This document shows, piece by piece, positions 1-64,000 of a stretch of DNA of 64,000 nucleotides. This stretch comes from Psychrobacter sp. Choline-02u-9 (GTDB lineage Bacteria; Pseudomonadota; Gammaproteobacteria; Pseudomonadales; Moraxellaceae). The notes beneath the pieces are model-generated. The model ran no database searches, was not told the origin of the DNA, and saw only the letters and a list, made by a program, of their open reading frames with translations. Position 1 is the stretch's first letter, and every line of letters starts with the position of its first letter. The translations under genes were made by a program, and so were the position numbers. The stretch spans positions 1 to 64,000 of the forward strand of contig NZ_PJBF01000051.1 in assembly GCF_002836505.1 (NCBI RefSeq), written 5' to 3'.

Positions 1-56
1 ATTGTTAATGTGTAATCACACACTAGCTACTTCCAGCTCGTCTTGATGAGGTGCGT

Positions 57-84
57 ATTATAGACGGTTTAACTTTTGTGTCAA
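57..84 (-). promoter_or_regulatory. Strong sigma70-type promoter reading out of the left edge
   Basis: Read on the minus strand, an exact -35 TTGACA (79-84) is followed after 16 bp by an exact -10 TATAAT (57-62) and a short G+C-containing discriminator. Transcription would run leftward out of the window. Exact hexamers of this kind are typical of rRNA or tRNA operons, but the gene served is not in the window, so that part is inference. Confidence 0.6.
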
Positions 85-754
85 CCCGTTTTATTAATGT
101 TTTTAATCTTATTTTAGCAGACAAATAAATCTGTATTTTTTTCAATGGGTTATAGAATTGAGGTTCTCTATTTTTTAAATACTAGTGTGCAATATGTTTT
201 AATCCACCAATTTTCATTGAAAACAAGCCTTATCTAATATTCACAATTGGGCTTATTCGTCCTGATATTCTTACATATCTCTTCTAAGTAAATTGTCTCT
301 CATATTTTTCAATGTTGATATTCATATAATTAGCACTATATAGAAGCTAAGTAATTCGAGGTTATATGATGCTTTCAATATATCGTCCTATATAGTGCAG
401 TTACTAATACTACCTTTATCATAAGATATGGCTCTTATATTAGTCGTCGTGCAATCCCTTGATATCTAGTGTTGAGAGACAGTTTTTGCTATAATAGGTA
501 TTTTGCTGCATTACTTATATATGTTGGCTATTATATTATTCATATAGCGAAATGCATTTTGCTGCAAGGCTATTTATTAACTGGCTTTAAGCCATGCATC
601 AGCCCTAGCTTATATAGTCACAGTAAGCCTCTAGGTAATGCGTCCCTTTCACAACATATCACGATGATTAGATATAATTGATGTGGTCTCACGGTTATAT
701 GATTGATGGTTGCAATCATCACTGCCAACGGACCCAATAATAGGCGAATAGATT
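85..754. other. Gene-free region upstream of thrS
   Basis: About 670 bp of A+T-rich sequence with no convincing coding region. The 70-codon open frame at 469-681 has no family resemblance and no good ribosome binding site. Just before thrS there is a short inverted repeat (GATTG...CAATC, around 700-717) that could belong to the thrS leader. E. coli ThrS represses its own mRNA through tRNA-like hairpins, but I cannot show homology to that here. Confidence 0.5.
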
Positions 755-2689
755 ATGGTAGCGATTACTTTACCCGATGGTAGTGTAAAAGACTTTGAAG
801 GTCATACAACAGTCATGGAAGTGGCGCAAAGTATTGGGACAGGACTCGCTAAAGCGACGGTTGCTGGACGTGTAAATGGTCATCTAGTAGATGCACATGA
901 TCCTATCGTCGCTGATGCCAATGTTGAAATCGTAACGCCAAAAGACGACGACGGTGTCGATATTATCCGTCACTCATGTGCTCACCTATTAGGTCATGCG
1001 GTTAAGCAGCTTTACCCTGATGTGAAGATGGTCATTGGTCCTGTTATTGATGATGGTTTTTATTACGATATCTTTAGTGAAACGCCATTTACGCCTGAGC
1101 ATATGGAGGCCATTGAAAAACGCATGATGGAGCTGATCAAGCAAGATTATGACGTTATCAAAAAAATGACGCCACGCGCCGAAGCGATTGAAATATTTGA
1201 ATCACGTAATGAAGACTATAAGTTAAAGCTTATTAATGATATGCCAGGTGAAGAAGCGTTTGGCTTGTATCATCACCAAGAATACGTCGATATGTGCCGT
1301 GGTCCGCATGTGCCAAACACGCGCTTTTTGAAAGTATTTAAACTGACCAAAATGTCAGGTGCTTATTGGCGCGGCGATGCGAAAAATGAGCAGTTACAGC
1401 GTATCTATGGTACTGCGTGGGCTGATAAGAAACAGTTGAAAGCTTATATCCAACGTATCGAAGAAGCAGAAAAGCGTGACCATCGTAAAATCGGTAAAGC
1501 GCTGAACCTATTTCATATGCAAGAGCAAGCGCCAGGTATGGTGTTCTGGCATGCTAATGGTTGGACGATTTATCAAGTACTTGAGCAATATATGCGCAAA
1601 GTACAATACGATAATGGCTACGAGGAGATTAAAACCCCTCAAATTGTTGATCGCAGCTTGTGGGAGCGTTCAGGACATTGGGGCAACTATGCGACCAATA
1701 TGTTCACGACTGCTAGTGAAAACCGTGATTATGCGGTAAAACCGATGAACTGCCCTTGTCACGTGCAAGTGTTTAACCAAGGACTAAAGTCTTACCGTGA
1801 CTTACCACTGCGTATGGCTGAGTTTGGCTCTTGTCATCGTAACGAGCCATCGGGTTCACTGCATGGTTTGATGCGTGTGCGTGGCTTTACTCAAGATGAT
1901 GCGCATATCTTCTGTACACAGTCGCAGATTCAACAAGAAGTTGCTGACTTCATTAAGCTAACGCTTGCTGTCTATGAAGATTTTGGCTTTGACAATATTA
2001 TTATGAAACTGTCTACCCGTCCTGAAAAACGTGTTGGTAGTGATGAGTCTTGGGACTTTGCAGAAAAGGCGTTGGCAGATGCGCTTGATAGCTCAGGGCT
2101 AGACTGGGATTACTTACCTGGTGAAGGTGCATTCTATGGTCCAAAGATTGAGTTTAGTCTAAAGGATTCATTAGGACGTATTTGGCAGTGCGGTACCATT
2201 CAGGTTGATCCAAACATGCCTGAGCGTCTCGATGCAGAATTCGTCAATGAGCAGAACGATCGTGAAGTACCTATTATGTTGCACCGTGCAATCTTAGGTT
2301 CGTTCGAGCGTTTCATCGGTATTTTGATCGAAAACTATGCTGGTTGGATGCCAGTGTGGCTAGCACCGCAGCAAGTTGTGGTCATGAACATCACTGATAA
2401 ACAAGCTGATGCATGTGAAAACGTAGTTAGCGAGCTCAAAAATGCAGGTTTGCGCGCTATTAGCGACTTGCGTAACGAAAAGATTGGATTTAAGATACGA
2501 GAGAAAACATTAGAACGTATTCCCTATATGCTAGTATTAGGGGATAAAGAAGTCGAATCGGGCAGTGTCAACGTCCGAACTCGCGAAGGTGAGAACCTTG
2601 GCGTGATGAGTGTTTCTGAATTTATTACATTAGTACAGACCGCTGTCAGTAAAAAAGGCCGACAGACCCCAAAAACAGATGAGGAGTAA
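755..2689 (+). CDS. thrS: Threonyl-tRNA synthetase
   Basis: ThrS charges tRNA-Thr with threonine in the cytoplasm and edits mischarged Ser-tRNA-Thr. The 644 residues match the usual length of about 640. In order there are an N-terminal TGS domain (residues 1 to about 64), the editing domain with its HxxxH motif ([10 protein letters not shown], near 73-82), the class II catalytic core with MNCPCH at 331-336 (C333 is the expected zinc ligand), and a C-terminal anticodon-binding domain from about residue 540. The ATG at 755 gives the expected N-terminus, but its ribosome binding site is weak (TAGGCG). infC starts 5 nt after its stop codon, the common thrS-infC operon arrangement. Confidence 0.97.
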
Positions 2690-2694
2690 TACCT

Positions 2695-3216
2695 ATTAAA
2701 CAGTCCAACCGTTTGAACATCAACGAAGATATCAATGTCAAAGAAGTCCGTCTCGTCAAAGAAGATGGCGAGCAAATGGGCGTGGTTGATATCGCAACCG
2801 CGATGAAAGCGGCACGTGATGAAAATCTAGATTTGGTTGAATTAGTTCCTGAAGCTAAGCCACCAGTATGTAAGATCATGGATTATAAGCATTTCCTCTA
2901 TGATCAAAAGCAAAAGGCTAAAGAAGCTAAGAAAAACCAAAAGCAGACTCAGCTTAAAGAGATGAAGCTACGTCCTAGTACCGAAGAGGCCGATTATCAG
3001 GTTAAACTGAGAAAAATCGTGAGCTTCTTGGAAGATCAAGATAAAGTTAAAATTAGCATCCGTTTCCGCGGACGTGAAATGGCGCACCAAGATATCGGTC
3101 GCAAACAACTTGATCGTATCATTGAAGATACTGCTGATATCTCAAACGTCGAACAGTACCCTAAGATGGAAGGTCGTCAGATGGGCATGCTGCTTGGACC
3201 CACTAAGAAAAAGTAA
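2695..3216 (+). CDS. infC: Translation initiation factor IF-3, AUU start
   Basis: IF-3 binds the 30S subunit, prevents premature joining of 50S and checks the initiator tRNA and start codon. I place the start at an ATT codon at 2695, giving [20 protein letters not shown] and 173 residues. This is the position and type of the rare AUU start known from E. coli infC, and it lies 8 nt after a good AGGAG (2682-2686). The next in-frame candidate, TTG at 2713, would cut off conserved N-terminal residues. The rest ([21 protein letters not shown] linker region, [24 protein letters not shown]) is standard IF-3. AUU is discriminated against by IF-3 itself, so the gene is likely autoregulated at translation. 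rpmI and rplT, often next in the operon, do not follow here. Confidence 0.95.
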
Positions 3217-3275
3217 TCTGTTTATTGGATTGCTTTAAGTGGTGGCTGTTAGTCTATATAGCTATTTATAACTCT

Positions 3276-3313
3276 AACCATCAATATGCTGCGGGATATT
3301 GATGGTTTTTTAT
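3276..3313 (+). terminator. Rho-independent terminator of thrS-infC
   Basis: A perfect 12-bp stem (AACCATCAATAT at 3276-3287 and its complement at 3296-3307) has an 8-nt loop and is followed by a T run. It ends the operon about 60 nt after the infC stop. Confidence 0.9.
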
Positions 3314-3622
3314 TATTTGGACTCAAAAACTGCTGTAATAAACATAGCTATATTGAACATAAATAGCCTAGCATCATTGACTGACGCTATTTTACAAAAT
3401 CTACCTTCTCAACTTTCTGATTACACGGTAATCTAAAGGTCTAGTTATATTTGCTAGTCAGCATTTAGCAGTCACTAATGATCATTTGATAGAAGTTAGT
3501 ATGAGCTAAAGACGTTTTATAAATGTATAAAAGCTAAGTGTATAAATAAAAACAATGTATACCACGACTGTCAGAGTCGTTGACAAAAAACACTCCCCTT
3601 CTCCGATATCAGAGGATATTTC
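3314..3622. other. Intergenic region upstream of the TelA-family gene
   Basis: About 300 bp of A+T-rich DNA after the infC terminator. It presumably carries the promoter of the next gene, but I see no clear pair of hexamers and no other structure. Confidence 0.4.
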
Positions 3623-4867
3623 ATGCAAGAATTGACGCCACCAGAAAACGCTACAACTCCCAGTATCTCTCTAACAGCACCTGAACCTGTCAAAGAAATA
3701 CAGAAAAGTGAAGCAGATCAGATGGTCAAATTGGATGAAAGCCAAATTCCTGAGCTCGATGCCAAGGTTGATGCTTTTGTTGATCATGTGCTTACCAACT
3801 CTGTGCATAGCGATGAGTTTCGACAGAACGTGCAGTCTATTCATAATCTAGGTACAAAAGAGATTCGTGAATCTGCACAAGTATCCAACCGAATGTTAGA
3901 TTTGCCCGCAAAAAGTCTCAATGACAGCTTATTCGACAACTCTCCTATTGCTAAATCGCTAACGGAACTACGCGGGATTGTCGAAGACTTAGATCCAAGC
4001 AAAAAGGAGCTGACCAGCTCACGCAAGCTGTTCGGTCTCATTCCATTCGGTAATAAGGTGCAAGATTATTTCCGTCAGTATGAGTCGGCACAATCACATA
4101 TAAATGCGGTCGTTACCAGTCTCTATAATGGTAAAGATGAATTGCTCAAAGACAATGCGATGATTGAGCAAGAAAAAGTCAATATGTGGGAGCTGATGCA
4201 GTCTATTCGCCAGTATGTCTACGTTGGCAAAAAGATTGATGAGCAACTTGAGCAGAAGGTCTATGCGATAGAAGCAACAGATCCAGAAAAAGCGCGCATC
4301 ATTAAAGAAGAGATGTTGTTTTATGTCCGTCAAAAAAACACTGACTTTTTAACTCAGTTAGCAGTGAACGTACAAGGTTACTTGGCGCTTGATACTATTC
4401 GCCGTAATAACTTAGAACTGATTAAAGGTGTCGATCGTGCAACCACGACTACTGTGTCTGCATTACGCACGGCTGTTGTCGTTGCTCAAGCAATGACCAA
4501 TCAAAAATTGGTATTGGATCAAATCACTGCCTTGAATAAAACGACCAGTAGTTTGATTGAATCAACTTCAGCGATGCTCAAACGTCAGTCAGGTGAGATT
4601 CACGAGCAGGCGACCAGCAGTAGCATTGAGCTTGATAAACTGCAAAATGCCTTCAATAATGTCTATGACACGATGGATATGATTAGCAATTACAAAATTG
4701 AAGCGCTAGAGAATATGAAGCAAACGGTCAATACACTGACCACTGAAGTAGATAAAGCACAAAAATACTTGGATAAATCAAATCAGACTACGGTATTAGA
4801 AGTCTCAAAAGAGTTGGATAGTAAAAAAATCACTAACCAATCGAGCAATGTCGATATCGATATTTGA
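3623..4867 (+). CDS. TelA/KlaA-family toxic anion resistance protein
   Basis: A 414-residue cytoplasmic protein of the TelA family, named for the tellurite-resistance genes telA/klaA; its biochemical activity is not established. The family region is clear from about residue 130 (FGLIPFGNKVQDYFRQYESA, then a Y..KDELLKDN..I..EK..MW.L...I.QY segment). The rest is almost entirely alpha-helical and rich in Q, E, K and L, as expected for coiled coils, and there is no signal peptide or membrane segment. The start at 3623 follows AGAGG at a suitable distance. TelA genes often sit beside an XpaC-type membrane gene or ter genes, but here the gene stands alone between infC and rnr. Function in tellurite resistance is not implied by the sequence alone. 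Confidence 0.85.
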   Translation: MQELTPPENATTPSISLTAPEPVKEIQKSEADQMVKLDESQIPELDAKVDAFVDHVLTNSVHSDEFRQNVQSIHNLGTKEIRESAQVSNRMLDLPAKSLNDSLFDNSPIAKSLTELRGIVEDLDPSKKELTSSRKLFGLIPFGNKVQDYFRQYESAQSHINAVVTSLYNGKDELLKDNAMIEQEKVNMWELMQSIRQYVYVGKKIDEQLEQKVYAIEATDPEKARIIKEEMLFYVRQKNTDFLTQLAVNVQGYLALDTIRRNNLELIKGVDRATTTTVSALRTAVVVAQAMTNQKLVLDQITALNKTTSSLIESTSAMLKRQSGEIHEQATSSSIELDKLQNAFNNVYDTMDMISNYKIEALENMKQTVNTLTTEVDKAQKYLDKSNQTTVLEVSKELDSKKITNQSSNVDIDI

Positions 4868-4878
4868 TTTATCCCTAT

Positions 4879-4903
4879 AGCGGTCGCCAGAAAACTGACC
4901 GCT
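4879..4903 (+). terminator. Hairpin after the TelA-family gene
   Basis: A 7-bp inverted repeat (AGCGGTC at 4879-4885, GACCGCT at 4897-4903) lies 11 nt after the stop codon. It lacks a good T run, so it may be a weak terminator or only a 3'-end stabilising stem. Confidence 0.45.
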
Positions 4904-5006
4904 TCCTGCTACCGAATACACATAAGACAATTGACGCAAGATATTGCAACGTCGTTCGTGTTAAGATAGCCACTATTAATAATTTTAAAAATAGATACGG
5001 TAATTT

Positions 5007-7283
5007 ATGAGTTGGAACGATCCAAACGCCTCAAGTGAGGCAAAAAAATATGACAACCCGATTCCTAGTCGTGAGCTGATACTCAGCACGATTAATGAAC
5101 ATGGGGAAGTCACGCATCAGCAATTGGCAAAAGCCTTTAACATTGATGACCCTGATCAGTTTGATGCTTTGGGCAATCGTCTAAAAGCAATGGCACGTGA
5201 TGGCCAAGTGAATCGTGATGGTCGTCCTTATCGCTATCGCACAGTGACCAAGCAAGATATCGTTTCAGGTACAGTGTCTGCCCATCCAAAAGGTTTTGGT
5301 TTTGTGGTGCTAAGTGACATGCCAGATTTGTTTTTACATGAAAAACAAATGCGCTGGGTATTCAATGGCGATACAGTAGCAGCAGTTGGCACTTCGACAG
5401 ACAACCGTGGGCGTACCGAAGGGCGTATCGTTGATGTTGTCGAACGTCGTCAAAACAACTTTATCGGTACACTTGCTCGTGATGAAGACGGTTATTGTGT
5501 TGAGCTTGGTAGCCCAAACAATCATCAACCGATTACGGTTACTGATGACAATGTTCAGGCGCTAAATATCAAACAAGGCGCTCCTGTCAAAGTCGATATC
5601 ATTGACTGGCCAAACCAGCACGAATTTGCCACTGGTAAAATCACTGAAGTGCTTTCTGACGATAATGATCGTGAATTGATTATTGAGACTACCCTACTCA
5701 ACTATGATATTCCATCAGATTTTAGCGAAGCTGCACTTAAGCAAGCTGATGATTATCAAGAGCCAACCGAAAAAGATATAAAAGGTCGTACAGATATACG
5801 TCATCTACCGCTTGTCACTATCGACGGCGAAGATGCTCGTGACTTTGATGATGCGGTATTCGCTGAAAAGCGTTCTGGTGGTAACTACCGTGTTGTGGTT
5901 GCGATTGCAGATGTCAGCTATTATGTGACACCGAATTCACCACTTGACCAAGATGCCTATGAGCGTGGTACTTCAGTATACTTCCCTCATCGCGTGATTC
6001 CGATGTTGCCTGAAGTATTATCTAACGGTCTGTGTTCACTGAACCCTAATCTAGATCGCTTATGTATGGTTGCTGATATCAAGATATCGCGCGCTGGTAA
6101 AGTGACTGGATATGAGTTTTATCCGTCAGTGATGCACTCACAAGCGCGTCTAACTTATAATCAAGTAAATGATTATCTTGTGAATCCGAATGATAAGAGA
6201 TTACCTAAATCACTGACAGGTAATAAAGACGTTAAAAAGTCTGTTGATACCTTACATCAGCTGTATGAGCTACTGCTTAAAAAGCGTGAAGAACGTCATG
6301 CAATGGAATTTGAAACGGTTGAGACGTATATCAAGTTCAATGAGAAAGGCGGAATCGAAGCGATTTTACCGCGCACTCGTGGCGACTCTCAAAAGCTAAT
6401 CGAAGAGTGTATGCTTCTTGCAAATACTTGTGCTGCAAACTTCGCGCTTAAGCATGAGTTACCAGTTTTATATCGTAACCATGATAAGCCTGATAATGAG
6501 AAGTCGATGCGTATTCATGAATATGCGAAAAACTTTGGCTTACCATTCCCAGAAGAGAATCCAACGCAAGCGGATTACCAGCGCATTATCGAAGCGACTA
6601 AAGATAGACCAGATGCCATCAGTATTCATAGCATGCTACTGCGTTCAATGATGCAAGCAAACTATGCACCTGACAATATTGGTCACTTTGGCTTAGCATA
6701 TGATGAATATAGCCACTTTACCTCGCCGATTCGCCGTTATCCAGATTTGATGCTGCATCGCGCGATTAAGGCAAAAGTTACCAACAGCCCACAGCCTGTT
6801 ATGGACTTTTCTCTTGAAGGTGCTGGTACACAAACGTCAGATACAGAACGCCGTGCAGAAAAAGCATCACGTTATGTAGAATCTTGGCTCAAGTGTCACT
6901 ATATGACCGATCATGTCGGTGAAGAGTTTGAAGGCGTTGTGACTACGGTTACTAGCTTTGGTCTATTCGTCACATTGACTGACTTATATATCGACGGTTT
7001 GGTTCATATTTCAAACGTTGGCGATGACTTCTTTGTCTACGATGAGCAGCAACAGCAGCTTATCGGTAAGGATAAAGGCACGCTATTTGGACTGGGCGAT
7101 TCAGTTAAGGTGAAGGTTGCGGGTGTCAACATGGACCTGCTACAAATTGATTTTGATTTGAAGGCTAAATTGCAATCTAGTGCAATGAACCAAAGCAAAA
7201 AAGGTCAACCGAAGAAAGAACAGCCTAAGAAAACCCCAGCGAAAAGAAGCAGCAACCGCAGAGGCGCTGCCAAAAAAAGCTAA
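5007..7283 (+). CDS. rnr: Ribonuclease R
   Basis: RNase R is a processive 3'-5' exoribonuclease that degrades structured RNA and helps in rRNA and tmRNA-linked quality control. The 758 residues show an N-terminal winged-helix region (about 20-80), cold-shock RNA-binding domains (about 85-240), the RNB catalytic domain with the metal-binding motif DGEDARDFDDAVF at 273-285, a C-terminal S1 domain (about 640-720) and a lysine-rich basic tail. All are in the usual order and close to the usual length. The gene appears to be monocistronic and ends before a strong terminator. RNase R is induced in the cold in several bacteria, which would suit a psychrotolerant host; that is context rather than something the sequence shows. 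Confidence 0.96.
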   Translation: MSWNDPNASSEAKKYDNPIPSRELILSTINEHGEVTHQQLAKAFNIDDPDQFDALGNRLKAMARDGQVNRDGRPYRYRTVTKQDIVSGTVSAHPKGFGFVVLSDMPDLFLHEKQMRWVFNGDTVAAVGTSTDNRGRTEGRIVDVVERRQNNFIGTLARDEDGYCVELGSPNNHQPITVTDDNVQALNIKQGAPVKVDIIDWPNQHEFATGKITEVLSDDNDRELIIETTLLNYDIPSDFSEAALKQADDYQEPTEKDIKGRTDIRHLPLVTIDGEDARDFDDAVFAEKRSGGNYRVVVAIADVSYYVTPNSPLDQDAYERGTSVYFPHRVIPMLPEVLSNGLCSLNPNLDRLCMVADIKISRAGKVTGYEFYPSVMHSQARLTYNQVNDYLVNPNDKRLPKSLTGNKDVKKSVDTLHQLYELLLKKREERHAMEFETVETYIKFNEKGGIEAILPRTRGDSQKLIEECMLLANTCAANFALKHELPVLYRNHDKPDNEKSMRIHEYAKNFGLPFPEENPTQADYQRIIEATKDRPDAISIHSMLLRSMMQANYAPDNIGHFGLAYDEYSHFTSPIRRYPDLMLHRAIKAKVTNSPQPVMDFSLEGAGTQTSDTERRAEKASRYVESWLKCHYMTDHVGEEFEGVVTTVTSFGLFVTLTDLYIDGLVHISNVGDDFFVYDEQQQQLIGKDKGTLFGLGDSVKVKVAGVNMDLLQIDFDLKAKLQSSAMNQSKKGQPKKEQPKKTPAKRSSNRRGAAKKS

Positions 7284-7322
7284 GCTTAGACTGATACTTA
7301 GATACTGATGTTGTAATACAAT

Positions 7323-7354
7323 AAAAAAGGCTAACGTAATCGTTAGCCTTTTTT
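7323..7354. terminator. Bidirectional terminator between rnr and a minus-strand gene
   Basis: A GGCTAACG/CGTTAGCC stem with a 4-nt loop is flanked by A6 and T6, so it can work on both strands. It serves rnr from the left and the small minus-strand gene at 7401-7682 from the right. Confidence 0.92.
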
Positions 7355-7400
7355 ATGCTGTGTACTTTTCAATCATCAATGATATAGCTATTTATTGTGC

Positions 7401-7682
7401 CTATTGCGCATTGTCCAATTGCCCTACACGGTCTTGTTCGGCTTGCTGTGCTTGGTCAATTTTGCTAGTAGCACTATCTACGATAGCTTTCGGCTGTTGA
7501 CTAAGTGGCTGGCTAATAATATCTGTATCAGAGGTAACTACTGTAGAATCAGGCTGTTCAGCCGCTACGCTACTGGCTGCGATCTCTCTGTTTTGTTCGC
7601 GACTATTGCCATTGATAATGTTAAAGCCAAGCAATGCCACAATACCAATTACTGCAAAGATAATGACGTGTTTCATTTCCAT
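7401..7682 (-). CDS. Small single-pass membrane protein of unknown function
   Basis: A predicted 93-residue protein with a hydrophobic N-terminal segment (residues 4 to about 22, HVIIFAVIGIVALLGFNII), which is a membrane anchor or uncleaved signal. It is followed by a hydrophilic tail rich in Q, S, D and A with no cysteine. I recognise no family. The second ATG (7676) could be the real start, since GGAA lies directly before it. It is preferred over the overlapping plus-strand frame at 7395-7700 because it has a membrane anchor followed by a soluble tail and abuts a terminator on its own 3' side. It lies next to the mscS-like gene on the same strand and could share its envelope role, but nothing proves that. 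Confidence 0.6.
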   Translation of the reverse strand: MEMKHVIIFAVIGIVALLGFNIINGNSREQNREIAASSVAAEQPDSTVVTSDTDIISQPLSQQPKAIVDSATSKIDQAQQAEQDRVGQLDNAQ

Positions 7683-7763
7683 AAAAAGCCCCGTATTTGA
7701 ATAACCACCAAATATAGATTCTGTTGCACTTTTTATGCCTAAATTTTATTTAACGTCTAGTAC

Positions 7764-9398
7764 CTATTCTTGTGGGCTATTATTATTCAATAAATCCGTC
7801 TCATCTGAGCTTTGAGCAATCTCTTGCTCTACCTTTTCCATCAGCTTGTCGTCAGGACGGGCGTCGAGAACCTCATCAGCACTGCGACCTTGCAAAATGG
7901 TTTTGGCGCGAGCCTTGGCTTGCTTTTTATCTTGGTCATCCGTATGACTCCCGCTGACCTGATTTGTGTCAATAGGTTCAGGAATCGACGGCGTAATCGT
8001 TATATCAGATTGAACATTATTAGTATTACTGACACTGCTTTGCATGTGTTCAAAGGCTTTTTCTAACTTATTGTTGAAGCGCAGACGATAGATAGGCTCA
8101 GGTAAGCTAAAGCCTTTATCCTCTAGTGCATGCTTGGTCTCACGAATGGCGATACTGCGTGCTTTGGCAAAGTCAGTCTCTGATTGATCTACCCAAACCT
8201 GAAATTCCAAAACAATATTAGAATCACCGACATTGGTAATGACCGCAATTGCTTTGGGCTCATTCAAGACAAACGCTAGTGTATGTATCGCATCCAATCC
8301 GACTTTGATTGCTGCTAATGGATCGTCATTGGCATCAACGCCTAATTCAAAAGTAAATCGGCGCTCAGGATTTTTGGTGTAATTTAGAATGGTACCTTTA
8401 AAGACTTCAGCATTTGGAATACGCAGCTGATTGCCATCTAGCGTCATTAATATCGTCGCACGTGACGTCAGACGAACCACAATCCCCTCTTGACCATTAA
8501 TCACTACTTGATCACGTGCACGAAAGGGCTGACGGATACTGAGCATTAAAGAAGCAATATAGTTTTCGATAGTGTCTTTGACCGCAAAACCAACAGCGAT
8601 ACCAATGACACCAGCACCGCCGAGCAACGTGCCCAATACCGTTTCTGCACCGATCAAGCTCAGTGCCAGAATAAGACCAAAAATAATAAAGATAACTTTA
8701 ATGGTCTGCGACAATAGCTCAGCGACAAAAGGATTGGGCGTGAGGCGCTGCCACATTTTTTTGCGTCTAGATAACCAACTACCAAACCATGTCACGAGTG
8801 CAAATATGACAATACCAACCAGCAATAAAGGCAGCGCCTTCACTAGGTTTTCCAATTGCGCTTTTAGGCCCTGATAAACTGTCGAGACGTTTTCTTGAAC
8901 ATCTAGTGTGCGGTTTATATTGTCATCAACCGTCACGACGTCTGTCAAACGGTTAGTCAAATTGATGGCTTGCTGCGCCTTTTTTTCGTTGGCAGCTTCT
9001 CCCGCCAAGGTGACGACACCTTGAGTAACACTGACAGTGACGGCTTGTAATCCTTCTATCTCAGAAAAGATTCCATTGATTCGCTGACGGATGTCGTTGT
9101 CTTTTTGGAGGGTGGGTGTGGTTTCAATTTGACCATTGTTGGTACTTTCACCATTGATTGCGGGTGGTGGGGCAGGAGTCGGTGTGGAAATATTGGTTTC
9201 TGACGTGTCATCATCTGCTGTAGCTGTACTGTCAGGTATTGCGTCCTCTACACCCAATGCCGCTGAGATACTAGAAATTTCTTCACTGGCAGCATGCGCT
9301 GAAAACGCAAAAAGGATGCTTAGTAGCAACACTATTTGACCCCACGCTTTTATAGAACTGCGTATTATTGGACGGTCAATATAAGTGGCCATAAGCAT
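7764..9398 (-). CDS. MscS-family mechanosensitive channel with BON domain
   Basis: A 544-residue inner-membrane protein likely to open under membrane tension and release solutes on hypo-osmotic shock. Residues 1 to about 36 look like a signal peptide, followed by a low-complexity T/P/A linker and a BON domain (about 100-165, IRQRINGIFSEI...VTLAGEA), which would lie in the periplasm. Then come transmembrane helices near residue 190 and 235, and the MscS pore/beta core (GGAGVIGIAVGFAVKDTIEN, then FRARDQVVINGQEGIVV and the LRIPNAEVF stretch). The C-terminal tail is long and charged. BON-MscS fusions are known, with BON expected to contact phospholipid. The start may be at 9398 or the ATG two codons later. 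hisA lies upstream on the same strand. Confidence 0.9.
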   Translation of the reverse strand: MLMATYIDRPIIRSSIKAWGQIVLLLSILFAFSAHAASEEISSISAALGVEDAIPDSTATADDDTSETNISTPTPAPPPAINGESTNNGQIETTPTLQKDNDIRQRINGIFSEIEGLQAVTVSVTQGVVTLAGEAANEKKAQQAINLTNRLTDVVTVDDNINRTLDVQENVSTVYQGLKAQLENLVKALPLLLVGIVIFALVTWFGSWLSRRKKMWQRLTPNPFVAELLSQTIKVIFIIFGLILALSLIGAETVLGTLLGGAGVIGIAVGFAVKDTIENYIASLMLSIRQPFRARDQVVINGQEGIVVRLTSRATILMTLDGNQLRIPNAEVFKGTILNYTKNPERRFTFELGVDANDDPLAAIKVGLDAIHTLAFVLNEPKAIAVITNVGDSNIVLEFQVWVDQSETDFAKARSIAIRETKHALEDKGFSLPEPIYRLRFNNKLEKAFEHMQSSVSNTNNVQSDITITPSIPEPIDTNQVSGSHTDDQDKKQAKARAKTILQGRSADEVLDARPDDKLMEKVEQEIAQSSDETDLLNNNSPQE

Positions 9399-9461
9399 CC
9401 TTTATTTTTTACGGATTTTTCTCGCTTAGCTAGTTGTTAAGAATTAGCTGTCTGGCTTTAT

Positions 9462-10199
9462 TTAGCTATCTAAGTAAAGCTGCGCTGCGCTCAAGTTCAA
9501 TGTGCCTTCATAGATAGCGCGACCGGTAATGATACCTTCGATACAATCACCATAAGGCTTTAACAGCTCGATATCTTTCATATCGGTAACGCCACCTGAT
9601 GCAATTACAGGTAATCCGCCTTCACGTGCCAGATTAACAGTTTGTTCAACGTTGACGCCTTGCATCATGCCATCGCGGGCGATATCAGTATAAACGATTG
9701 ATGACACGCCGACGTCTGCAAAGCGCTTAGCAAGTTCGGTCGCTTTGGTATCTGTCACGTTTGCCCAGCCATGAGTGGCTACCATACCGTCTTTGGCGTC
9801 GATACCGACGATGATATGCCCTGCAAATTCGCGACAAGCTTCAGCGACAAAATCAGGATCTTCAACGGCTTTTGTACCGATAATGATATACGTCAAACCT
9901 GCGGTAATATACTGCTCGATAGTATTCATGTTACGTACACCGCCACCCAATTGAATAGGCAGGTTCGGATAGGCTTTGGTGATATCATTGACCACTTGTC
10001 TATGTACTGGCACGCCATCAAAAGCACCATTCAAATCGACCAAATGTAAGCGACGCGCGCCTTCATCTACCCAACGCGCTGCCATGGCAACTGGGTCATC
10101 AGAGAACACCGTATCATCTTCCATACGGCCTTGTTTTAAACGTACACACTTACCATCTTTTAAATCAATAGCCGGGATAATGACAGGCACAGCACACAT
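9462..10199 (-). CDS. hisA: HisA, phosphoribosyl-formimino-AICAR-phosphate isomerase
   Basis: HisA catalyses the Amadori rearrangement of ProFAR to PRFAR, the fourth step of histidine synthesis. The 245-residue protein is a (beta/alpha)8 barrel with both catalytic aspartates in context ([18 protein letters not shown] near the N-terminus and GIDAKDG in the middle) and phosphate-binding loops (LGGGVR, ASGGV). A GTG at 10220 would give a longer reading, but the ATG at 10199 has AAGGA 7 nt upstream and begins where the family begins. hisH and hisB are 18 kb away, so the histidine genes are scattered rather than in one operon. The MscS-like gene follows after a 63-bp gap. Confidence 0.95.
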
Positions 10200-10483
10200 A
10201 TAGCATTCCTTATAAAGCACAAGATTGGCAATAAATTTAGTAAATGAAAATTTTGAGAATGAAACGTTATCGAAGCATCAAATAACGAGAGAAAAAGCTG
10301 CTTAAAAGTAGCATAAATTATGGACAGATCGAAAACCAAGACATCGCTAAGTCAGCAATCTGTTTGAATATAAATAAGAAAGACAGAAACTAGACAATCA
10401 TAACCATAAGTTTTAGTACGTAGAATCACTACCAACAATCGTTAAATTCTATTACTGACTGGCAATTTTAGGTCAATTTAGCG

Positions 10484-10489
10484 TATAAT
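10484..10489 (+). promoter_or_regulatory. Candidate -10 element upstream of nqrA
   Basis: An exact TATAAT lies at 10484-10489 in A+T-rich DNA on the hisA side of the gap. The -35 is poor (a TGGCAA-like hexamer near 10460). If used, it gives a leader of about 800 nt before nqrA. No better promoter is visible nearer to nqrA. Confidence 0.45.
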
Positions 10490-11295
10490 CCTAGGTAAAT
10501 TTTTATTTGTTTCTATGTGATAGTAACCATGTGTTACGCTTTTTGTTGAGTTGTTACAACTCACTAATACAGCATGGTGATCAGGATGGATCGAGCAATC
10601 GCTCAATACGCCAATAAAATATTGGCTAAGAAATTGCTAAAAAGGACTATCTGAAAAAATCTCAACCAATAGTCTCTAAACCATCGATTCTGCGGTATTT
10701 AACCTTAATTAGATGTCTTGCAAGTCCCTATCACTAGCTAACTATATTAAAACCGTTACGATTAAAACTATAGCAGCTTATAATAAGCGAGGTTTGCTTA
10801 TCAGTTGCTTAGCTAGTTTGTCTTTTAACCAGTATATCATCTACCTTAATAGATCGTTATTTGGCCACACTTTTATTCTATCGAATATCTTTAAACGGTA
10901 TTCGTAAGCGAGAGATGGTCAAACATACTGGTGTTACAAGTTTTAAATTTCAATGAAACGTGTGATAAAGCCATTTGTATTTAAACCAGTCTCTTTTAGC
11001 CATGTGCTGTAGCGATTGATTTCGATGAAACGGTTTTAGCATACACCTTGGTAGCCAGTCGCCACTTTGGTAATTCGAATAAGACATTAACGTGTTGTTA
11101 AGGAGTCTAAGGTCAGCGTTAATACTCTTACTAGTAGTTATGATCATGTATTGTCTTCACAGAGCTTTCATCCCTATTTCACTATAAAGGAAATAGACGA
11201 TTGAAGGCTTTATTAAGTGATACAAATGTTCATGCTACCGATATACCAAACAGGACGTCTGGTATCGTTTTAGACTATGGACTAAGTTTTCGCTT
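10490..11295 (+). other. Long gene-free leader of the nqr operon with serial hairpins
   Basis: About 800 bp without a convincing gene; the short open frames at 10713-10907 and 10950-11147 lack ribosome binding sites and family resemblance. Four perfect short stems follow one another: 10548-10562 (GAGTTG/CAACTC), 10593-10604 (GAGC/GCTC), 10610-10626 (GCCAATA/TATTGGC) and 10645-10674 (GACTAT/ATAGTC). A fifth hairpin, 11239-11267, is followed by TTTT and ends 29 bp before the nqrA start. This could be a structured 5' UTR, a small RNA, or both. Confidence 0.5.
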
Positions 11296-12648
11296 ATGAT
11301 TACCATCAAAAAAGGTTTGGATTTGCCCATCACTGGTGAACCCTCCCGCGAGATATCTGAGCACCAACCGACACATGTAGCACTTGTTGGCTATGATTAT
11401 GTGGGTATGAAACCCACTATGAATGTCAAAGAAGGTGACATTGTAGCCAAAGGTCAGCCCGTTTATGAAGACAAAAAACGTGTTGGCGTGATCTACACTG
11501 CCCCTGCTGCCGGTAAGGTCGTCGCTGTTAAACGTGGCGAACGTCGAGTGTTTGAGAGTCTTGTGATTGCGGTCGACCCAAATGGTGAAGAAGTAGACTT
11601 TGAGCGCTATGACTCACAGCAGCTTGCTGACCTAGACTCTGAAGTCGTTGAAACCCAACTGATTGCCTCTGGCGAATGGACGGCGTTTCGCACACGTCCT
11701 TATAGCCGCGCACCCGAAATCGGCGCTCGTCCACATGCTATCTTTGTCACAGCAATGGATACCAATCCACTTGCCTTTGACCCGATGCTTGTGATCAATG
11801 AGCAGCTACAAGCGTTCAATGATGGACTTGCTGTATTATCTACGCTTAGTCCAAAGACCTTTGTCTGCCATCATGGCGATACTCAACTGACGCCAGTTGC
11901 AAAAACTGCAGCGAATAACGTCACTGAGTATCATGGTTTTGCTGGTAAGCATCCAGCTGGTCTTGCCGGTACGCATATTCATTTCTTGCATCCTATCAGC
12001 CGCGGTGTGACCGTATGGACGATTGGTTATCAAGACGTGATTGCCATCGGTAAATTGTTCACGACAGGTCGTCTATATACGCGCCGCATGGTGAGCTTGG
12101 CAGGACCTGCTGTCACTAACCCGCAGTTGGTTATGACTGAGCGCGGTGCTGATATCACTGCATTGACCAAAGGTAAACTGGCTGCCGGCGAGAACCGTAT
12201 CATTTCAGGTTCAGTATTGTCTGGTCGCAAAGTGTTTGAAAACATCGCCTATCTGGGTCGTTTTCACAATCAGATCAGCGTATTGACTGAAGGCCGTGAG
12301 CGTCCTGCGTTCCACTTCTTTACTCCAGGTAAAAACCGCTTCTCAAAACTGCCTATCTATATTTCACAGTTCTTTGGTGGCAAAAAGTACGACTTTACTA
12401 CCACAAGTAACGGCTCACCACGAGCGATGGTACCAATCGGTGTCTATGAAGAAGTCATGCCACAAGATTACCTACCAACTCAATTACTACGTGCATTGAT
12501 TGTCGAAGACATCATTAGCGCAGTAGATTTGGGCGTGCTTGAACTGGACGAAGAAGATTTGGCACTATGCACCTTTGTATCTCCTGGCAAATATGAATTC
12601 GGTGATATTTTGCGTGATAACTTAACGCGCATTGAGCTGGAGGGCTAA
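11296..12648 (+). CDS. nqrA: Na+-NQR subunit A
   Basis: NqrA is the peripheral, cytoplasm-facing subunit of the Na+-translocating NADH:quinone oxidoreductase, which pumps sodium outward while reducing ubiquinone. The 450 residues begin [16 protein letters not shown], as the family does, and match its usual length. The N-terminal half has a lipoyl/Rnf-like fold ([18 protein letters not shown]), and no membrane segment is seen. No good Shine-Dalgarno precedes the ATG, and a T-followed hairpin ends 29 bp upstream, so expression may be modulated in the leader. nqrB follows after 5 nt. Confidence 0.96.
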
Positions 12649-12653
12649 CCACG

Positions 12654-13889
12654 ATGAAATTTTTACACAATATGTTCGATCGTATGGAGCCATCTTTCAC
12701 CAAAGGCGGCAAACACGAAAAGTACTACGCTATTTTTGAGATGTTTGATACGTTCTTACGTCAACCAAGCTCAACCACTTATGCATCATCGCATGTACGT
12801 GACGGGATTGACCTAAAGCGTATTATGATTACCGTATGGCTATGTACCTTCCCAGCGATGTTTTGGGGTATGTACAATATTGGTCATCAAGCACTAACCG
12901 CTATCGCTCAGCTTGGCTTGCAGCCTGAAGGCTGGCGTACTGTAATCACTAGCATGGCAGGCTATAACCCAGACAGTATCTGGGCAAGCTTCGTCTATGG
13001 TGCGATGCAGTTTTTGCCTATTTATATCGTGACGTTTGCGGTAGGTATTCTCTGTGAGATTATCTTTGCTGTCGTCCGTGGACACGAAGTCAACGAAGGT
13101 TTCTTTGTGACTTCAGTTCTATTTGCATTATGTCTACCACCTGATATTCCTTTATGGCAAGTTGCCCTAGGTATTATCTTCGGTGTGGTTGTCGCAAAAG
13201 AAGTGTTCGGTGGTACTGGTAAAAACTTCCTTAACCCTGCCCTATCGGGTCGTGCATTCTTATACTTTGCTTATCCAGCCTATATGTCTGGTGACTCAGT
13301 ATGGACAGCAGTAGATGGTTTCTCAGGCGCGACACCACTTGGCCTTGCAGCACTTGGTGTGGTTCCTCAGGACTTCGTCGACGTCTATGGTAATGCCATC
13401 ACGTGGAGTGATGCATTCTTAGGTAACATGCAAGGTAGTATCGGTGAAGTATCGACGCTAGCTATCCTAATGGGCGCTGCAGTGTTGCTATGGACGCGTA
13501 TCGCTTCTTGGCGCATTATGGCAGGTTGTGTGGTCGGTCTGATTGCGACGTCTCTTGTATTCAACATGATTGGCTCTGAAGACAACATGATGATGAGCCT
13601 GCCGTTCTACTGGCACTTAGTTATCGGTGGCTTTGCTTTCGGTGCTGTATTTATGGCAACCGATCCAGTATCAGCTGCGCATACAAACAAAGGCCGCTGG
13701 GCTTACGGTATCTTGATTGGTTTTATGACTGTATTGATTCGCGTCATCAACCCTGCTTTCCCAGAAGGCATCATGCTGGCCATTCTATTCGCCAACTTAT
13801 TTGCTCCATTGTTTGATTACTTTGTGACTCAAGCAAATATCAAACGCCAAACCGCTCGGAGGGTTCGCTATGTCCAAGCCCAAAAGTAA
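12654..13889 (+). CDS. nqrB: Na+-NQR subunit B
   Basis: NqrB is the large integral membrane subunit that carries covalent FMN and riboflavin and forms most of the sodium path. The 411-residue protein has about ten hydrophobic segments. SGAT at 224-227 gives T227 as the expected phosphoester-linked FMN site. The start at 12654 follows GGAGGGCTAACCACG. Its last 20 nt overlap the start of nqrC, pointing to translational coupling. Flavin attachment to this subunit needs ApbE, which is encoded 4.6 kb downstream in the same cluster. Confidence 0.97.
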
Positions 13890-14772
13890 TAACGCGAAAA
13901 CCATCAGTGTGGCTTTGACGCTATGCTTGGTGTGTTCAGTGTTGGTCTCAGCAGTGGCTGTTGGTCTAAAGCCTGCGCAAGTCGAAAACGCACGTTTAGA
14001 CCGCAACAAAAACATCTTAGTTGCGGCTGACATGTATGACGCTGAGTCTGATACAGCAGATGATGTCGCCGAACGTTTTAAAGACTTTGAAGTCAAAATC
14101 ATTGATCTAAACGAAGGTACTTATCTCGATGACGATGCGCTAAAAACTGCTGGCATCCCTGATCGTAATGCTTATGACGCCAGTCAAGCGACAAAGAACC
14201 AAGCTCTAAGTGAAGACTTGGGTGACAACGATCCTGCTGGTATTGGTCGTAAGCCAAAATATGCCAAAGTCTATGTCAAAAATGATGATGCCGGTCAGCC
14301 AGAAACGGTTGTATTGCCAATTCAGGGCTACGGTCTATGGGGCACTATCTATGGTTTCTTAACGCTCGAAAGTGATATGAATACCATCAAAGGTATCAGT
14401 TTCTACGAGCATAAAGAAACCCCAGGTCTTGGCGCTCGTATCGAAGAGCCAGAATGGCGTGCAAAGTGGAGCGGTATCGAGTCTTATGACGAGAATGGTA
14501 ACGTTGCCACTGGTGTAACCAAAGCTGGTAACCCAAAAGAAAACTGGGTTGATGGCATCAGCGGTGCGACATTGACTAGCCGCGGCGTCAGCAATATGAT
14601 TCAGTTTTGGTTAGGTGAGCAAGGTTATAAGCCTTATCTAGATACGCTACGCGAAAAGAGCGGCCAAACGGTTGAAGGTGCAGACACGCAAGCAAATCAA
14701 TCAAAGCCGGCAGCTCAACCTAAAACCGAATTGGCAGCCAAGCTACCAGTAGCAAACGGCAAGGAGGCATAA
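13870..14772 (+). CDS. nqrC: Na+-NQR subunit C
   Basis: NqrC is a membrane-anchored flavoprotein with its FMN domain on the periplasmic side. The 300 residues have one N-terminal hydrophobic segment (about 9-30) and the flavinylation motif [10 protein letters not shown] at 228-237, in which T234 is the expected FMN acceptor. The C-terminal tail is longer and more A/Q/K-rich than in many homologues. It starts inside the end of nqrB with GGAGG upstream. It should be modified by the ApbE encoded in this cluster. Confidence 0.96.
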
Positions 14773-14773
14773 C

Positions 14774-15445
14774 ATGGCTGACACTAAAAGCATTTTAACC
14801 ACGCCTATCTTTGATAATAACCCTATTGCCCTACAGATCCTTGGTATCTGTTCGGCATTGGCTGTCACCACCAGCATGGCTAACGCTATGGTCATGTGTG
14901 TGGCATTGACCTTGGTAACGGCATTTTCAAGCTTCTTTATCTCGATTATCCGTAAACAGATTCCATCAAGCATTCGTATCATCGTACAGATGACGATTAT
15001 TGCTTCGTTGGTTATCTTGGTTGATCAGGTACTAAAAGCAGTGGCTTATGACGTCAGTAAAGGTCTATCTGTCTTTGTTGGTTTGATCATCACGAACTGT
15101 ATCGTTATGGGCCGTGCTGAAGCATTTGCTATGAGCAACCCACCAGTCCCAAGCTTTTTAGACGGTATTGGTAACGGTCTTGGTTACTCAGCAGTATTAC
15201 TATTCGTTGCAACTATCCGTGAGCTATTGGGTGCTGGTACTTGGTTCGGTATTACGATTCTACAACCAGTTACTGATGGCGGTTGGTACATACCAAACGG
15301 TCTATTACTGTTACCACCATCAGCGTTCTTTATCATTGGTTTGTTCATCGCTGTTGTCCGTATCTGGAAACCAGAACAAGTTGAAGAAGCTGAGTTTGTA
15401 ATGAAGCCGCAGTCTAAAGGCATGGCACATGGAGGCGGTCACTAA
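14774..15445 (+). CDS. nqrD: Na+-NQR subunit D
   Basis: NqrD is an integral membrane subunit; together with NqrE it holds a membrane-embedded iron centre. The 223 residues have about six hydrophobic helices and typical features such as LVDQVLKA and [13 protein letters not shown]. The ATG follows AAGGAGGC by 5 nt, and the last base of its stop codon is shared with the nqrE start, so the two are translationally coupled. Confidence 0.96.
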
Positions 15446-16053
15446 TGGGACATTATGTTAGTTTATTTATAACCTCAGTCTTTATTGAGAACATGGCGCT
15501 TGCCTACTTCTTAGGCATGTGTACTTTTTTGGCCGTATCCAAAAAAGTTTCTACAGCGATTGGTCTAGGTGTTGCGGTTGTTGTCGTGATGGCAATTACC
15601 GTTCCACTAAATAATTTACTATTCCAGTTCATCCTAAAAGATGGTGCGCTGGCATGGGCAGGTTTCCCTGATATCGACTTGAGCTTCTTAGGATTGCTAA
15701 GTTATATCGGTTTGATTGCAGCCACCGTACAGATCCTAGAGATGTTCTTGGACAAGTTTGTACCGAGTCTATATAACGCGCTTGGGGTATTCTTACCACT
15801 AATCACCGTAAACTGTGCCATCTTAGGTGGTGTATTATTTATGGTTGAGCGTGACTATAACTTTGGTGAATCTGTTGTCTATGGTGTGGGTGCAGGCTTC
15901 GGTTGGGCACTTGCTATTACAGCATTGGCGGGTATCCGTGAAAAGCTAAAATACTCAGATATTCCAGCACCGCTACGTGGTCTTGGTATTACTTTTATCA
16001 CGGTTGGTCTTATGTCGCTCGGCTTTATGTCGTTCGGTGGTATGTCCATCTAA
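15445..16053 (+). CDS. nqrE: Na+-NQR subunit E
   Basis: NqrE is the partner of NqrD, an integral membrane subunit of inverted topology that shares the intramembrane iron site. The 202 residues include [20 protein letters not shown] near the N-terminus and the family VNCAILGG motif; each protein of the pair supplies cysteines to the site. The start codon overlaps the nqrD stop, with GGAGG upstream. A 122-bp gap follows before nqrF, larger than the others in the operon. Confidence 0.96.
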
Positions 16054-16175
16054 ACCGCTAAGCTCAAAGCTTTCATTAGCTATTTGACTTATTTAATTCA
16101 TTTATTCGGTAGAGGTTTGGGTACAGCATAGATTATGCCCCCTCACCCCTACCCCATAGATTAAGGATACCTACC

Positions 16176-17411
16176 ATGGATTACGCTACGGCGATTGGTG
16201 GCGTTGCTATGTTTACCTTGATCATCATGGGCCTTGTCGCTATTATTTTGGCGGCGCGCTCAAGACTGGTCAGTTCAGGCGATGTCACTATCCATATTAA
16301 TGATAATCCCGATAATGATGTGGTGACACCAGCTGGCGGCAAACTACTACAAACGCTAGCGGGCGAAGGTATATTTTTATCTTCAGCTTGTGGTGGTGGT
16401 GGTACTTGTGCGCAGTGTCGTTGCCGCGTTATTGAAGGTGGTGGTTCTATTTTGCCCACCGAAGAAGGATATTTTACTCAAGGTGAAATCCGCAATCACA
16501 TGCGCTTAGCTTGTCAGGTAGCTGTTAAGCAAGACATGAAAATTGAGATCGATCCTGAGTTCTTTGATGTACAAAAATGGGAATGTGAAGTTATCTCTAA
16601 CGATAACGTTGCTACCTTCATTAAAGAGCTGGTACTAAAAATTCCAGAAGGCGAAGAAGTAAACTTCCGCGCTGGTGGTTATGTACAGTTGGAAGCGCCA
16701 CCGCATGAAGTACACTACAAAGACTTTGTGGTTGATGAAGAGTATAGAGAAGACTGGGAAAAATTCGGTATCTTCAACTATGTCTCAAAAGTTGATGAGC
16801 CAGTTATCCGTGCTTACTCGATGGCCAACTATCCTGAAGAGAAAGGCCTCATCAAATTTAACATCCGTATCGCAAGTCCACCGCCACGTGGTCCTGACGG
16901 TATTCCACCAGGCAAAATGTCTTCATGGGTATTTAGCTTAGTACCTGGTGACAAAGTGACGGTTTCAGGTCCTTATGGTGAATTCTTTGCCAAGAAGACC
17001 GAAGCTGAAATGATCTTTGTTGGTGGTGGTGCTGGTATGGCCCCAATGCGCTCACATATCTTTGATCAGCTTAAACGTTTGAATACTGATCGTAAGATTA
17101 GCTTCTGGTACGGAGCTCGTTCTATTCGTGAGATGTTCTACGTTGAAGACTATGATCAGCTAGAAGAAGAGTTCGATAACTTTGAGTGGCATGTTGCACT
17201 GTCTGACCCATTACCAGAAGATAACTGGGAAGGTCCAACAGGCTTTATCCATAACGTATTGCTCGAAAACTATCTGAAAGATCATCCAAACCCAGAAGAC
17301 TGTGAATACTACATGTGTGGGCCACCGATGATGAACGCTGCCGTAATCGACATGCTACACAGCATGGGCGTGGAAGACGAAAACATCATGCTTGATGATT
17401 TCGGTGGTTAA
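16176..17411 (+). CDS. nqrF: Na+-NQR subunit F (NADH dehydrogenase)
   Basis: NqrF accepts electrons from NADH. The 411 residues show one N-terminal membrane helix (about 6-28), a 2Fe-2S ferredoxin domain with cysteines C72, C78, C81 and C113, and FAD- and NADH-binding domains (RAYSMANYP for [18 protein letters not shown] for NADH, ending in the CGPPMM and LDDFGG motifs). Length and cysteine spacing match known NqrF. The 122-bp gap after nqrE may hold an internal promoter, but I see no clear one, and a strong terminator follows. Confidence 0.97.
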
Positions 17412-17450
17412 GTTAGATAATTAATCTAGCAAAGTAAGGTTTAAGAATAT

Positions 17451-17481
17451 AAAAAAGAGTCTCAATTGAGGCTCTTTTTTT
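17451..17481 (+). terminator. Rho-independent terminator after nqrF
   Basis: A self-complementary core CTCAATTGAG is extended by AAAAAGAG/CTCTTTTT arms and followed by a T run, about 40 nt after nqrF. It separates the pump operon from the SDR-apbE-nqrM genes. Confidence 0.9.
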
Positions 17482-17588
17482 GTGCGATTTTTACACATAG
17501 TAATGCCGTTACAGACTACAAATCTAGCTAGTAGAGTCGCTTTATTATCCTATATGATGGACTATCTAAACATTGAGAAAGGACTCTT

Positions 17589-18389
17589 ATGAAAACGAAA
17601 TACAAAGATCTAACCATTTGGATTACAGGTGCCTCTAGCGGTATTGGAGAAGCATTAGCCGTTGCGTTCGCCAAACGCGGCGCTAGAATTATTCTAAGCG
17701 GACGTGACAATGATAAGTTAGAGGTGGTCAAAAACAGCTGCAAACGCGCTAAAAAGCATATCGTCGTTCCTTTTGATATCAGTGATGCCAATCAAACCAA
17801 AGAAGCTTATGACACTGCTAAAGCTCAGGCTGGCAAAATCGATTGGCTGATTAATAATGCCGGTATCAGTCAACGCGCACTTATCATGGATACCGATGAA
17901 GAGGTCGAGCGTCAAATCATGGAAATAGATTATTTTGCTCAGACGCGCCTTACTAGACTGGTACTGCCTGACATGATTGCACAAGGTGGCGGCAAAGTCG
18001 TGATGGTCTCGAGTGTGGCAGGCCTATTAGGTACACAATATCGCGGCGCTTATGGAGCAGCCAAGGCGGCACTGCATATGTGGGCAAATAGCTTGCGCGC
18101 TGAGCTACATGACCAAGGTATCGAAGTAGCCACGATATTCCCCGGGTTTATTCAGACCAACATCTCTATCAATGCATTGACTGGCGATGGTAGCGCACAA
18201 GGTACGATGGATGAGGCAACCAATAATGGTCTAACTGCGACTGAGTTTGCTAAACAAGTTGTGAAGGCGCTCGCCAAGGAAGAAGAATATATTATCGTCG
18301 CTGGTCGCAAAGAAAAACTGGCAACACGGGTCAACCGCGTCTCTCCGCCAAAACTCTATAAGCTCATACGTGAGTCACAAGTAAAATAA
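17589..18389 (+). CDS. Short-chain dehydrogenase/reductase (classical SDR)
   Basis: A 266-residue NAD(P)-dependent oxidoreductase of unknown substrate. The Rossmann motif TGASSGIGEAL lies at about 14-24, the NNAG motif (INNAGISQRA) and catalytic serine (MVSSVAG) follow, and the active-site Tyr and Lys are in YGAAKAALHMW. It resembles the DltE/YqjQ-like group of cytosolic SDRs, but the substrate cannot be read from the sequence. AGAAAGGA lies upstream of the ATG. It sits between nqrF and apbE on the same strand, which may reflect only neighbourhood. Confidence 0.9.
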   Translation: MKTKYKDLTIWITGASSGIGEALAVAFAKRGARIILSGRDNDKLEVVKNSCKRAKKHIVVPFDISDANQTKEAYDTAKAQAGKIDWLINNAGISQRALIMDTDEEVERQIMEIDYFAQTRLTRLVLPDMIAQGGGKVVMVSSVAGLLGTQYRGAYGAAKAALHMWANSLRAELHDQGIEVATIFPGFIQTNISINALTGDGSAQGTMDEATNNGLTATEFAKQVVKALAKEEEYIIVAGRKEKLATRVNRVSPPKLYKLIRESQVK

Positions 18390-18449
18390 TTCGATCAACC
18401 GAACGAATTGTCGCTGAATGGTGCCTTCATTAGTATTTTTGGGTTCAAG

Positions 18450-18482
18450 GGGTGTAAAATAAGCGTGGCTTGTTTTACACCC
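18450..18482. repeat. 15-bp near-perfect inverted repeat just before apbE
   Basis: GGGTGTAAAA (18450-18459) pairs with TTTTACACCC (18473-18482). The stem continues inward through A-T and one T.G wobble to AGC/GCT around a GTG loop, giving a 15-bp hairpin that ends 30 bp before the apbE ATG. The A4/T4 tracts inside the stem resemble terminators of this genome, so it may end the SDR transcript. An attenuator or operator for apbE is the alternative. Confidence 0.7.
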
Positions 18483-18512
18483 TACTCATTTCTACGCCAT
18501 ACCGAAAATATT

Positions 18513-19667
18513 ATGAAAAACACTATATACAGCTTATCTTCCAAAAAACCTCTACACCTTACCTTAGTAGGCGTCGTCAGCCTTGCCAGTACTTTAGGTC
18601 TCAGCGCTTGCCAGCAAACCCCAGACTATAACTATCTGATCGGTGAGACGATGGGGACGAGCTACCATATTAGCTATCAGTTGCCTGATGATGCGGACGA
18701 AGCTGCCATACAAGCTGCGGTAGACGAGCGCCTAAAACAAATTAACGATAGCATGTCTACCTATCAAAACGATTCAACAATATCTACATTCAACCGTTTG
18801 GGCAAAGACAAACCTATCACTATCGATGCTGATTTTAGTCGTGTGCTAGATGTCTCGCAAATTGTCTATCAGCAATCAGGCGGTGCTTTTGACCCTACCG
18901 TTATGCCACTCGTAAACACCTGGGGCTTTGGAAGTACCATGACGGTCGAGCGTTTACAAAGTCCACCGACCGCAGTAGAGATTGCTCAAGCAAAAGCATT
19001 GGTCGATTTTGAGAGCATCATAAAGAAAGATGACACCATCTATAAGACCAAAGACGGCGTTGGTTTAGATTTTTCTGCCGTTGCCAAAGGCTATGGCGTC
19101 GATGTCATCGCTGATGTGTTGAGAGATGATTACCAGATTCGTAACTATATGGTTGAGATCGGCGGTGAAATTGCCACCTCTGGTGTGAACAACCAGCAGC
19201 AGCCATGGCAAATTGCGATTGACGCTCCTATTGAAGGCAGCACGGTCAGCGAACGCCAAACCGTATCTGCTATTCGCCAGCCCAAGAATACGGCTAGTCA
19301 AATGCATTTAGCGACCTCTGGCAACTATCGTAACTCTGTCATATTCGATGGCAAACGCTATAGCCATACTATCGATCCGACAACGGGCAACCCTATTGCA
19401 GGCGGCGCACCTTCAGTCACTGTCGCAGCTGATTCGGTTGCATTAGCGGATGCGTGGGCAACTGCTCTTACCGCGATGCCTTATCACAAAGCACTAGACC
19501 TCGCTAAAACGCAAAATCTGGCGGCCATGTTTGTGGTACTAGCTGACGATGTAAAGGCAAAAGGTTCTGATGATATGTCCAACGAAGCTGCTGATGATGA
19601 TATTGACGACTGGCAGGTGGTACAGACCCCAGCGATGAAAGCATTACGTGCTGATAAAAAGCTTTAA
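18513..19667 (+). CDS. apbE: ApbE, FAD:protein FMN transferase (lipoprotein)
   Basis: ApbE moves FMN from FAD onto threonine of NqrB and NqrC in the periplasm, using Mg2+. From the ATG at 18513 the protein has 384 residues with a lipoprotein signal ending LSAC (C33). The family motifs are present: ETMGTSYHI, DFSAVAKGYGVD, a GGEIATSG flavin loop, the ATSGNYRN segment with SHTIDPTTGNPI, and the metal-binding ADSVALADAWATAL region. An upstream in-frame start at 18408 would put 35 unlikely residues before the signal and overlap a hairpin, so I reject it. Its position one gene after nqrF fits its job in maturing the pump. Confidence 0.95.
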   Translation: MKNTIYSLSSKKPLHLTLVGVVSLASTLGLSACQQTPDYNYLIGETMGTSYHISYQLPDDADEAAIQAAVDERLKQINDSMSTYQNDSTISTFNRLGKDKPITIDADFSRVLDVSQIVYQQSGGAFDPTVMPLVNTWGFGSTMTVERLQSPPTAVEIAQAKALVDFESIIKKDDTIYKTKDGVGLDFSAVAKGYGVDVIADVLRDDYQIRNYMVEIGGEIATSGVNNQQQPWQIAIDAPIEGSTVSERQTVSAIRQPKNTASQMHLATSGNYRNSVIFDGKRYSHTIDPTTGNPIAGGAPSVTVAADSVALADAWATALTAMPYHKALDLAKTQNLAAMFVVLADDVKAKGSDDMSNEAADDDIDDWQVVQTPAMKALRADKKL

Positions 19668-19767
19668 ACGTTCTCCAAGCTCTAGACAGCACACTCTAAA
19701 AGCCACTGGTAAGTGATAGATGTGAAACAAGAGAATACGTTAACGCACAACGAGCCGCACTAAAATT

Positions 19768-19776
19768 TGCTATACT
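19768..19776 (+). promoter_or_regulatory. Extended -10 promoter candidate for nqrM
   Basis: TGCTATACT is an extended -10 (TGn plus TATACT) about 90 bp before nqrM, with a weak -35. The same 9-mer recurs before avtA (26361) and hemN (34711), each in an upstream gap, which supports it as a promoter element. Confidence 0.5.
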
Positions 19777-19867
19777 ATTATACAGTTGTTATTAACGGTG
19801 CTTAGCTGTCATGAACTTAGACAACACTACTAATAACTGCCCTATTTTTTAAAATGAGGTTTCCTCT

Positions 19868-20113
19868 ATGCTTAGCCAACTGCTTCCTATGCTTGCCATT
19901 ACTTTCACCGTATTTGTCCTATTCTTTATTTTTATGGGCGTCGGTTATATGGTCAAAAAAAAGCCGCTTAGAGGATCTTGTGGCGGTGTTGCCAAATTGA
20001 TGGGCGATGAAAATTGCTCTTTTTGTGGTAATGATCCCAATAAGTGCGATTCACTAATCGCTGAACAGCAAGAGAATGCATTAAGAGCTGCTCAATTGGG
20101 TAAATCGGTTTAA
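19868..20113 (+). CDS. nqrM: NqrM, Na+-NQR maturation protein
   Basis: NqrM is a small membrane protein needed to assemble Na+-NQR, probably by delivering iron to the cysteine site formed by NqrD and NqrE. The 81 residues have one N-terminal membrane helix (about 8-28) and a short cytosolic part with four cysteines (C38, C50, C53, C60) in the family pattern CGGVAKLMGDENCSFCGNDP. The start follows AATGAGGTTTCCTCT. It has its own likely promoter and terminator downstream of apbE. Confidence 0.93.
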   Translation: MLSQLLPMLAITFTVFVLFFIFMGVGYMVKKKPLRGSCGGVAKLMGDENCSFCGNDPNKCDSLIAEQQENALRAAQLGKSV

Positions 20114-20165
20114 TAGCCTATTAGTTACCATACGTTGGTAGCGTTTACCTGACATATGTTCTTAT

Positions 20166-20206
20166 AATAGCGTCAAGTCATTCAGAAGTGACTTGGCGCT
20201 ATTTTT
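20166..20206 (+). terminator. Rho-independent terminator after nqrM
   Basis: AATAGCG-CAAGTCA pairs with TGACTTG-CGCTATT around an 8-nt loop, with one unpaired or mismatched base per arm, and is followed by TTTATT. Confidence 0.88.
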
Positions 20207-20436
20207 ATTGTGCGATAAGACTGCTTATTTAAGATTTATTATTATCGCCATCTCTTATTATCACTGTTCTAAAACCGTAACTCGAAGTAACCACACATAC
20301 ATTTTGACTAACCTGCCTGCCAATTTAGTAAAGTCAGTTAAGCAAATTGTATGTCTTACGCGCTACATATATTTTTCGGTCTAACTTACGATATCGATTA
20401 CCGTTTAGGTACGTGTCTGGGTAAATGCTCTCTGGT
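20207..20436. other. Gene-free region upstream of the MFS gene
   Basis: About 230 bp with no convincing gene; short open frames here lack ribosome binding sites. It presumably holds the promoter of the MFS gene, ending in the long hairpin at 20437-20478. Confidence 0.4.
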
Positions 20437-20478
20437 GTTATTTTATAAGCGGCAATTTCTTGGCGCTTATAAAATAAC
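20437..20478. repeat. 42-nt near-perfect palindromic hairpin before the MFS gene
   Basis: A perfect 15-bp stem (GTTATTTTATAAGCG at 20437-20451, complement at 20464-20478) continues inward past a G/G mismatch to CAA/TTG around a TTTC tetraloop. A T6 run begins 5 nt after the stem, and the MFS ATG lies 33 bp downstream. It could be a leader terminator (attenuator), or a DNA-level operator given its symmetry. Confidence 0.75.
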
Positions 20479-20510
20479 GTGTTCTTTTTTGCTGTCATCG
20501 TTGTGCTGCT

Positions 20511-21743
20511 ATGTCTACCTCGTCCAATCTATCTGCTTCATCTAGCCTGCCCTCCTCACGCTTTACCTTTTGGTTGGTTCTGTGTGCCATGATTCTACTA
20601 GCTACCAATATGCGTGCGCCTATCGTCGCGCTAGGTTCTATCGCCCCAGTGGTAAAGGACGCGCTTGATATCTCTGAATTTCAGATAGGCTGGCTAGGGG
20701 CAGTACCTATGCTGAGCTTTGCCGTTGGTGCGCTGATTTCCCCAGCAATTGGTAAGCGATTCGGGTTAGAAAACACACTGATTGCCATGATTGGGCTATT
20801 AACGGTAGGGATGGTTATCCGTACTGCCATCCCGACGTGGAGTGGGTTTTTAATTGGTACTTTGCTACTTACTCTTGCTATTGGTTTCGCTAACACTTTA
20901 GCAGCACCGGTCATTAAGCAGCGTACCCCACAACATATTCCGCTGATTACAGGGTTGTTTAGTCTAACGATGACCACAGCAGCAGGTATCGTCGCAGGTG
21001 TAGTACTACCATTATCGGAGCAAGTTGGTTGGCAGTGGGCATTAGGCGGTTGGACAATACTGGGTGTTTTTGCTTTCGTGATTTGGCTGTTCTTACGTGT
21101 ACGGTTGGGTTCATCCAACCATCAAGCGGTTATCCCTGCGGCCTTAGGTTCTTCTGAAATTTCTATGTGGCGCACCACCTTTGCGTGGCAGATTGCTATT
21201 TTTATGGGATTACAGTCATTATTGTTTTACACCGTTGCCAGTTTTTTACCATCGATTTGGGTCAGTAAGGGACTATCTGCCGTCAGTGCTGGACAAATGG
21301 GCTCTGTATTTCAGTTTATGGCACCAGTCTCTATCTTAAGCCTAACTTGGTTGGTCAATCGTGGCCGCCCTATTCAAGCATTGGCAGTATTTGCTGCTGT
21401 ATTAAATGTCGTTGGTATATTGGGCGTCAGCTATCTATCGACTGACTTGGCATGGCTATGGTCAGGCATGATGGGCATGGGCTGTTCCGCGATTTTTACC
21501 TTGAGCATGATGCTGTTCTCGATGCGTACTTATACGACCAATCAAGCCAGTGAGCTGTCTGGTATGGCTCAAGCAGTGGGTTATGTCATTGCGTTTTTTG
21601 GCCCATTGGGCACAGGCTGGCTCCATGAAACAACGGGCAGTTGGAGTGTGCCACTTTTTATTATGCTGATACTGATGATTGTCAACGTCGTGATTGCTTG
21701 GCTTGTTAGTCGTCCAGTGATGGTCGATGGCAAATATATTTGA
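20511..21743 (+). CDS. CynX/NimT-family MFS transporter
   Basis: A 410-residue inner-membrane transporter with about twelve hydrophobic helices. It matches the CynX/NimT/YeaN branch of the major facilitator superfamily near the start (ATNMRAPIVALGSIAPVVKDAL) and in the loop after helix 2. Members have been linked to cyanate (CynX) and 2-nitroimidazole (NimT/YeaN) transport; the substrate here is unknown. There is no cynS or other cyanate gene nearby. The ribosome binding site is weak, the hydrophilic N-terminus (first 16 residues) is serine-rich, and a long hairpin precedes the gene, suggesting control in the leader. Confidence 0.88.
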   Translation: MSTSSNLSASSSLPSSRFTFWLVLCAMILLATNMRAPIVALGSIAPVVKDALDISEFQIGWLGAVPMLSFAVGALISPAIGKRFGLENTLIAMIGLLTVGMVIRTAIPTWSGFLIGTLLLTLAIGFANTLAAPVIKQRTPQHIPLITGLFSLTMTTAAGIVAGVVLPLSEQVGWQWALGGWTILGVFAFVIWLFLRVRLGSSNHQAVIPAALGSSEISMWRTTFAWQIAIFMGLQSLLFYTVASFLPSIWVSKGLSAVSAGQMGSVFQFMAPVSILSLTWLVNRGRPIQALAVFAAVLNVVGILGVSYLSTDLAWLWSGMMGMGCSAIFTLSMMLFSMRTYTTNQASELSGMAQAVGYVIAFFGPLGTGWLHETTGSWSVPLFIMLILMIVNVVIAWLVSRPVMVDGKYI

Positions 21744-22054
21744 TTGCTATCAGCTTTCATTTCTATCAGTTTTTGTGGTCTACAAGGCTATGATTGCTAA
21801 CGCGCAATAAAGCGGCCTTAAATTAACCTTAGGGCAATATAGGTCACTGTCTTATTTTGCTATAGTCAGTTCAATATAATTTAGATAATTAACATAAGCT
21901 GGATATTCAATATAATCCGGATAAAAGGAAGGTGAGTAAAAGTACTACCAATAGTAGACTGAACGAGCCTGAGAATTCATCCGACTGTTACTGTATCTGG
22001 TTTAGATAGGATTTGACTATACACTGGTTTGATTGCATATAGGACATAACACCC
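21744..22054. other. Intergenic region upstream of the TesA-like gene
   Basis: About 310 bp, A+T-rich, with no gene. It contains a loose direct repeat (GGATATTCAATATAATCC and nearby AATATAATTTAGAT) around 21875-21925. I see no clear terminator for the MFS gene. Confidence 0.4.
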
Positions 22055-22909
22055 ATGATAAAACCTCCCTCTCGTTTTGCTCAGCGCTTGCCTGCTATCG
22101 CTATGCTCGCGGCTGTAATGGCTATCAGTGGCTGTCAGAAAGATGCTGAAACCACATCTGCTGATGACACGCAGAGTACCAGTACTGAAGCGACCAATAG
22201 TCAAGCTAGCACTGCTTCAGTAGCAGCTGAAACCGCAGCAACAACTGATCAACAGGTCAAATCTTCATCACTTACTATTTTGGCGCTTGGTGACTCACTG
22301 ACAGAAGGTCTGGGAGTGGACAAAGACGACAACTATCCTGCTCAATTAGAAGATCGTCTACAAGAGATGGGCTATGCTAACGCCAAAGTTATTAACTCAG
22401 GTCTAAGCGGTGAAACCAGTACGGGATTAGTCAATCGATTGGACTGGGTATCGCAAACCAAACCTGACATCACCATATTGACTATCGGTGCTAACGATGC
22501 GATACGCGGCATCGATGTGGCGACCATTGAAGCCAATATTCGTACTGCGGTTAAGCACCTGCAAGACAATGGCAGTGTCGTTATCTTAGGCGGCATGTCA
22601 ATCTATGACAATCTAGGCAGTGAATACGTTGCGGCATTCTCAGACATTTATCCTCGTATTGCTAAAGACATGAATCTGACGCTTATTCCGTTTTTCTTAG
22701 AGGGTGTCGGCGGTGACCGAGAGCTAAACCAAGCAGATGCGATTCATCCGACTAAAGAAGGCTACGAGATTATCGTCAATAACAATATCTTGCCTATTCT
22801 AGAGCCTAAGTTAGAAGAGCTAGAAGAGTTAAAAACAGCCGGTACCGATAACACAGCTGCAACGGCTCAAGACAATACGACAAAAAATAAGACAAACGAG
22901 ACTACTTAA
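22055..22909 (+). CDS. tesA: TesA-like GDSL esterase, predicted lipoprotein
   Basis: A 284-residue SGNH/GDSL hydrolase related to TesA (acyl-CoA thioesterase I/lysophospholipase L1). The signal ends AISGC, giving C27 as the lipidated residue, where E. coli TesA is soluble and periplasmic. A T/S/A-rich linker of about 45 residues follows. Block I is ILALGDSLTEGLG with nucleophile S81, the block III-like segment is TIGANDAIRG, and the catalytic pair is D228 and H231 (DAIHPTKEGY). A low-complexity T/N/K tail is added at the C-terminus. ybbA and ybbP follow on the same strand; in E. coli tesA is divergent from ybbAP. The natural substrate is not settled in this family. Confidence 0.9.
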   Translation: MIKPPSRFAQRLPAIAMLAAVMAISGCQKDAETTSADDTQSTSTEATNSQASTASVAAETAATTDQQVKSSSLTILALGDSLTEGLGVDKDDNYPAQLEDRLQEMGYANAKVINSGLSGETSTGLVNRLDWVSQTKPDITILTIGANDAIRGIDVATIEANIRTAVKHLQDNGSVVILGGMSIYDNLGSEYVAAFSDIYPRIAKDMNLTLIPFFLEGVGGDRELNQADAIHPTKEGYEIIVNNNILPILEPKLEELEELKTAGTDNTAATAQDNTTKNKTNETT

Positions 22910-22934
22910 CGAGACCATTAAACGAGACACTGTA

Positions 22935-23654
22935 ATGACATCATCATCTTCGACTGCCACAGCAACGCCACAAGCAGACGCTAAGACACAAGCTCTACTG
23001 ACCGCTTCACAATTAAATAAAACCGTGCAAGTCGGTGAGCAAAAACTGTCCATCATCAAAGACGTGGATATTTATGTCAACGCTGGCGAGTTTGTGGTCA
23101 TCATGGGCAAATCAGGCTCGGGTAAATCTACTTTGTTAGGTTTACTCGCAGCATTAGACTATCCCGATAGCGGTACGGTATCGCTGGCAGGTCAAATGCT
23201 TAGCAGTCTTGACGAAGATGCGCTAGCCGTCATTCGTCAGCAAGATATGGGCTTTGTCTTTCAGTCATTTCATCTACTGCCCACACTGACCGTCGCTGAA
23301 AATATCGCCTTTCCACTTGATATTGCCAGACGTCCAAACCCAGCACGCGTAGACGAGCTGATAGATGCGGTCGACTTAGGGCATAGACGTAACAGCTTAC
23401 CCAATCAGTTGTCAGGTGGTGAGCAGCAGCGTACAGCGGTGGCACGAGCACTGGTATCGCACCCAAAGATTGTGTTTGCGGATGAGCCAACGGGCAACTT
23501 AGATGAGCAAAATGCCGATCAAGTCATGCAGCTACTATTGGATTTACGTCAACAGGTTGGCTCGGCACTGGTGGTCGTGACTCATGATCCTGCACTTGCC
23601 GAGATGGCAGATCGCGTCATCACCATGCATGACGGCCGCATTGTACCTACATGA
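22935..23654 (+). CDS. ybbA: ABC transporter ATP-binding protein YbbA
   Basis: A 239-residue ATPase of the MacB/LolD-type (type VII) ABC group. Walker A is MGKSGSGKSTLLG, the Q-loop VFQSFHLLPTLTVAENI, the signature LSGGEQQRTAVARAL, and Walker B IVFADEPTGNLDE, with a final H-loop VVTHD. It has an N-terminal extension of about 25 low-complexity residues. It lies 25 bp after tesA and 19 bp before ybbP, so the three are likely one operon. Such pairs act mechanically across the envelope on lipoproteins or lipids rather than moving a solute; the cargo is unknown. Confidence 0.93.
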   Translation: MTSSSSTATATPQADAKTQALLTASQLNKTVQVGEQKLSIIKDVDIYVNAGEFVVIMGKSGSGKSTLLGLLAALDYPDSGTVSLAGQMLSSLDEDALAVIRQQDMGFVFQSFHLLPTLTVAENIAFPLDIARRPNPARVDELIDAVDLGHRRNSLPNQLSGGEQQRTAVARALVSHPKIVFADEPTGNLDEQNADQVMQLLLDLRQQVGSALVVVTHDPALAEMADRVITMHDGRIVPT

Positions 23655-23673
23655 ATAACTGGATTGTATCTTA

Positions 23674-26316
23674 ATGAATAGTAAGCCCACAGACAACAAA
23701 TTGCCTGATACAAAAAAGACTGCTACCAGTATGCATCAAGAGTCCAGTTATCCTAGCGGCATTCTTAGTCAACTATTTACCCGTACTCTAGGTTTTCAAA
23801 CTCTAGGCTCGCAAGCACTCAGCCGTAGCTGGTGGCAGCGCTGGGTGTATCCAGTGTTGTTTCTAATGACCTTGACCTTATCACTTGCAACTTACCTGAC
23901 TCTCGACTCGGTGCAGCAGTCTGTCGATAGCTACATCAATGACAATCAGCGCGCACTCGTTGGTGGGGATCTAATCCTAAACAGTAAGCAAGACTGGCCA
24001 AGCGAAGTATTGTCACAGGTAGAAACTATCCCTAATACACAGATCGTGTATGACTATCAATTTAGCGCCATGCTGGTCAATGATGAGCAAACACTGCTTG
24101 CCAGCGTCAAAGCCGTCTCGCCGTCGTATCCCCTATACGGCACAGCGGAGCTTGCCTCAGGACAGCCACTGTGGGATCAGCTAACATCTGACAGTGTGAT
24201 CGTCGCACCAGAAGTGCTCAGTAGTCTACAGGCCGATGTCGGCGACCGTATCACCATTGGCGATGCGCAGTTCACGATTAGTGATGTACTAACCAAAGAG
24301 CCTGACCGTCCGCTGACCACCTTTGGTTTCGGTGGGCGTGTGTTGATGAAACAAGATGCCTTAGAGGCGACCAATCTACTCGGTCAACGTAGCCGCATAA
24401 ACTATCGTATCGAGATGGCAGGCGATCCAGAGCTGATAACCACGCAGCGTGAGCAGCTTACAGAGATCCTGACCAATTATCCTGATATCGAGCTATCTGA
24501 TGCTGAGTCCGCAGACACTTCGGTCTCGCGTATCTCTGATAATGTGCTGATGTTTTTAAAGCTACTGGTCATCGCGGTGTTACTACTATCTGCGGTCGCC
24601 ATGTACGGCGTCATTAGTGCGTTTGTCAGCAAGCAGCAGTCTAATAATGCCATTCGCTTGGCGCTAGGCGAACCGCTTGGCTCACTCAAACGTAGCTACT
24701 ATCAGCTGCTTATCATCACGACCGTCATTGCTTGTATCGCAGCGGTTGCCCTTAGTCTGGGCTTACTCAAAATCGGTCAGCCCTATATGGTGGCCATCTT
24801 ACCTGCTGACGTTGGTCTAGCCATCAATCCAATCAGCGCCATCAAGACTATTGTCATTGCTTTAGTCCTGACGCTACTGATCGCTCAGCGTGGTTTGAGT
24901 ACGCTGAGCACCACCAAGCCCGCGACCCTACTTAGTCAAGGTGCGAGCACGCAAACGCAAAATCTGCCTTGGTATCGACGCGTACCGTTACTATGGTATG
25001 GCTTGGTGCTGGCAGGGCTGTATGCTTTCTTCGCTTATGAAGTTGGCTCACTGTCATTAGGCGCACAGCTATTGGGCGGCTTGATTGGCTTTGTGGCGAT
25101 ATTTTGGTTATTGGCGCGTGGGTGGCTCTGGCTGCTTAACAAGTTAGCAAGCAATACTAAGGTCAGTTGGATGCAGCGTATCGCCATCCATAACCTTGCG
25201 CGTAAAGGCAACCAATCAGCGTTGTTCTTTGTCACCTTATCACTATCGGTAGCGGTGCTGACGCTCATTACCACGCTCAACCACAGTATCAATGCGCAGT
25301 TTATCAACGCCTATCCTGAAGACGCGCCCAATCTGTTTTTGCTCGATGTGCAGAGCGATCAACATGACGATATTGATGCCATCATTGAGGCGCCCGTCAC
25401 TTACTATCCCGTCATTCGTGCGCGTGTGGAGACGGCTAATGATGTGGCGGCAAAAGATATCGAGCCTGCTGATGGGTTTGATGATCCCACACGTGTCTTT
25501 AACTTGAGCTACGCAGATACGGTCATGGAGACCGAATACATCACTGAATCACTCACAGACGACGCGCTATACTCCTCTATCGATGCGACAAATGAACAAA
25601 TCAAACCTTTGTCTATCTTGGACACTGCCGCAGGTATGCTCAATGTCGGTATGGGCGATCAGGTACGTTTTAACATTCAAGGTATCGAAATCATCGGGCA
25701 GATTACCAGTATTCGTACGCGCTATGAGCGTGGCCCAAGCCCGTATTTTTACTTCTTGTTTGAACCGTCCGTACTGTCCGCTGCCCCGCAGATTCAGTTT
25801 GCCACTGCACATGTGTCAGAGAGTGCCATTCCAGAACTACAAGGCAAACTGGTACGCAAGTTCCCTGCTGTCACCACCATCGATGGCACGGCTATCGCGA
25901 AGCAAATTCAAGAACTGGTGGTACAAATGAGCCGCTTGGTCTATGTGTTCACCTTGCTTGCCCTACTCACTGGGGTCATGGTGCTGATCAGCTCGCTGCT
26001 GTCTACTTCACAAGATCGTATGAAAGACAGCGCGTCATTTAGACTGCTCGGTATGCAAAAGCGTGACCTGTATATGCTCAATATCTTAGAGTTGGGTGTG
26101 CTTGGGATTAGCGCGGCGACCTTTGCCGTTGTTATCGCTAGCGTTGGCGCATGGGCTGCTATCACGCAATGGTTTAATCTACAGTTTAGTGTGCCGTGGC
26201 TGAGCTTGGCTATTGGCGGTGCAGCATTAATCGTGTTGCTGTTTGCCATTGCTATTATTTATGTGAGATTGGTGATTGGACGTGGAATTATGGCAAGGGT
26301 AAGGGCGATGATTTAA
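23674..26316 (+). CDS. ybbP: ABC transporter permease YbbP
   Basis: An 880-residue permease of the FtsX/MacB superfamily in its long form. There is one helix near residue 57-76, a large periplasmic domain (about 80-290), a block of helices to about 500, a second periplasmic domain (about 540-740), and a C-terminal trio of helices. That duplicated FtsX-like layout is the YbbP pattern. It works with YbbA. An N-terminal cytoplasmic extension of about 50 polar residues is present. Function is inferred as handling a substrate released by the TesA-like lipoprotein, which is only a hypothesis from gene order. Confidence 0.92.
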   Translation: MNSKPTDNKLPDTKKTATSMHQESSYPSGILSQLFTRTLGFQTLGSQALSRSWWQRWVYPVLFLMTLTLSLATYLTLDSVQQSVDSYINDNQRALVGGDLILNSKQDWPSEVLSQVETIPNTQIVYDYQFSAMLVNDEQTLLASVKAVSPSYPLYGTAELASGQPLWDQLTSDSVIVAPEVLSSLQADVGDRITIGDAQFTISDVLTKEPDRPLTTFGFGGRVLMKQDALEATNLLGQRSRINYRIEMAGDPELITTQREQLTEILTNYPDIELSDAESADTSVSRISDNVLMFLKLLVIAVLLLSAVAMYGVISAFVSKQQSNNAIRLALGEPLGSLKRSYYQLLIITTVIACIAAVALSLGLLKIGQPYMVAILPADVGLAINPISAIKTIVIALVLTLLIAQRGLSTLSTTKPATLLSQGASTQTQNLPWYRRVPLLWYGLVLAGLYAFFAYEVGSLSLGAQLLGGLIGFVAIFWLLARGWLWLLNKLASNTKVSWMQRIAIHNLARKGNQSALFFVTLSLSVAVLTLITTLNHSINAQFINAYPEDAPNLFLLDVQSDQHDDIDAIIEAPVTYYPVIRARVETANDVAAKDIEPADGFDDPTRVFNLSYADTVMETEYITESLTDDALYSSIDATNEQIKPLSILDTAAGMLNVGMGDQVRFNIQGIEIIGQITSIRTRYERGPSPYFYFLFEPSVLSAAPQIQFATAHVSESAIPELQGKLVRKFPAVTTIDGTAIAKQIQELVVQMSRLVYVFTLLALLTGVMVLISSLLSTSQDRMKDSASFRLLGMQKRDLYMLNILELGVLGISAATFAVVIASVGAWAAITQWFNLQFSVPWLSLAIGGAALIVLLFAIAIIYVRLVIGRGIMARVRAMI

Positions 26317-26360
26317 CAATAGTTTATTTTACGATTCCAACTCGTTTAAAACTGACTATT

Positions 26361-26369
26361 TGCTATACT
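26361..26369 (+). promoter_or_regulatory. Extended -10 promoter candidate for avtA
   Basis: TGCTATACT, the same extended -10 9-mer seen before nqrM and hemN, lies about 75 bp upstream of avtA. The -35 region is poor, as expected for extended -10 promoters. Confidence 0.5.
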
Positions 26370-26442
26370 AACGCCCATATTATCATTAGGGGTATGCGTG
26401 CCTATACCTCATTAACACCCTCTCAAACAGCATGGTAGCCTT

Positions 26443-27765
26443 ATGAAATTCTCAAAGTTCGGTCAAAAATTTACCCAACCCACTGGCATCTCACAATTGA
26501 TGGATGATCTGGGCGATGCGCTAAAAAGCGATCAACCTGTCAACATGTTGGGCGGTGGTAACCCTGCCAAAATTGATGCCGTTAATGAGTTGTTCTTGGA
26601 GACCTATAAGGCGCTGGGTGTTGATAATGATGCAGGCGTGCCCAATAGTAGCGCGATTATCAGCATGGCGAACTACTCTAATCCGCAAGGGGATGCCGCC
26701 TTTATCGATGCGTTGGTTGGCTTCTTTAACCGTCATTATGATTGGAATCTCACTTCAGAAAATATTGCCCTGACCAATGGCTCACAGAATGCATTTTTCT
26801 ATTTGTTTAATCTGTTTGGCGGCGCTTTCGCTGATGAAAAGAATGGAGCTGTGGACAAATCCATCCTACTGCCATTGACCCCTGAGTATATCGGCTATAG
26901 CGATGTGCATGTTGAAGGTCAGCATTTCACCGCGGTATTGCCACATATCGATGAAGTGACTCATGATGGTGAGGAAGGCTTCTTTAAATATCGTGTGGAT
27001 TTTGACGCGTTAGAAAACTTGCCAGCACTAAAAGAAGGTCGTATCGGCGCGATTTGCTGCTCACGCCCGACCAATCCAACTGGTAACGTGCTGACTGATG
27101 ACGAAATGGCGCATTTGGCTGAGATTGCCAAACGCTATGACATACCGCTGATTATCGATAACGCCTACGGCATGCCCTTCCCCAATATCATCTACTCTGA
27201 CGCGCACCTGAATTGGGATAACAATACGATTCTTTGCTTTAGCCTGTCAAAGATTGGTTTGCCTGGTATGCGTACTGGTATTATCGTGGCCGATGCCAAA
27301 GTAATCGAAGCGGTCAGTGCGATGAATGCCGTGGTCAATCTAGCACCGACACGCTTTGGTGCAGCGATTGCCACGCCATTGGTAGAAAACGATCGTATTA
27401 AGCAATTATCTGATAACGACATCAAGCCGTTTTATCAAAAGCAGGCGACACTCGCGGTGAAGCTATTAAAAGAAGCCTTGGGCGATTATCCTTTGGTCAT
27501 TCATAAGCCTGAAGGCGCGATATTTTTATGGTTATGGTTTAAAGACTTGCCGATTAGCACGCTGGATCTATACGAGCGCCTAAAAGAGAAAGGCACGCTT
27601 ATTGTGCCAAGTGAGTACTTTTTCCCCGGTGTCGATGTCAGCGATTATCAGCATGCGCACGAATGTATCCGTATGAGTATCGCGGCTGACGAGCAGACAC
27701 TGACTGATGGTATTCAAGCCATTGGTGAAGTCGTACGTGAGCTGTATGATGAAGCCAAAAAATAA
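26443..27765 (+). CDS. avtA: Valine-pyruvate aminotransferase
   Basis: AvtA is a PLP-dependent class I/II aminotransferase that interconverts valine plus pyruvate with 2-ketoisovalerate plus alanine. The 440 residues begin MKFSKFGQKFTQPTGISQLM and include MLGGGNPAKID, the SRPTNPTGNV segment and the PLP lysine K270 in FSLSKIGLPGMRTG, all close to E. coli AvtA. It is a single gene with its own promoter candidate and a terminator. Confidence 0.94.
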   Translation: MKFSKFGQKFTQPTGISQLMDDLGDALKSDQPVNMLGGGNPAKIDAVNELFLETYKALGVDNDAGVPNSSAIISMANYSNPQGDAAFIDALVGFFNRHYDWNLTSENIALTNGSQNAFFYLFNLFGGAFADEKNGAVDKSILLPLTPEYIGYSDVHVEGQHFTAVLPHIDEVTHDGEEGFFKYRVDFDALENLPALKEGRIGAICCSRPTNPTGNVLTDDEMAHLAEIAKRYDIPLIIDNAYGMPFPNIIYSDAHLNWDNNTILCFSLSKIGLPGMRTGIIVADAKVIEAVSAMNAVVNLAPTRFGAAIATPLVENDRIKQLSDNDIKPFYQKQATLAVKLLKEALGDYPLVIHKPEGAIFLWLWFKDLPISTLDLYERLKEKGTLIVPSEYFFPGVDVSDYQHAHECIRMSIAADEQTLTDGIQAIGEVVRELYDEAKK

Positions 27766-27803
27766 GATGAGCTGCTAGAATTATAAATTCAAATAGCAGA
27801 ATG

Positions 27804-27834
27804 AAAAAACGGACTATTAATTAGTCCGTTTTTT
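27804..27834. terminator. Bidirectional terminator after avtA
   Basis: CGGACTA/TAGTCCG with a 5-nt loop is flanked by A6 and T7. It ends avtA and, on the other strand, overlaps the stop codon of the convergent gene at 27821-28207. Confidence 0.92.
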
Positions 27835-28207
27835 TATGGCGTTTGGTCAGTGAAGTCGATTTATTGGTTGGTCGAAATATAGTCGTCCACTTATTCAGCG
27901 CAAAAAGCACGTACGGCAGCATACAAGTATTAATCAAATCACGGATACTCGCGAGTATCTGATCACGGCTCAAGCCAGTTAAGCCAAGCGATTCAATCGT
28001 ATCTCGATTGTCCAAATACTCACCCAACAGCGCAATACAAGTCACGACGATCAATGCGATAAATGACCGAATACCTTGGCTTTTTATAATAGGTCGCAGC
28101 GCAACCAGACACAGCAGATAAACACCGACACCGACATAGATATGTAAGGCATCTTTGGCAAGGCCAGTTGTTTCCACAACATTCATTTTAAAGGCAGTAA
28201 AATCCAC
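27821..28207 (-). CDS. Small multi-pass membrane protein, function unknown
   Basis: A 128-residue protein with three hydrophobic segments (about 20-40, 48-62 and 95-110) and a basic C-terminal tail (TKRHKKTD). I recognise no family. The ATG at 28207 or the one seven codons later could start it; the ribosome binding site is weak. It is convergent with avtA, and its stop codon lies inside the shared terminator. It is kept as real because of the clear hydrophobic pattern along its full length and its position against a terminator. Confidence 0.65.
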   Translation of the reverse strand: MDFTAFKMNVVETTGLAKDALHIYVGVGVYLLCLVALRPIIKSQGIRSFIALIVVTCIALLGEYLDNRDTIESLGLTGLSRDQILASIRDLINTCMLPYVLFALNKWTTIFRPTNKSTSLTKRHKKTD

Positions 28208-28317
28208 TGAGATATTCCAAATATAAGCGAGTAGAAAATAACTGAGCGTATCACTAAACCATGATGGCTAAACTATAATAGCTAAAGAATGGCAGCTAAA
28301 AAGTGATGGCTGAGCAT

Positions 28318-28353
28318 AAAAAAGGCAGATTATACAATTGATAATCTACCTTC
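28318..28353 (-). terminator. Rho-independent terminator of hisH
   Basis: On the minus strand, AAGG-AGATTAT pairs with ATAATCT-CCTT (one T.G wobble) around a 7-nt loop and is followed by T6. It lies about 40 nt after the hisH stop. Confidence 0.88.
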
Positions 28354-28390
28354 TACTAAATTAAATATTCACTTCACGTTTATCAACTAC

Positions 28391-29026
28391 TTACACATTC
28401 CACTCTACAAAGTTCTTGAGCAGTTGCAAGCCAGCAGTATGGCTCTTTTCTGGATGGAACTGGGTGGCAAATAGATTGTCTTGGATAACACTGGCGCAGA
28501 ACGGTTGACCATAGTCACATACCGCCGCCACTTGTGAGCTATCAGCAGGTTCACAGTAGTAACTATGCACAAAGTAAAAGTGCGCATTGTCTTCGATACC
28601 GTGCCAAAGCGGATGATCAAAATCCATACCGCTAACGGTATTCCAACCCATATGCGGTACTTTTATCGTTGCGCCCTGCTTGTCTTTCCACGTATGGTCA
28701 AACGCTTCTACAGTGCCGTTTAAGATGCCCAAGCAGTCCGTGCCACCATTTTCAGCTGACTGCTCAAACAACGCCTGCATGCCCACACAGATGGCCATAA
28801 CGGGCTTGTTAAACACTGCATGGCGTATCACTTCATCAATGCCCGCTTCGTGCATGCCAGCGATACAGTCACGCATCGCACCCACACCAGGGAAAACGAT
28901 CTTATCAGCCGCCGCCACGATTTTTGGATCATTGGTGATAGAGACTTCTGCCCCGACTACCGATAGGGCTTTGCTAGCAGAGTGCAGGTTGCCCATACCG
29001 TAATCTAATAGTGCTATTTTAGTCAT
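28391..29026 (-). CDS. hisH: HisH, glutaminase subunit of imidazole glycerol phosphate synthase
   Basis: HisH releases ammonia from glutamine for HisF, which makes IGP and AICAR from PRFAR. The 211 residues are a class I glutamine amidotransferase: nucleophile elbow [10 protein letters not shown] with its cysteine, and the His-Glu pair in QFHPEKS near the C-terminus. An upstream in-frame start at 29083 would add 19 residues with no family match; the ATG at 29026 gives [16 protein letters not shown] as expected. hisB is upstream, separated by a structured 188-bp gap. hisF is not in the window. Confidence 0.95.
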
Positions 29027-29123
29027 CGATTGGTTCTCATTTTTAAATATTTTGACTACTGTACTATTTATATTATTGACCATTTATATTGTTGGCTATT
29101 ACTAAGGTGTAGATAAGGTTTTG

Positions 29124-29196
29124 CTACAAGGAGGTCAAGCGCAGGCTGTACAACCAGTACGCCAAACTTGACTGGCCCTTTTGAGTAATCTTGTAG
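29124..29196. repeat. Nested three-tier inverted repeat between hisB and hisH
   Basis: Three stems enclose each other: CTACAAG (29124-29130) with CTTGTAG (29190-29196), GTCAAG (29134-29139) with CTTGAC (29167-29172), and GGC-T-GTAC (29144-29151) with GTACGCC (29157-29163) around AACCA. The order and nesting are consistent with one folded RNA of about 73 nt in the hisB-hisH transcript. It has no T run, so it is not a simple terminator. Confidence 0.6.
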
Positions 29197-29214
29197 AAGA
29201 GCCTTAAGTGCGCC

Positions 29215-29880
29215 TTAGAAAGCCTCTTTGGTCGATGGCAGGGTGTTTAATGCACGCTCATCGTATTCACAGGCCATACGTAACGCACGAGCAAAAGCTT
29301 TAAAGGTTGATTCGATCTGATGATGGCTGTTTTTGCCTTTTAGATTATCCAAATGCACGGTCATCCATGAGTGATTGACGAACCCGTAAAAGAACTCACT
29401 GAACAAATCAACATCAAAACGGCCGACGTGCGAGCGCGTAAATGGGATATCCATATGCAAACCAGGACGCCCTGACAGATCGACGACAGCACGGGTCAAT
29501 GACTCATCTAGCGGCGCATAAAAATGCCCATAACGACGAATGCCTTTTTTGTCACCCAGTGCTTTGTTGAAGGCTTGGCCAAGAGTAATACCAGTGTCTT
29601 CGACGCTATGATGGTCATCAATAAACGTATCACCGGTACATTTGATATCTAGGTCAAACAAACCGTGACGCTTAATTTGATCAATCATATGATCCAAAAA
29701 TGGCACACCAGTGTCTACCGTGCCTTTACCTGTACCATCCAGATTGACGGTACAGGTGATTTGCGTTTCGGCAGTGATACGTTCAACGGTCGCGATACGT
29801 TCAGGGCGACCATATAGATTTACGTTTTTTGACTCAGTTTGCTCAGGTGTGGCAGCAGTCGTCGTTGCATTGGCTGTCAT
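29215..29880 (-). CDS. hisB: Imidazoleglycerol-phosphate dehydratase
   Basis: HisB (the monofunctional dehydratase, not the fused phosphatase form of E. coli) turns imidazole glycerol phosphate into imidazole acetol phosphate using Mn2+. The 221 residues carry the metal-binding motifs [22 protein letters not shown] and [17 protein letters not shown], arranged as in the two-repeat fold. There is an N-terminal extension of about 20 T/A/E-rich residues beyond the usual start. AGAGAG lies before the ATG. It is followed by hisH on the same strand. Confidence 0.95.
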
Positions 29881-30267
29881 GGCTACTCTCTATCAGTTTT
29901 TTATCAGTGAAAAGCGGTCAATAAATAAGGCAAAAACCTGCCCAAAATATTTTACTAGTGTCTGGGTCAGACCTTAGCAAAAAATGTATTAGAAAATGAT
30001 ATATACAAAAGATATCAACATATTAGGGTTTATACATACTAAATATTATATAGCCTCATCATAGCAAACCCTAACATTTACTGCCACGACCAAGCGGTAA
30101 ACCACGCACAAAATCACCTCATTCTGCTAAAATAGTGTGTTCAGTTTTATCAATCATGACTCGCGCTGACTTTGAAGACCCTTACTTACGGCACTACACG
30201 CTATGACATCGTGCTGTCTCATACTGCTAATTTATACTATAGAAACCCTCTATTTATAGGAACTGCT
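29881..30267. other. Divergent intergenic region hisB / GNAT gene
   Basis: About 390 bp between divergent genes, A+T-rich, presumably with both promoters. I see no strong consensus promoter and no other gene. An in-frame extension of the GNAT gene from 30172 lies within it but is not supported. Confidence 0.4.
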
Positions 30268-30690
30268 ATGCCTTTAGAAGCGATCGCCATTAATAGTTTG
30301 GATGCGCCACTTATCAAAAAACCTGCTCGTGACAATGAGCTAGCAGAGCGCTTGCAAGCGTTATACGATAGTGATGATGCACAGCCTGACGGTCTCGAGG
30401 TATTAAATATCGTTGAGCAAGGGTTTCAACGTGGACAGTATCTCTATGTCGGTATGTTCAATGATAAGCCTATCGCCGCTGTTGCCTGCTTTGATGATGG
30501 GCAGACCAATGCTAAGCGCCTGCAGTACCTCACTGTGCATCCAGAGAATCGTAAACGTGCTATTGATGCCAAGTTTATTAAACTGGTCTACGATTGCGAA
30601 GTTAGAAAAGGCGTACGTGAATTTGTCCCTGCGGACGCTGATATTCACCGTATCATGAGCGAGTACGAACTTCTGCGTGTAAAAGACTAA
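30268..30690 (+). CDS. Small GNAT-fold protein, PanZ/PanM-like
   Basis: A 140-residue protein with an acetyltransferase-like core (YVGMFNDKPIAAVACF, then LQYLTVHPENRKRAIDAKFIKLVYD). The order resembles PanZ (PanM), the acetyl-CoA-sensing activator of aspartate decarboxylase PanD, rather than a full acetyltransferase; the classic acetyl-CoA loop (R/Q-x-x-G-x-G/A) is replaced by RKRAID. The ATG at 30268 has AGGAACTGCT upstream and fits better than the in-frame start at 30172. No pan gene is nearby. The PanZ assignment rests on resemblance from memory and should be treated as probable only. Confidence 0.6.
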   Translation: MPLEAIAINSLDAPLIKKPARDNELAERLQALYDSDDAQPDGLEVLNIVEQGFQRGQYLYVGMFNDKPIAAVACFDDGQTNAKRLQYLTVHPENRKRAIDAKFIKLVYDCEVRKGVREFVPADADIHRIMSEYELLRVKD

Positions 30691-30766
30691 ATTGAGTGCT
30701 AAAACGATTAATTTTACTAATATCTAATTATTTATCGTCTTTTTTTCGATAAAATGCAAAAATTGC

Positions 30767-30795
30767 TTGACAGAAGCGCGTATATTTAGTTTAAT
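30767..30795 (+). promoter_or_regulatory. Promoter of tRNA-Phe
   Basis: An exact -35 TTGACA (30767-30772), 17-bp spacer and -10 TTTAAT (30790-30795) precede a G+C-containing discriminator (AGCGACC). Transcription would start near 30802, a few nt before the tRNA. Confidence 0.85.
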
Positions 30796-30813
30796 AGCGA
30801 CCTCAACGAAGAC

Positions 30814-30889
30814 GGCTCGATAGCTCAGTAGGTAGAGCAACGGATTGAAAATCCGTGTGTCGGCAGTTCGATCCTGCCTCGAGCCACCA
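30814..30889 (+). tRNA. tRNA-Phe (GAA)
   Basis: A 76-nt cloverleaf with encoded CCA end. The acceptor stem GGCTCGA pairs with TCGAGCC, the D-arm has AGCTCAGTAGGTAGAGC, the anticodon stem-loop is GGATTGAAAATCC with anticodon GAA, and the T-loop is GTTCGATCC. A consensus promoter lies upstream and a terminator downstream, so it is a single-gene transcript. Confidence 0.98.
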
Positions 30890-30906
30890 TTCGTTAATAG
30901 AATTCT

Positions 30907-30942
30907 AAAAAGCCCTGAACAGCAATGTTCGGGGCTTTTTTT
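30907..30942 (+). terminator. Terminator of tRNA-Phe
   Basis: AAAAAGCCC-GAACA pairs with TGTTC-GGGCTTTTT (one mismatch) around GCAA, followed by a T run ending near 30942. Confidence 0.92.
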
Positions 30943-31013
30943 ATGTTTAAATTTTACCGTATTCGTTAACATTCATTCTATTTATGCATTGTTCTTATTC
31001 ATATAGCCGACCA

Positions 31014-31370
31014 CTATTCGTAAAAACGACCACGTAATAGTAAATTACAGCGCTCACGCGAATCTAGGTCGTATATAGTTGCGCGGTAATCAATACCGTG
31101 ACGCCCTTCAAAAAATATCACTCGGTCGCCCACTGCCAAAAAACAAGACGTACGCGCATCATAGATAAAGCCATCTATCACAAATGCCAAATCGCGATCT
31201 ATCTCGCGTACCGTATACGTCTCACCTTGCGGAATCAAACGTTCAAACCACGCGCTATGGGCAGTCGTATTGGCTAGTATGCTTGTCGTTAGCAATAGCC
31301 ACGCTACCAGTATATTTTTGGGTAATCGCAAACGGCTCAGCTCATTTACACTTATTTTATTTCTCAACAT
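31014..31370 (-). CDS. Predicted secreted protein, function unknown
   Basis: A 118-residue protein starting MLRNKISVNELSRL, with an N-terminal hydrophobic stretch (about 19-36, NILVAWLLLTTSILANTTAHSA) that looks like a signal peptide cleaved after AHSA. The mature part of about 80 residues is beta-rich and has two cysteines (TSCFL and ERCNLL) that could form a disulfide in the periplasm. The open frame continues upstream to 31496, but that extension has no family features, and the ATG at 31370 has AGAGA upstream. I recognise no family. It ends about 70 nt from the tRNA-Phe terminator on the other strand. Confidence 0.65.
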   Translation of the reverse strand: MLRNKISVNELSRLRLPKNILVAWLLLTTSILANTTAHSAWFERLIPQGETYTVREIDRDLAFVIDGFIYDARTSCFLAVGDRVIFFEGRHGIDYRATIYDLDSRERCNLLLRGRFYE

Positions 31371-31576
31371 AGTATCTCTTGTGGTATTGCATTCATCATA
31401 TTTGTAGCCTTCATACGTCTCACAGTTGACTTTACCATAACCATTTCTACTTAACGCTTTTGATGCTAAATACCTACTGTCACGGTTGCATAACATTTTT
31501 GTGCTTTTTTCTAAACAGCTTGGCTAAGTATACTCAATAACCATATACGAATAGACAAAAATAATAGGTCATAGCT

Positions 31577-32077
31577 ATGAGAGAGTTTGATTACGACTTG
31601 GATTATAAGAGTTTAGATTTGCGCGCTCAGCCTGAGTTGTACCGTGTCGCTCGCGGTGAGCAAGGCGTATTACTGGTAGAGCCGTATAAGTCTGAGATTT
31701 TACCCCATTGGCGTTTTGCGACTCCCGATATCGCCCGCGAGAGTAGTGAAGCTATCTATCAGATGTTTTTAGATTACTTGGCTGACGATGACTTCGTCGG
31801 TGCAGATATGGCGCGTAAGTTTATACAAATGGGCTATACCCGTGCTCGTCGCTATGCCAATCACAAAGGTGGTAAAAAATATAAAGGCGCGGTACCTGAT
31901 GATAAAAAAGGTCAAAGCGGCGCTCATGGTCGCGAAGAATTGCCACGACAAGAGGAAGACCCAGTTAAAGCAGAATCCGCACGAATCTTTAAAGTTAAAT
32001 GGGACGAATGCCGTGAGAATGAAGACTATTTAAGAATGAAAAAAGAGCATCGTGAACGCTATAAAGATGTCGAATAG
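31577..32077 (+). CDS. DUF4385-family protein
   Basis: A 166-residue cytoplasmic protein matching the DUF4385 family, whose function is unknown. The core is FDYDLDYKSLDLRAQPELYRV near the start, then LLVEPYKSEILPHWRFATPDIA and the M.Y.RARRYANHKGGKKY block at about 90-108. The C-terminal part is highly charged (KWDECRENEDYLRMKKEHRERY). It is a single gene between the secreted protein and gph; nothing in the context indicates a role. Confidence 0.8.
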   Translation: MREFDYDLDYKSLDLRAQPELYRVARGEQGVLLVEPYKSEILPHWRFATPDIARESSEAIYQMFLDYLADDDFVGADMARKFIQMGYTRARRYANHKGGKKYKGAVPDDKKGQSGAHGREELPRQEEDPVKAESARIFKVKWDECRENEDYLRMKKEHRERYKDVE

Positions 32078-32194
32078 ATGCTAATGCTCAAGACATTAAG
32101 CACAACAGGTAACTAAATTGACTGGTCTCAGAACGCTACTGTGCTAAGGTATGGCCAATATAATAAATATAACGATTTTCAATAGTGAGGAACA

Positions 32195-32878
32195 ATGAAT
32201 AAGCAGCTTTTAATTTTTGATTTTGATGGAACGCTCATTGATAGCGTACCTGATTTGGCCGACGCCACCAACACCATGCTAACCACATTAGGCAAAGACA
32301 CCTACCCTATCGAGACGATACGTAACTGGATAGGAAATGGCTCACGCCTGCTCGTAGAGCGCGCGTTGGTTGGTAAAGTGGAAGTAGCAGAAGGTGAGCT
32401 AACGGTTGAGGAAGCCGATCATGCAGAGCAAATATTTTTTGAGGCTTATAAGAATCTTAGTGGTAGCAAAACCGTTGCCTATCCAGATGTCGATGACGGA
32501 CTCAAAAAACTGCACGCAGCTGGCTATACGCTTGCTTTAGTCACCAATAAGCCCATTCGATTTGTACCGAAGATATTGCACTCATTTGGCTGGCAAGATT
32601 TGTTTAGTGAAGTGATGGGCGGCGACAGTTTATCTGTCAAAAAACCAGATCCAGCGCCCCTACTGCATGTCTGTGAGACTCTCAATGTCAGTGTTGATCA
32701 GGCAGTGATGATTGGCGACTCTAGGAACGATATGTTGGCTGGACAGAACGCCAATATGGACACGCTCGGTTTGTCTTATGGTTATAACTACGGCCAAGAT
32801 ATTCGCGAATTAAATCCGACCGAAGCCTTTGATCACTTTGCGGACTTGGTTGCTTGGGTTATGAAAGATAGAGTTTAG
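32195..32878 (+). CDS. gph: Phosphoglycolate phosphatase (HAD family)
   Basis: Gph removes phosphate from 2-phosphoglycolate, a product of DNA repair and oxidative side reactions. The 227 residues have HAD motif I FDFDGTLIDSVPDL at the N-terminus, motif II ALVTNKP, the lysine of motif III in SVKKPDPAPLL and motif IV VMIGDSRNDMLAG, with the C1 helical cap between I and II. GAGGAACA precedes the ATG. HAD phosphatases are hard to separate by sequence, so related sugar-phosphate substrates remain possible. ubiG, a frequent neighbour, is absent. Confidence 0.88.
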   Translation: MNKQLLIFDFDGTLIDSVPDLADATNTMLTTLGKDTYPIETIRNWIGNGSRLLVERALVGKVEVAEGELTVEEADHAEQIFFEAYKNLSGSKTVAYPDVDDGLKKLHAAGYTLALVTNKPIRFVPKILHSFGWQDLFSEVMGGDSLSVKKPDPAPLLHVCETLNVSVDQAVMIGDSRNDMLAGQNANMDTLGLSYGYNYGQDIRELNPTEAFDHFADLVAWVMKDRV

Positions 32879-32928
32879 TCTATAAAAAACCTATCAAATC
32901 ATCATGATGTAACTTGCTCAAACATAGA

Positions 32929-34518
32929 TTACGCTTTGCTGCGATAGCTCAGCGCCTCAGATACGTGGGCGCTGTTGATATCCGTACTATTAGCCAAATC
33001 CGCGATTGTACGCGCAACCCGTAATACTCGGTGGTAGCCACGCGCTGATAAATTTAGACGCTGCTGAGCAAGTTGCAATAACTGCTTTTCATTGTCGCCT
33101 AGTTGGATATATTCATCAATTTCGCTAGGGCTAAGTTCATTATTAACCTTTTTCTGGCGCTGCATTTGATGCTGATGCGCGACCACTACGCGATCCCGTA
33201 CTTGCTTGGAGGTTTCACCTACCTGACTGTTTTGTAGATCGGCAATCGGTAACGCAGGCACGGTAATATGTAAGTCAATACGATCTAAGAGAGGTCCAGA
33301 TAGTTTGTCTTGATAGCGTTTGATTTGCTCAGGTCGACATCGACAACGTCCTGATGTATCGCCATCATAGCCACATGGGCAAGGATTCATCGCAGCGACC
33401 AATTGAAAATTCGCTGGAAAAGTCATTTGAGAATTAGCGCGGCTAATAGTAATTTGTTTGGCTTCTAGCGGCTGACGCAGTACTTCCAGCACGCTCCGAT
33501 CAAACTCTGGTAACTCATCAAGGAACAATACTCCTTTATTAGCAAGCGTTATCTCACCCGGTTTTGGCCGTGAGCCACCACCGACTAATGCTACAGCTGA
33601 TATCGTATGATGCACTTGTCTGAACGGCCGCGTCCCATAGTCATAATCGCTGTCTGCCACCGAATAGGTACTAGCAACCTCTAGTGCATCCTCATCACTC
33701 AAGTCTGGCAATATCGTTGGCAATCGTGATGCCATGAGTGTCTTGCCAGAACCTGGGGGCCCTGTAAATAACAATGAATGGCCACCAGCGGCGGCAATCT
33801 CTAACGCGCGTCTGGCATGGTGCTGTCCTTTGACATCAGCTAAATCCACTTGATAGCCAACATGCTGCTGTGTGGGACTAGGCTGTACTACTGCTAAACT
33901 CTCATAGCTTGCACTTGGGTCAACGAGCGACTGCAGATGGTCGCAAACTGCTTTTAGACTCTGAGCAGCTAGTATCGTTACGCCATCAACGCGGCTGGCC
34001 TCACGACCATTATCAATCGGCACGATCAGTTGCGGTGTTGTCGGCGGCGAGTTATTTGAGTTATTTGAATTATTTTGTCCTTGGTCACTCGCTGTTAACT
34101 GCGACAATGCTAATGCCAATTTCTCAGCTTTGATTGCTCGTGCGACTGCCAAACTACCAGTTACTTGTCGCAATTGACCATTGAGCGCTAATTCGCCAAT
34201 AAATTCAAATCCTGATAGCACCTCTGGCTCAAGCTGTCCGCTTGCTGCCAGTATACCAATAGCAATTGGTAAGTCTAAACGCGCGCCATCTTTAGGCAAA
34301 TCAGCAGGGGCTAAATTGATCGTGAGGCGGCGATTAGGAAACTGGAAACCTGAATTGAGAATGGCGGAGCGCACCCTGTCTTTACTCTCACGCACGGCGG
34401 CCTCAGGTAGCCCAACGATGGTCAATGCAGGCAGTCCTTGCGATAGATGCACCTCAATGATGACCTTGGGAGCATGCAGACCAACCACCGAACGGGTATA
34501 GACTTGGGCAAACGACAT
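32929..34518 (-). CDS. comM: ComM/YifB, Mg-chelatase-like AAA+ ATPase
   Basis: ComM is a hexameric helicase that promotes branch migration during natural transformation. The 529 residues from 34518 have an N-terminal Lon-protease-like domain (FAQVYTRSVVGLHAPKV...GLPEAAVRESKDRVRSA), the AAA+ core with Walker A GPPGSGKT, Walker B LFLDELPEF, a zinc-like cysteine cluster (MNPCPCGYDGDTSGRCRC) and a C-terminal Mg-chelatase domain. A short N/Q/S-rich insertion occurs at about 180-195. The open frame extends upstream to 34614, but ATG 34518 has AGGAAG 6 nt away and starts the family alignment. With dprA further right, it suggests that the organism keeps transformation genes. Confidence 0.94.
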   Translation of the reverse strand: MSFAQVYTRSVVGLHAPKVIIEVHLSQGLPALTIVGLPEAAVRESKDRVRSAILNSGFQFPNRRLTINLAPADLPKDGARLDLPIAIGILAASGQLEPEVLSGFEFIGELALNGQLRQVTGSLAVARAIKAEKLALALSQLTASDQGQNNSNNSNNSPPTTPQLIVPIDNGREASRVDGVTILAAQSLKAVCDHLQSLVDPSASYESLAVVQPSPTQQHVGYQVDLADVKGQHHARRALEIAAAGGHSLLFTGPPGSGKTLMASRLPTILPDLSDEDALEVASTYSVADSDYDYGTRPFRQVHHTISAVALVGGGSRPKPGEITLANKGVLFLDELPEFDRSVLEVLRQPLEAKQITISRANSQMTFPANFQLVAAMNPCPCGYDGDTSGRCRCRPEQIKRYQDKLSGPLLDRIDLHITVPALPIADLQNSQVGETSKQVRDRVVVAHQHQMQRQKKVNNELSPSEIDEYIQLGDNEKQLLQLAQQRLNLSARGYHRVLRVARTIADLANSTDINSAHVSEALSYRSKA

Positions 34519-34614
34519 CAGCATCTTCCTAATACAGAGTATCATTGATAATAAAGTATTATTTATCAACGCGCAAATGTCGTGTTTTATTGCTGGTGTG
34601 GAGAGAATCACCAC

Positions 34615-34641
34615 AACCTCAGCGTCCTTCTGAGGTTTTTT
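34615..34641 (+). terminator. Plus-strand terminator with no known gene upstream
   Basis: AACCTCAG (34615-34622) pairs with CTGAGGTT (34630-34637) around a 7-nt loop and is followed by TTTTAT. It sits between the divergent genes comM and hemN, so it does not serve either. It may end a small RNA starting in 34519-34614, or a failed leader transcript. Confidence 0.75.
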
Positions 34642-34710
34642 ATGTGTAAATGATAGCTCTATTTTAATATTTAAGAATACTCACCGACCACCCCACTGCT
34701 AACAAGGATT

Positions 34711-34719
34711 TGCTATACT
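34711..34719 (+). promoter_or_regulatory. Extended -10 promoter candidate for hemN
   Basis: TGCTATACT, the same 9-mer as before nqrM and avtA, lies about 150 bp before the hemN start. I see no good FNR box (TTGAT-N4-ATCAA) nearby, though hemN is often oxygen-regulated. Confidence 0.45.
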
Positions 34720-34871
34720 AACTACTATACATTTAGCGATACATACTGCTGCCGATGATATATTCAAGCCGTGTTATCAATCAATCTTAAAAGCAAAAAA
34801 TAAACGCCAAATCCGAAATCATTGATAATATAAAAACCAGCAGTATCTAGAGTAAAAACGAGGAATATCGC

Positions 34872-36428
34872 ATGACAGACTATTCAGAACAGAACACTCA
34901 GCAGCCCTACAACCGTGCGGACGAGCCGCCCACGACTGTGCGCCCTGTTATGCAGACTGACAACCCTTATGCTAGTACACGTGGCAGTATTACTAGCAAG
35001 CAGCTACCAGCATTTGATGAGGCAATCATCAATAAGTACAATCGCTCAGGGCCACGTTATACCTCTTATCCGACTGCTTTAGAATTTACTCCAATACCGG
35101 ATAGCTTTGAGGCTATCGGTCTTGAGACAAAAATCCTGCAGAATCGTGAAGGGCGCGCTCCTTTATCGCTATATTTTCATATTCCGTTCTGTCGCCACCT
35201 TTGCTACTACTGCGCTTGTAATAAGATTATTACCAAAAAAAATAGCGACTCTGGCGATTACTTGCAGTATTTAATCGCTGAAATTACGCATAAGCGCCGC
35301 CTGTTATCTACGCCAGAAGGCAGCGACAAACCATTGGTCAAACAGCTACATTTAGGCGGTGGTACGCCAACGTTTTTACGTGACGAAGAGATGGTGCAAT
35401 TATGGGAGTTTTTACAGACTCAGTTTGAGTTTTTGCCAGAAGACGAAGGTGACTACTCTATCGAAATTGATCCTCGTGAGCTGAGTGAAAACACTCTGAA
35501 AATATTGCGTAATCTCGGTTTCAACCGTATCAGCTTAGGTGTGCAAGATTTAGATGAAACTGTGCAAATTGCCGTTAATCGTGTGCATTCCGCAGAGCTT
35601 ATTGAAAGCGTGCTAACAGAAGCACGTGAGCTTGGTTTTCGCTCTATCAATATTGATTTGATTTATGGTTTACCGCATCAAACGCCTGATACTTTGGACA
35701 AAACCGTAAATCGTATCATCGAGATGTCACCAGACCGCCTATCGGTCTTTAACTATGCGCATTTGCCTGAGCGATTTAAAGCCCAACGTCAGATAAAAGA
35801 TGAAGACTTGCCCAGCCCAGCTGCCAAACTGACGATGCTCGGCAATACTGTCAACACATTGACCGAAGCCGGTTATCAATATATCGGTATCGATCACTTT
35901 GCCAAACCTGATGACGAGTTGGCTATCGCCCAGCGTGAGGGTAAATTACATCGTAACTTTCAGGGTTACACCATCATGGGTGATTGTGACTTATTAGGCT
36001 TTGGTGTCTCATCAATCAGTCAGATTTCTAATGCCAATACGCGCTATATTTTGCAAAACGATACTGATCTACAGAGCTATCAAGCCAAGATTGATATGGC
36101 GAAAATTAATCCAACTGTCATGCCTGCAGTAAAGTACATTAAAACCTCTATTAAGGATCGCTTGCGTGAATATGTCATCATGAACCTGCTGTGTCATGAC
36201 TATCTCGATTTTAAAGATGTGAATCAAAAATTTGGTATCGATGCCATCACCTACTTTATTAATGAGATTCAGCAGTTGGGCGCTATGCAAGACGACAGAC
36301 TGATTGATATGGATGCAGCAGGTATGCGCGTCTTACCCAGAGGTCGCTTGCTTGGCCGTAACGTCGCCATGGTATTTGATGAATACTTAGAAAAGAAACA
36401 CCAAAACCGCTTTTCAAAAGTTATCTAA
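34872..36428 (+). CDS. hemN: Oxygen-independent coproporphyrinogen III dehydrogenase
   Basis: HemN is a radical-SAM enzyme that oxidatively decarboxylates two propionates of coproporphyrinogen III, making protoporphyrinogen IX without oxygen in heme synthesis. The 518 residues have the cluster motif C107-x3-C111-x2-C114-x-C116 (FHIPFCRHLCYYCACNK), a LGGGTPTFL SAM-binding stretch, the TIM-barrel core and a C-terminal HemN domain. The N-terminus is about 40 residues longer than E. coli HemN and rich in Q, T and P. GAGGAATATCGC precedes the ATG. Confidence 0.95.
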   Translation: MTDYSEQNTQQPYNRADEPPTTVRPVMQTDNPYASTRGSITSKQLPAFDEAIINKYNRSGPRYTSYPTALEFTPIPDSFEAIGLETKILQNREGRAPLSLYFHIPFCRHLCYYCACNKIITKKNSDSGDYLQYLIAEITHKRRLLSTPEGSDKPLVKQLHLGGGTPTFLRDEEMVQLWEFLQTQFEFLPEDEGDYSIEIDPRELSENTLKILRNLGFNRISLGVQDLDETVQIAVNRVHSAELIESVLTEARELGFRSINIDLIYGLPHQTPDTLDKTVNRIIEMSPDRLSVFNYAHLPERFKAQRQIKDEDLPSPAAKLTMLGNTVNTLTEAGYQYIGIDHFAKPDDELAIAQREGKLHRNFQGYTIMGDCDLLGFGVSSISQISNANTRYILQNDTDLQSYQAKIDMAKINPTVMPAVKYIKTSIKDRLREYVIMNLLCHDYLDFKDVNQKFGIDAITYFINEIQQLGAMQDDRLIDMDAAGMRVLPRGRLLGRNVAMVFDEYLEKKHQNRFSKVI

Positions 36429-36460
36429 GCTAGCGAAACTTTAGTCCAATTAATACACAT

Positions 36461-36489
36461 AAAAAAGACCTCAAGCGAGGTCTTTTTTT
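36461..36489. terminator. Bidirectional terminator between hemN and qmcA
   Basis: GACCTC/GAGGTC around AAGC is flanked by A6 and T7, and so serves convergent hemN and qmcA. Confidence 0.92.
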
Positions 36490-36506
36490 AATATTGCTAT
36501 GATTTC

Positions 36507-37367
36507 TTACACTTTTAATTTATCACCGACCATACCTTTTACAGTGCTTAAGATATCTGCTGGTAATACCACCATTTTGGAGTTATCAGATTCAGCCAAC
36601 TCTCGTATCGCTTTGATATATTGTTCACCCAGCAAGTATACGATCGGCATCTCTTCCTCGCCCATCGCACTAGTAATCAAACGAATCGACTCTTCAGAAC
36701 CTCTGGCTAGTACCACCTGCGCTTCAGCATCACGGCGTGAAGCTTCCAAGCGACCATCCGCTTCTAAGATAGCAGCTTGCTTTTGACCATCAGCACGGGT
36801 CACGGTCGCACGGCGCAAACGTTCTGCCGCTGCCTGCTCTTCCATGGATGCTTGCATGGTCTGCGAAGGATTAATATCTTGAATCTCTACTGTCTTAAGG
36901 GTAATACCCCAATCCGCAATATCTTCTGAAATTGCATGTTTTAGCTTGGTTTTGATCTCGTCACGACTGGACAATGCACTATCAAGATCCATCTCACCAA
37001 TGATCGAACGCAATGACGTCTGTACTAGATTACGGATACCGTACTCATAATCTTCGATACCATAGACCGCCTTATCAGGACGCACGATATTAATATAAGC
37101 GACAGCATTTGCAATAATAACGACGTTGTCACGAGTAATGACTTCTTGTGACGGGATATCGAGTACGATGTCCTTAGTCGTTACTTTATAAGCCACATCA
37201 TCTACATAAGGGATGATGAGGTTGAGTCCAGGCTCTAGCGTTTGGCTATACTTACCCAGTCTCTGCACTACCCATTTATAACCTTGCGGTACAATACGTA
37301 CGCCTTTAAACACGGTGAATACCACCAGTGCAATCAATACCACCATGACAATACTAAAGCTTTCCAT
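36507..37367 (-). CDS. qmcA: SPFH/Band 7 membrane protein (QmcA/paraslipin)
   Basis: A 286-residue membrane scaffold protein with one N-terminal helix (about 6-22) and a long SPFH domain (VPQGYKWVVQRLGKYSQTLEPGLNLIIPYVD). It is followed by the AVYGIEDYEYGIRNLVQTSLRSIIGEMDLD and R..I...I.....GI....EI.DI blocks and a charged coiled-coil region (EEQAAAERLRRATVTRADGQ). Such proteins form rings or oligomers in membrane microdomains. It is paired with the NfeD gene 16 bp upstream, the usual partner. Confidence 0.93.
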   Translation of the reverse strand: MESFSIVMVVLIALVVFTVFKGVRIVPQGYKWVVQRLGKYSQTLEPGLNLIIPYVDDVAYKVTTKDIVLDIPSQEVITRDNVVIIANAVAYINIVRPDKAVYGIEDYEYGIRNLVQTSLRSIIGEMDLDSALSSRDEIKTKLKHAISEDIADWGITLKTVEIQDINPSQTMQASMEEQAAAERLRRATVTRADGQKQAAILEADGRLEASRRDAEAQVVLARGSEESIRLITSAMGEEEMPIVYLLGEQYIKAIRELAESDNSKMVVLPADILSTVKGMVGDKLKV

Positions 37368-37383
37368 AACTCATCCCTTATTA

Positions 37384-37863
37384 TTATACCTGCATACTTT
37401 TATGCATCGCTGCCTGCGCTTTTGTACTGCTCACAATTAGCTCATTGCCAACGATATCCGTCACGACCACTCTATCACCGATTGCCACCTGCTCCCCTCT
37501 CGTACGGCACATCCATTCAGCCGCACCAACGATAGGAACACTAAATCTAACCGTGCCAGCTTTATCTAGCTGCGGTGACACGATAATCATCCCCACTTCA
37601 CCAACTATGACACTACCGCCTAGCCCAGCTTTTGTACGATCTACTGACAACGGTCTGATAAACTTGAACCAAGCTAGCAAAAACACAGCAGAGAGCACTA
37701 ACCAGACGATAATCTGAACAGAGACAGCAATAGGCAACAGCCATGATAGCGCTGCAACGATGATGGCAGCGGCACCAAACCACAGACTGGCAAACGTCGG
37801 TACAAACATCTCGACTATTAGTAATAAGAAGCCCAATACTAACCAATGCCAAGGTTCAATCAT
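37384..37863 (-). CDS. NfeD-family membrane protein
   Basis: A 159-residue protein with hydrophobic segments at about 6-25, 28-46 and 50-66, followed by a C-terminal OB-fold domain (LGGSVIVGEVGMII...GAAEWMCRTRGEQVAIGDRVVVTDIVGNELIV). This is the short NfeD form (YbbK/YqiJ-like) that partners SPFH proteins. I choose ATG 37863, which has GGAG 9 nt upstream and gives MIEPWHWLVLGFLL. Upstream in-frame ATGs at 37878 and 37905 are less well placed. It likely helps anchor or assemble QmcA. Confidence 0.88.
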   Translation of the reverse strand: MIEPWHWLVLGFLLLIVEMFVPTFASLWFGAAAIIVAALSWLLPIAVSVQIIVWLVLSAVFLLAWFKFIRPLSVDRTKAGLGGSVIVGEVGMIIVSPQLDKAGTVRFSVPIVGAAEWMCRTRGEQVAIGDRVVVTDIVGNELIVSSTKAQAAMHKSMQV

Positions 37864-38021
37864 CCAAAGTATCTCCATCCTTGCCACCATTCCTATCTTT
37901 ATCATTCCAGTTTTTAATGTAGCACATTTTTAAGGATAACAACGCTTTAACGATAATGATATATTACTTATTGGATGCTTATAAATTACTAACTTAAAGT
38001 CCTTAACATAAATTTTAAGCG

Positions 38022-38054
38022 AAAAAAAACGACCACTTAAAGTGATCGTTTTTT
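38022..38054 (-). terminator. Terminator of the first beta-barrel gene
   Basis: ACGACCACTT/AGTG-TCGT hairpin with A-rich and T-rich flanks lies just after the stop of the gene at 38077-38628. It works on the minus strand through its A run, and probably in both directions. Confidence 0.85.
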
Positions 38055-38076
38055 AGTCATCCACACAAATTAAAGC

Positions 38077-38628
38077 TTAGAATTTGTAATGTGCACCAAG
38101 AGTTAATAGCGTAAGGTCTTCAGCAACATAGTCATATTCAGCTTCAACACTCATATTAGGATTGAAGTTATAACCCAAGCCAATACCGCCAGCTACACCA
38201 CTGTCGCTATCGCTGTCACTTCCAGAGTTTCCAAGAAAGTCCTCAGCAGAAACTTCAATCTCAGCTTTAGCAAAGCCTAGTTTACCTTTTGCATATAAGC
38301 CAGTATTTGGGAATGCATAACGGTAAGTACCATAAGCACCATAAGTTTTTAGATCAAATTCAGCGTCAATGCCACTGTTACCTGTATCAACATCAGCGTC
38401 ATTAGAACCTATATACTCAATCTCAGCACCAAAGTTAGGATCGAAGTTATAACCAGCATAAACGCCATATGCGGTTGGATCATCTAAATCATCAGCATCT
38501 ACCATGAATTGACCAGCTTTAATACCAACGTATGATTGGCCAGCACCATAAGAGATGGCTGCTTGTGCGCTCATGGTCATTACTGAGCCAGCGATTACTG
38601 CGATTAAAGCTTTTTGTAGATTTTTCAT
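38077..38628 (-). CDS. Outer-membrane beta-barrel protein, tandem copy 1
   Basis: A 183-residue secreted protein with a signal peptide (MKNLQKALIAVIAGSVMTMSAQA, cleavage after AQA) and a small eight-strand barrel of the OmpA-like/porin type, ending in the aromatic HYKF expected at a barrel C-terminus. Repeated YGVYAGYNFDPNFGAEIEYIG and YGAYGTYRYAFPNTGLYAKGKLGFAK blocks are shared with the gene at 38847-39386, so the two are tandem paralogues. Surface loops rich in D, S and G (SGSDSDSDSG) differ between them. No peptidoglycan-binding OmpA domain is present. Function may be structural, adhesive or a narrow channel. Confidence 0.87.
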   Translation of the reverse strand: MKNLQKALIAVIAGSVMTMSAQAAISYGAGQSYVGIKAGQFMVDADDLDDPTAYGVYAGYNFDPNFGAEIEYIGSNDADVDTGNSGIDAEFDLKTYGAYGTYRYAFPNTGLYAKGKLGFAKAEIEVSAEDFLGNSGSDSDSDSGVAGGIGLGYNFNPNMSVEAEYDYVAEDLTLLTLGAHYKF

Positions 38629-38778
38629 ATACTTTTCTCAACTTTGGATTCAATAAACAAATAGTTTGTTTAATATCAAATGATACTCAACTATTTTCTA
38701 CTTGTTATTAGTAGTGGAGGTATCATACCAACTTATTTACCAAAGTAAACATGTGTTGCAAAAATCTTTTACAGGCAT

Positions 38779-38812
38779 AAAAAAACGACCATATAAAATG
38801 GTCGTTTCTTCG
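38779..38812 (-). terminator. Terminator of the second beta-barrel gene
   Basis: ACGACCAT/ATGGTCGT hairpin with an A-run on the plus strand (T run on the minus strand) lies after the stop at 38847. It is very similar in sequence to the terminator at 38022-38054, as expected if the gene and its terminator were duplicated together. Confidence 0.85.
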
Positions 38813-38846
38813 TTTTTGACTATAGGTATAAATACGCTATATTATC

Positions 38847-39386
38847 TTAGAACTTTAAGTTAGCACCAACAGTAAGCAGCTTAGTATCTGCATCACTATC
38901 CATCATGGCATATTCTGTTTCAACATTGAAGTTAGGATTCACCGCATAGCCAAGACCGATGCCACCAGCAATACCAGTATCACTCACTGAATCACTGCTA
39001 CCGTCGTTAAAATCAGCTTCTAGCTCTGTTTTAGCGATACCAAGCTTACCTTTAGCATACAGTGCAGTATTTGGGAACGTGTAACGATAAGTACCGTACG
39101 CACCATAAGTTTTCGTATCATAATCGCCAGCATTATTGTCTAGATCAGCATCATCTGAACCAACATATTCAACTTCCATACCAAAATTAGGATCAAAATT
39201 ATAACCAGCATACACACCATACGCAGTTGGATCGTCGCCGCTTACATCATTATCGAACTGACCAATCTTAGCACCAACATACGGTTGACCTGTATAGCCG
39301 TTACCATAATTAACGGCAGCTTGTGCACCTACAGTAAGTAAAGAACCAGTTGCTAGTGCAAGTATTGTTTTTTGTAGAGTTTTCAT
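38847..39386 (-). CDS. Outer-membrane beta-barrel protein, tandem copy 2
   Basis: A 179-residue paralogue of the adjacent gene, with signal peptide MKTLQKTILALATGSLLTVGAQA and a final aromatic LKF. Most strand blocks are the same as in copy 1 (DPTAYGVYAGYNFDPNFG, KTYGAYGTYRYTFPNT), and the acidic loops differ. The start at 39386 has AAGGAG 7 nt upstream; the in-frame upstream ATG at 39419 would add 11 residues before the signal and is rejected. Its own terminator and a 218-bp gap separate it from copy 1, so the two are likely transcribed separately. Confidence 0.87.
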   Translation of the reverse strand: MKTLQKTILALATGSLLTVGAQAAVNYGNGYTGQPYVGAKIGQFDNDVSGDDPTAYGVYAGYNFDPNFGMEVEYVGSDDADLDNNAGDYDTKTYGAYGTYRYTFPNTALYAKGKLGIAKTELEADFNDGSSDSVSDTGIAGGIGLGYAVNPNFNVETEYAMMDSDADTKLLTVGANLKF

Positions 39387-39690
39387 TATTAGCTCCTTGA
39401 AAGAAATTTGGACAAACAAGTTATTTATTTATATTGGCCTTGTGGCCCTATCGCCTTGTCTGCTAACGATGAATACATAGTAACAAACTATTTCAGACAC
39501 TCTGTCAGTGTTTAATGGTACGAAAGTTAAGATTTGAAAGTGTTTATCAGTGTGTGGGTTACAAAGGCGCAGATATGAAACCTTTTGTTACATCCACCCA
39601 GTTTATGCAATAATCCGTACTCATTTCACAGTTTTCTTGCTAGATAAATCGGCTAAACATGGCTGATATAACAATAATTAGAGAGAGAAA
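39387..39690. other. Divergent intergenic region beta-barrel / bioF
   Basis: About 300 bp between divergent genes. It should hold both promoters. I see no clear BirA operator for bioF and no other structure. Confidence 0.4.
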
Positions 39691-40923
39691 ATGCAAAATT
39701 CTATCACTGAGCGTTTGCAAACTGCACTTGCAGACTTAAAAGCAAAGCAGCAGTATCGTCAATTACCAAACCTGCAGCACGACGGACGATACGTCGTCAG
39801 GGAAGCTAAGGCTTTACTCAATATTGCGAGTAATGACTATCTGGGTCTAGGCGGCGATACCGAGCTGCAAGCTGAGTTTCTAGTTCAAGTGGGACAGCTA
39901 TCTACTACGCACACTCCTAAAATGAGCGCCACTTCCTCACGACTACTCACAGGCAATGATATACAGTTAGAAGCTCTAGAAGAGGAACTGCAAAACTGGT
40001 ATCAAAGCGCCATAGAGAAACAGAGTTCAACCAACTCCAAGTCGGTGCTGGTGTTGAACAGTGGCTACCATGCCAATGTAGGTAACTTGCCAGCATTAAC
40101 AACTTTGCCAGTCAAGACGCTCATTTTGGCTGACAAGCTAGTACATGCCAGCATTATCGATGGGATGCGCTTGAGCCAAAGTAAACTTGTCACCTATCGT
40201 CGTTACCGTCACAACGATTACGAGCATTTGGCCAAGTTTATTGAACAAGCAGACGAGACGGTCGAACGCATCATCATTGTCACCGAGAGTATATTTAGTA
40301 TGGATGGTGACCGTGCCGACTTACTTCAGCTGGTACAAATAAAATCCAAAGATGCTCGCATTGAACTATATATCGATGAAGCACATGCTGTTGGAGTGCT
40401 TGGCGATACAGGTCTAGGATTGGCGGAAGAAACGCATACGTTGGCTGATATTGACTACTTGGTGGGTACCTTTGGTAAAGCATTTGCTTCAATGGGTGCT
40501 TATATCATGTGTGATGAAGTCGTCAAACAATGGCTGATCAATGTCATGCGTCCACTGATTTTTAGCACTGCACTCCCTCCTATCAATCACGCATGGACAC
40601 GATTTATTTTAGCAAAGATGCCGGCTTTAACTGACCAACGTGCGCATCTAGCACAGCTATCTACCACGCTTAGCCAAGCCATTGACCCACGGCACCGTGT
40701 ATCGCCAACTGTAGAAGATATGGATTATCAATCTCCTATCGTTCCTTATATATTAGGCGATAACGCAAGCACCCTTGCCAAAGCACAACAGCTACAAACC
40801 GCTGGATTTTACGCGTTGCCTATCAGGCCACCTACTGTGCCTGCAAACACTGCTCGCATTCGTTTAGTTATGAATGCCAAACTAACTAAGGAAGACTGCG
40901 AGCGATTGATACAGCAGTTGTAA
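39691..40923 (+). CDS. bioF: 8-amino-7-oxononanoate synthase
   Basis: BioF condenses pimeloyl-ACP with alanine to make KAPA, the first committed step in biotin ring assembly. The 410-residue PLP enzyme has the NDYLGL segment, the SGYHANVG motif, DEAHAVGVLG with the PLP-contacting Asp and His, and the Schiff-base lysine K263 in GTFGKAFASMGAY. AGAGAGAG precedes the ATG. bioC follows after about 70 bp; bioA, bioD and bioB are not in the window. Confidence 0.95.
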   Translation: MQNSITERLQTALADLKAKQQYRQLPNLQHDGRYVVREAKALLNIASNDYLGLGGDTELQAEFLVQVGQLSTTHTPKMSATSSRLLTGNDIQLEALEEELQNWYQSAIEKQSSTNSKSVLVLNSGYHANVGNLPALTTLPVKTLILADKLVHASIIDGMRLSQSKLVTYRRYRHNDYEHLAKFIEQADETVERIIIVTESIFSMDGDRADLLQLVQIKSKDARIELYIDEAHAVGVLGDTGLGLAEETHTLADIDYLVGTFGKAFASMGAYIMCDEVVKQWLINVMRPLIFSTALPPINHAWTRFILAKMPALTDQRAHLAQLSTTLSQAIDPRHRVSPTVEDMDYQSPIVPYILGDNASTLAKAQQLQTAGFYALPIRPPTVPANTARIRLVMNAKLTKEDCERLIQQL

Positions 40924-40994
40924 TTTTATCGTTTAACACAGAATTTACTCCTACTATTGATAGATAACTGGCGCACTTGGACATAATAAAGCCT

Positions 40995-41804
40995 ATGACA
41001 ACATTCGACACAGCTGACGACCTCAGTGTTAGAAAACAAACCATCGCTCGCCACTTTGCTAATGCAATCGATTATGACCAGCATGCCAGTATCCAGCAAA
41101 CCGTTTGTAAGTACTTATTAGACAGTATTGCTCATACCAAGCAAAGTAGTGTGTTGGAAGTGGGTGCAGGCACAGGTCAGATGACGCGCCTACTCGCTAA
41201 TCATATACAAAGCGAGCACTGGCTCATTAATGAGTTATGTACTGAGCAGAGTGCTACATTGCAATCAATACTACCTGCTGCTGACGTAATGATTGGTGAT
41301 GCTGAAACGATAGATTTAGCAGAAAATCATAGCTTGATAGTTAGTGCCAATGCCGTGCAATGGTTTGATAGTCCGTTGAGTTTCATCACACAATCAGCGC
41401 AGCGGTTAAAATCAGGAGGTCAGCTGCTCTTTAGCACATTTACGCCAAATAACTTTTTGCAAATTAAAACTCTTACTGGCCAAGGACTTCACTATCCAGA
41501 TATTGATGAATGGCAATTGGCATTAGACAGTGCTGGCTTTGAGAATATCAAACTCTCAATTCAGCGCTTTGATTTACCATTTCCTACCCCCTACGCTATC
41601 TTAAAACATATGAAACTCACTGGCGTATCGACCAATCAAACGCAAGTTAAATCAGAAGATACTCAAACCTTTGTATGGACAAAGTCGCGTTTACAGCAAT
41701 TTGAGTCAGACTATTGGCAACAATTCTCAGAAAAGAATGACACAGGACAGCTCGTAGTTAATTTGACCTATGAAGTGCTAATAGTGAGCGCGTTTAAACC
41801 TTAA
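40995..41804 (+). CDS. bioC: Malonyl-ACP O-methyltransferase BioC
   Basis: BioC methylates malonyl-ACP so that the fatty acid machinery can extend it to pimeloyl-ACP methyl ester. The 269 residues begin MTTFDTADDLSVRKQTIARHF; the SAM motif I is VLEVGAGTGQMTRLL, and NAVQWFDSP is the family block after motif II. A TTG at 40977 opens the frame six codons earlier but is a poorer start. Placement after bioF supports the call. A hairpin terminator follows at 41884. Confidence 0.9.
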   Translation: MTTFDTADDLSVRKQTIARHFANAIDYDQHASIQQTVCKYLLDSIAHTKQSSVLEVGAGTGQMTRLLANHIQSEHWLINELCTEQSATLQSILPAADVMIGDAETIDLAENHSLIVSANAVQWFDSPLSFITQSAQRLKSGGQLLFSTFTPNNFLQIKTLTGQGLHYPDIDEWQLALDSAGFENIKLSIQRFDLPFPTPYAILKHMKLTGVSTNQTQVKSEDTQTFVWTKSRLQQFESDYWQQFSEKNDTGQLVVNLTYEVLIVSAFKP

Positions 41805-41883
41805 TTTATTAACTGATAGTAAAAATAGTGGCTAGTAGGAACTGTGGCTAGTAGGCATAACAACATTTAGAAATAGCAGCCAT

Positions 41884-41914
41884 AAAAAAACGCACCCCGA
41901 AGGATGCGTTTTTT
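41884..41914. terminator. Bidirectional terminator between bioC and dnaK
   Basis: ACGCA-CC pairs with GG-TGCGT around a short loop, with A7 and T6 flanks, and can end both convergent transcripts. Confidence 0.88.
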
Positions 41915-42047
41915 AATTTAACTACTTATCGATTCATATTGACTATACCATTTTCAAAAACTTGAGTAGCAAGGAAAACAAGCGTAAGTACTACATCAAG
42001 TAGACTAAGCGAGTTTGACGTAGCTAATCGCGTTTTTGGATTTGGTA

Positions 42048-43988
42048 TTACTTTTTGTCTTCGTCTACTTCAGTGAACTCAGCATCAACGACATCGTCAT
42101 CAGCTTTGTTGCTACCAGCATCGTCAGCACCTTGTTGGAACTGGCTTGGATCCATACCTTCTGCGCCAGCGCCGCTATCAGCGTAGATTTTTTGGCTGAT
42201 TGGCAAGAATGCATTGTCTAATGCTTCAAGCTTAGCTTTGATTTCGTCATGATCGTCTTCTTTCGCCGCCGCTTCAAGCTCAGTGATGGCAGATTCTACT
42301 GTTGATTTTTCTTCATCAGTCACTTTATCTTCTGCTTCTTTCAGCGCTTTTTGTACCGCATGGATACGACCATCTGCTTCGTTACGAACTTGCGCTAGGT
42401 TAGCGAACTTCTCATCTTCAGCAGCATTAGCTTCTGCATCACGAACCATTTGTTCGACTTCTTCGTCCGACAAGCCAGAATCCGCTTTGATCTGGATGCT
42501 TTGTGCTTTACCAGTACCTTTATCGGTTGCTGAGATATTCATGATACCATCAGCATTGATGTCAAAAGACACTTCGATTTGTGGTAAGCCACGTGGTGCT
42601 GGTGGAATATCCGTCAAGTCAAAACGACCAAGCATTTTGTTTTGGTTAGCAATTTTACGCTCACCTTGATATACCTGAATCGTTACAGCTGGCTGATTGT
42701 CTTCAGCCGTTGAGAATACCTGTGATTTCTTAGTAGGAATCATGGTGTTTTTCTCAATAACTGGTGTCATGACACCGCCCATCGTTTCGATACCTAGGGT
42801 CAATGGCGTTACATCAAGTAGCAATACGTCAGTTTTGTCACCAGACAATACGGCACCTTGAATCGCTGCACCAGCTGCAACTGCTTCATCAGGGTTCACA
42901 TCTTTACGTGGCTCTTGACCGAAGAAGTCTTGTACTTTTTGCTGTACTAGTGGCATACGAGTCTGACCACCGACCAAGATTACATCGTTGATGTCGCCAA
43001 TTTTTAGGCCAGCATCTTCAAGTGCAGTCTTACAAGGACCCATTGTACGTTGTACCAATTCTTCAGTTAGGCTCTCTAGTTTCGAGCGACTGATAGTAAC
43101 GACTAAATGCTTAGGACCACTGCTATCAGCAGTAATATATGGCAAGTTTACTTCAGTGCTTTGTGCACTTGATAGCTCAATCTTCGCTTTTTCTGCCGCT
43201 TCTTTTAGACGCTGCATCGCAAGAGAGTCACCTTTTAGGTTAACGTCTTGCTCTTTTTTGAATTCAGCCACTAAGAAATCAATCAATGCTGAGTCAAAGT
43301 CTTCACCACCTAGGAAAGTATCACCGTTGGTCGCTAGTACTTCGAACTGTTGCTCGCCGTCTACGTCTGCGATTTCGATAATTGAGATATCGAAAGTACC
43401 ACCGCCCAAGTCATATACAGCAACAGTGCTATCGCCTTGCTTCTTGTCCATACCATAAGCAAGTGCAGCAGCAGTTGGCTCATTGATGATACGTTTTACA
43501 TCAAGACCAGCGATTTTACCCGCATCTTTAGTTGCTTGACGCTGTGAATCATTGAAATAAGCAGGTACAGTTACAACTGCTTCAGTCACGCTCTCACCAA
43601 GATAGTCTTCTGCTGTTTTCTTCATTTTTTTCAAGATTTCAGCAGAAACCTGTGGTGGCGCAAGCTTTTTACCGTTGATTTCTACCCATGCATCGCCGTT
43701 GTCTGCTTTAGCGATTTTGTAAGGAACCATGCCGATATCTTTTTGCACGACTTTGTCATCAAAACGACGACCGATCAAACGCTTAATCGCAAACAAAGTG
43801 TTGCTTGGGTTGGTTACTGCTTGACGCTTAGCTGACTGACCAACAAGCGTTTCGTCATCTTTATAAGCGACGATTGATGGTGTTGTACGAGTACCTTCAG
43901 CATTTTCGATGACTTTAACTTTGTCACCTTCCATTACTGCTACACACGAGTTAGTAGTACCTAAATCAATACCAATTACTTTACCCAT
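42048..43988 (-). CDS. dnaK: Chaperone protein DnaK (Hsp70)
   Basis: DnaK binds exposed hydrophobic peptides under ATP control with DnaJ and GrpE. The 646 residues have the ATPase domain ([40 protein letters not shown]), the linker [13 protein letters not shown], the peptide-binding domain ([15 protein letters not shown]) and an acidic C-terminal tail ending in EVDEDKK. I use ATG 43988, which has AGGAG 9 nt upstream; a TTG two codons earlier is not needed. grpE lies upstream on the same strand. dnaJ is not in the window, unlike the usual grpE-dnaK-dnaJ order. Confidence 0.97.
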
Positions 43989-44062
43989 AATCAATTGCTC
44001 CTAATTTGTTTTTAACTATAAATACTTATTTATCCAGACCGTAGTCGGTCACTTGTTGCTAT

Positions 44063-44091
44063 ATATCGGTTTACCCGTCGTATTTTTCAAG
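44063..44091 (-). promoter_or_regulatory. Candidate heat-shock (sigma32) promoter of dnaK
   Basis: On the minus strand CTTGAA (44086-44091) is followed after 15 bp by ACCGATAT (44063-44070), a partial match to the CTTGAA-N13-CCCCATNT pattern. The spacer is 1-2 bp longer than ideal, so the call is tentative. Confidence 0.35.
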
Positions 44092-44171
44092 GCGATAATC
44101 ACGCAAAAACTGTGTTTCATGTCATTTTTTGTGAAAAACCTTCATATTAGTAGGGTTTAGCCCTAAAAATA

Positions 44172-44771
44172 TTACTGACCAACACGAACCATAGCTGGAC
44201 GCAATAGACGACCGTTTAGGCTATAGCCTTTTTGTAAGACCGTACCCACTGTATCTGCCGCTGCTTCTGGGTCAATACCCACTGCTTCATGGAAGTCAGC
44301 GTTGAATTTTTCGCCTTGTGGATCGACCACTTCTACGCCGTTTTTGGTCAATACTGCAACCAATGCTTTGTGCGTTAATTGCACACCCTCAGCGACTGGA
44401 TCATTGGCATCGGCATTTTCGATAGCGCGCTCTAAGTTGTCAACGATGTCTAACAATTCTTTAGCAAATTTCTGTAGTGCAAACTTTTTGCTCTTATCCG
44501 CTTCTTGCTCCATGCGTTTTTGCGCATTATAAGCTTCAGCATTAGCGCGTGCAGTACCTTCTTTGGCTTGTTTTACTTCGCCTTCTAGCTCAGCAATACG
44601 CGCTTTAAAAGTATCAAGGTTGATTTCGTTTTCGATAGTCGTTTCTTCACCTGAATTATTCTGTGGATCAAACTCTTTCACGGTTTCTTCTAAGATACTG
44701 TCATTGTGATCAATATTCTCATGTGCCACATTTTGGTCAAGATTTTCGTGGTTCGGGTTTTGCTCGCTCAT
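44172..44771 (-). CDS. grpE: Nucleotide exchange factor GrpE
   Basis: GrpE releases ADP from DnaK and acts as a thermosensor. The 199 residues have an acidic, N/E/D-rich N-terminus, a long coiled coil (ARIAELEGEVKQAKEGTARANAEAYN) and the C-terminal beta domain (FHEAVGIDPEAAADTVGTVLQKGYSLNGRLLRPAMV). ATG 44771 has AAGGAG 5 nt upstream; the frame opens seven codons earlier, but that start lies before the ribosome binding site. A strong hairpin and a sigma32-like promoter lie in the leader. Confidence 0.96.
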   Translation of the reverse strand: MSEQNPNHENLDQNVAHENIDHNDSILEETVKEFDPQNNSGEETTIENEINLDTFKARIAELEGEVKQAKEGTARANAEAYNAQKRMEQEADKSKKFALQKFAKELLDIVDNLERAIENADANDPVAEGVQLTHKALVAVLTKNGVEVVDPQGEKFNADFHEAVGIDPEAAADTVGTVLQKGYSLNGRLLRPAMVRVGQ

Positions 44772-44810
44772 GATAGCTCCTTGGAATTTCAATAATGAAT
44801 ATTAAGAGAC

Positions 44811-44848
44811 GGCACAGTAGACCAAATCATTACTGGTCCTACTATGCC
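44811..44848 (-). promoter_or_regulatory. Stable hairpin in the grpE 5' leader
   Basis: On the minus strand, GGCA-T-AGTAG-G-ACC pairs with GGT-CTACT-G-TGCC, a stem of about 13 bp with one T.G wobble and one bulged G, about 30 nt upstream of the AAGGAG of grpE. It may stabilise the leader or act in thermal control. Confidence 0.5.
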
Positions 44849-44910
44849 ATTATTAAATGCTCGATGTTTCTGACTCATTGTTTTTTTTAATACGCTTCAA
44901 TAGCTGCTTG

Positions 44911-44937
44911 ATAAAGGTAGTAAGTATAAATTTCAAG
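44911..44937 (-). promoter_or_regulatory. Candidate heat-shock (sigma32) promoter of grpE
   Basis: On the minus strand CTTGAA (44932-44937) is followed after 13 bp by ACCTTTAT (44911-44918), a partial match to CCCCATNT. The spacing is exact for sigma32, and the gene downstream is a classic heat-shock gene. Confidence 0.4.
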
Positions 44938-45205
44938 CCTAGAATAAAGGAATTTTTACCATTTATGACAAATATTCGTGAAGTGTCATTAATACGATGC
45001 ATCTAACATTTTTGTTCCATGTCAATAAATCTCAATATTTACTCACAAAAAGAACAAAAAACCGCTATTTATTCCAATTGCTTTACGCTTATTAATCAAG
45101 CTATTACCAAACGATACCCTATTATTCTGCTAGCTATTTTATCATTGCTATAAATGTTATCGCCTACACTCAAATGCACGCTAAAAATCATTTATGAGAG
45201 CTGTT
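44938..45205. other. Divergent intergenic region grpE / esterase
   Basis: About 270 bp, strongly A+T-rich, between divergent genes. No terminator or clear promoter for the esterase is visible, and I see no gene. Confidence 0.4.
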
Positions 45206-46600
45206 ATGTCTAATTCAAAAAATTTATCTATCAATACTTTGCTCAATAAAGCATTGATGACATTGCACTTAGCGTCAAAAGAATCATCAAATCAAGATGC
45301 GCAAGCGTATGACTCATTAGAAAAACGTCTAAGCGTTAAAGAAAAAATACTCGCTTATAACCCTGTAGCAAACTATCAGCCGCATACATTGCACTATGCA
45401 ATGAAAAGTCTCGGTTACTTACCAGACCCTATTTTAGAAGGTGCAATTGGTTACCTTAAAGGTCCCAACTCAAAACAATATATGCATGCAAACGCTCATC
45501 TACGTCTCATCCTTGCAGTAAATAGCTACCTCAAAACACCGTTAGAACTAACCCCAATGCCCGAATTGCGTGAGAGATTTACTGCTGATGCAGTAGCCAT
45601 GCAATCACCTAGAGTATGGCAGCAAGCCAATACGACTATGCTAAGCAATATAAAGCCCTTCACTAAAAAAAGTGACTCGCCTGTTAGCTGGAAAGATGAA
45701 ACGATTGCCAATGCAGATGATGGCGACATGACTGTCCGTTGTTATAAAGCGGGCGGCAAAAAATCTGGTTTTAGAAGAAAACGTATCCATAATCCTGATG
45801 AAACAGTCATGCTGTTTTTTCATGGTGGTGGGTTCTGCATTGGTGATGTCGATACACATCATGAGTTCTGTCATGCAGTCTGTGAGCAGACTGGCTGGTC
45901 TGTGGTTAGTGTCGATTATCGCTTAGCGCCTGAATGCCCTGCTCCAGCAGCACTAAAAGACTGTATCACTGCGTATGATTGGTTGGTTGAGCACTGTCAC
46001 ACATTGGGTGCGTTACCCTCTCGTATTGTATTGGCTGGTGATAGCGCAGGTGGTGGTCTATCAACTTTAATTGCGCAGCAACTGACCGCACCGAGCAAAA
46101 GCGCATGGGCAGACCTAGGGATAGAAGGTCAGAAAATGTTTAATCTATTAGAAAAACTACCCGAACCTCTAGCGCAAATGCCCTTGTATCCAGTCACTGA
46201 TATTGAGACAGATTATCCTAGTTGGGAGCTATATGGTGAGGGTCTACTATTAGATCATGCTGATGTAGCAGTATTTGATGCTGCTTGCCTAGAGAATAGT
46301 CCGCTGCCTCGTCTACATATACTGAACTCACCTATGCTGGGTGATAATAGTAAAGTTTGCCCAACTTACATTGTAGCTTCTGAGCTCGATGTATTACGTG
46401 ACGAGGCATTTGCTTATGCAAAGCAGCTGAGAGGTTATGGCGTTGCTGTAGAGACCTATACTGTGCTTGGAGCACCGCATGGCTTTATTCACTTTATGAG
46501 TGTTCATCAAGGTCTTGGACAAGAGACAAGCAATATTATTCATGGCTTTAGCAGCTTTGTACGTGAGATCATCAGTACACAATCGCGGTTAGCTGCATAG
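45206..46600 (+). CDS. HSL-type alpha/beta hydrolase (esterase/lipase)
   Basis: A 464-residue cytoplasmic-looking esterase of the hormone-sensitive lipase group. The oxyanion motif is FHGGGFCIGD, the nucleophile S280 lies in GDSAGGG, the acid is probably in ASELDVLRDEA, and the histidine is in GAPHGFIHF. The N-terminal part of about 190 residues before the hydrolase fold is longer than in small HSL esterases and contains a helical cap. Substrate unknown; likely short acyl esters. The start could be 45194 or 45206; GAGAG lies before the second, which I use. Cold-active esterases of this kind are known from Psychrobacter. Confidence 0.9.
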   Translation: MSNSKNLSINTLLNKALMTLHLASKESSNQDAQAYDSLEKRLSVKEKILAYNPVANYQPHTLHYAMKSLGYLPDPILEGAIGYLKGPNSKQYMHANAHLRLILAVNSYLKTPLELTPMPELRERFTADAVAMQSPRVWQQANTTMLSNIKPFTKKSDSPVSWKDETIANADDGDMTVRCYKAGGKKSGFRRKRIHNPDETVMLFFHGGGFCIGDVDTHHEFCHAVCEQTGWSVVSVDYRLAPECPAPAALKDCITAYDWLVEHCHTLGALPSRIVLAGDSAGGGLSTLIAQQLTAPSKSAWADLGIEGQKMFNLLEKLPEPLAQMPLYPVTDIETDYPSWELYGEGLLLDHADVAVFDAACLENSPLPRLHILNSPMLGDNSKVCPTYIVASELDVLRDEAFAYAKQLRGYGVAVETYTVLGAPHGFIHFMSVHQGLGQETSNIIHGFSSFVREIISTQSRLAA

Positions 46601-46632
46601 ACCGCTTGCTAGCTAATTATCGGTTTGTATAT

Positions 46633-47766
46633 TCAATTTGTATTGCCAGATAGTGTAATTAACCAAATCTCTGAGCGCGATCCCAATCGAAAGGGAATGC
46701 CCCAAAAACCATAACCAGAGGACACGACGAAGTGCCCTTTACCAATCTGCTCATAGCCATAGCCTAATCTATTAATAGCATTGACGATGAAATTAGCGGG
46801 GAATACTTGACCGTTGTGGGTATGTCCCGAGACTTGTAAATCTATAGATAATTGACTGTGATTATCTATATCACTCGGTCTATGGTCTAACAATATCACT
46901 GGCTGCGACGTATCTACTTGCGTCAGCAGATCGGTAGTTGCTACACGTTGACGTTTATGATTATCAAAACGTCCAACTAACCATACTGGTTGACCCTCGT
47001 GCTCGATATAGAGCACCTCATCGTTCAACAATTGTATACCTGCATTTTGCAGCGCTTCGCTAATGGGTCGCTCATGAGCATACAAATCATGATTACCCAA
47101 TGTCGCATAGACACCACGTGGCAGACTACTGCACAATTCTGCTAAGTTTTGCTCCATATGATATTCATTAAAGGCCTCTGTATTATCATCCATAATATCC
47201 CCTGGCATTAGTAGCATATCTGCACCAGAGCGAATCATAAGTTGTTGCAATCTATCTATGGCTTTTACACCAAATAATCGTCCTATATGCAAGTCACTAG
47301 CGACTGCAATGCGTAATGGCTTGGTTAAAGGTTTATCTATATTAATAGAAAGCTTGCGTATAACAGGGGTATAGGCACTATATAACGAATAAATAAATAG
47401 TCCTAAAAATAGGAATAGCGCTAGTACTCTTAGCCCTATAGCCATTTCATTCGATTGGTGTAACGTACTACCTGATAAAGCAACTACTAGCAGATACCCT
47501 CCGTAGAATAGACTCACTGCCAACGCCGTCAGTATCATAAAGTGCATGATTAGCATCCATCCACTAATCCAGCGATAACTGTTAGCAAATGCTCTTTTTA
47601 CGCTCAATACTAATAGACCATTAGTAATAATAAATACACTAACCCATATCGTTGTCTGTAATGTTGGCGTCATCCAAGGCTGGAGCCACCACTGTATACT
47701 TAATACTGTACCCAGACTGAACAGCTGTAATAGCAAAAAGATAGTGAAGAAAAATGCGTAACGCAT
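46633..47766 (-). CDS. Membrane-anchored metallophosphoesterase (YkuE-like)
   Basis: A 377-residue protein with about four N-terminal hydrophobic helices (to residue 125) and a cytosolic or periplasmic calcineurin-like phosphoesterase domain. The metal-binding motifs are SDLHIGR, GDIMDD, LGNHD, and SGHTHNGQ near the C-terminus, in the standard order. Relatives (YkuE, YaeI) act on lipid phosphates such as UDP-diacylglucosamine or phosphatidate; the substrate here is not known. It is convergent with the esterase gene, with only 32 bp between their ends. Confidence 0.9.
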   Translation of the reverse strand: MRYAFFFTIFLLLQLFSLGTVLSIQWWLQPWMTPTLQTTIWVSVFIITNGLLVLSVKRAFANSYRWISGWMLIMHFMILTALAVSLFYGGYLLVVALSGSTLHQSNEMAIGLRVLALFLFLGLFIYSLYSAYTPVIRKLSINIDKPLTKPLRIAVASDLHIGRLFGVKAIDRLQQLMIRSGADMLLMPGDIMDDNTEAFNEYHMEQNLAELCSSLPRGVYATLGNHDLYAHERPISEALQNAGIQLLNDEVLYIEHEGQPVWLVGRFDNHKRQRVATTDLLTQVDTSQPVILLDHRPSDIDNHSQLSIDLQVSGHTHNGQVFPANFIVNAINRLGYGYEQIGKGHFVVSSGYGFWGIPFRLGSRSEIWLITLSGNTN

Positions 47767-47824
47767 GGACTGCCCTTAGACATAAATACTGTTTGATAAG
47801 TGATTATCAGAAAATAAACTCTAA

Positions 47825-47840
47825 TGTTTCACATGAAACA
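47825..47840. promoter_or_regulatory. parS-like ParB binding site
   Basis: TGTTTCACATGAAACA differs from the canonical bacterial parS TGTTTCACGTGAAACA at one central base. It lies in the 86-bp gap between the phosphoesterase and epimerase genes. The same 16-mer (either strand) recurs at 61032 and 63160, and the exact canonical site occurs at 54731. Confidence 0.8.
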
Positions 47841-47852
47841 ACTGCTATATAA

Positions 47853-48863
47853 CTATTTCTGATTTCCTAATGCTTGCTGGAGTGTCGAGTGTTTGAACGA
47901 ATAACCTGCATCCAATAGCGCTTGTGGCAGCACCTTTTGACCATCGATAAGTAAGGTCGACATTTCGCCAAACATCAGCTTAAGCAAAAACTCTGGTAAA
48001 GTAAAAAAGGTTGGGCGATGTAGCCATGAGCCAAGTGCTTTGGTAAAAGTATGATTGGTCACAGGATTCGGAGCAGTAAGGTTATATACGACTGCATTTG
48101 TATTATTTGCGGTACTGTTTGCAGTCTTAATAGTGCTATCATTAATAGGTGCATTGTCTTGGGCTAAGCTTTCAATGTGATTAACGTCTGATTCTTTAGT
48201 AAGTTTAAGCTGCTGCTCAATAATAAAGATGACCGCACTAACCCAATCTTCACGGCTAATCCAGCTCATGATTTGTTGTCCATCACCCAACTGTCCACCG
48301 ACACCAAATTTAAAGGGTAGTAATAATTTAGCCACCATTCCGCCCTCAGGATGAATAACCACACCTGTTCTGACGATAGCCACAGGAACATCGTGTTCGG
48401 TCGCTTTAAGCGCTAATTGCTCCCATTCATCACATAGTGTATGAGCAAAATCCGTCTCATAATCGCTGTTTTCAGTCAGTGGCTTGTCGCCCTGCGTGCC
48501 ATACCAGCCAATCGCTGATCCGCTCACCAGTAACTTGGGTTTAGTACTAGCACGTGCGATAAAATCCAATATCGACTGAGTAGGTTTGATACGGCTCGCC
48601 ATCAATTCTTCTTTTCGCCCATCGCTCCAACGAGAGTCAGCAATCCCAGCACCTGCTAAATTTAATATGACATCAAAGCTCATATCAGACATTGCAAGCT
48701 CGTCATAAGTCATCATATTGATATCATCGGGATGTGGTTGACCGCTATCACGAGTTAGCCAAGTAATCGTCACGTCTTTATTTTGCGCGCGAGACCGTGC
48801 CATTAACTCTCGACTGAATGCACTTCCCAAAAATCCTGAACCGCCACTAATCAAAACATTCAT
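47853..48863 (-). CDS. TIGR01777-family epimerase (YfcH-like)
   Basis: A 336-residue extended SDR protein with an N-terminal nucleotide-binding motif GGSGFLGSAFSREL, NLAGAGIADSRWSDGRKEEL and the VSGSAIGWYGTQGD active-site region, all of the TIGR01777 group whose substrate is unknown. The C-terminal DUF1731 part (LPEFLLKLMFGEMSTLLIDGQKVLPQALLDAGYSF) is intact. A polar N/S/T-rich insertion at about 225-255 is longer than usual. GGGAGTAGGG precedes the ATG. Confidence 0.9.
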   Translation of the reverse strand: MNVLISGGSGFLGSAFSRELMARSRAQNKDVTITWLTRDSGQPHPDDINMMTYDELAMSDMSFDVILNLAGAGIADSRWSDGRKEELMASRIKPTQSILDFIARASTKPKLLVSGSAIGWYGTQGDKPLTENSDYETDFAHTLCDEWEQLALKATEHDVPVAIVRTGVVIHPEGGMVAKLLLPFKFGVGGQLGDGQQIMSWISREDWVSAVIFIIEQQLKLTKESDVNHIESLAQDNAPINDSTIKTANSTANNTNAVVYNLTAPNPVTNHTFTKALGSWLHRPTFFTLPEFLLKLMFGEMSTLLIDGQKVLPQALLDAGYSFKHSTLQQALGNQK

Positions 48864-49153
48864 ACCCTACTCCCTATATGCCTCAAATACCACCACTATG
48901 ACTTATCTTTGAGTTACTTATTGCTGAAGTACTTATCGTTCAATAAAAACTAGACTGTTATAACCATCGTCTGCTTTTTTGTGGTTTTTATCAAAACGAC
49001 TTTTACATGCTTTTGGTAAAGGAAGGTGAGCAAATAGGAAAGCTAGCAGATGGTTAATTTATAAACGCTCACGTAAATAAGGAGTAGCGACAATCATCAC
49101 TTTGCATTGCAAGCAATCGCTTATGAGAAATTTAAGAGTTCGTATAGAGAACG

Positions 49154-49783
49154 CTATCGAACGACGAAGCCTGTCGTTGCGTCACGAATTTGGCTAGGCA
49201 AGGTATAACCTAAAGTATCGCCCTGCAAATAACCAATTTGCTCATCGAAATAAGCATAGGCGGCCTCAAAAGTGCTAGCAGGCGTTTGTCCTGATGGGTT
49301 GCAGCTTGTAGAAACCAATAGACCAAATGGGTTCTCTTCACTGACCATCTGCTGGCAAAGCTGGCGAACTGTAGGATGCGAGATAACTCGAACAGCAATA
49401 GTCTGATGCTGTCCGGTAATCCAAGTAGGTACAGTGTTCGCAAGCGACTGAGGAATCGGTAATAACCAAGTATGTGCTTGGCGACTCTGCTGTTCGTCTC
49501 CGCTATCGCCTGTCTGCCAGCTATCAATAACCTGCTGACACTGAACATCATTTAAAGAGGCTAGCAAAGGTGCTAAGCGAGACACACTATCAGTAACGAC
49601 TATCATGCCTTTGGCTTGTGGACGTTGTTTGATATCCAAAATACGCTGAACAGCTGCTTGGTCATAAGGGTCGCAACCAATACCCCAAACGCTTTCTGTA
49701 GGGTACGCGAGCAGTTGCCCTTCTTTTAGCCATTTAGCAGCTTGGGTAGCAGAATTAGTAATAAGAGGTGTAAGTTGGCTCAT
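49154..49783 (-). CDS. tsaC: Threonylcarbamoyl-AMP synthase TsaC
   Basis: TsaC makes threonylcarbamoyl-AMP from threonine, bicarbonate and ATP, the first step of the t6A37 tRNA modification. The 209 residues are a YrdC/Sua5 domain without the Sua5 C-terminal domain: LLAYPTESVWGIGCDPYD, the KQRPQAKGMIVV lysine-arginine site and TSCNPSGQTPA, as in TsaC. It lies downstream of dprA, a common pairing in gammaproteobacteria. The ribosome binding site is weak. Confidence 0.93.
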   Translation of the reverse strand: MSQLTPLITNSATQAAKWLKEGQLLAYPTESVWGIGCDPYDQAAVQRILDIKQRPQAKGMIVVTDSVSRLAPLLASLNDVQCQQVIDSWQTGDSGDEQQSRQAHTWLLPIPQSLANTVPTWITGQHQTIAVRVISHPTVRQLCQQMVSEENPFGLLVSTSCNPSGQTPASTFEAAYAYFDEQIGYLQGDTLGYTLPSQIRDATTGFVVR

Positions 49784-49900
49784 GACTTAAATGGTTCGTA
49801 GAAGTAAATTCTAATAATACCACAAGAGAGATATTGTCTAGGAGAGTCTATAACTAAGGGCTGTCTATGCCAGTGTCTAATAAGGAATATTTACAATACT

Positions 49901-51151
49901 TTAAACGCGCAAATATCGTCCACCTTGTTCGCTGATGAGACCCATTAGTTCAAGCTCCATTAGCTGACCAATCAACTGCGGCGGTGCAAGCTTGGTTGCA
50001 CTAATAAGCGCATCTAAATCTTGCCCATGCCAGTCAAGCTGCTCATAGATTGCAGTTAAATGCTCAGGCACAACGACTGTACTGCGCGCAGGCTTTATCT
50101 CAGAGGTTGGTTGCTGGCTAGTAGATTTGATTGAGCTTGTCTCTATCGCTTCAGAAGTCTGAGTGATATTAGAGTGATTACTATTGAAATTAGTAGCGTT
50201 CGCTGTTCTATAAGCGCCTTTATCATAGTCAAGCTGACCATTGACATCTTCTAGTACTTGCTGAGGATGATAAACCAAGGTCGCGCCTTCACGAATTAAA
50301 TGATGACAGCCCTCTGCATTACTATTATCAATATGACTGGGAATAGCAAAGACCTGTTTACCTTGTTCAGACGTGAGACGTGCTGTTATAAGCGAGCCGC
50401 TTTTGATTGTCGCTTCCGTCACAATGGTCGCAAGACTCAGCCCAGCTACCAAACGATTGCGACGCGGAAAAGTATGTTTATGCGGCTGCGTGTGTGGTAG
50501 TAGCTCACTGATGATGCAGCCACCTTGCTCAATAATTTGAGTAAATAACTGATCTCGATGATTGGGATAGTTCACATCGATCCCTGTACCCATTACACCA
50601 ACCGTCCGTCCCTGATAGTCAGGGTCTGCCTGAGCTAGCGCGCCTAAATGTGCGCGTTTATCTACACCCATAGCTAGACCGCTAGTAACGATATAACCTG
50701 CTTGCGCTAAGTACTGCGCCATATCAAACGTGATTTTTTGCGCATGCGCGGTGGGTTTGCGGCTACCTACTATAGCGATTTGTGCTTGATGTAGGCGCGC
50801 GCTATTCCCACGATAAAATAATAATGGCGGCGGGTCGTAGATTTGTGAGAGTTGAGCAGGATAATCGGCGTCATCAGCGAATAGCAAGCCATAACGCCCC
50901 TCTATCAACGCTTGCTGAATCTTATCGATATTGGCGAGTGTTTGCTCTAGCTGTTCATGACGTTTGAGATGGGTATGATGAATACCGAGCTGCTTCCATG
51001 CCTCTACTTTGGCTTGCCAAGCAAGCTGCGGATAACCGAAAGAAGTGATCAGTTTGTGATAAGCAGATAACGACGCATTCACCTCGTACCACAGCGCTAA
51101 GATAGCGCGCTGATCGTCGGATAAAGAAGAGGTGACTGCCGTCATTGTCAT
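49901..51151 (-). CDS. dprA: DNA processing protein DprA
   Basis: DprA loads RecA on single-stranded DNA taken up in transformation. The 416 residues have an N-terminal SAM-like domain, the Rossmann core (VGSRKPTAHAQ, TSGLAMGVDKRAHLGAL, GTGIDVNYPNHRDQL, FPRRNRLVAGLS, EATIKSGSLITARL) and a C-terminal winged-helix DML1-like domain (LDALISATKLAPPQLIGQLMELELMGLI). A polar linker of about 60 residues joins the last two. It is followed by tsaC and preceded by the LysM gene. Confidence 0.95.
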   Translation of the reverse strand: MTMTAVTSSLSDDQRAILALWYEVNASLSAYHKLITSFGYPQLAWQAKVEAWKQLGIHHTHLKRHEQLEQTLANIDKIQQALIEGRYGLLFADDADYPAQLSQIYDPPPLLFYRGNSARLHQAQIAIVGSRKPTAHAQKITFDMAQYLAQAGYIVTSGLAMGVDKRAHLGALAQADPDYQGRTVGVMGTGIDVNYPNHRDQLFTQIIEQGGCIISELLPHTQPHKHTFPRRNRLVAGLSLATIVTEATIKSGSLITARLTSEQGKQVFAIPSHIDNSNAEGCHHLIREGATLVYHPQQVLEDVNGQLDYDKGAYRTANATNFNSNHSNITQTSEAIETSSIKSTSQQPTSEIKPARSTVVVPEHLTAIYEQLDWHGQDLDALISATKLAPPQLIGQLMELELMGLISEQGGRYLRV

Positions 51152-51220
51152 CTGTCTCGTATAGGCAAGCTTAGATTAGTATTTAGTTTAATATATTGCT
51201 TAATACAGCCTTATAGCTAT

Positions 51221-52330
51221 TTATAAATAAGGGGGTGGTAACAGCTGATCGCCAATATTAAGTGGTAACTCAGAGTCAAGTACGTAAGCATAACTGATGT
51301 GGTCAAAGGTATTAAAAACCATCACCATACCACTTGGCTCGTTTGGTAGACGTACCGGTGTGTCATTATCTTTAGTATCACGTACCAAAGGCCCTTTTTG
51401 ATAAACCGTCAGCACATCACCTGGTTTAGCACCTTGTAAGCTACCCAAATTGATGGCGACCACACTACCCTTCGCAGCTGAGCTGATAGAGTCCATCACA
51501 CGTACGATCATACCGCCGCGACTGACACTTGCAGGCGTTGGATAAAAGACAGGAGGAATAGCGTTGTCTAACTCTACAAAGACGCGATCCCCTTCACGCA
51601 CTTCTTTGCCATAGCTATCGATAAGCTGCAAGCTAGTCACACCATTACTTTCTGTAGAAGTAACAAGACCAGTCGCTACCTGCGTAACTTCTAAACCGAT
51701 CACTTCTTGAGTTTTGGGATCTACATATAGCTCACCCTCACGGTAGATGCCGTAACGCTGACCTACGATAAGCGGTACGCCTTTAGCATAGACTTTATCA
51801 CCACGCGCAGTAATCAAGTTACGGTTTTTAGAAGCTAAAATATAAGGCGTGGTATTAAAGTCTTGAGGATTAACGATAAGCGTTTTATCAAGCCAATGCT
51901 GAATAGCTGACCACGGAATAGGAGGAATACTATTGGCCGTCGAGGTAATCGCGACCGTACTCGTACTTACATTTCCAGTAAGCTGCTTTTCAACGCCAGC
52001 ACAGCCTTCACCAGTATCAACGCCAATCAGTGTTTTTCCTTGAATCACACAAAGAATGAGAACGTCATTAGGGTAAATAAGGTTTGGATTTTTGATTTGC
52101 TTATTGGTTACCCAAATTTCTTTCCAGCGCCATGGGCTGTCTAGGTAGCGACCTGAGATATCCCATAAGGTATCGCCTTTTTTAACGATATAACGATTGG
52201 GCGCATCAGCTTTGATAGTTGGCGGCGGGTTGTTAGCTTGAGCCGTGCTCATCAACATGGCACTACTAAACGTCGTAACTAATAATCCTTTTGCCAGTGC
52301 TTTTGCTGTCTTTTTTAAGCTCATCTTCAT
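51221..52330 (-). CDS. LysM-domain secreted protein
   Basis: A 369-residue protein with a signal peptide ending near AQAN and one LysM domain at about 45-95 (YIVKKGDTLWDISGRYLDSPWRWKEIW, then NPNLIYPNDVLIL), which binds peptidoglycan. The rest is beta-rich with no catalytic motif I can see. This is the conserved protein encoded upstream of dprA in pseudomonads and relatives, of unknown function. The ATG at 52330 is chosen, as the frame continues upstream to 52354 without a ribosome binding site; 52324 is also possible. Confidence 0.87.
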   Translation of the reverse strand: MKMSLKKTAKALAKGLLVTTFSSAMLMSTAQANNPPPTIKADAPNRYIVKKGDTLWDISGRYLDSPWRWKEIWVTNKQIKNPNLIYPNDVLILCVIQGKTLIGVDTGEGCAGVEKQLTGNVSTSTVAITSTANSIPPIPWSAIQHWLDKTLIVNPQDFNTTPYILASKNRNLITARGDKVYAKGVPLIVGQRYGIYREGELYVDPKTQEVIGLEVTQVATGLVTSTESNGVTSLQLIDSYGKEVREGDRVFVELDNAIPPVFYPTPASVSRGGMIVRVMDSISSAAKGSVVAINLGSLQGAKPGDVLTVYQKGPLVRDTKDNDTPVRLPNEPSGMVMVFNTFDHISYAYVLDSELPLNIGDQLLPPPYL

Positions 52331-52655
52331 CGTTATATCCACAATATGTACCACTGTGTTCGACGCAAAGAACTGTACTAGATTTATTACTGTAAAAATT
52401 TCTTAAATTAATAAAAAATCAAATTTATCAGCAACTTATTAATAAAATTCTCATGGCGATTATAGGGTAACTGTTCAGTGTAATTGGCTAGAATAATTCC
52501 TAAAAAAGCGCCTAGCACGATGATGATTTGCTGACGCTGTTTCTAATATTACAATTATATCTACCATAACACAATCATAAACACTTTATTACAATGGTGT
52601 AACTTTTACGCGGATACTTTTCCTTGTTGATAATAAGCCTAAAGACCATAATTAT
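52331..52655. other. Intergenic region thrC / LysM gene
   Basis: About 325 bp, very A+T-rich, between two minus-strand genes. It probably holds the LysM gene promoter. No terminator for thrC or RNA gene is evident. Confidence 0.4.
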
Positions 52656-54077
52656 TTAAGCAGGATTCGGCGTGACATGTTGGCGGATTTGTTCAGCGAC
52701 CAATTCTGCCTTGTTATCCAGTACCACTACATGCTGCGGTAAATCTTCTAACCCTTCAGTATGCACTGGACGAGCGATATCTATCTGACCGATAGCCTCA
52801 ACGATAGTATCTGCAAATTTAACGGGTAATGCTGTCTCTGCACAAACAATAATTTCACCATCTAGCTGTAGCTCTTTGGCAACCTTAATTCCGTCTGCAG
52901 TATGTGGATCAACCAATTCACCATGCTGATCATAAAGCGCTTTGATAGTCTGCAAGCGGTCGCTATGAGTAGATTTACCAGCAGCAAATCCATAACGCGT
53001 ATTAACCGCTTCCATCAAGTCAGATAAGTCAAAGCCCCGACCTGATTTTACGCCGTCAAATAACTCATGAACACGTGCGCTGTCTTTTTCCAGTAGTAAA
53101 TAAACAAAACGCTCAAAGTTAGACGCTTTTGAAATATCCATCGACGGACTAGAGGTTACATAAGTTTTTTCAGTCGGACGCGGCTGATAAGCGCCTTGAT
53201 TGAAGAAGTCATTTAAAACGTCGTTTTCATTGGTTGCGACAATCAGACGGTCAATTGGCAGTCCCATTTCGCGAGCGATGTGACCGGCACAAATATTACC
53301 GAAGTTACCTGATGGTACGCTAAAGCTGACTTTTTTATCGTTGCTCGTCGTGACCGCGAAGTAAGCTTTAAAGTAGTAAACAATCTGCGCTAGGATACGC
53401 CCCCAGTTGATAGAGTTTACCGTGCCTAGGTTATAAGCCGCTTTAAACTCAGCATCTTGCTGTAGCGCTTTAACGATGTCTTGGCAATCATCAAACATAC
53501 CATCGATAGCAATGTTATGAATATTTTCATCGGTCAAACTATACATCTGCGCACGCTGAAATTCACTCATTTTGCCATGCGGTGACAGCATAAACACTTC
53601 GATATTTTCTTTGCCGCGCAATGCATACTCTGCTGCACTACCGGTGTCACCACTGGTCGCACCAATGATCGTAATACGTGCGTCTTTTTTCTTAAGCACA
53701 TATTCAAAGGCATTGCCCAAAAACTGCATGGCAACATCTTTAAATGCCAATGTCGGACCGTTTGATAATCCTAGAATATATAAATTGTCTTCGAGCTTGC
53801 GGACAGGAACAATCTCGTCAGAGCCAAATACATCAGCAGTATAAGTGCGCTCAATGATATCTTGCAAATCAGCCACAGGAATATCAGTGGCAAAACGCTG
53901 CATAATCGCCATCGCAAGCTTTGGATAGCTGAGCGTACGCCATTCATCAAGGGTTGCACTATCGATATTTGGATAATGCTCAGGCAACATCAAACCACCA
54001 TCTGGGGCAAGACCCATCAAAAGCACATCACTAAAATCCATCGGCGCTGTCTGACCACGGGTACTGATATATTTCAT
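52656..54077 (-). CDS. thrC: Threonine synthase
   Basis: ThrC is a PLP enzyme that turns O-phosphohomoserine into threonine. The 473 residues begin MKYISTRGQTAPMDFSDVLL, and the PLP lysine is in GPTLAFKDVAMQFLGN, with TIIGATSGDTGSAAEYAL as the phosphate-binding part; the later VPSGNFGNICAG block is also typical of the family. AGGACAATCTA lies before the ATG. It follows rsmB after 46 bp and could be transcribed with fmt-rsmB. thrA and thrB are not here. Confidence 0.95.
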   Translation of the reverse strand: MKYISTRGQTAPMDFSDVLLMGLAPDGGLMLPEHYPNIDSATLDEWRTLSYPKLAMAIMQRFATDIPVADLQDIIERTYTADVFGSDEIVPVRKLEDNLYILGLSNGPTLAFKDVAMQFLGNAFEYVLKKKDARITIIGATSGDTGSAAEYALRGKENIEVFMLSPHGKMSEFQRAQMYSLTDENIHNIAIDGMFDDCQDIVKALQQDAEFKAAYNLGTVNSINWGRILAQIVYYFKAYFAVTTSNDKKVSFSVPSGNFGNICAGHIAREMGLPIDRLIVATNENDVLNDFFNQGAYQPRPTEKTYVTSSPSMDISKASNFERFVYLLLEKDSARVHELFDGVKSGRGFDLSDLMEAVNTRYGFAAGKSTHSDRLQTIKALYDQHGELVDPHTADGIKVAKELQLDGEIIVCAETALPVKFADTIVEAIGQIDIARPVHTEGLEDLPQHVVVLDNKAELVAEQIRQHVTPNPA

Positions 54078-54123
54078 TAGATTGTCCTGTCTACAATAAT
54101 GTTATTCAATAGTTAAAAATGGT

Positions 54124-55725
54124 TTATTCAGCAGTTTTTTGTAGCAATGCATAATAAAAACCATCGCCACTCGCGCTATCAATCGGTAAGCACTGACGAC
54201 CGATCGCTTGTTCAATGCCCCAGTTGCAATCGTCGGTAAACTCAATCACTACCGCATCATTATGATGAGTAATAAAGTCCTGCATTTGCTCGACGTTTTC
54301 TTGCTTTAAGATAGAACATGTCACATACAACAGATAACCACCAGCTTTGAGTTGTGGCCATAAATTATGCAAGATGTCTGCTTGTAGCAGCGCTGTTTGC
54401 TCGATATCTTCTTCGGTACGCAAGATACTGATATCTGGATGACGGCGAATCACGCCAGTCGCAGTACAAGGAGAGTCCAATAATATCGCATCAAATACGG
54501 GTTCATTTGTCGCCGCTTTTTTATTTTTTCCATGCTGCCATCTGGTCGCATCTGCACAGACGATATTAAGTGCAATGCTGTTATCTGCTTGCTGCAAATC
54601 ATGCTGACTTAAATTTAGGCGCTGTAAATTCTCACGAATACGCTCGATACGTGGTGCTTCGTTATCGATAGCTGTTACTTTGATGTTGGTATTTTCAGGC
54701 GACGTTTCAGATGACATCCCATTGTTATCTTGTTTCACGTGAAACAACGATGACTGGTCGTTAGCACTTATAAGCTCTAACCAATGAGCAAGCTTACCAC
54801 CAGGGGCTGCACAAGCATCTAGAATATGTATCTCTTTCCCAACACTATCACTGTCAGTATCGTCAGCACTTTTACTTTCAACGCTGAGCTTAGCCATCAA
54901 TGCTTGATTAATAATCGGTGCAGCTAACTGAGCATGCATATCTTGAACGCTAGCTGTTCCTAAAGCAAAATCAGGCAAAGCGTTAACGGCAGTGCTTTGA
55001 TGTAGTCTAAGACCTTTGGTTGATAGCGTGGTGGAAGTGGCAGACCCTGATGAGTTTGCTACCTTAAAACCAGTCGTTAGCTCAACGATATCTGCATCAA
55101 TTTCTGCGCCATCCAATGCATGCTGATAATCCTCTACCGAAGTAACCGCCGAATTCACTCGTAAAAACATCGGGGCTGGTTGGCGCAAGCCTTGTGTCAG
55201 CTCATCATACTGTTCGCTCCAATCTTGTTTAAGCTGATAAGCGAGCCAATTCGGTAGACTATGCTTTTTATCGCATTTCTTACGGAATTTGCTTGGATTC
55301 TTGGCGACTTTACGCAAAATAGCATTCACCAAACCAGTCGAATGAGCAAACTCAATTTCTTTGGCTGCTTCAACGGTTTCATGAATTGCAGCATGGTCAG
55401 CCACTTCTAAATATAGCAACTGTACTAAGCCGACTTGAATGGTGGTACGCACTTCAACTTCGTCGATAGGGTTGTCTGCTAAGCTATCGAGCAAACGTGC
55501 CAGCGCATGCCATTGACGCAATGTCGTGAGCAGTAATGCATGAGCAAAGCCTTTATCGCCATCGTGCAGACTATTCAGTAACGGATCAAGGACGCTTGAG
55601 AGCGACTGACCATTTTGAATAGCCAGTAAGGTACGAATCACACGCACGCGTACGCTGCCATTCATAATAAGATTGCTTGATGGTTTGAGCTTATTGTTTC
55701 TAGGCGCAGTACTGTTTTGTCTCAT
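54124..55725 (-). CDS. rsmB: 16S rRNA m5C967 methyltransferase RsmB
   Basis: RsmB (Sun/Fmu) methylates C967 of 16S rRNA. The 533 residues have an N-terminal NusB-like domain (about 25-170) and the catalytic domain with SAM motif I ILDACAAPGGKLAHWLEL and the catalytic cysteines in LLDSPCTATGVIRRHPDI and YVTCSILKQENV. The protein is about 100 residues longer than E. coli RsmB because of polar insertions. One of these (SANDQSSLFHVKQDNNG, just after motif I) contains an exact parS site in its DNA. fmt is upstream, the usual order. Confidence 0.95.
   Translation of the reverse strand: MRQNSTAPRNNKLKPSSNLIMNGSVRVRVIRTLLAIQNGQSLSSVLDPLLNSLHDGDKGFAHALLLTTLRQWHALARLLDSLADNPIDEVEVRTTIQVGLVQLLYLEVADHAAIHETVEAAKEIEFAHSTGLVNAILRKVAKNPSKFRKKCDKKHSLPNWLAYQLKQDWSEQYDELTQGLRQPAPMFLRVNSAVTSVEDYQHALDGAEIDADIVELTTGFKVANSSGSATSTTLSTKGLRLHQSTAVNALPDFALGTASVQDMHAQLAAPIINQALMAKLSVESKSADDTDSDSVGKEIHILDACAAPGGKLAHWLELISANDQSSLFHVKQDNNGMSSETSPENTNIKVTAIDNEAPRIERIRENLQRLNLSQHDLQQADNSIALNIVCADATRWQHGKNKKAATNEPVFDAILLDSPCTATGVIRRHPDISILRTEEDIEQTALLQADILHNLWPQLKAGGYLLYVTCSILKQENVEQMQDFITHHNDAVVIEFTDDCNWGIEQAIGRQCLPIDSASGDGFYYALLQKTAE
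54731..54746. promoter_or_regulatory. Canonical parS site inside rsmB
   Basis: TGTTTCACGTGAAACA is an exact match to the consensus ParB binding site. It is read in the rsmB frame as part of the LFHVKQ residues in a polar, poorly conserved loop, so the site is constrained at the DNA level without disturbing the enzyme core. Confidence 0.92.
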
Positions 55726-55790
55726 TAAATTTCATTTCCTTGACGTATGATCGATAGCGTCTTGTGCAAGTAGGTTAAATATAAGTAGCG

Positions 55791-56867
55791 TTATTTTGTT
55801 TCTGACATAAATTGATCGCCGTCATTTAATTGGTTGCCATGGCAAACTTGTTCAGCTGTCATTGGCTTACCACCTGCAAACTGCAAGTGAGTAATGGCTA
55901 AAGTGGTGGCTGATGATTCAGCGTCACTCTCTTTACCACAAGCGACTAAAATCGCTTTTCGTCCGACACTGATAACCGTTCCAGCAGGTTCATTGGTTTG
56001 CTGCGATGTATTTACAGGTAAGCTAGCCAACACTTTGACGCGCTGCTCTGCTAGGAAAGTATAAGCACCTGGCCATGGCGTCAGCCCACGAATTTGGCGT
56101 TCAATAGCGGCAGCAGGCTGCGACCAATCAACTTCGCCTTCGGTTTTGACCAGCTTTTCAGCATAGTTAGCTTGACTATCATCTTGAGCGATAGCTTGAG
56201 CTTGATAAGTGGGCAAATCCTTTAATACCGTACTAATGGCTGTCGCACCAAGTGCAGCCATCTTATCATGTAGGCTAGCAGCGGTGTCATCAGAGGCAAT
56301 ACTTTCGCTGACTTTATAAAGCATATCACCCGTATCAAGACCTTTGTCCATCTGCATAATGGTAATGCCGGTCTCATCATCTCCGGCCAAGAGTGCACGA
56401 TGGATAGGTGCAGCACCACGCCAGCGTGGTAACAGTGAAGCGTGAATATTCAAGCAACCATGAGTAGGCGTCTCTAATACACCGATAGGTAGGATCAACC
56501 CGTAAGCGGCAACAATCATCACATCTGGTTGATAGGTGCGCAGAGTTTGCCTAGCAGCTAGACCTTCTGCACTAGACTTTTTAAAAGTGACTGGCTGCTC
56601 TACAGCGATATCATGTGTCAATGCAACTTCTTTTACCGCAGAGGCTGACAGTTTTTGACCACGACCTGCTTTACGATCAGGCTGCGTGTAAACAGCGACT
56701 ATCTCTATATTCAGCGCTTCTTGCTGTTCGATTAATACTGATAGACTGATAGCAGCGAATTCAGGTGTACCCGCAAATACGACCCTTAATCGGTTAGTAG
56801 TTGGGTTATCATGGTCAGTAAGCGAGTTAGATGTATCAAAGGTAGGAGCAGTTGTAGTCATAATCAT
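55791..56867 (-). CDS. fmt: Methionyl-tRNA formyltransferase
   Basis: Fmt formylates initiator Met-tRNA using 10-formyltetrahydrofolate. The 358 residues are longer than usual by an N-terminal extension of about 25 residues. They contain RVVFAGTPEFAAISL, NIHASLLPRWRGAAPIHRALLAGDDETGITIM and the C-terminal OB-like domain with RQIRGLTPWPGAYT. The start at 56867 or the ATG two codons on has no clear ribosome binding site. def, normally just upstream, is not present. Confidence 0.94.
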   Translation of the reverse strand: MIMTTTAPTFDTSNSLTDHDNPTTNRLRVVFAGTPEFAAISLSVLIEQQEALNIEIVAVYTQPDRKAGRGQKLSASAVKEVALTHDIAVEQPVTFKKSSAEGLAARQTLRTYQPDVMIVAAYGLILPIGVLETPTHGCLNIHASLLPRWRGAAPIHRALLAGDDETGITIMQMDKGLDTGDMLYKVSESIASDDTAASLHDKMAALGATAISTVLKDLPTYQAQAIAQDDSQANYAEKLVKTEGEVDWSQPAAAIERQIRGLTPWPGAYTFLAEQRVKVLASLPVNTSQQTNEPAGTVISVGRKAILVACGKESDAESSATTLAITHLQFAGGKPMTAEQVCHGNQLNDGDQFMSETK

Positions 56868-57187
56868 GCATTATATAAGGTTTATTTGTTCATTATAGGT
56901 GAGTTTACGGCGCAGTGCCATGATTGTAATGACCTCACTTCATGATAACCAATGACATTATTTGCCTTTATAATATCAAGGACATCGAACGTTCTATTTA
57001 TATCTTTTACAAAACAATTTGGTGTTAATAACCACTCTCTGTAAACAGTAAGCCGTTATTCTGCTATAAATAGAAGGTAACACTAAAAATTTTAGACAAT
57101 TCAACCGTCGTATAATTCATCTACTGTATGTAGAAACTTAATTTTATTTCACTATATTCTTTCGTGTCGAGATAGGGCCACGCTTTC
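56868..57187. other. Divergent intergenic region fmt / hybrid sensor
   Basis: About 320 bp, A+T-rich, carrying the divergent promoters of fmt and the sensor gene. I see no clear consensus pair, parS site or DnaA box. Confidence 0.4.
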
Positions 57188-59941
57188 ATGCAACAGTTTC
57201 AGTCCTTACAACGCTTATTGATTTTTTATGCCTTGTCTCTCACGGTTATGTTACTGCTGTACTATGTCACAATGTTTGATGGGATGAAAAAACATAGTGA
57301 GCAACATAGCATAGATACTTTTTATGCCCTACAGCACAGTATTATTGAGCATGCAGCGCCTGTAGATAGTGAAATAAAAAAAATCTTAGAACAACCTACT
57401 TTTGATCACCTTAGTTATCAGCTGATTTTGATGATGCCTTCTGGGCAGACCTATATTCATCATAATACTCGTCCCAATGAATCTGCTTTTTCTACTGTTG
57501 CTTTCCCTACCATCGGCACTACCACTTTTAGCAGTAATAATCATAGCTCTTATACCGTCAATAGCAATGAACTAACAGGGATCATTAATCTAAAAAGCGG
57601 ACATCAGATTTATATCGTATTACGCCATGAGCCTTTTGTTGTCGACTGGATATCTTACCGTTATTGGCTTCCTTTGATGGTCGCCATCGTACTATTTTTC
57701 ATGGCATTGCTCTATATGCTCAATCGTCGAACTAACTGGGAACAATTACTGGTTTATACGGATAATTTGAGTAGCCGCGCAAAAGAATCTTATACACCGC
57801 CGCCGTTTTTACAAAAGAAATCTACTACCGAGTTCATGCTGTTAGGTCATGCGCTAAGTCGCGTCAGCTACCAACTACATAATGACTATCGGCGTATAAA
57901 AACATTGACTCATCGGTTAGAACGTCTGGTTGATCAGGCGCCCTTACCGATGTTGATGAGTATACGACATGGTCAAATTAGTTTCTATAATCAGCGTTTT
58001 GAGCAAGTATTTACTCCTCCTACACAGAGAGAGCAAAGCTATGAACTGACTGATTTCGTTGAAGGGAAAGATGAGGCCACTCAAATACTCTTAAAAACTA
58101 TTTCAAATTTACGCGTTACTCGCACACTGATAGTTTATGGCTTGGAGAACAAACAAGCCTACCAACTACACGTAACACCATGGTTCGGTGAACATGGGCA
58201 AGTTCACGGTTTCACTGTGATTTTTAATAATGTTGATGAGATTTTCCATCAGTCTGAACAACTACAGCTGCACAACCAACAACTGCAATTACAAATTGAT
58301 GAATCAAACGAAGCCCAAGCATTTATAGGTCGTAAGTTAAGGATACCACTAGAGAAGATAATTGATTCGTTGGAACCCATCGACCCTTCAACATTGACGG
58401 CTCAGGGTAAAAAGACTCTAAATACATTGATTGCAACCAGTCAAAGCATGTTGACTGTGCTCAATAAGACGCTAGCAACAGAGGAAGTTGAAGTCAGAAA
58501 AACACGTTTGAGTATAGAAACGGTTGATATTTACAAGGTAAGCAAAGAGGTTAGCAATTTAGTCACAAAAGAAATAAGACAACAAGGGTTAGAATTGATC
58601 TATTTCTTTGCGCCAGACTGTCCTCGTTACATCGAAACTGATTACATTCGACTGCACCATATCCTATTAAACATGTTGAAAAACGCTATTAGCTTTACAA
58701 CATCAGGCTATGTCGCGCTCACTGTTGATCGTGTACCTGAAGATAAAGTAACGCGAATAAGTAATCAGCATTTAACTCCTAACAATGACACGACAATGCC
58801 TGCGCAGACATCTTATTGGATTCGGTTTAGCGTAAAAGACACTGGAGCAACTATTACTCCTGAGAGAAAAAATCAATTAGTCAATATCTTGAATCAAAGC
58901 AATCATAACTTAGTTGAAGACAGTAATATTGGCTTGAGTGATGCCAATAGCTTTGCTCAGTTACTCGGCGGTTTTATCGAACTAAATAATACGGTGGATA
59001 AAGAAACGATATTTAGCCTCTACCTTCCTTATCCTCATGCCACTTATCAATCGGTATATCATCGTTGTTCGCAGCTGCCCCATATTCACCTTATCGCTGT
59101 CATCAATCAGCCTCTAGTTGCTGAACATTTACAACGTTTGTGCGAGTACTTAACGATATCCGTGACTATCTACAGCACTTTAGATAGAGCTACTGTACAG
59201 CAGCTAAAAAATAAATTAAAACAAGATGAGCAAACCGTCATTCCTATCTTGTTATTAGATTATGAATACAGCGAATCCATCACCTTATCAGCTCATGCGA
59301 GCAACAAGTATAGCGAGCAACAAGAAGTGTTAAACGACCTAGTCGCTACGCCTTCACTACCGAAGATATTACTTAGCATGAAACTTGAAAGGCATATCCC
59401 TTCTACTTTACTAGGCCAATATGATGGATTTTTGACCAAACCCTTGGACGCAAGTTTACTACTGTCTGAACTGCTACGTTTAACCTTGTTTGCAAGGAAA
59501 ACGCTAAACATACTGGTCAAACATCAATACGACAGTAGTCTATCTTTTGTAGAAGATATACCTAAGAAAGAAATCTTGTCTCCACTGATTTTGGTCGTAG
59601 AAGACAGTCCTACTAACCAAAAGATAGCCTGTAAGATGTTAAGTAAGCTTGGTTATCGTAGTATTGTCGCAGAAGATGGACAGCAAGCACTCGAGAAACT
59701 CAAAAGCCAACGTGAAGAAATTTCTTTGATTTTGATGGACTGCCGAATGCCCATTATGGATGGCTTACAAGCCACACAAGTGATTCGCTCGCAAGGTGAT
59801 AAAATACCAATTGTGGCGCTAACTGCGAATAATACAGAAGAAGATCGCGAGGCTTGTATACAAGTAGGTATGGACGAGTTTTTATCCAAACCCATTAGTA
59901 AGAAAGACTTAGAATCCGTTTTGCAGAGTTTTATACAATAA
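57188..59941 (+). CDS. Hybrid sensor protein with degenerate kinase core (GacS/BarA-like)
   Basis: A 917-residue membrane protein with helices at about 10-30 and 160-180 around a sensor domain of about 130 residues, a HAMP-like stretch, a PAS-like region (about 255-350), a histidine-kinase-like region (about 370-610), a degenerate receiver (about 640-780) and an intact C-terminal receiver (799-917). The final receiver has E805/D806, phosphoacceptor D851 (LMDCRMPIMDG) and the lysine in FLSKPIS. The H-box reads FIGRKLRIPL at 379-388, so R382 stands where the phosphorylated His should be. The ATP region has DTGATI instead of DTGxGI and SNIGLSD instead of the GxGLGL loop. It is therefore probably not an active autokinase and may act as an allosteric sensor or phosphoacceptor. 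Hpt is absent. Confidence 0.82.
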   Translation: MQQFQSLQRLLIFYALSLTVMLLLYYVTMFDGMKKHSEQHSIDTFYALQHSIIEHAAPVDSEIKKILEQPTFDHLSYQLILMMPSGQTYIHHNTRPNESAFSTVAFPTIGTTTFSSNNHSSYTVNSNELTGIINLKSGHQIYIVLRHEPFVVDWISYRYWLPLMVAIVLFFMALLYMLNRRTNWEQLLVYTDNLSSRAKESYTPPPFLQKKSTTEFMLLGHALSRVSYQLHNDYRRIKTLTHRLERLVDQAPLPMLMSIRHGQISFYNQRFEQVFTPPTQREQSYELTDFVEGKDEATQILLKTISNLRVTRTLIVYGLENKQAYQLHVTPWFGEHGQVHGFTVIFNNVDEIFHQSEQLQLHNQQLQLQIDESNEAQAFIGRKLRIPLEKIIDSLEPIDPSTLTAQGKKTLNTLIATSQSMLTVLNKTLATEEVEVRKTRLSIETVDIYKVSKEVSNLVTKEIRQQGLELIYFFAPDCPRYIETDYIRLHHILLNMLKNAISFTTSGYVALTVDRVPEDKVTRISNQHLTPNNDTTMPAQTSYWIRFSVKDTGATITPERKNQLVNILNQSNHNLVEDSNIGLSDANSFAQLLGGFIELNNTVDKETIFSLYLPYPHATYQSVYHRCSQLPHIHLIAVINQPLVAEHLQRLCEYLTISVTIYSTLDRATVQQLKNKLKQDEQTVIPILLLDYEYSESITLSAHASNKYSEQQEVLNDLVATPSLPKILLSMKLERHIPSTLLGQYDGFLTKPLDASLLLSELLRLTLFARKTLNILVKHQYDSSLSFVEDIPKKEILSPLILVVEDSPTNQKIACKMLSKLGYRSIVAEDGQQALEKLKSQREEISLILMDCRMPIMDGLQATQVIRSQGDKIPIVALTANNTEEDREACIQVGMDEFLSKPISKKDLESVLQSFIQ

Positions 59942-59957
59942 ATCTATAGTGCAGATA

Positions 59958-60006
59958 AAAAATACCCTATCGATATCACTTAATCAAAGTAATATCGATA
60001 GGGTCA
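59958..60006 (-). terminator. Rho-independent terminator of ribE
   Basis: A perfect 13-bp stem (ACCCTATCGATAT at 59966-59978 and its complement at 59994-60006) has a 15-nt loop. On the minus strand it is followed by a T run, so it ends ribE; on the plus strand the T run is lacking. Confidence 0.9.
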
Positions 60007-60046
60007 AAAACTTGGTACGAGGATAGTATTTCGGTAAGCTTAATTG

Positions 60047-60721
60047 TTATTTCATAAACCCATTATCGGCCAGAAATGCTTCTGTGATTTGGCTTTGCGG
60101 GTTTGGCGCGTTCATACCCTCAGATTGAGGTTTATTTAGTAGTCGCTCTAGATAACGAGCCACGATATCTACTTCAATATTCACTTTGTTGCCTACTAAC
60201 CAATGCTTAGCGATATTCGTCACTTGAGCAGTATGCGGAATGATATTTAGAGAGACAATATTGTCACGCACTAAATTGGTCGTCAGACTAATACCATCTA
60301 CGGTAATAGAGCCTTTGGTCGCTGTATAGTGCGCTAGCTCTTGCGGTATCTCAATCTCAATGTAGATAGAACGAGCATCTTGTTGTAATTTGCTAACGAC
60401 CCCTACTCCATCTACATGACCGGCGACGATATGACCACCAAAACGAGTCGTTGGTAGCATGGCCTTTTCTAGATTGACCGTATGACCTGCTTTTAAACCT
60501 TCTAATGCTGTTCTAGCAATAGTTTCACGTGAGACATCAACAGAATAGTAGTTACTTCCGAGCTCCACCACAGTTAAACAAATACCATTTGATGCAATAG
60601 AATCGCCTAGCTTCACATCACTGAAATCTAAGTCATCAGACTCTACTGTTAAACGTATGTCACCGCCTGTCGCCTGCATAGATTTAACTTTTCCAACGCT
60701 TTCTATAATTCCAGTAAACAT
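60047..60721 (-). CDS. ribE: Riboflavin synthase, alpha chain
   Basis: Riboflavin synthase dismutates two lumazines into riboflavin and an aminopyrimidine. The 224 residues have two lumazine-binding barrels, the first starting MFTGIIESVGKV with the SNGICLTVVE motif and the second with GHVDGVG and SITVDGISLTTN, as in the family (called ribC in E. coli). A polar tail of about 20 residues follows. The upstream gap to ribD is unusual (see the oriC-like region). No FMN riboswitch is seen. Confidence 0.96.
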   Translation of the reverse strand: MFTGIIESVGKVKSMQATGGDIRLTVESDDLDFSDVKLGDSIASNGICLTVVELGSNYYSVDVSRETIARTALEGLKAGHTVNLEKAMLPTTRFGGHIVAGHVDGVGVVSKLQQDARSIYIEIEIPQELAHYTATKGSITVDGISLTTNLVRDNIVSLNIIPHTAQVTNIAKHWLVGNKVNIEVDIVARYLERLLNKPQSEGMNAPNPQSQITEAFLADNGFMK

Positions 60722-61031
60722 ATTACCCTCGTCTCATTACTGTATTGCCTTCATAGGCGAATATTTTAGTTTATCAAATCATCTATCAATTCTTTATCAC
60801 AACTTGTTCAAATAACTGACAGTGAAACATCGTTGGACTTGACCTTTAATAGGATATATTGTGGATAAGTATGGATAAATCAATAGAGGTATAGCTAGAA
60901 GCCGCTATAAATACATAGTTATCCACAACAAATGTAAATTTCTCATGGTACGCATTTATCTAGAGAATAAAACATAAGTTATTGATTTAAAATAATATTT
61001 TTAAATTCGTTTGAGAAATATACATCTTTCT

Positions 61032-61047
61032 TGTTTCATGTGAAACA
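61032..61047. promoter_or_regulatory. parS-like ParB binding site (oriC-like region)
   Basis: TGTTTCATGTGAAACA is one mismatch from canonical parS and the reverse complement of the 47825 and 63160 sites. Confidence 0.8.
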
Positions 61048-61058
61048 AAGTTATACAC

Positions 61059-61074
61059 AGTTCCATGTGAAACA
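61059..61074. promoter_or_regulatory. Degenerate parS-like site overlapping a DnaA-box-like motif
   Basis: AGTTCCATGTGAAACA has the full right half of parS with three differences from the consensus in the left half and centre. It begins at the last base of a DnaA-box-like TTATACACA (61051-61059). Confidence 0.55.
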
Positions 61075-61152
61075 CGTAAATCAATGATTAATTTATCCAC
61101 ATCTTGAGCTTATTCTTATGATTTGTGGACAACCTACTTATACGAAGAATAT

Positions 61153-62208
61153 TTATAAAGGTAATAAGGTTAATTTGAGATCTGATCCAAGCTGCTGATG
61201 ACTTTCTATATCAAACCGTAACTGCTGAGCAAGGGACATAGGATTGAAATCAACCATGGGACGTGCTTGCGCACCAAGTAAACAAGGTGCTTGATACACG
61301 ATTAGCTCATCTACTAACTGTTGACTCAAAAAACCACCTGCAACACTAGCACCTGCTTCTACCAACACATCATAACACTGGTGCTCACTAACCAGTTTCA
61401 CCAACAACATCGACAAATCATCTTCATGCCAATATATAGTATCTGGATGCTGACACAGCTGATACTCAGACTGTAGGCTGTGCTTTAAACGCTGACGCCT
61501 ATCAAGTATGACTATTTTAGGATTAGGTATTTTTTCAAGTGGCACGTCCAACTGTCTTGAGCGCACATTGAGCTGAGGGTTATCAGTTATTACGGTTTCA
61601 CTACCTGTAATAATCGCACCACTTTGTGCTCGTAGTTTTTGTACATCTTCGCGGGCAGCTGTCGAGGTAATCCACTTTGATTCACCAGATGCCATCGCTG
61701 TACGGCCATCTAAACTGGTCGCTATTTTCAATCGTACATAGGGCATCTGAGTGCGCATGGCTTTTAGAAACCCACGGTTTAGTGCCTCTGCTTGCTCTGT
61801 CAGGACACCGACTGTTACCTCAATGCCAGCTTGCTCTAATAGTTTCACACCGCGGCCTGCAACCTGTGGATTTGGATCCAGACCTGCAATCACAACGCGC
61901 TTTACCTTAGCGGCAACTAACGCCAATGCACATGGCGGCGTACGTCCCGTATGACTACATGGCTCTAATGTAACGTAAGCAGTTGCCCCTGCTGCCTGTG
62001 TACCAGCCTCTTTCAGCGCAAACACTTCTGCATGTGGCTCACCAGCTTTAGGGTGAAACCCTTGACCAACAATCTGCTCTGCCTGAACAATAATGCAGCC
62101 CACTGCAGGATTCGGTCGAGTAGTATACAAACCGCGCTTCGCTTGTTCGATAGCAAGCATCATAAAGTAGCGGTCTTGAGCATCTTGAGCATGGCTTTGA
62201 GTAGACAT
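61153..62208 (-). CDS. ribD: Bifunctional riboflavin biosynthesis deaminase/reductase
   Basis: RibD carries out deamination and then side-chain reduction of the pyrimidine intermediate. The 351 residues have the N-terminal deaminase (GCIIV..., catalytic HAEVFAL and CSHTGRTPPCALAL zinc site) and a C-terminal reductase domain (VRLKIATSLDGRTAMASGESKWIT, then LVEAGASVAGGFL). Both domains are complete. ribE lies downstream across the oriC-like gap and nrdR upstream, so the three are collinear. Confidence 0.95.
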   Translation of the reverse strand: MSTQSHAQDAQDRYFMMLAIEQAKRGLYTTRPNPAVGCIIVQAEQIVGQGFHPKAGEPHAEVFALKEAGTQAAGATAYVTLEPCSHTGRTPPCALALVAAKVKRVVIAGLDPNPQVAGRGVKLLEQAGIEVTVGVLTEQAEALNRGFLKAMRTQMPYVRLKIATSLDGRTAMASGESKWITSTAAREDVQKLRAQSGAIITGSETVITDNPQLNVRSRQLDVPLEKIPNPKIVILDRRQRLKHSLQSEYQLCQHPDTIYWHEDDLSMLLVKLVSEHQCYDVLVEAGASVAGGFLSQQLVDELIVYQAPCLLGAQARPMVDFNPMSLAQQLRFDIESHQQLGSDLKLTLLPL

Positions 62209-62334
62209 AAGGCTAGGCTTAATAAATGATTAAGGGTTCTATATAAGAAAATAAGGTTTGAAAGCTGATTGGTAATTCTGATTAGTAATTGGGAAACACT
62301 TATCAACTAGGGCTTACTTAAAAGCTTGCTTCGC

Positions 62335-62793
62335 TTACTTCTCATTTGGACGAATATTGGCAATTTCTTGATGAAATGCATCGATATCTTGAAAGTCGCG
62401 ATACACACTGGCAAAGCGTACATAGGCGACATCATCCAAAGTTTTGAGTTCACTCATGATGATTTCACCCAAGACCTTACTACTGATTTCTCGCTCACCC
62501 ATCTGCCTAACACGCTTTTCGATACGACTAATCATCGCCTCTTGTTCATCGATAGTGATAGGACGCTTTTGTAAGGGTAGTAAAATAGAACGGCGCAGCT
62601 TTTCATTGTCGTAAGGTTCAATCTTGTTACTTGATTTGATAATCCTTGGCATGACAACTTCTACCATCTCAAAAGTCGTAAAACGTTCTTGGCAGCTGTT
62701 ACACGAACGGCGTCGACGCACTTGTGCACCTTCCGCAGCAAGACGTGAGTCAATAACCTTGGTCTCTGACGCATTACAGTACGGACAGTGCAT
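62335..62793 (-). CDS. nrdR: Transcriptional repressor NrdR
   Basis: NrdR is the ATP/dATP-sensing repressor of ribonucleotide reductase genes. The 152 residues begin with the zinc ribbon MHCPYCNASETKVIDSR (C3 and C6) and a second cysteine pair in RRSCNSCQERF, followed by the ATP-cone (RIIKSSNKIEPYDNEKLRRSI). AAGGA lies before the ATG. It sits upstream of ribD, a frequent nrdR-ribD order. Confidence 0.96.
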   Translation of the reverse strand: MHCPYCNASETKVIDSRLAAEGAQVRRRRSCNSCQERFTTFEMVEVVMPRIIKSSNKIEPYDNEKLRRSILLPLQKRPITIDEQEAMISRIEKRVRQMGEREISSKVLGEIIMSELKTLDDVAYVRFASVYRDFQDIDAFHQEIANIRPNEK

Positions 62794-62880
62794 AGCATTT
62801 CCTTATTTTACGATTGAGAATAAGAGCAGTATTTTCAAGATAGCTAATTTTGATAAATAATAAAAAATACCATTTACCCG

Positions 62881-64000
62881 TTATTTACCAATACAAAAGC
62901 TGCCGAATATCTTACCCAATAAGTCATCGGCGCTGAACTCACCCGTAATTTCACCCAAACTCTGCTGTGCCTGACGTAAGCTATCAGCAACCAACTCACC
63001 TGCTTCGAATACAGTTAGTTGTTCATGTGCTTCTGCCAAGAAATTAGCAGTTCGTCTAAGCGCGTCAAGATGTCTGGTACGAGCGATTAAGCTATTCTCT
63101 GGTGGATGGAAGCCTACTTTCTCGCATAGTGCTTCGACTAAACTATCAATACCAACACCTGTTTCACATGAAACATTAACTTGCTGATAGCCTTTATTTT
63201 TGATTTCAGCTTGGGTCTTAGCAGCACTTTCTTCTCTATCATTATTGCTCAACAAGTCGCTCTTATTAGCAATGATTAGTAAGCGTTTAGCTTCTGGCAG
63301 TTCACCAAATAACTGTTCGGCAAGCTGTATCGGTGTACTTTCTTCTTCAACATCGCGAGTCACATCGTAGACCATCAGTAGCATATCAGCTTGCGTGATG
63401 GCAGTACGGGCACGCTCAATTCCGATACGCTCCACAGTGTCTTCTGTCTCGCGTAGGCCTGCCGTGTCGGTCAGATGTAGCGTCAAACCATTGAGCACAA
63501 CGGTCTCTTGCAACGTATCACGTGTAGTACCCGCGACATCAGTCACGATAGCACGCTCTTGCCCTGCAAGGCGGTTGAGCAAGCTAGATTTACCTGCATT
63601 TGGCCTACCTGCTAGCACAACATGGATACCATCGCGCAAAAGCTGACCTTGCTTTGCCGTTGCTAAAACTTGCTGTATCTTATCTTGCGTCTGCTCAAGC
63701 TTACTTTGTATGACGCCATCAGACAAAAAATCGACGTCTTCTTCATCAGGGAAATCAATAGCTGCTTCAACATGTAAACGAAGATGAATGAGTTGTTCTA
63801 ATAACTGGTTAATCTTCTGTGAAAACTCACCGCTTAGTGAGCGAATTGCACTACTGGCCGCGGCAGCACTGGTCGCATCAATCGCATCGGCAATTGCTTC
63901 TGCCTGCACCAAATCTAACTTATCATTATCAAAAGCACGGTAAGAGAACTCTCCTGCACTTGCTTGCTTAGCACCTAGCTCAAATACCCGCGCGAGCAAC
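62881..64000 (-). CDS. mnmE: tRNA modification GTPase MnmE (N-terminus outside window)
   Basis: MnmE with MnmG adds carboxymethylaminomethyl groups to U34 of certain tRNAs. The visible 372 or so residues cover the end of the N-terminal domain, the helical domain, and the GTPase domain with GRPNAGKSSLLNRLAG, DTAGLRETEDTVE and NKSDL, and end in FCIGK with the conserved cysteine. The gene runs off the right edge; about 80-90 N-terminal residues are missing. A parS-like site lies within the G domain. mnmE normally sits next to yidC, rnpA, rpmH and dnaA, which places the origin region close to this edge. Confidence 0.95.
   Translation of the reverse strand, partial: LLARVFELGAKQASAGEFSYRAFDNDKLDLVQAEAIADAIDATSAAAASSAIRSLSGEFSQKINQLLEQLIHLRLHVEAAIDFPDEEDVDFLSDGVIQSKLEQTQDKIQQVLATAKQGQLLRDGIHVVLAGRPNAGKSSLLNRLAGQERAIVTDVAGTTRDTLQETVVLNGLTLHLTDTAGLRETEDTVERIGIERARTAITQADMLLMVYDVTRDVEEESTPIQLAEQLFGELPEAKRLLIIANKSDLLSNNDREESAAKTQAEIKNKGYQQVNVSCETGVGIDSLVEALCEKVGFHPPENSLIARTRHLDALRRTANFLAEAHEQLTVFEAGELVADSLRQAQQSLGEITGEFSADDLLGKIFGSFCIGK
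63160..63175. promoter_or_regulatory. parS-like ParB binding site inside mnmE
   Basis: TGTTTCACATGAAACA, the same 16-mer as at 47825. On the coding strand it spells the codons of the NVSCETG segment of the MnmE G domain. Confidence 0.75.

Follow-up and report, generated by a model that had tools for sequence, protein, structure and literature searches.

The stretch analysed here, called the window, comprises 64,000 nucleotides of Psychrobacter sp. Choline-02u-9, and towards its right end the riboflavin genes ribE and ribD are separated by 431 bp that are gene-free, with open reading frames at both borders. The initial annotation had described a cluster of DnaA boxes between two riboflavin genes, and the curated family matches of both neighbours agree with it. 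The three exact TTATCCACA boxes, the three boxes with one change and the two parS-like palindromes that it counted are all present. Its tract of "nearly pure" A+T has to be toned down to 87% A+T over 55 bp, and a slightly richer tract lies near 52.4 kb of the window. The features of the locus are as follows:

60047-60721, minus strand: ribE (riboflavin synthase), the downstream gene; TIGR00187 and NF006767 above cut-offs, order kept in relatives
60722-61152, no strand: ribE-ribD intergenic region that holds the element, delimited by the bordering ORFs
60860-60868, minus strand: DnaA box A, TTATCCACA; exact in 64/64 aligned sequences
60870-60878, minus strand: one-change DnaA box TTATCCATA; partly conserved in the alignment
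60919-60927, plus strand: DnaA box B, TTATCCACA, in the opposite orientation to box A; exact in 63/64
60953-61007, no strand: A+T-rich tract (87% A+T); little sequence conservation outside the IHF-type site
60975-60987, minus strand: IHF-type site AATCAATAACTTA, matching WATCARNNNNTTR; the aligned site fits in 51/64
61033-61046, no strand: parS1, GTTTCATGTGAAAC; from the parS pattern and the alignment
61051-61059, plus strand: DnaA box C, TTATACACA, one change, between both parS and abutting parS2; from the alignment
61060-61073, no strand: parS2, GTTCCATGTGAAAC; from the parS pattern and the alignment
61093-61101, plus strand: DnaA box D, TTATCCACA; exact in 39/64
61124-61132, minus strand: DnaA box E, degenerate in the window (TTGTCCACA, one change); exact TTATCCACA in 28/64
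61153-62208, minus strand: ribD, the upstream gene; TIGR00326 above cut-off, order kept in relatives

The names DnaA, RpmH, RnpA, YidC, MnmE, NrdR, RibD and RibE were given where curated family cut-offs were reached; DnaN, Fmt, YidD and the sensor-kinase name GacS are our own reading. RibD has at most 96% identity to the RibD of named Psychrobacter. The genome of the window consists of 71 contigs; the contig of the window stops just beyond yidC, and dnaA, rpmH and rnpA stand at one tip of a different contig. Psychrobacter loci long enough to show the arrangement have dnaN-dnaA on one side, followed by rpmH, rnpA, yidC, mnmE, nrdR, ribD, the gap and ribE. The distance from the dnaA start to the ribD end has a median of 6941 bp (6749-7956 bp, 51 loci), and the element is located about 6.3 kb beyond the rpmH start. 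We compared 67 Psychrobacter loci, 63 of them with a complete ribD-ribE gap of 354-722 bp (L008, L022, L037 and L056 are without one) and 19 without a usable dnaA-rpmH gap; the alignment of 64 sequences comprises the 63 complete gaps and the window.

Contigs of several species break at nearly one position in the rnpA-yidC interval, some 4.5-4.8 kb upstream of ribD (among them contigs C7 and C12 of the window's own genome and the loci L011, L017, L023, L024, L028 and L031), and the end of C7 is extremely A+T-rich. A large hybrid sensor kinase with a receiver domain (57188-59941, family matches below cut-off) adjoins ribE in Psychrobacter; tblastn did not detect it in the pieces of genus g14 that were examined. 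Rfam gave no support for a riboswitch or another known RNA within the gap, its sole match in 56-64 kb being a chance-level miRNA outside it, and this reading was discarded.

The boxes and palindromes are strongly concentrated in the gap. When the 431 bp were shuffled 5000 times with dinucleotides preserved, exact boxes averaged 0.007 per shuffle and never exceeded 1, and at least one parS-like 14-mer appeared in 0.04% of the shuffles, compared with the two present. The best other 431-bp stretch of the window carries two exact or one-change boxes (mean 0.16). Over the whole window TTATNCACA was found 4 times vs 4.0 expected, a count that looked like chance because it ignored clustering: all four lie inside the gap. 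Among the 100 of 114 TTATNCACA places that were listed, only the group next to dnaA is larger (5 in 236 bp vs 4 in 242 bp). Both parS sites are GTTYCAYGTGRAAC-type palindromes, which cluster around the oriC region, and ParB is encoded in the genome. Across the whole genome 13 of the 14 mismatch-free parS-pattern places fall on C7 and C12, the contigs flanking dnaA-rpmH. The parS domain is wide (38-78 kb of C7 and 47-63 kb of C12), one lone exact site stands at C11:57760, and parB is located on contig C34.

The element is real and strongly conserved. None of the 63 complete Psychrobacter gaps lacks an exact box (median 3 per gap) or a parS (median 2), and the nearby gaps mnmE-nrdR, nrdR-ribD and ribE-gacS are without any box (0/64, 0/67 and 0/62 loci, respectively). 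Conservation of the boxes among related genomes, proposed in the initial annotation as a check, proved almost complete for boxes A and B, exact in 64 and 63 of the 64 sequences. Mean conservation is 0.946 over the 73 columns of boxes and parS vs 0.580 elsewhere in the alignment; none of 430 circular shifts attained this average, the largest reaching 0.927. On the other strand, box C reads TGTGTATAA in 47 or TGTGCATAA in 12 sequences, together 59/64, and it varies mainly at the degenerate N of TTWTNCACA, given as the DnaA-box consensus in the excerpted text of PMC12371093.

The spacings are conserved together with the sites. A box abuts a parS in 59 of the 64 sequences, and parS2, box C and parS1 form a nearly invariant block of 41 bp (61033-61073), in which the commonest parS spelling is found in 47/64 and 27/64 at the two sites. 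The spacing of the parS pair is 27 bp in 57 sequences, 37 bp in two, 47 bp in two and another value in three. Boxes A and B start 57-59 bp apart in 61 of the 64 Psychrobacter sequences; in genus g14 this distance is 57-60 bp in 10/20 genomes and 47-48 bp, about one helical turn less, in 8/20 (two could not be measured). Spacing in roughly helical steps of about 10 bp suggests that the face of the helix matters.

At the aligned place within the A+T-rich tract WATCARNNNNTTR, an IHF consensus quoted in the excerpt of PMC8407004, fits in 51 of the 64 sequences and is absent from 13. In the 46 sequences where it could be measured (five of the 51 could not), this putative IHF site is separated from box B by 59-62 bp and from parS1 by 58-61 bp. 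Matches of the WATCARNNNNTTR class have a density of 2.36 per kb in the gap vs 0.09-0.50 per kb in seven other gaps. Mononucleotide shuffling of the window's A+T-rich gap yields the consensus by chance in 11% of cases, so the case for the site rests on its conserved position.

Relatives of the element were found in two sister genera, g8 and g14, which we place in the Moraxella group. The parS-box composite (at most one mismatch) occurs in 91 of 105 Psychrobacter genomes, leaving 14 without it, and in 10 of 22 g14 genomes; it was found in none of 221 other genomes searched in the family and in none of 372 sampled from other families of the order. In g8 the exact composite is in 0/6 genomes and boxes with parS stand directly after ribD in 6/6; in the two genomes whose element sequence was examined, the box abuts parS from its other side. 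Two of the 22 g14 genomes have no ribE match, and in the remaining 20 the 600 bp upstream of ribE contain at least four boxes in 16, at least two in 19 and none in one. A parS match lies within this distance in 13; six of the seven genomes without one keep 2-4 boxes, and G227 has neither. The parS is not an obligatory part of the element. The sequences suggest that the element probably arose in an ancestor of Psychrobacter, g8 and g14 and that parS was lost in some lines.

Among the best-ranked open-access papers none described the ribE-ribD element; most subscription journals lie outside this set, and a description elsewhere is possible. No open-access paper was found on Psychrobacter together with origin of replication, GC skew and dnaA.

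The initial annotation had offered either oriC in an unusual place or a datA/DARS-like DnaA-binding element in the origin region. The first of these is not supported, and the ribD-ribE gap is very probably not oriC. A second box cluster, which the annotation had proposed to look for next to dnaA, is present in the dnaA-rpmH gap and is the larger one: counting boxes with at most one change, dnaA-rpmH comes out ahead of ribD-ribE in each of the 48 loci where both gaps are available. Within the densest 250 bp the median count is 8 boxes in dnaA-rpmH vs 4 in ribD-ribE, and consensus columns conserved in at least 85% of sequences number 259/592 vs 106/422. DnaA-trio repeats of the TA[AG] type, at least three, occur in 10/63 ribD-ribE gaps, 21/48 dnaA-rpmH gaps and 20/52 gaps of the rnpA-yidC control and do not discriminate.

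The cumulative GC skew points to the same place. It was computed along 400 kb of one genome and 200 kb of each of four others, four of the five being Psychrobacter and one g14. The distance of the minimum from the midpoint of dnaA-rpmH is 275, 994, 875, 893 and 1239 bp, compared with 5.4-7.6 kb from ribD-ribE. Coarse skew in 20-kb steps is noisy along G001 and cleaner along G004. At fourfold-degenerate sites, the genes between dnaA-rpmH and ribD-ribE have a pooled skew of +0.053 vs -0.102 for opposite-strand genes to the right, as expected for a start at dnaA-rpmH; the test is weak, with species that are not independent and single genes that disagree (rnpA -0.22, nrdR -0.13 and fmt -0.12, the last being leading under both models). 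Replication origin at ribD-ribE was rejected on the GC skew of the five genomes, the fourfold-site skew and the comparison with dnaA-rpmH. The initial annotation had said that its proposal would fall if the skew switched at another locus and the boxes were poorly conserved; the switch is indeed elsewhere, at dnaA-rpmH in 5/5 genomes, but boxes A and B are exact in 63-64 of 64 sequences.

Two further box sites were noticed in the neighbourhood. The rnpA-yidC gap upstream of yidC (around L003:10391, about 66390 of C12), situated between dnaA-rpmH and the element, contains at least one exact box in 47 of 52 Psychrobacter loci. The yidC-mnmE gap of the window's own genome has two exact boxes 20 bp apart (C12:64444-64472, L003:8445-8473), and 19 of 64 loci have an exact box there.

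The locus might still contribute to initiation as part of a bipartite origin, by providing a second site of unwinding or an arm loaded with DnaA that loops to dnaA-rpmH. Boxes, IHF-type site and A+T-rich tract occur together as in origins, exact boxes are about as dense as in dnaA-rpmH (6.7 vs 6.2 per kb), and the distance between the dnaA start and the ribD end is nearly fixed, as given above. Skew is a long-term average and leaves room for an occasional second start. Nevertheless, all five genomes have the minimum of the analysed stretch close to dnaA-rpmH, the fourfold-site skew of the intervening genes fits a start there, single genes scattering, and we saw no A+T block in the ribD-ribE alignment conserved like ATTATTATAG of dnaA-rpmH. 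We consider a second origin unlikely.

Control of ribE through its long leader by DnaA, possibly with ParB and without a role in replication, is suggested by the position of the gap upstream of ribE, by a promoter-like site overlapping parS1 and by DnaA doubling as a transcription factor (excerpt of PMC8203912). Promoter-like matches, however, number 4 in the gap vs a shuffle mean of 4.0, and a check of 24 genomes from other genera found neither box nor parS in the 600 bp preceding ribE. The element of two g8 genomes (G195 and G197) has remained behind ribD, with ribE on another contig or 4.5 kb away; since the element stays without an adjacent ribE, we rejected the ribE promoter as the whole story, and transcriptional control as the sole function appears quite unlikely. 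In these two genomes a sugar- or nucleoside-kinase-like gene follows the element (L238:14303-15325 and L239:12982-13992, family matches below cut-off).

That the element is only a centromere, one parS pair of the origin domain with the DnaA boxes as passengers, agrees with all exact parS matches of four Psychrobacter genomes, the element's pair included, lying in one domain of 63-145 kb around dnaA, but is very improbable given that boxes A and B (64/64 and 63/64 exact) out-conserve parS (commonest spelling 47/64 and 27/64) and that six of the 20 g14 genomes have boxes but no parS match at this place.

The second proposal of the initial annotation, a datA/DARS-like DnaA-binding element in the origin region, is supported by anatomy and conservation, and to its parts we add the IHF-type site, the fixed parS-DnaA box-parS block, the fixed spacings and the relatives in two sister genera. 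On balance, the element is probably an accessory, origin-proximal DnaA control site and not an origin, and its best reading is a putative datA-like site combined with a ParB loading site. Because the same layout recurs throughout the genus, a role in timing the restart of copying is probable. Binding of DnaA, IHF and ParB is predicted from the sequence motifs. DnaA would occupy the inverted pair A/B as well as boxes C, D and E. A bend made by IHF halfway between box B and the parS-box-parS block would draw the box groups together into a fixed geometry. At known bacterial fork speeds, a fork from dnaA-rpmH would copy the element within seconds of initiation. The two copies would then bind DnaA and probably help to inactivate it, delaying the next start as E. 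coli datA does. ParB would load at both parS flanking box C, and DnaA occupancy and the loading of ParB, possibly with condensin, at the young sister origins may influence each other, by which the end of initiation would be linked to the start of segregation. The ribE promoter would be a neighbour and not the purpose of the element.

A more specific and tentative version, possible but rather doubtful, would make the element a replication-segregation switch built from DNA, in which ParB loading around box C opens or closes an IHF-bent, datA-like complex that inactivates DnaA. The state of the freshly copied centromere would directly set DnaA activity, and re-initiation would be blocked until segregation has begun.

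In E. coli, datA is located much farther from oriC than the Psychrobacter element is. Unlike datA, the element is only about 7 kb from the likely oriC, its two parS are interlocked with a box, and it has the inverted, putatively high-affinity pair A/B. According to the excerpts of PMC10380432 and PMC10950094, datA is a 187-bp site near oriC with one IHF site among DnaA boxes, the spacings of which matter; with IHF it leads DnaA to hydrolyse its ATP, and its deletion causes untimely starts. It maps at 94.7 min (excerpt of PMC10380432). The likeness lies in a non-coding, origin-side site with several boxes around one IHF or IHF-type site, in spacing that counts and in replication soon after initiation (excerpts of PMC10380432, PMC4585315 and PMC10950094), the element's part in this being judged by its position and sequence. 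The element packs several boxes, three of them exact and three with one change, into 431 bp of non-coding DNA, the predicted IHF site stands among them at fixed spacing, and the position at a median of 6941 bp from the dnaA start is near oriC and would be replicated early. The absence of the element from the other Moraxellaceae genera sampled suggests an origin independent of E. coli datA. Like DARS1 and DARS2 of E. coli, it is a non-coding DnaA-box site, and DARS2 also uses IHF (excerpt of PMC4585315); the DARS themselves feature a core of three boxes, with Fis sites in DARS2, and the comparison covered boxes and IHF. The concentration of E. coli boxes near oriC favours titration (excerpt of PMC12371093).

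The element is also comparable to the DnaA-box clusters of B. subtilis, being a box cluster outside oriC; those are several loci, unlike the one conserved composite of Psychrobacter. In a review (excerpt of PMC5295017), removal of all six such clusters outside oriC leads to early initiation, but the review doubts that they matter much for initiation control, no cluster with a significant role having been identified in B. subtilis; this excerpt mentions neither an IHF-type site nor interlocked parS. With a chromosomal oriC of the dnaA-rpmH type the element shares DnaA boxes, an A+T-rich tract and the origin region, but it is off the GC-skew minimum, no conserved unwinding block was seen in it, and the larger, more conserved dnaA-rpmH cluster stands nearby.

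ParA acting on DnaA in B. subtilis is a known link between firing and segregation, operating through proteins. In the excerpt of PMC7614844 this control is independent of the location of parS, which weakens a positional link; interlocked sites are a separate matter. On chromosome II of Vibrio cholerae the segregation protein ParB2 controls replication (excerpt of PMC3688505), and unlike for the element the initiator is RctB, not DnaA (excerpt of PMC3937223).

Taken together, the element bears on how bacteria couple origin firing to origin segregation, with predicted DNA sites for the initiator and for the centromere protein interlocked in one short block throughout the genus and related blocks in two sister genera. 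Natural variants, with or without parS, with spacing steps of 10 bp and with ribE adjacent or moved, make such coupling testable by comparison. Against the known systems, the new part appears to be the parS interlocked with a DnaA box in a fixed composite, and the box-IHF-box anatomy would be the part that resembles E. coli datA.
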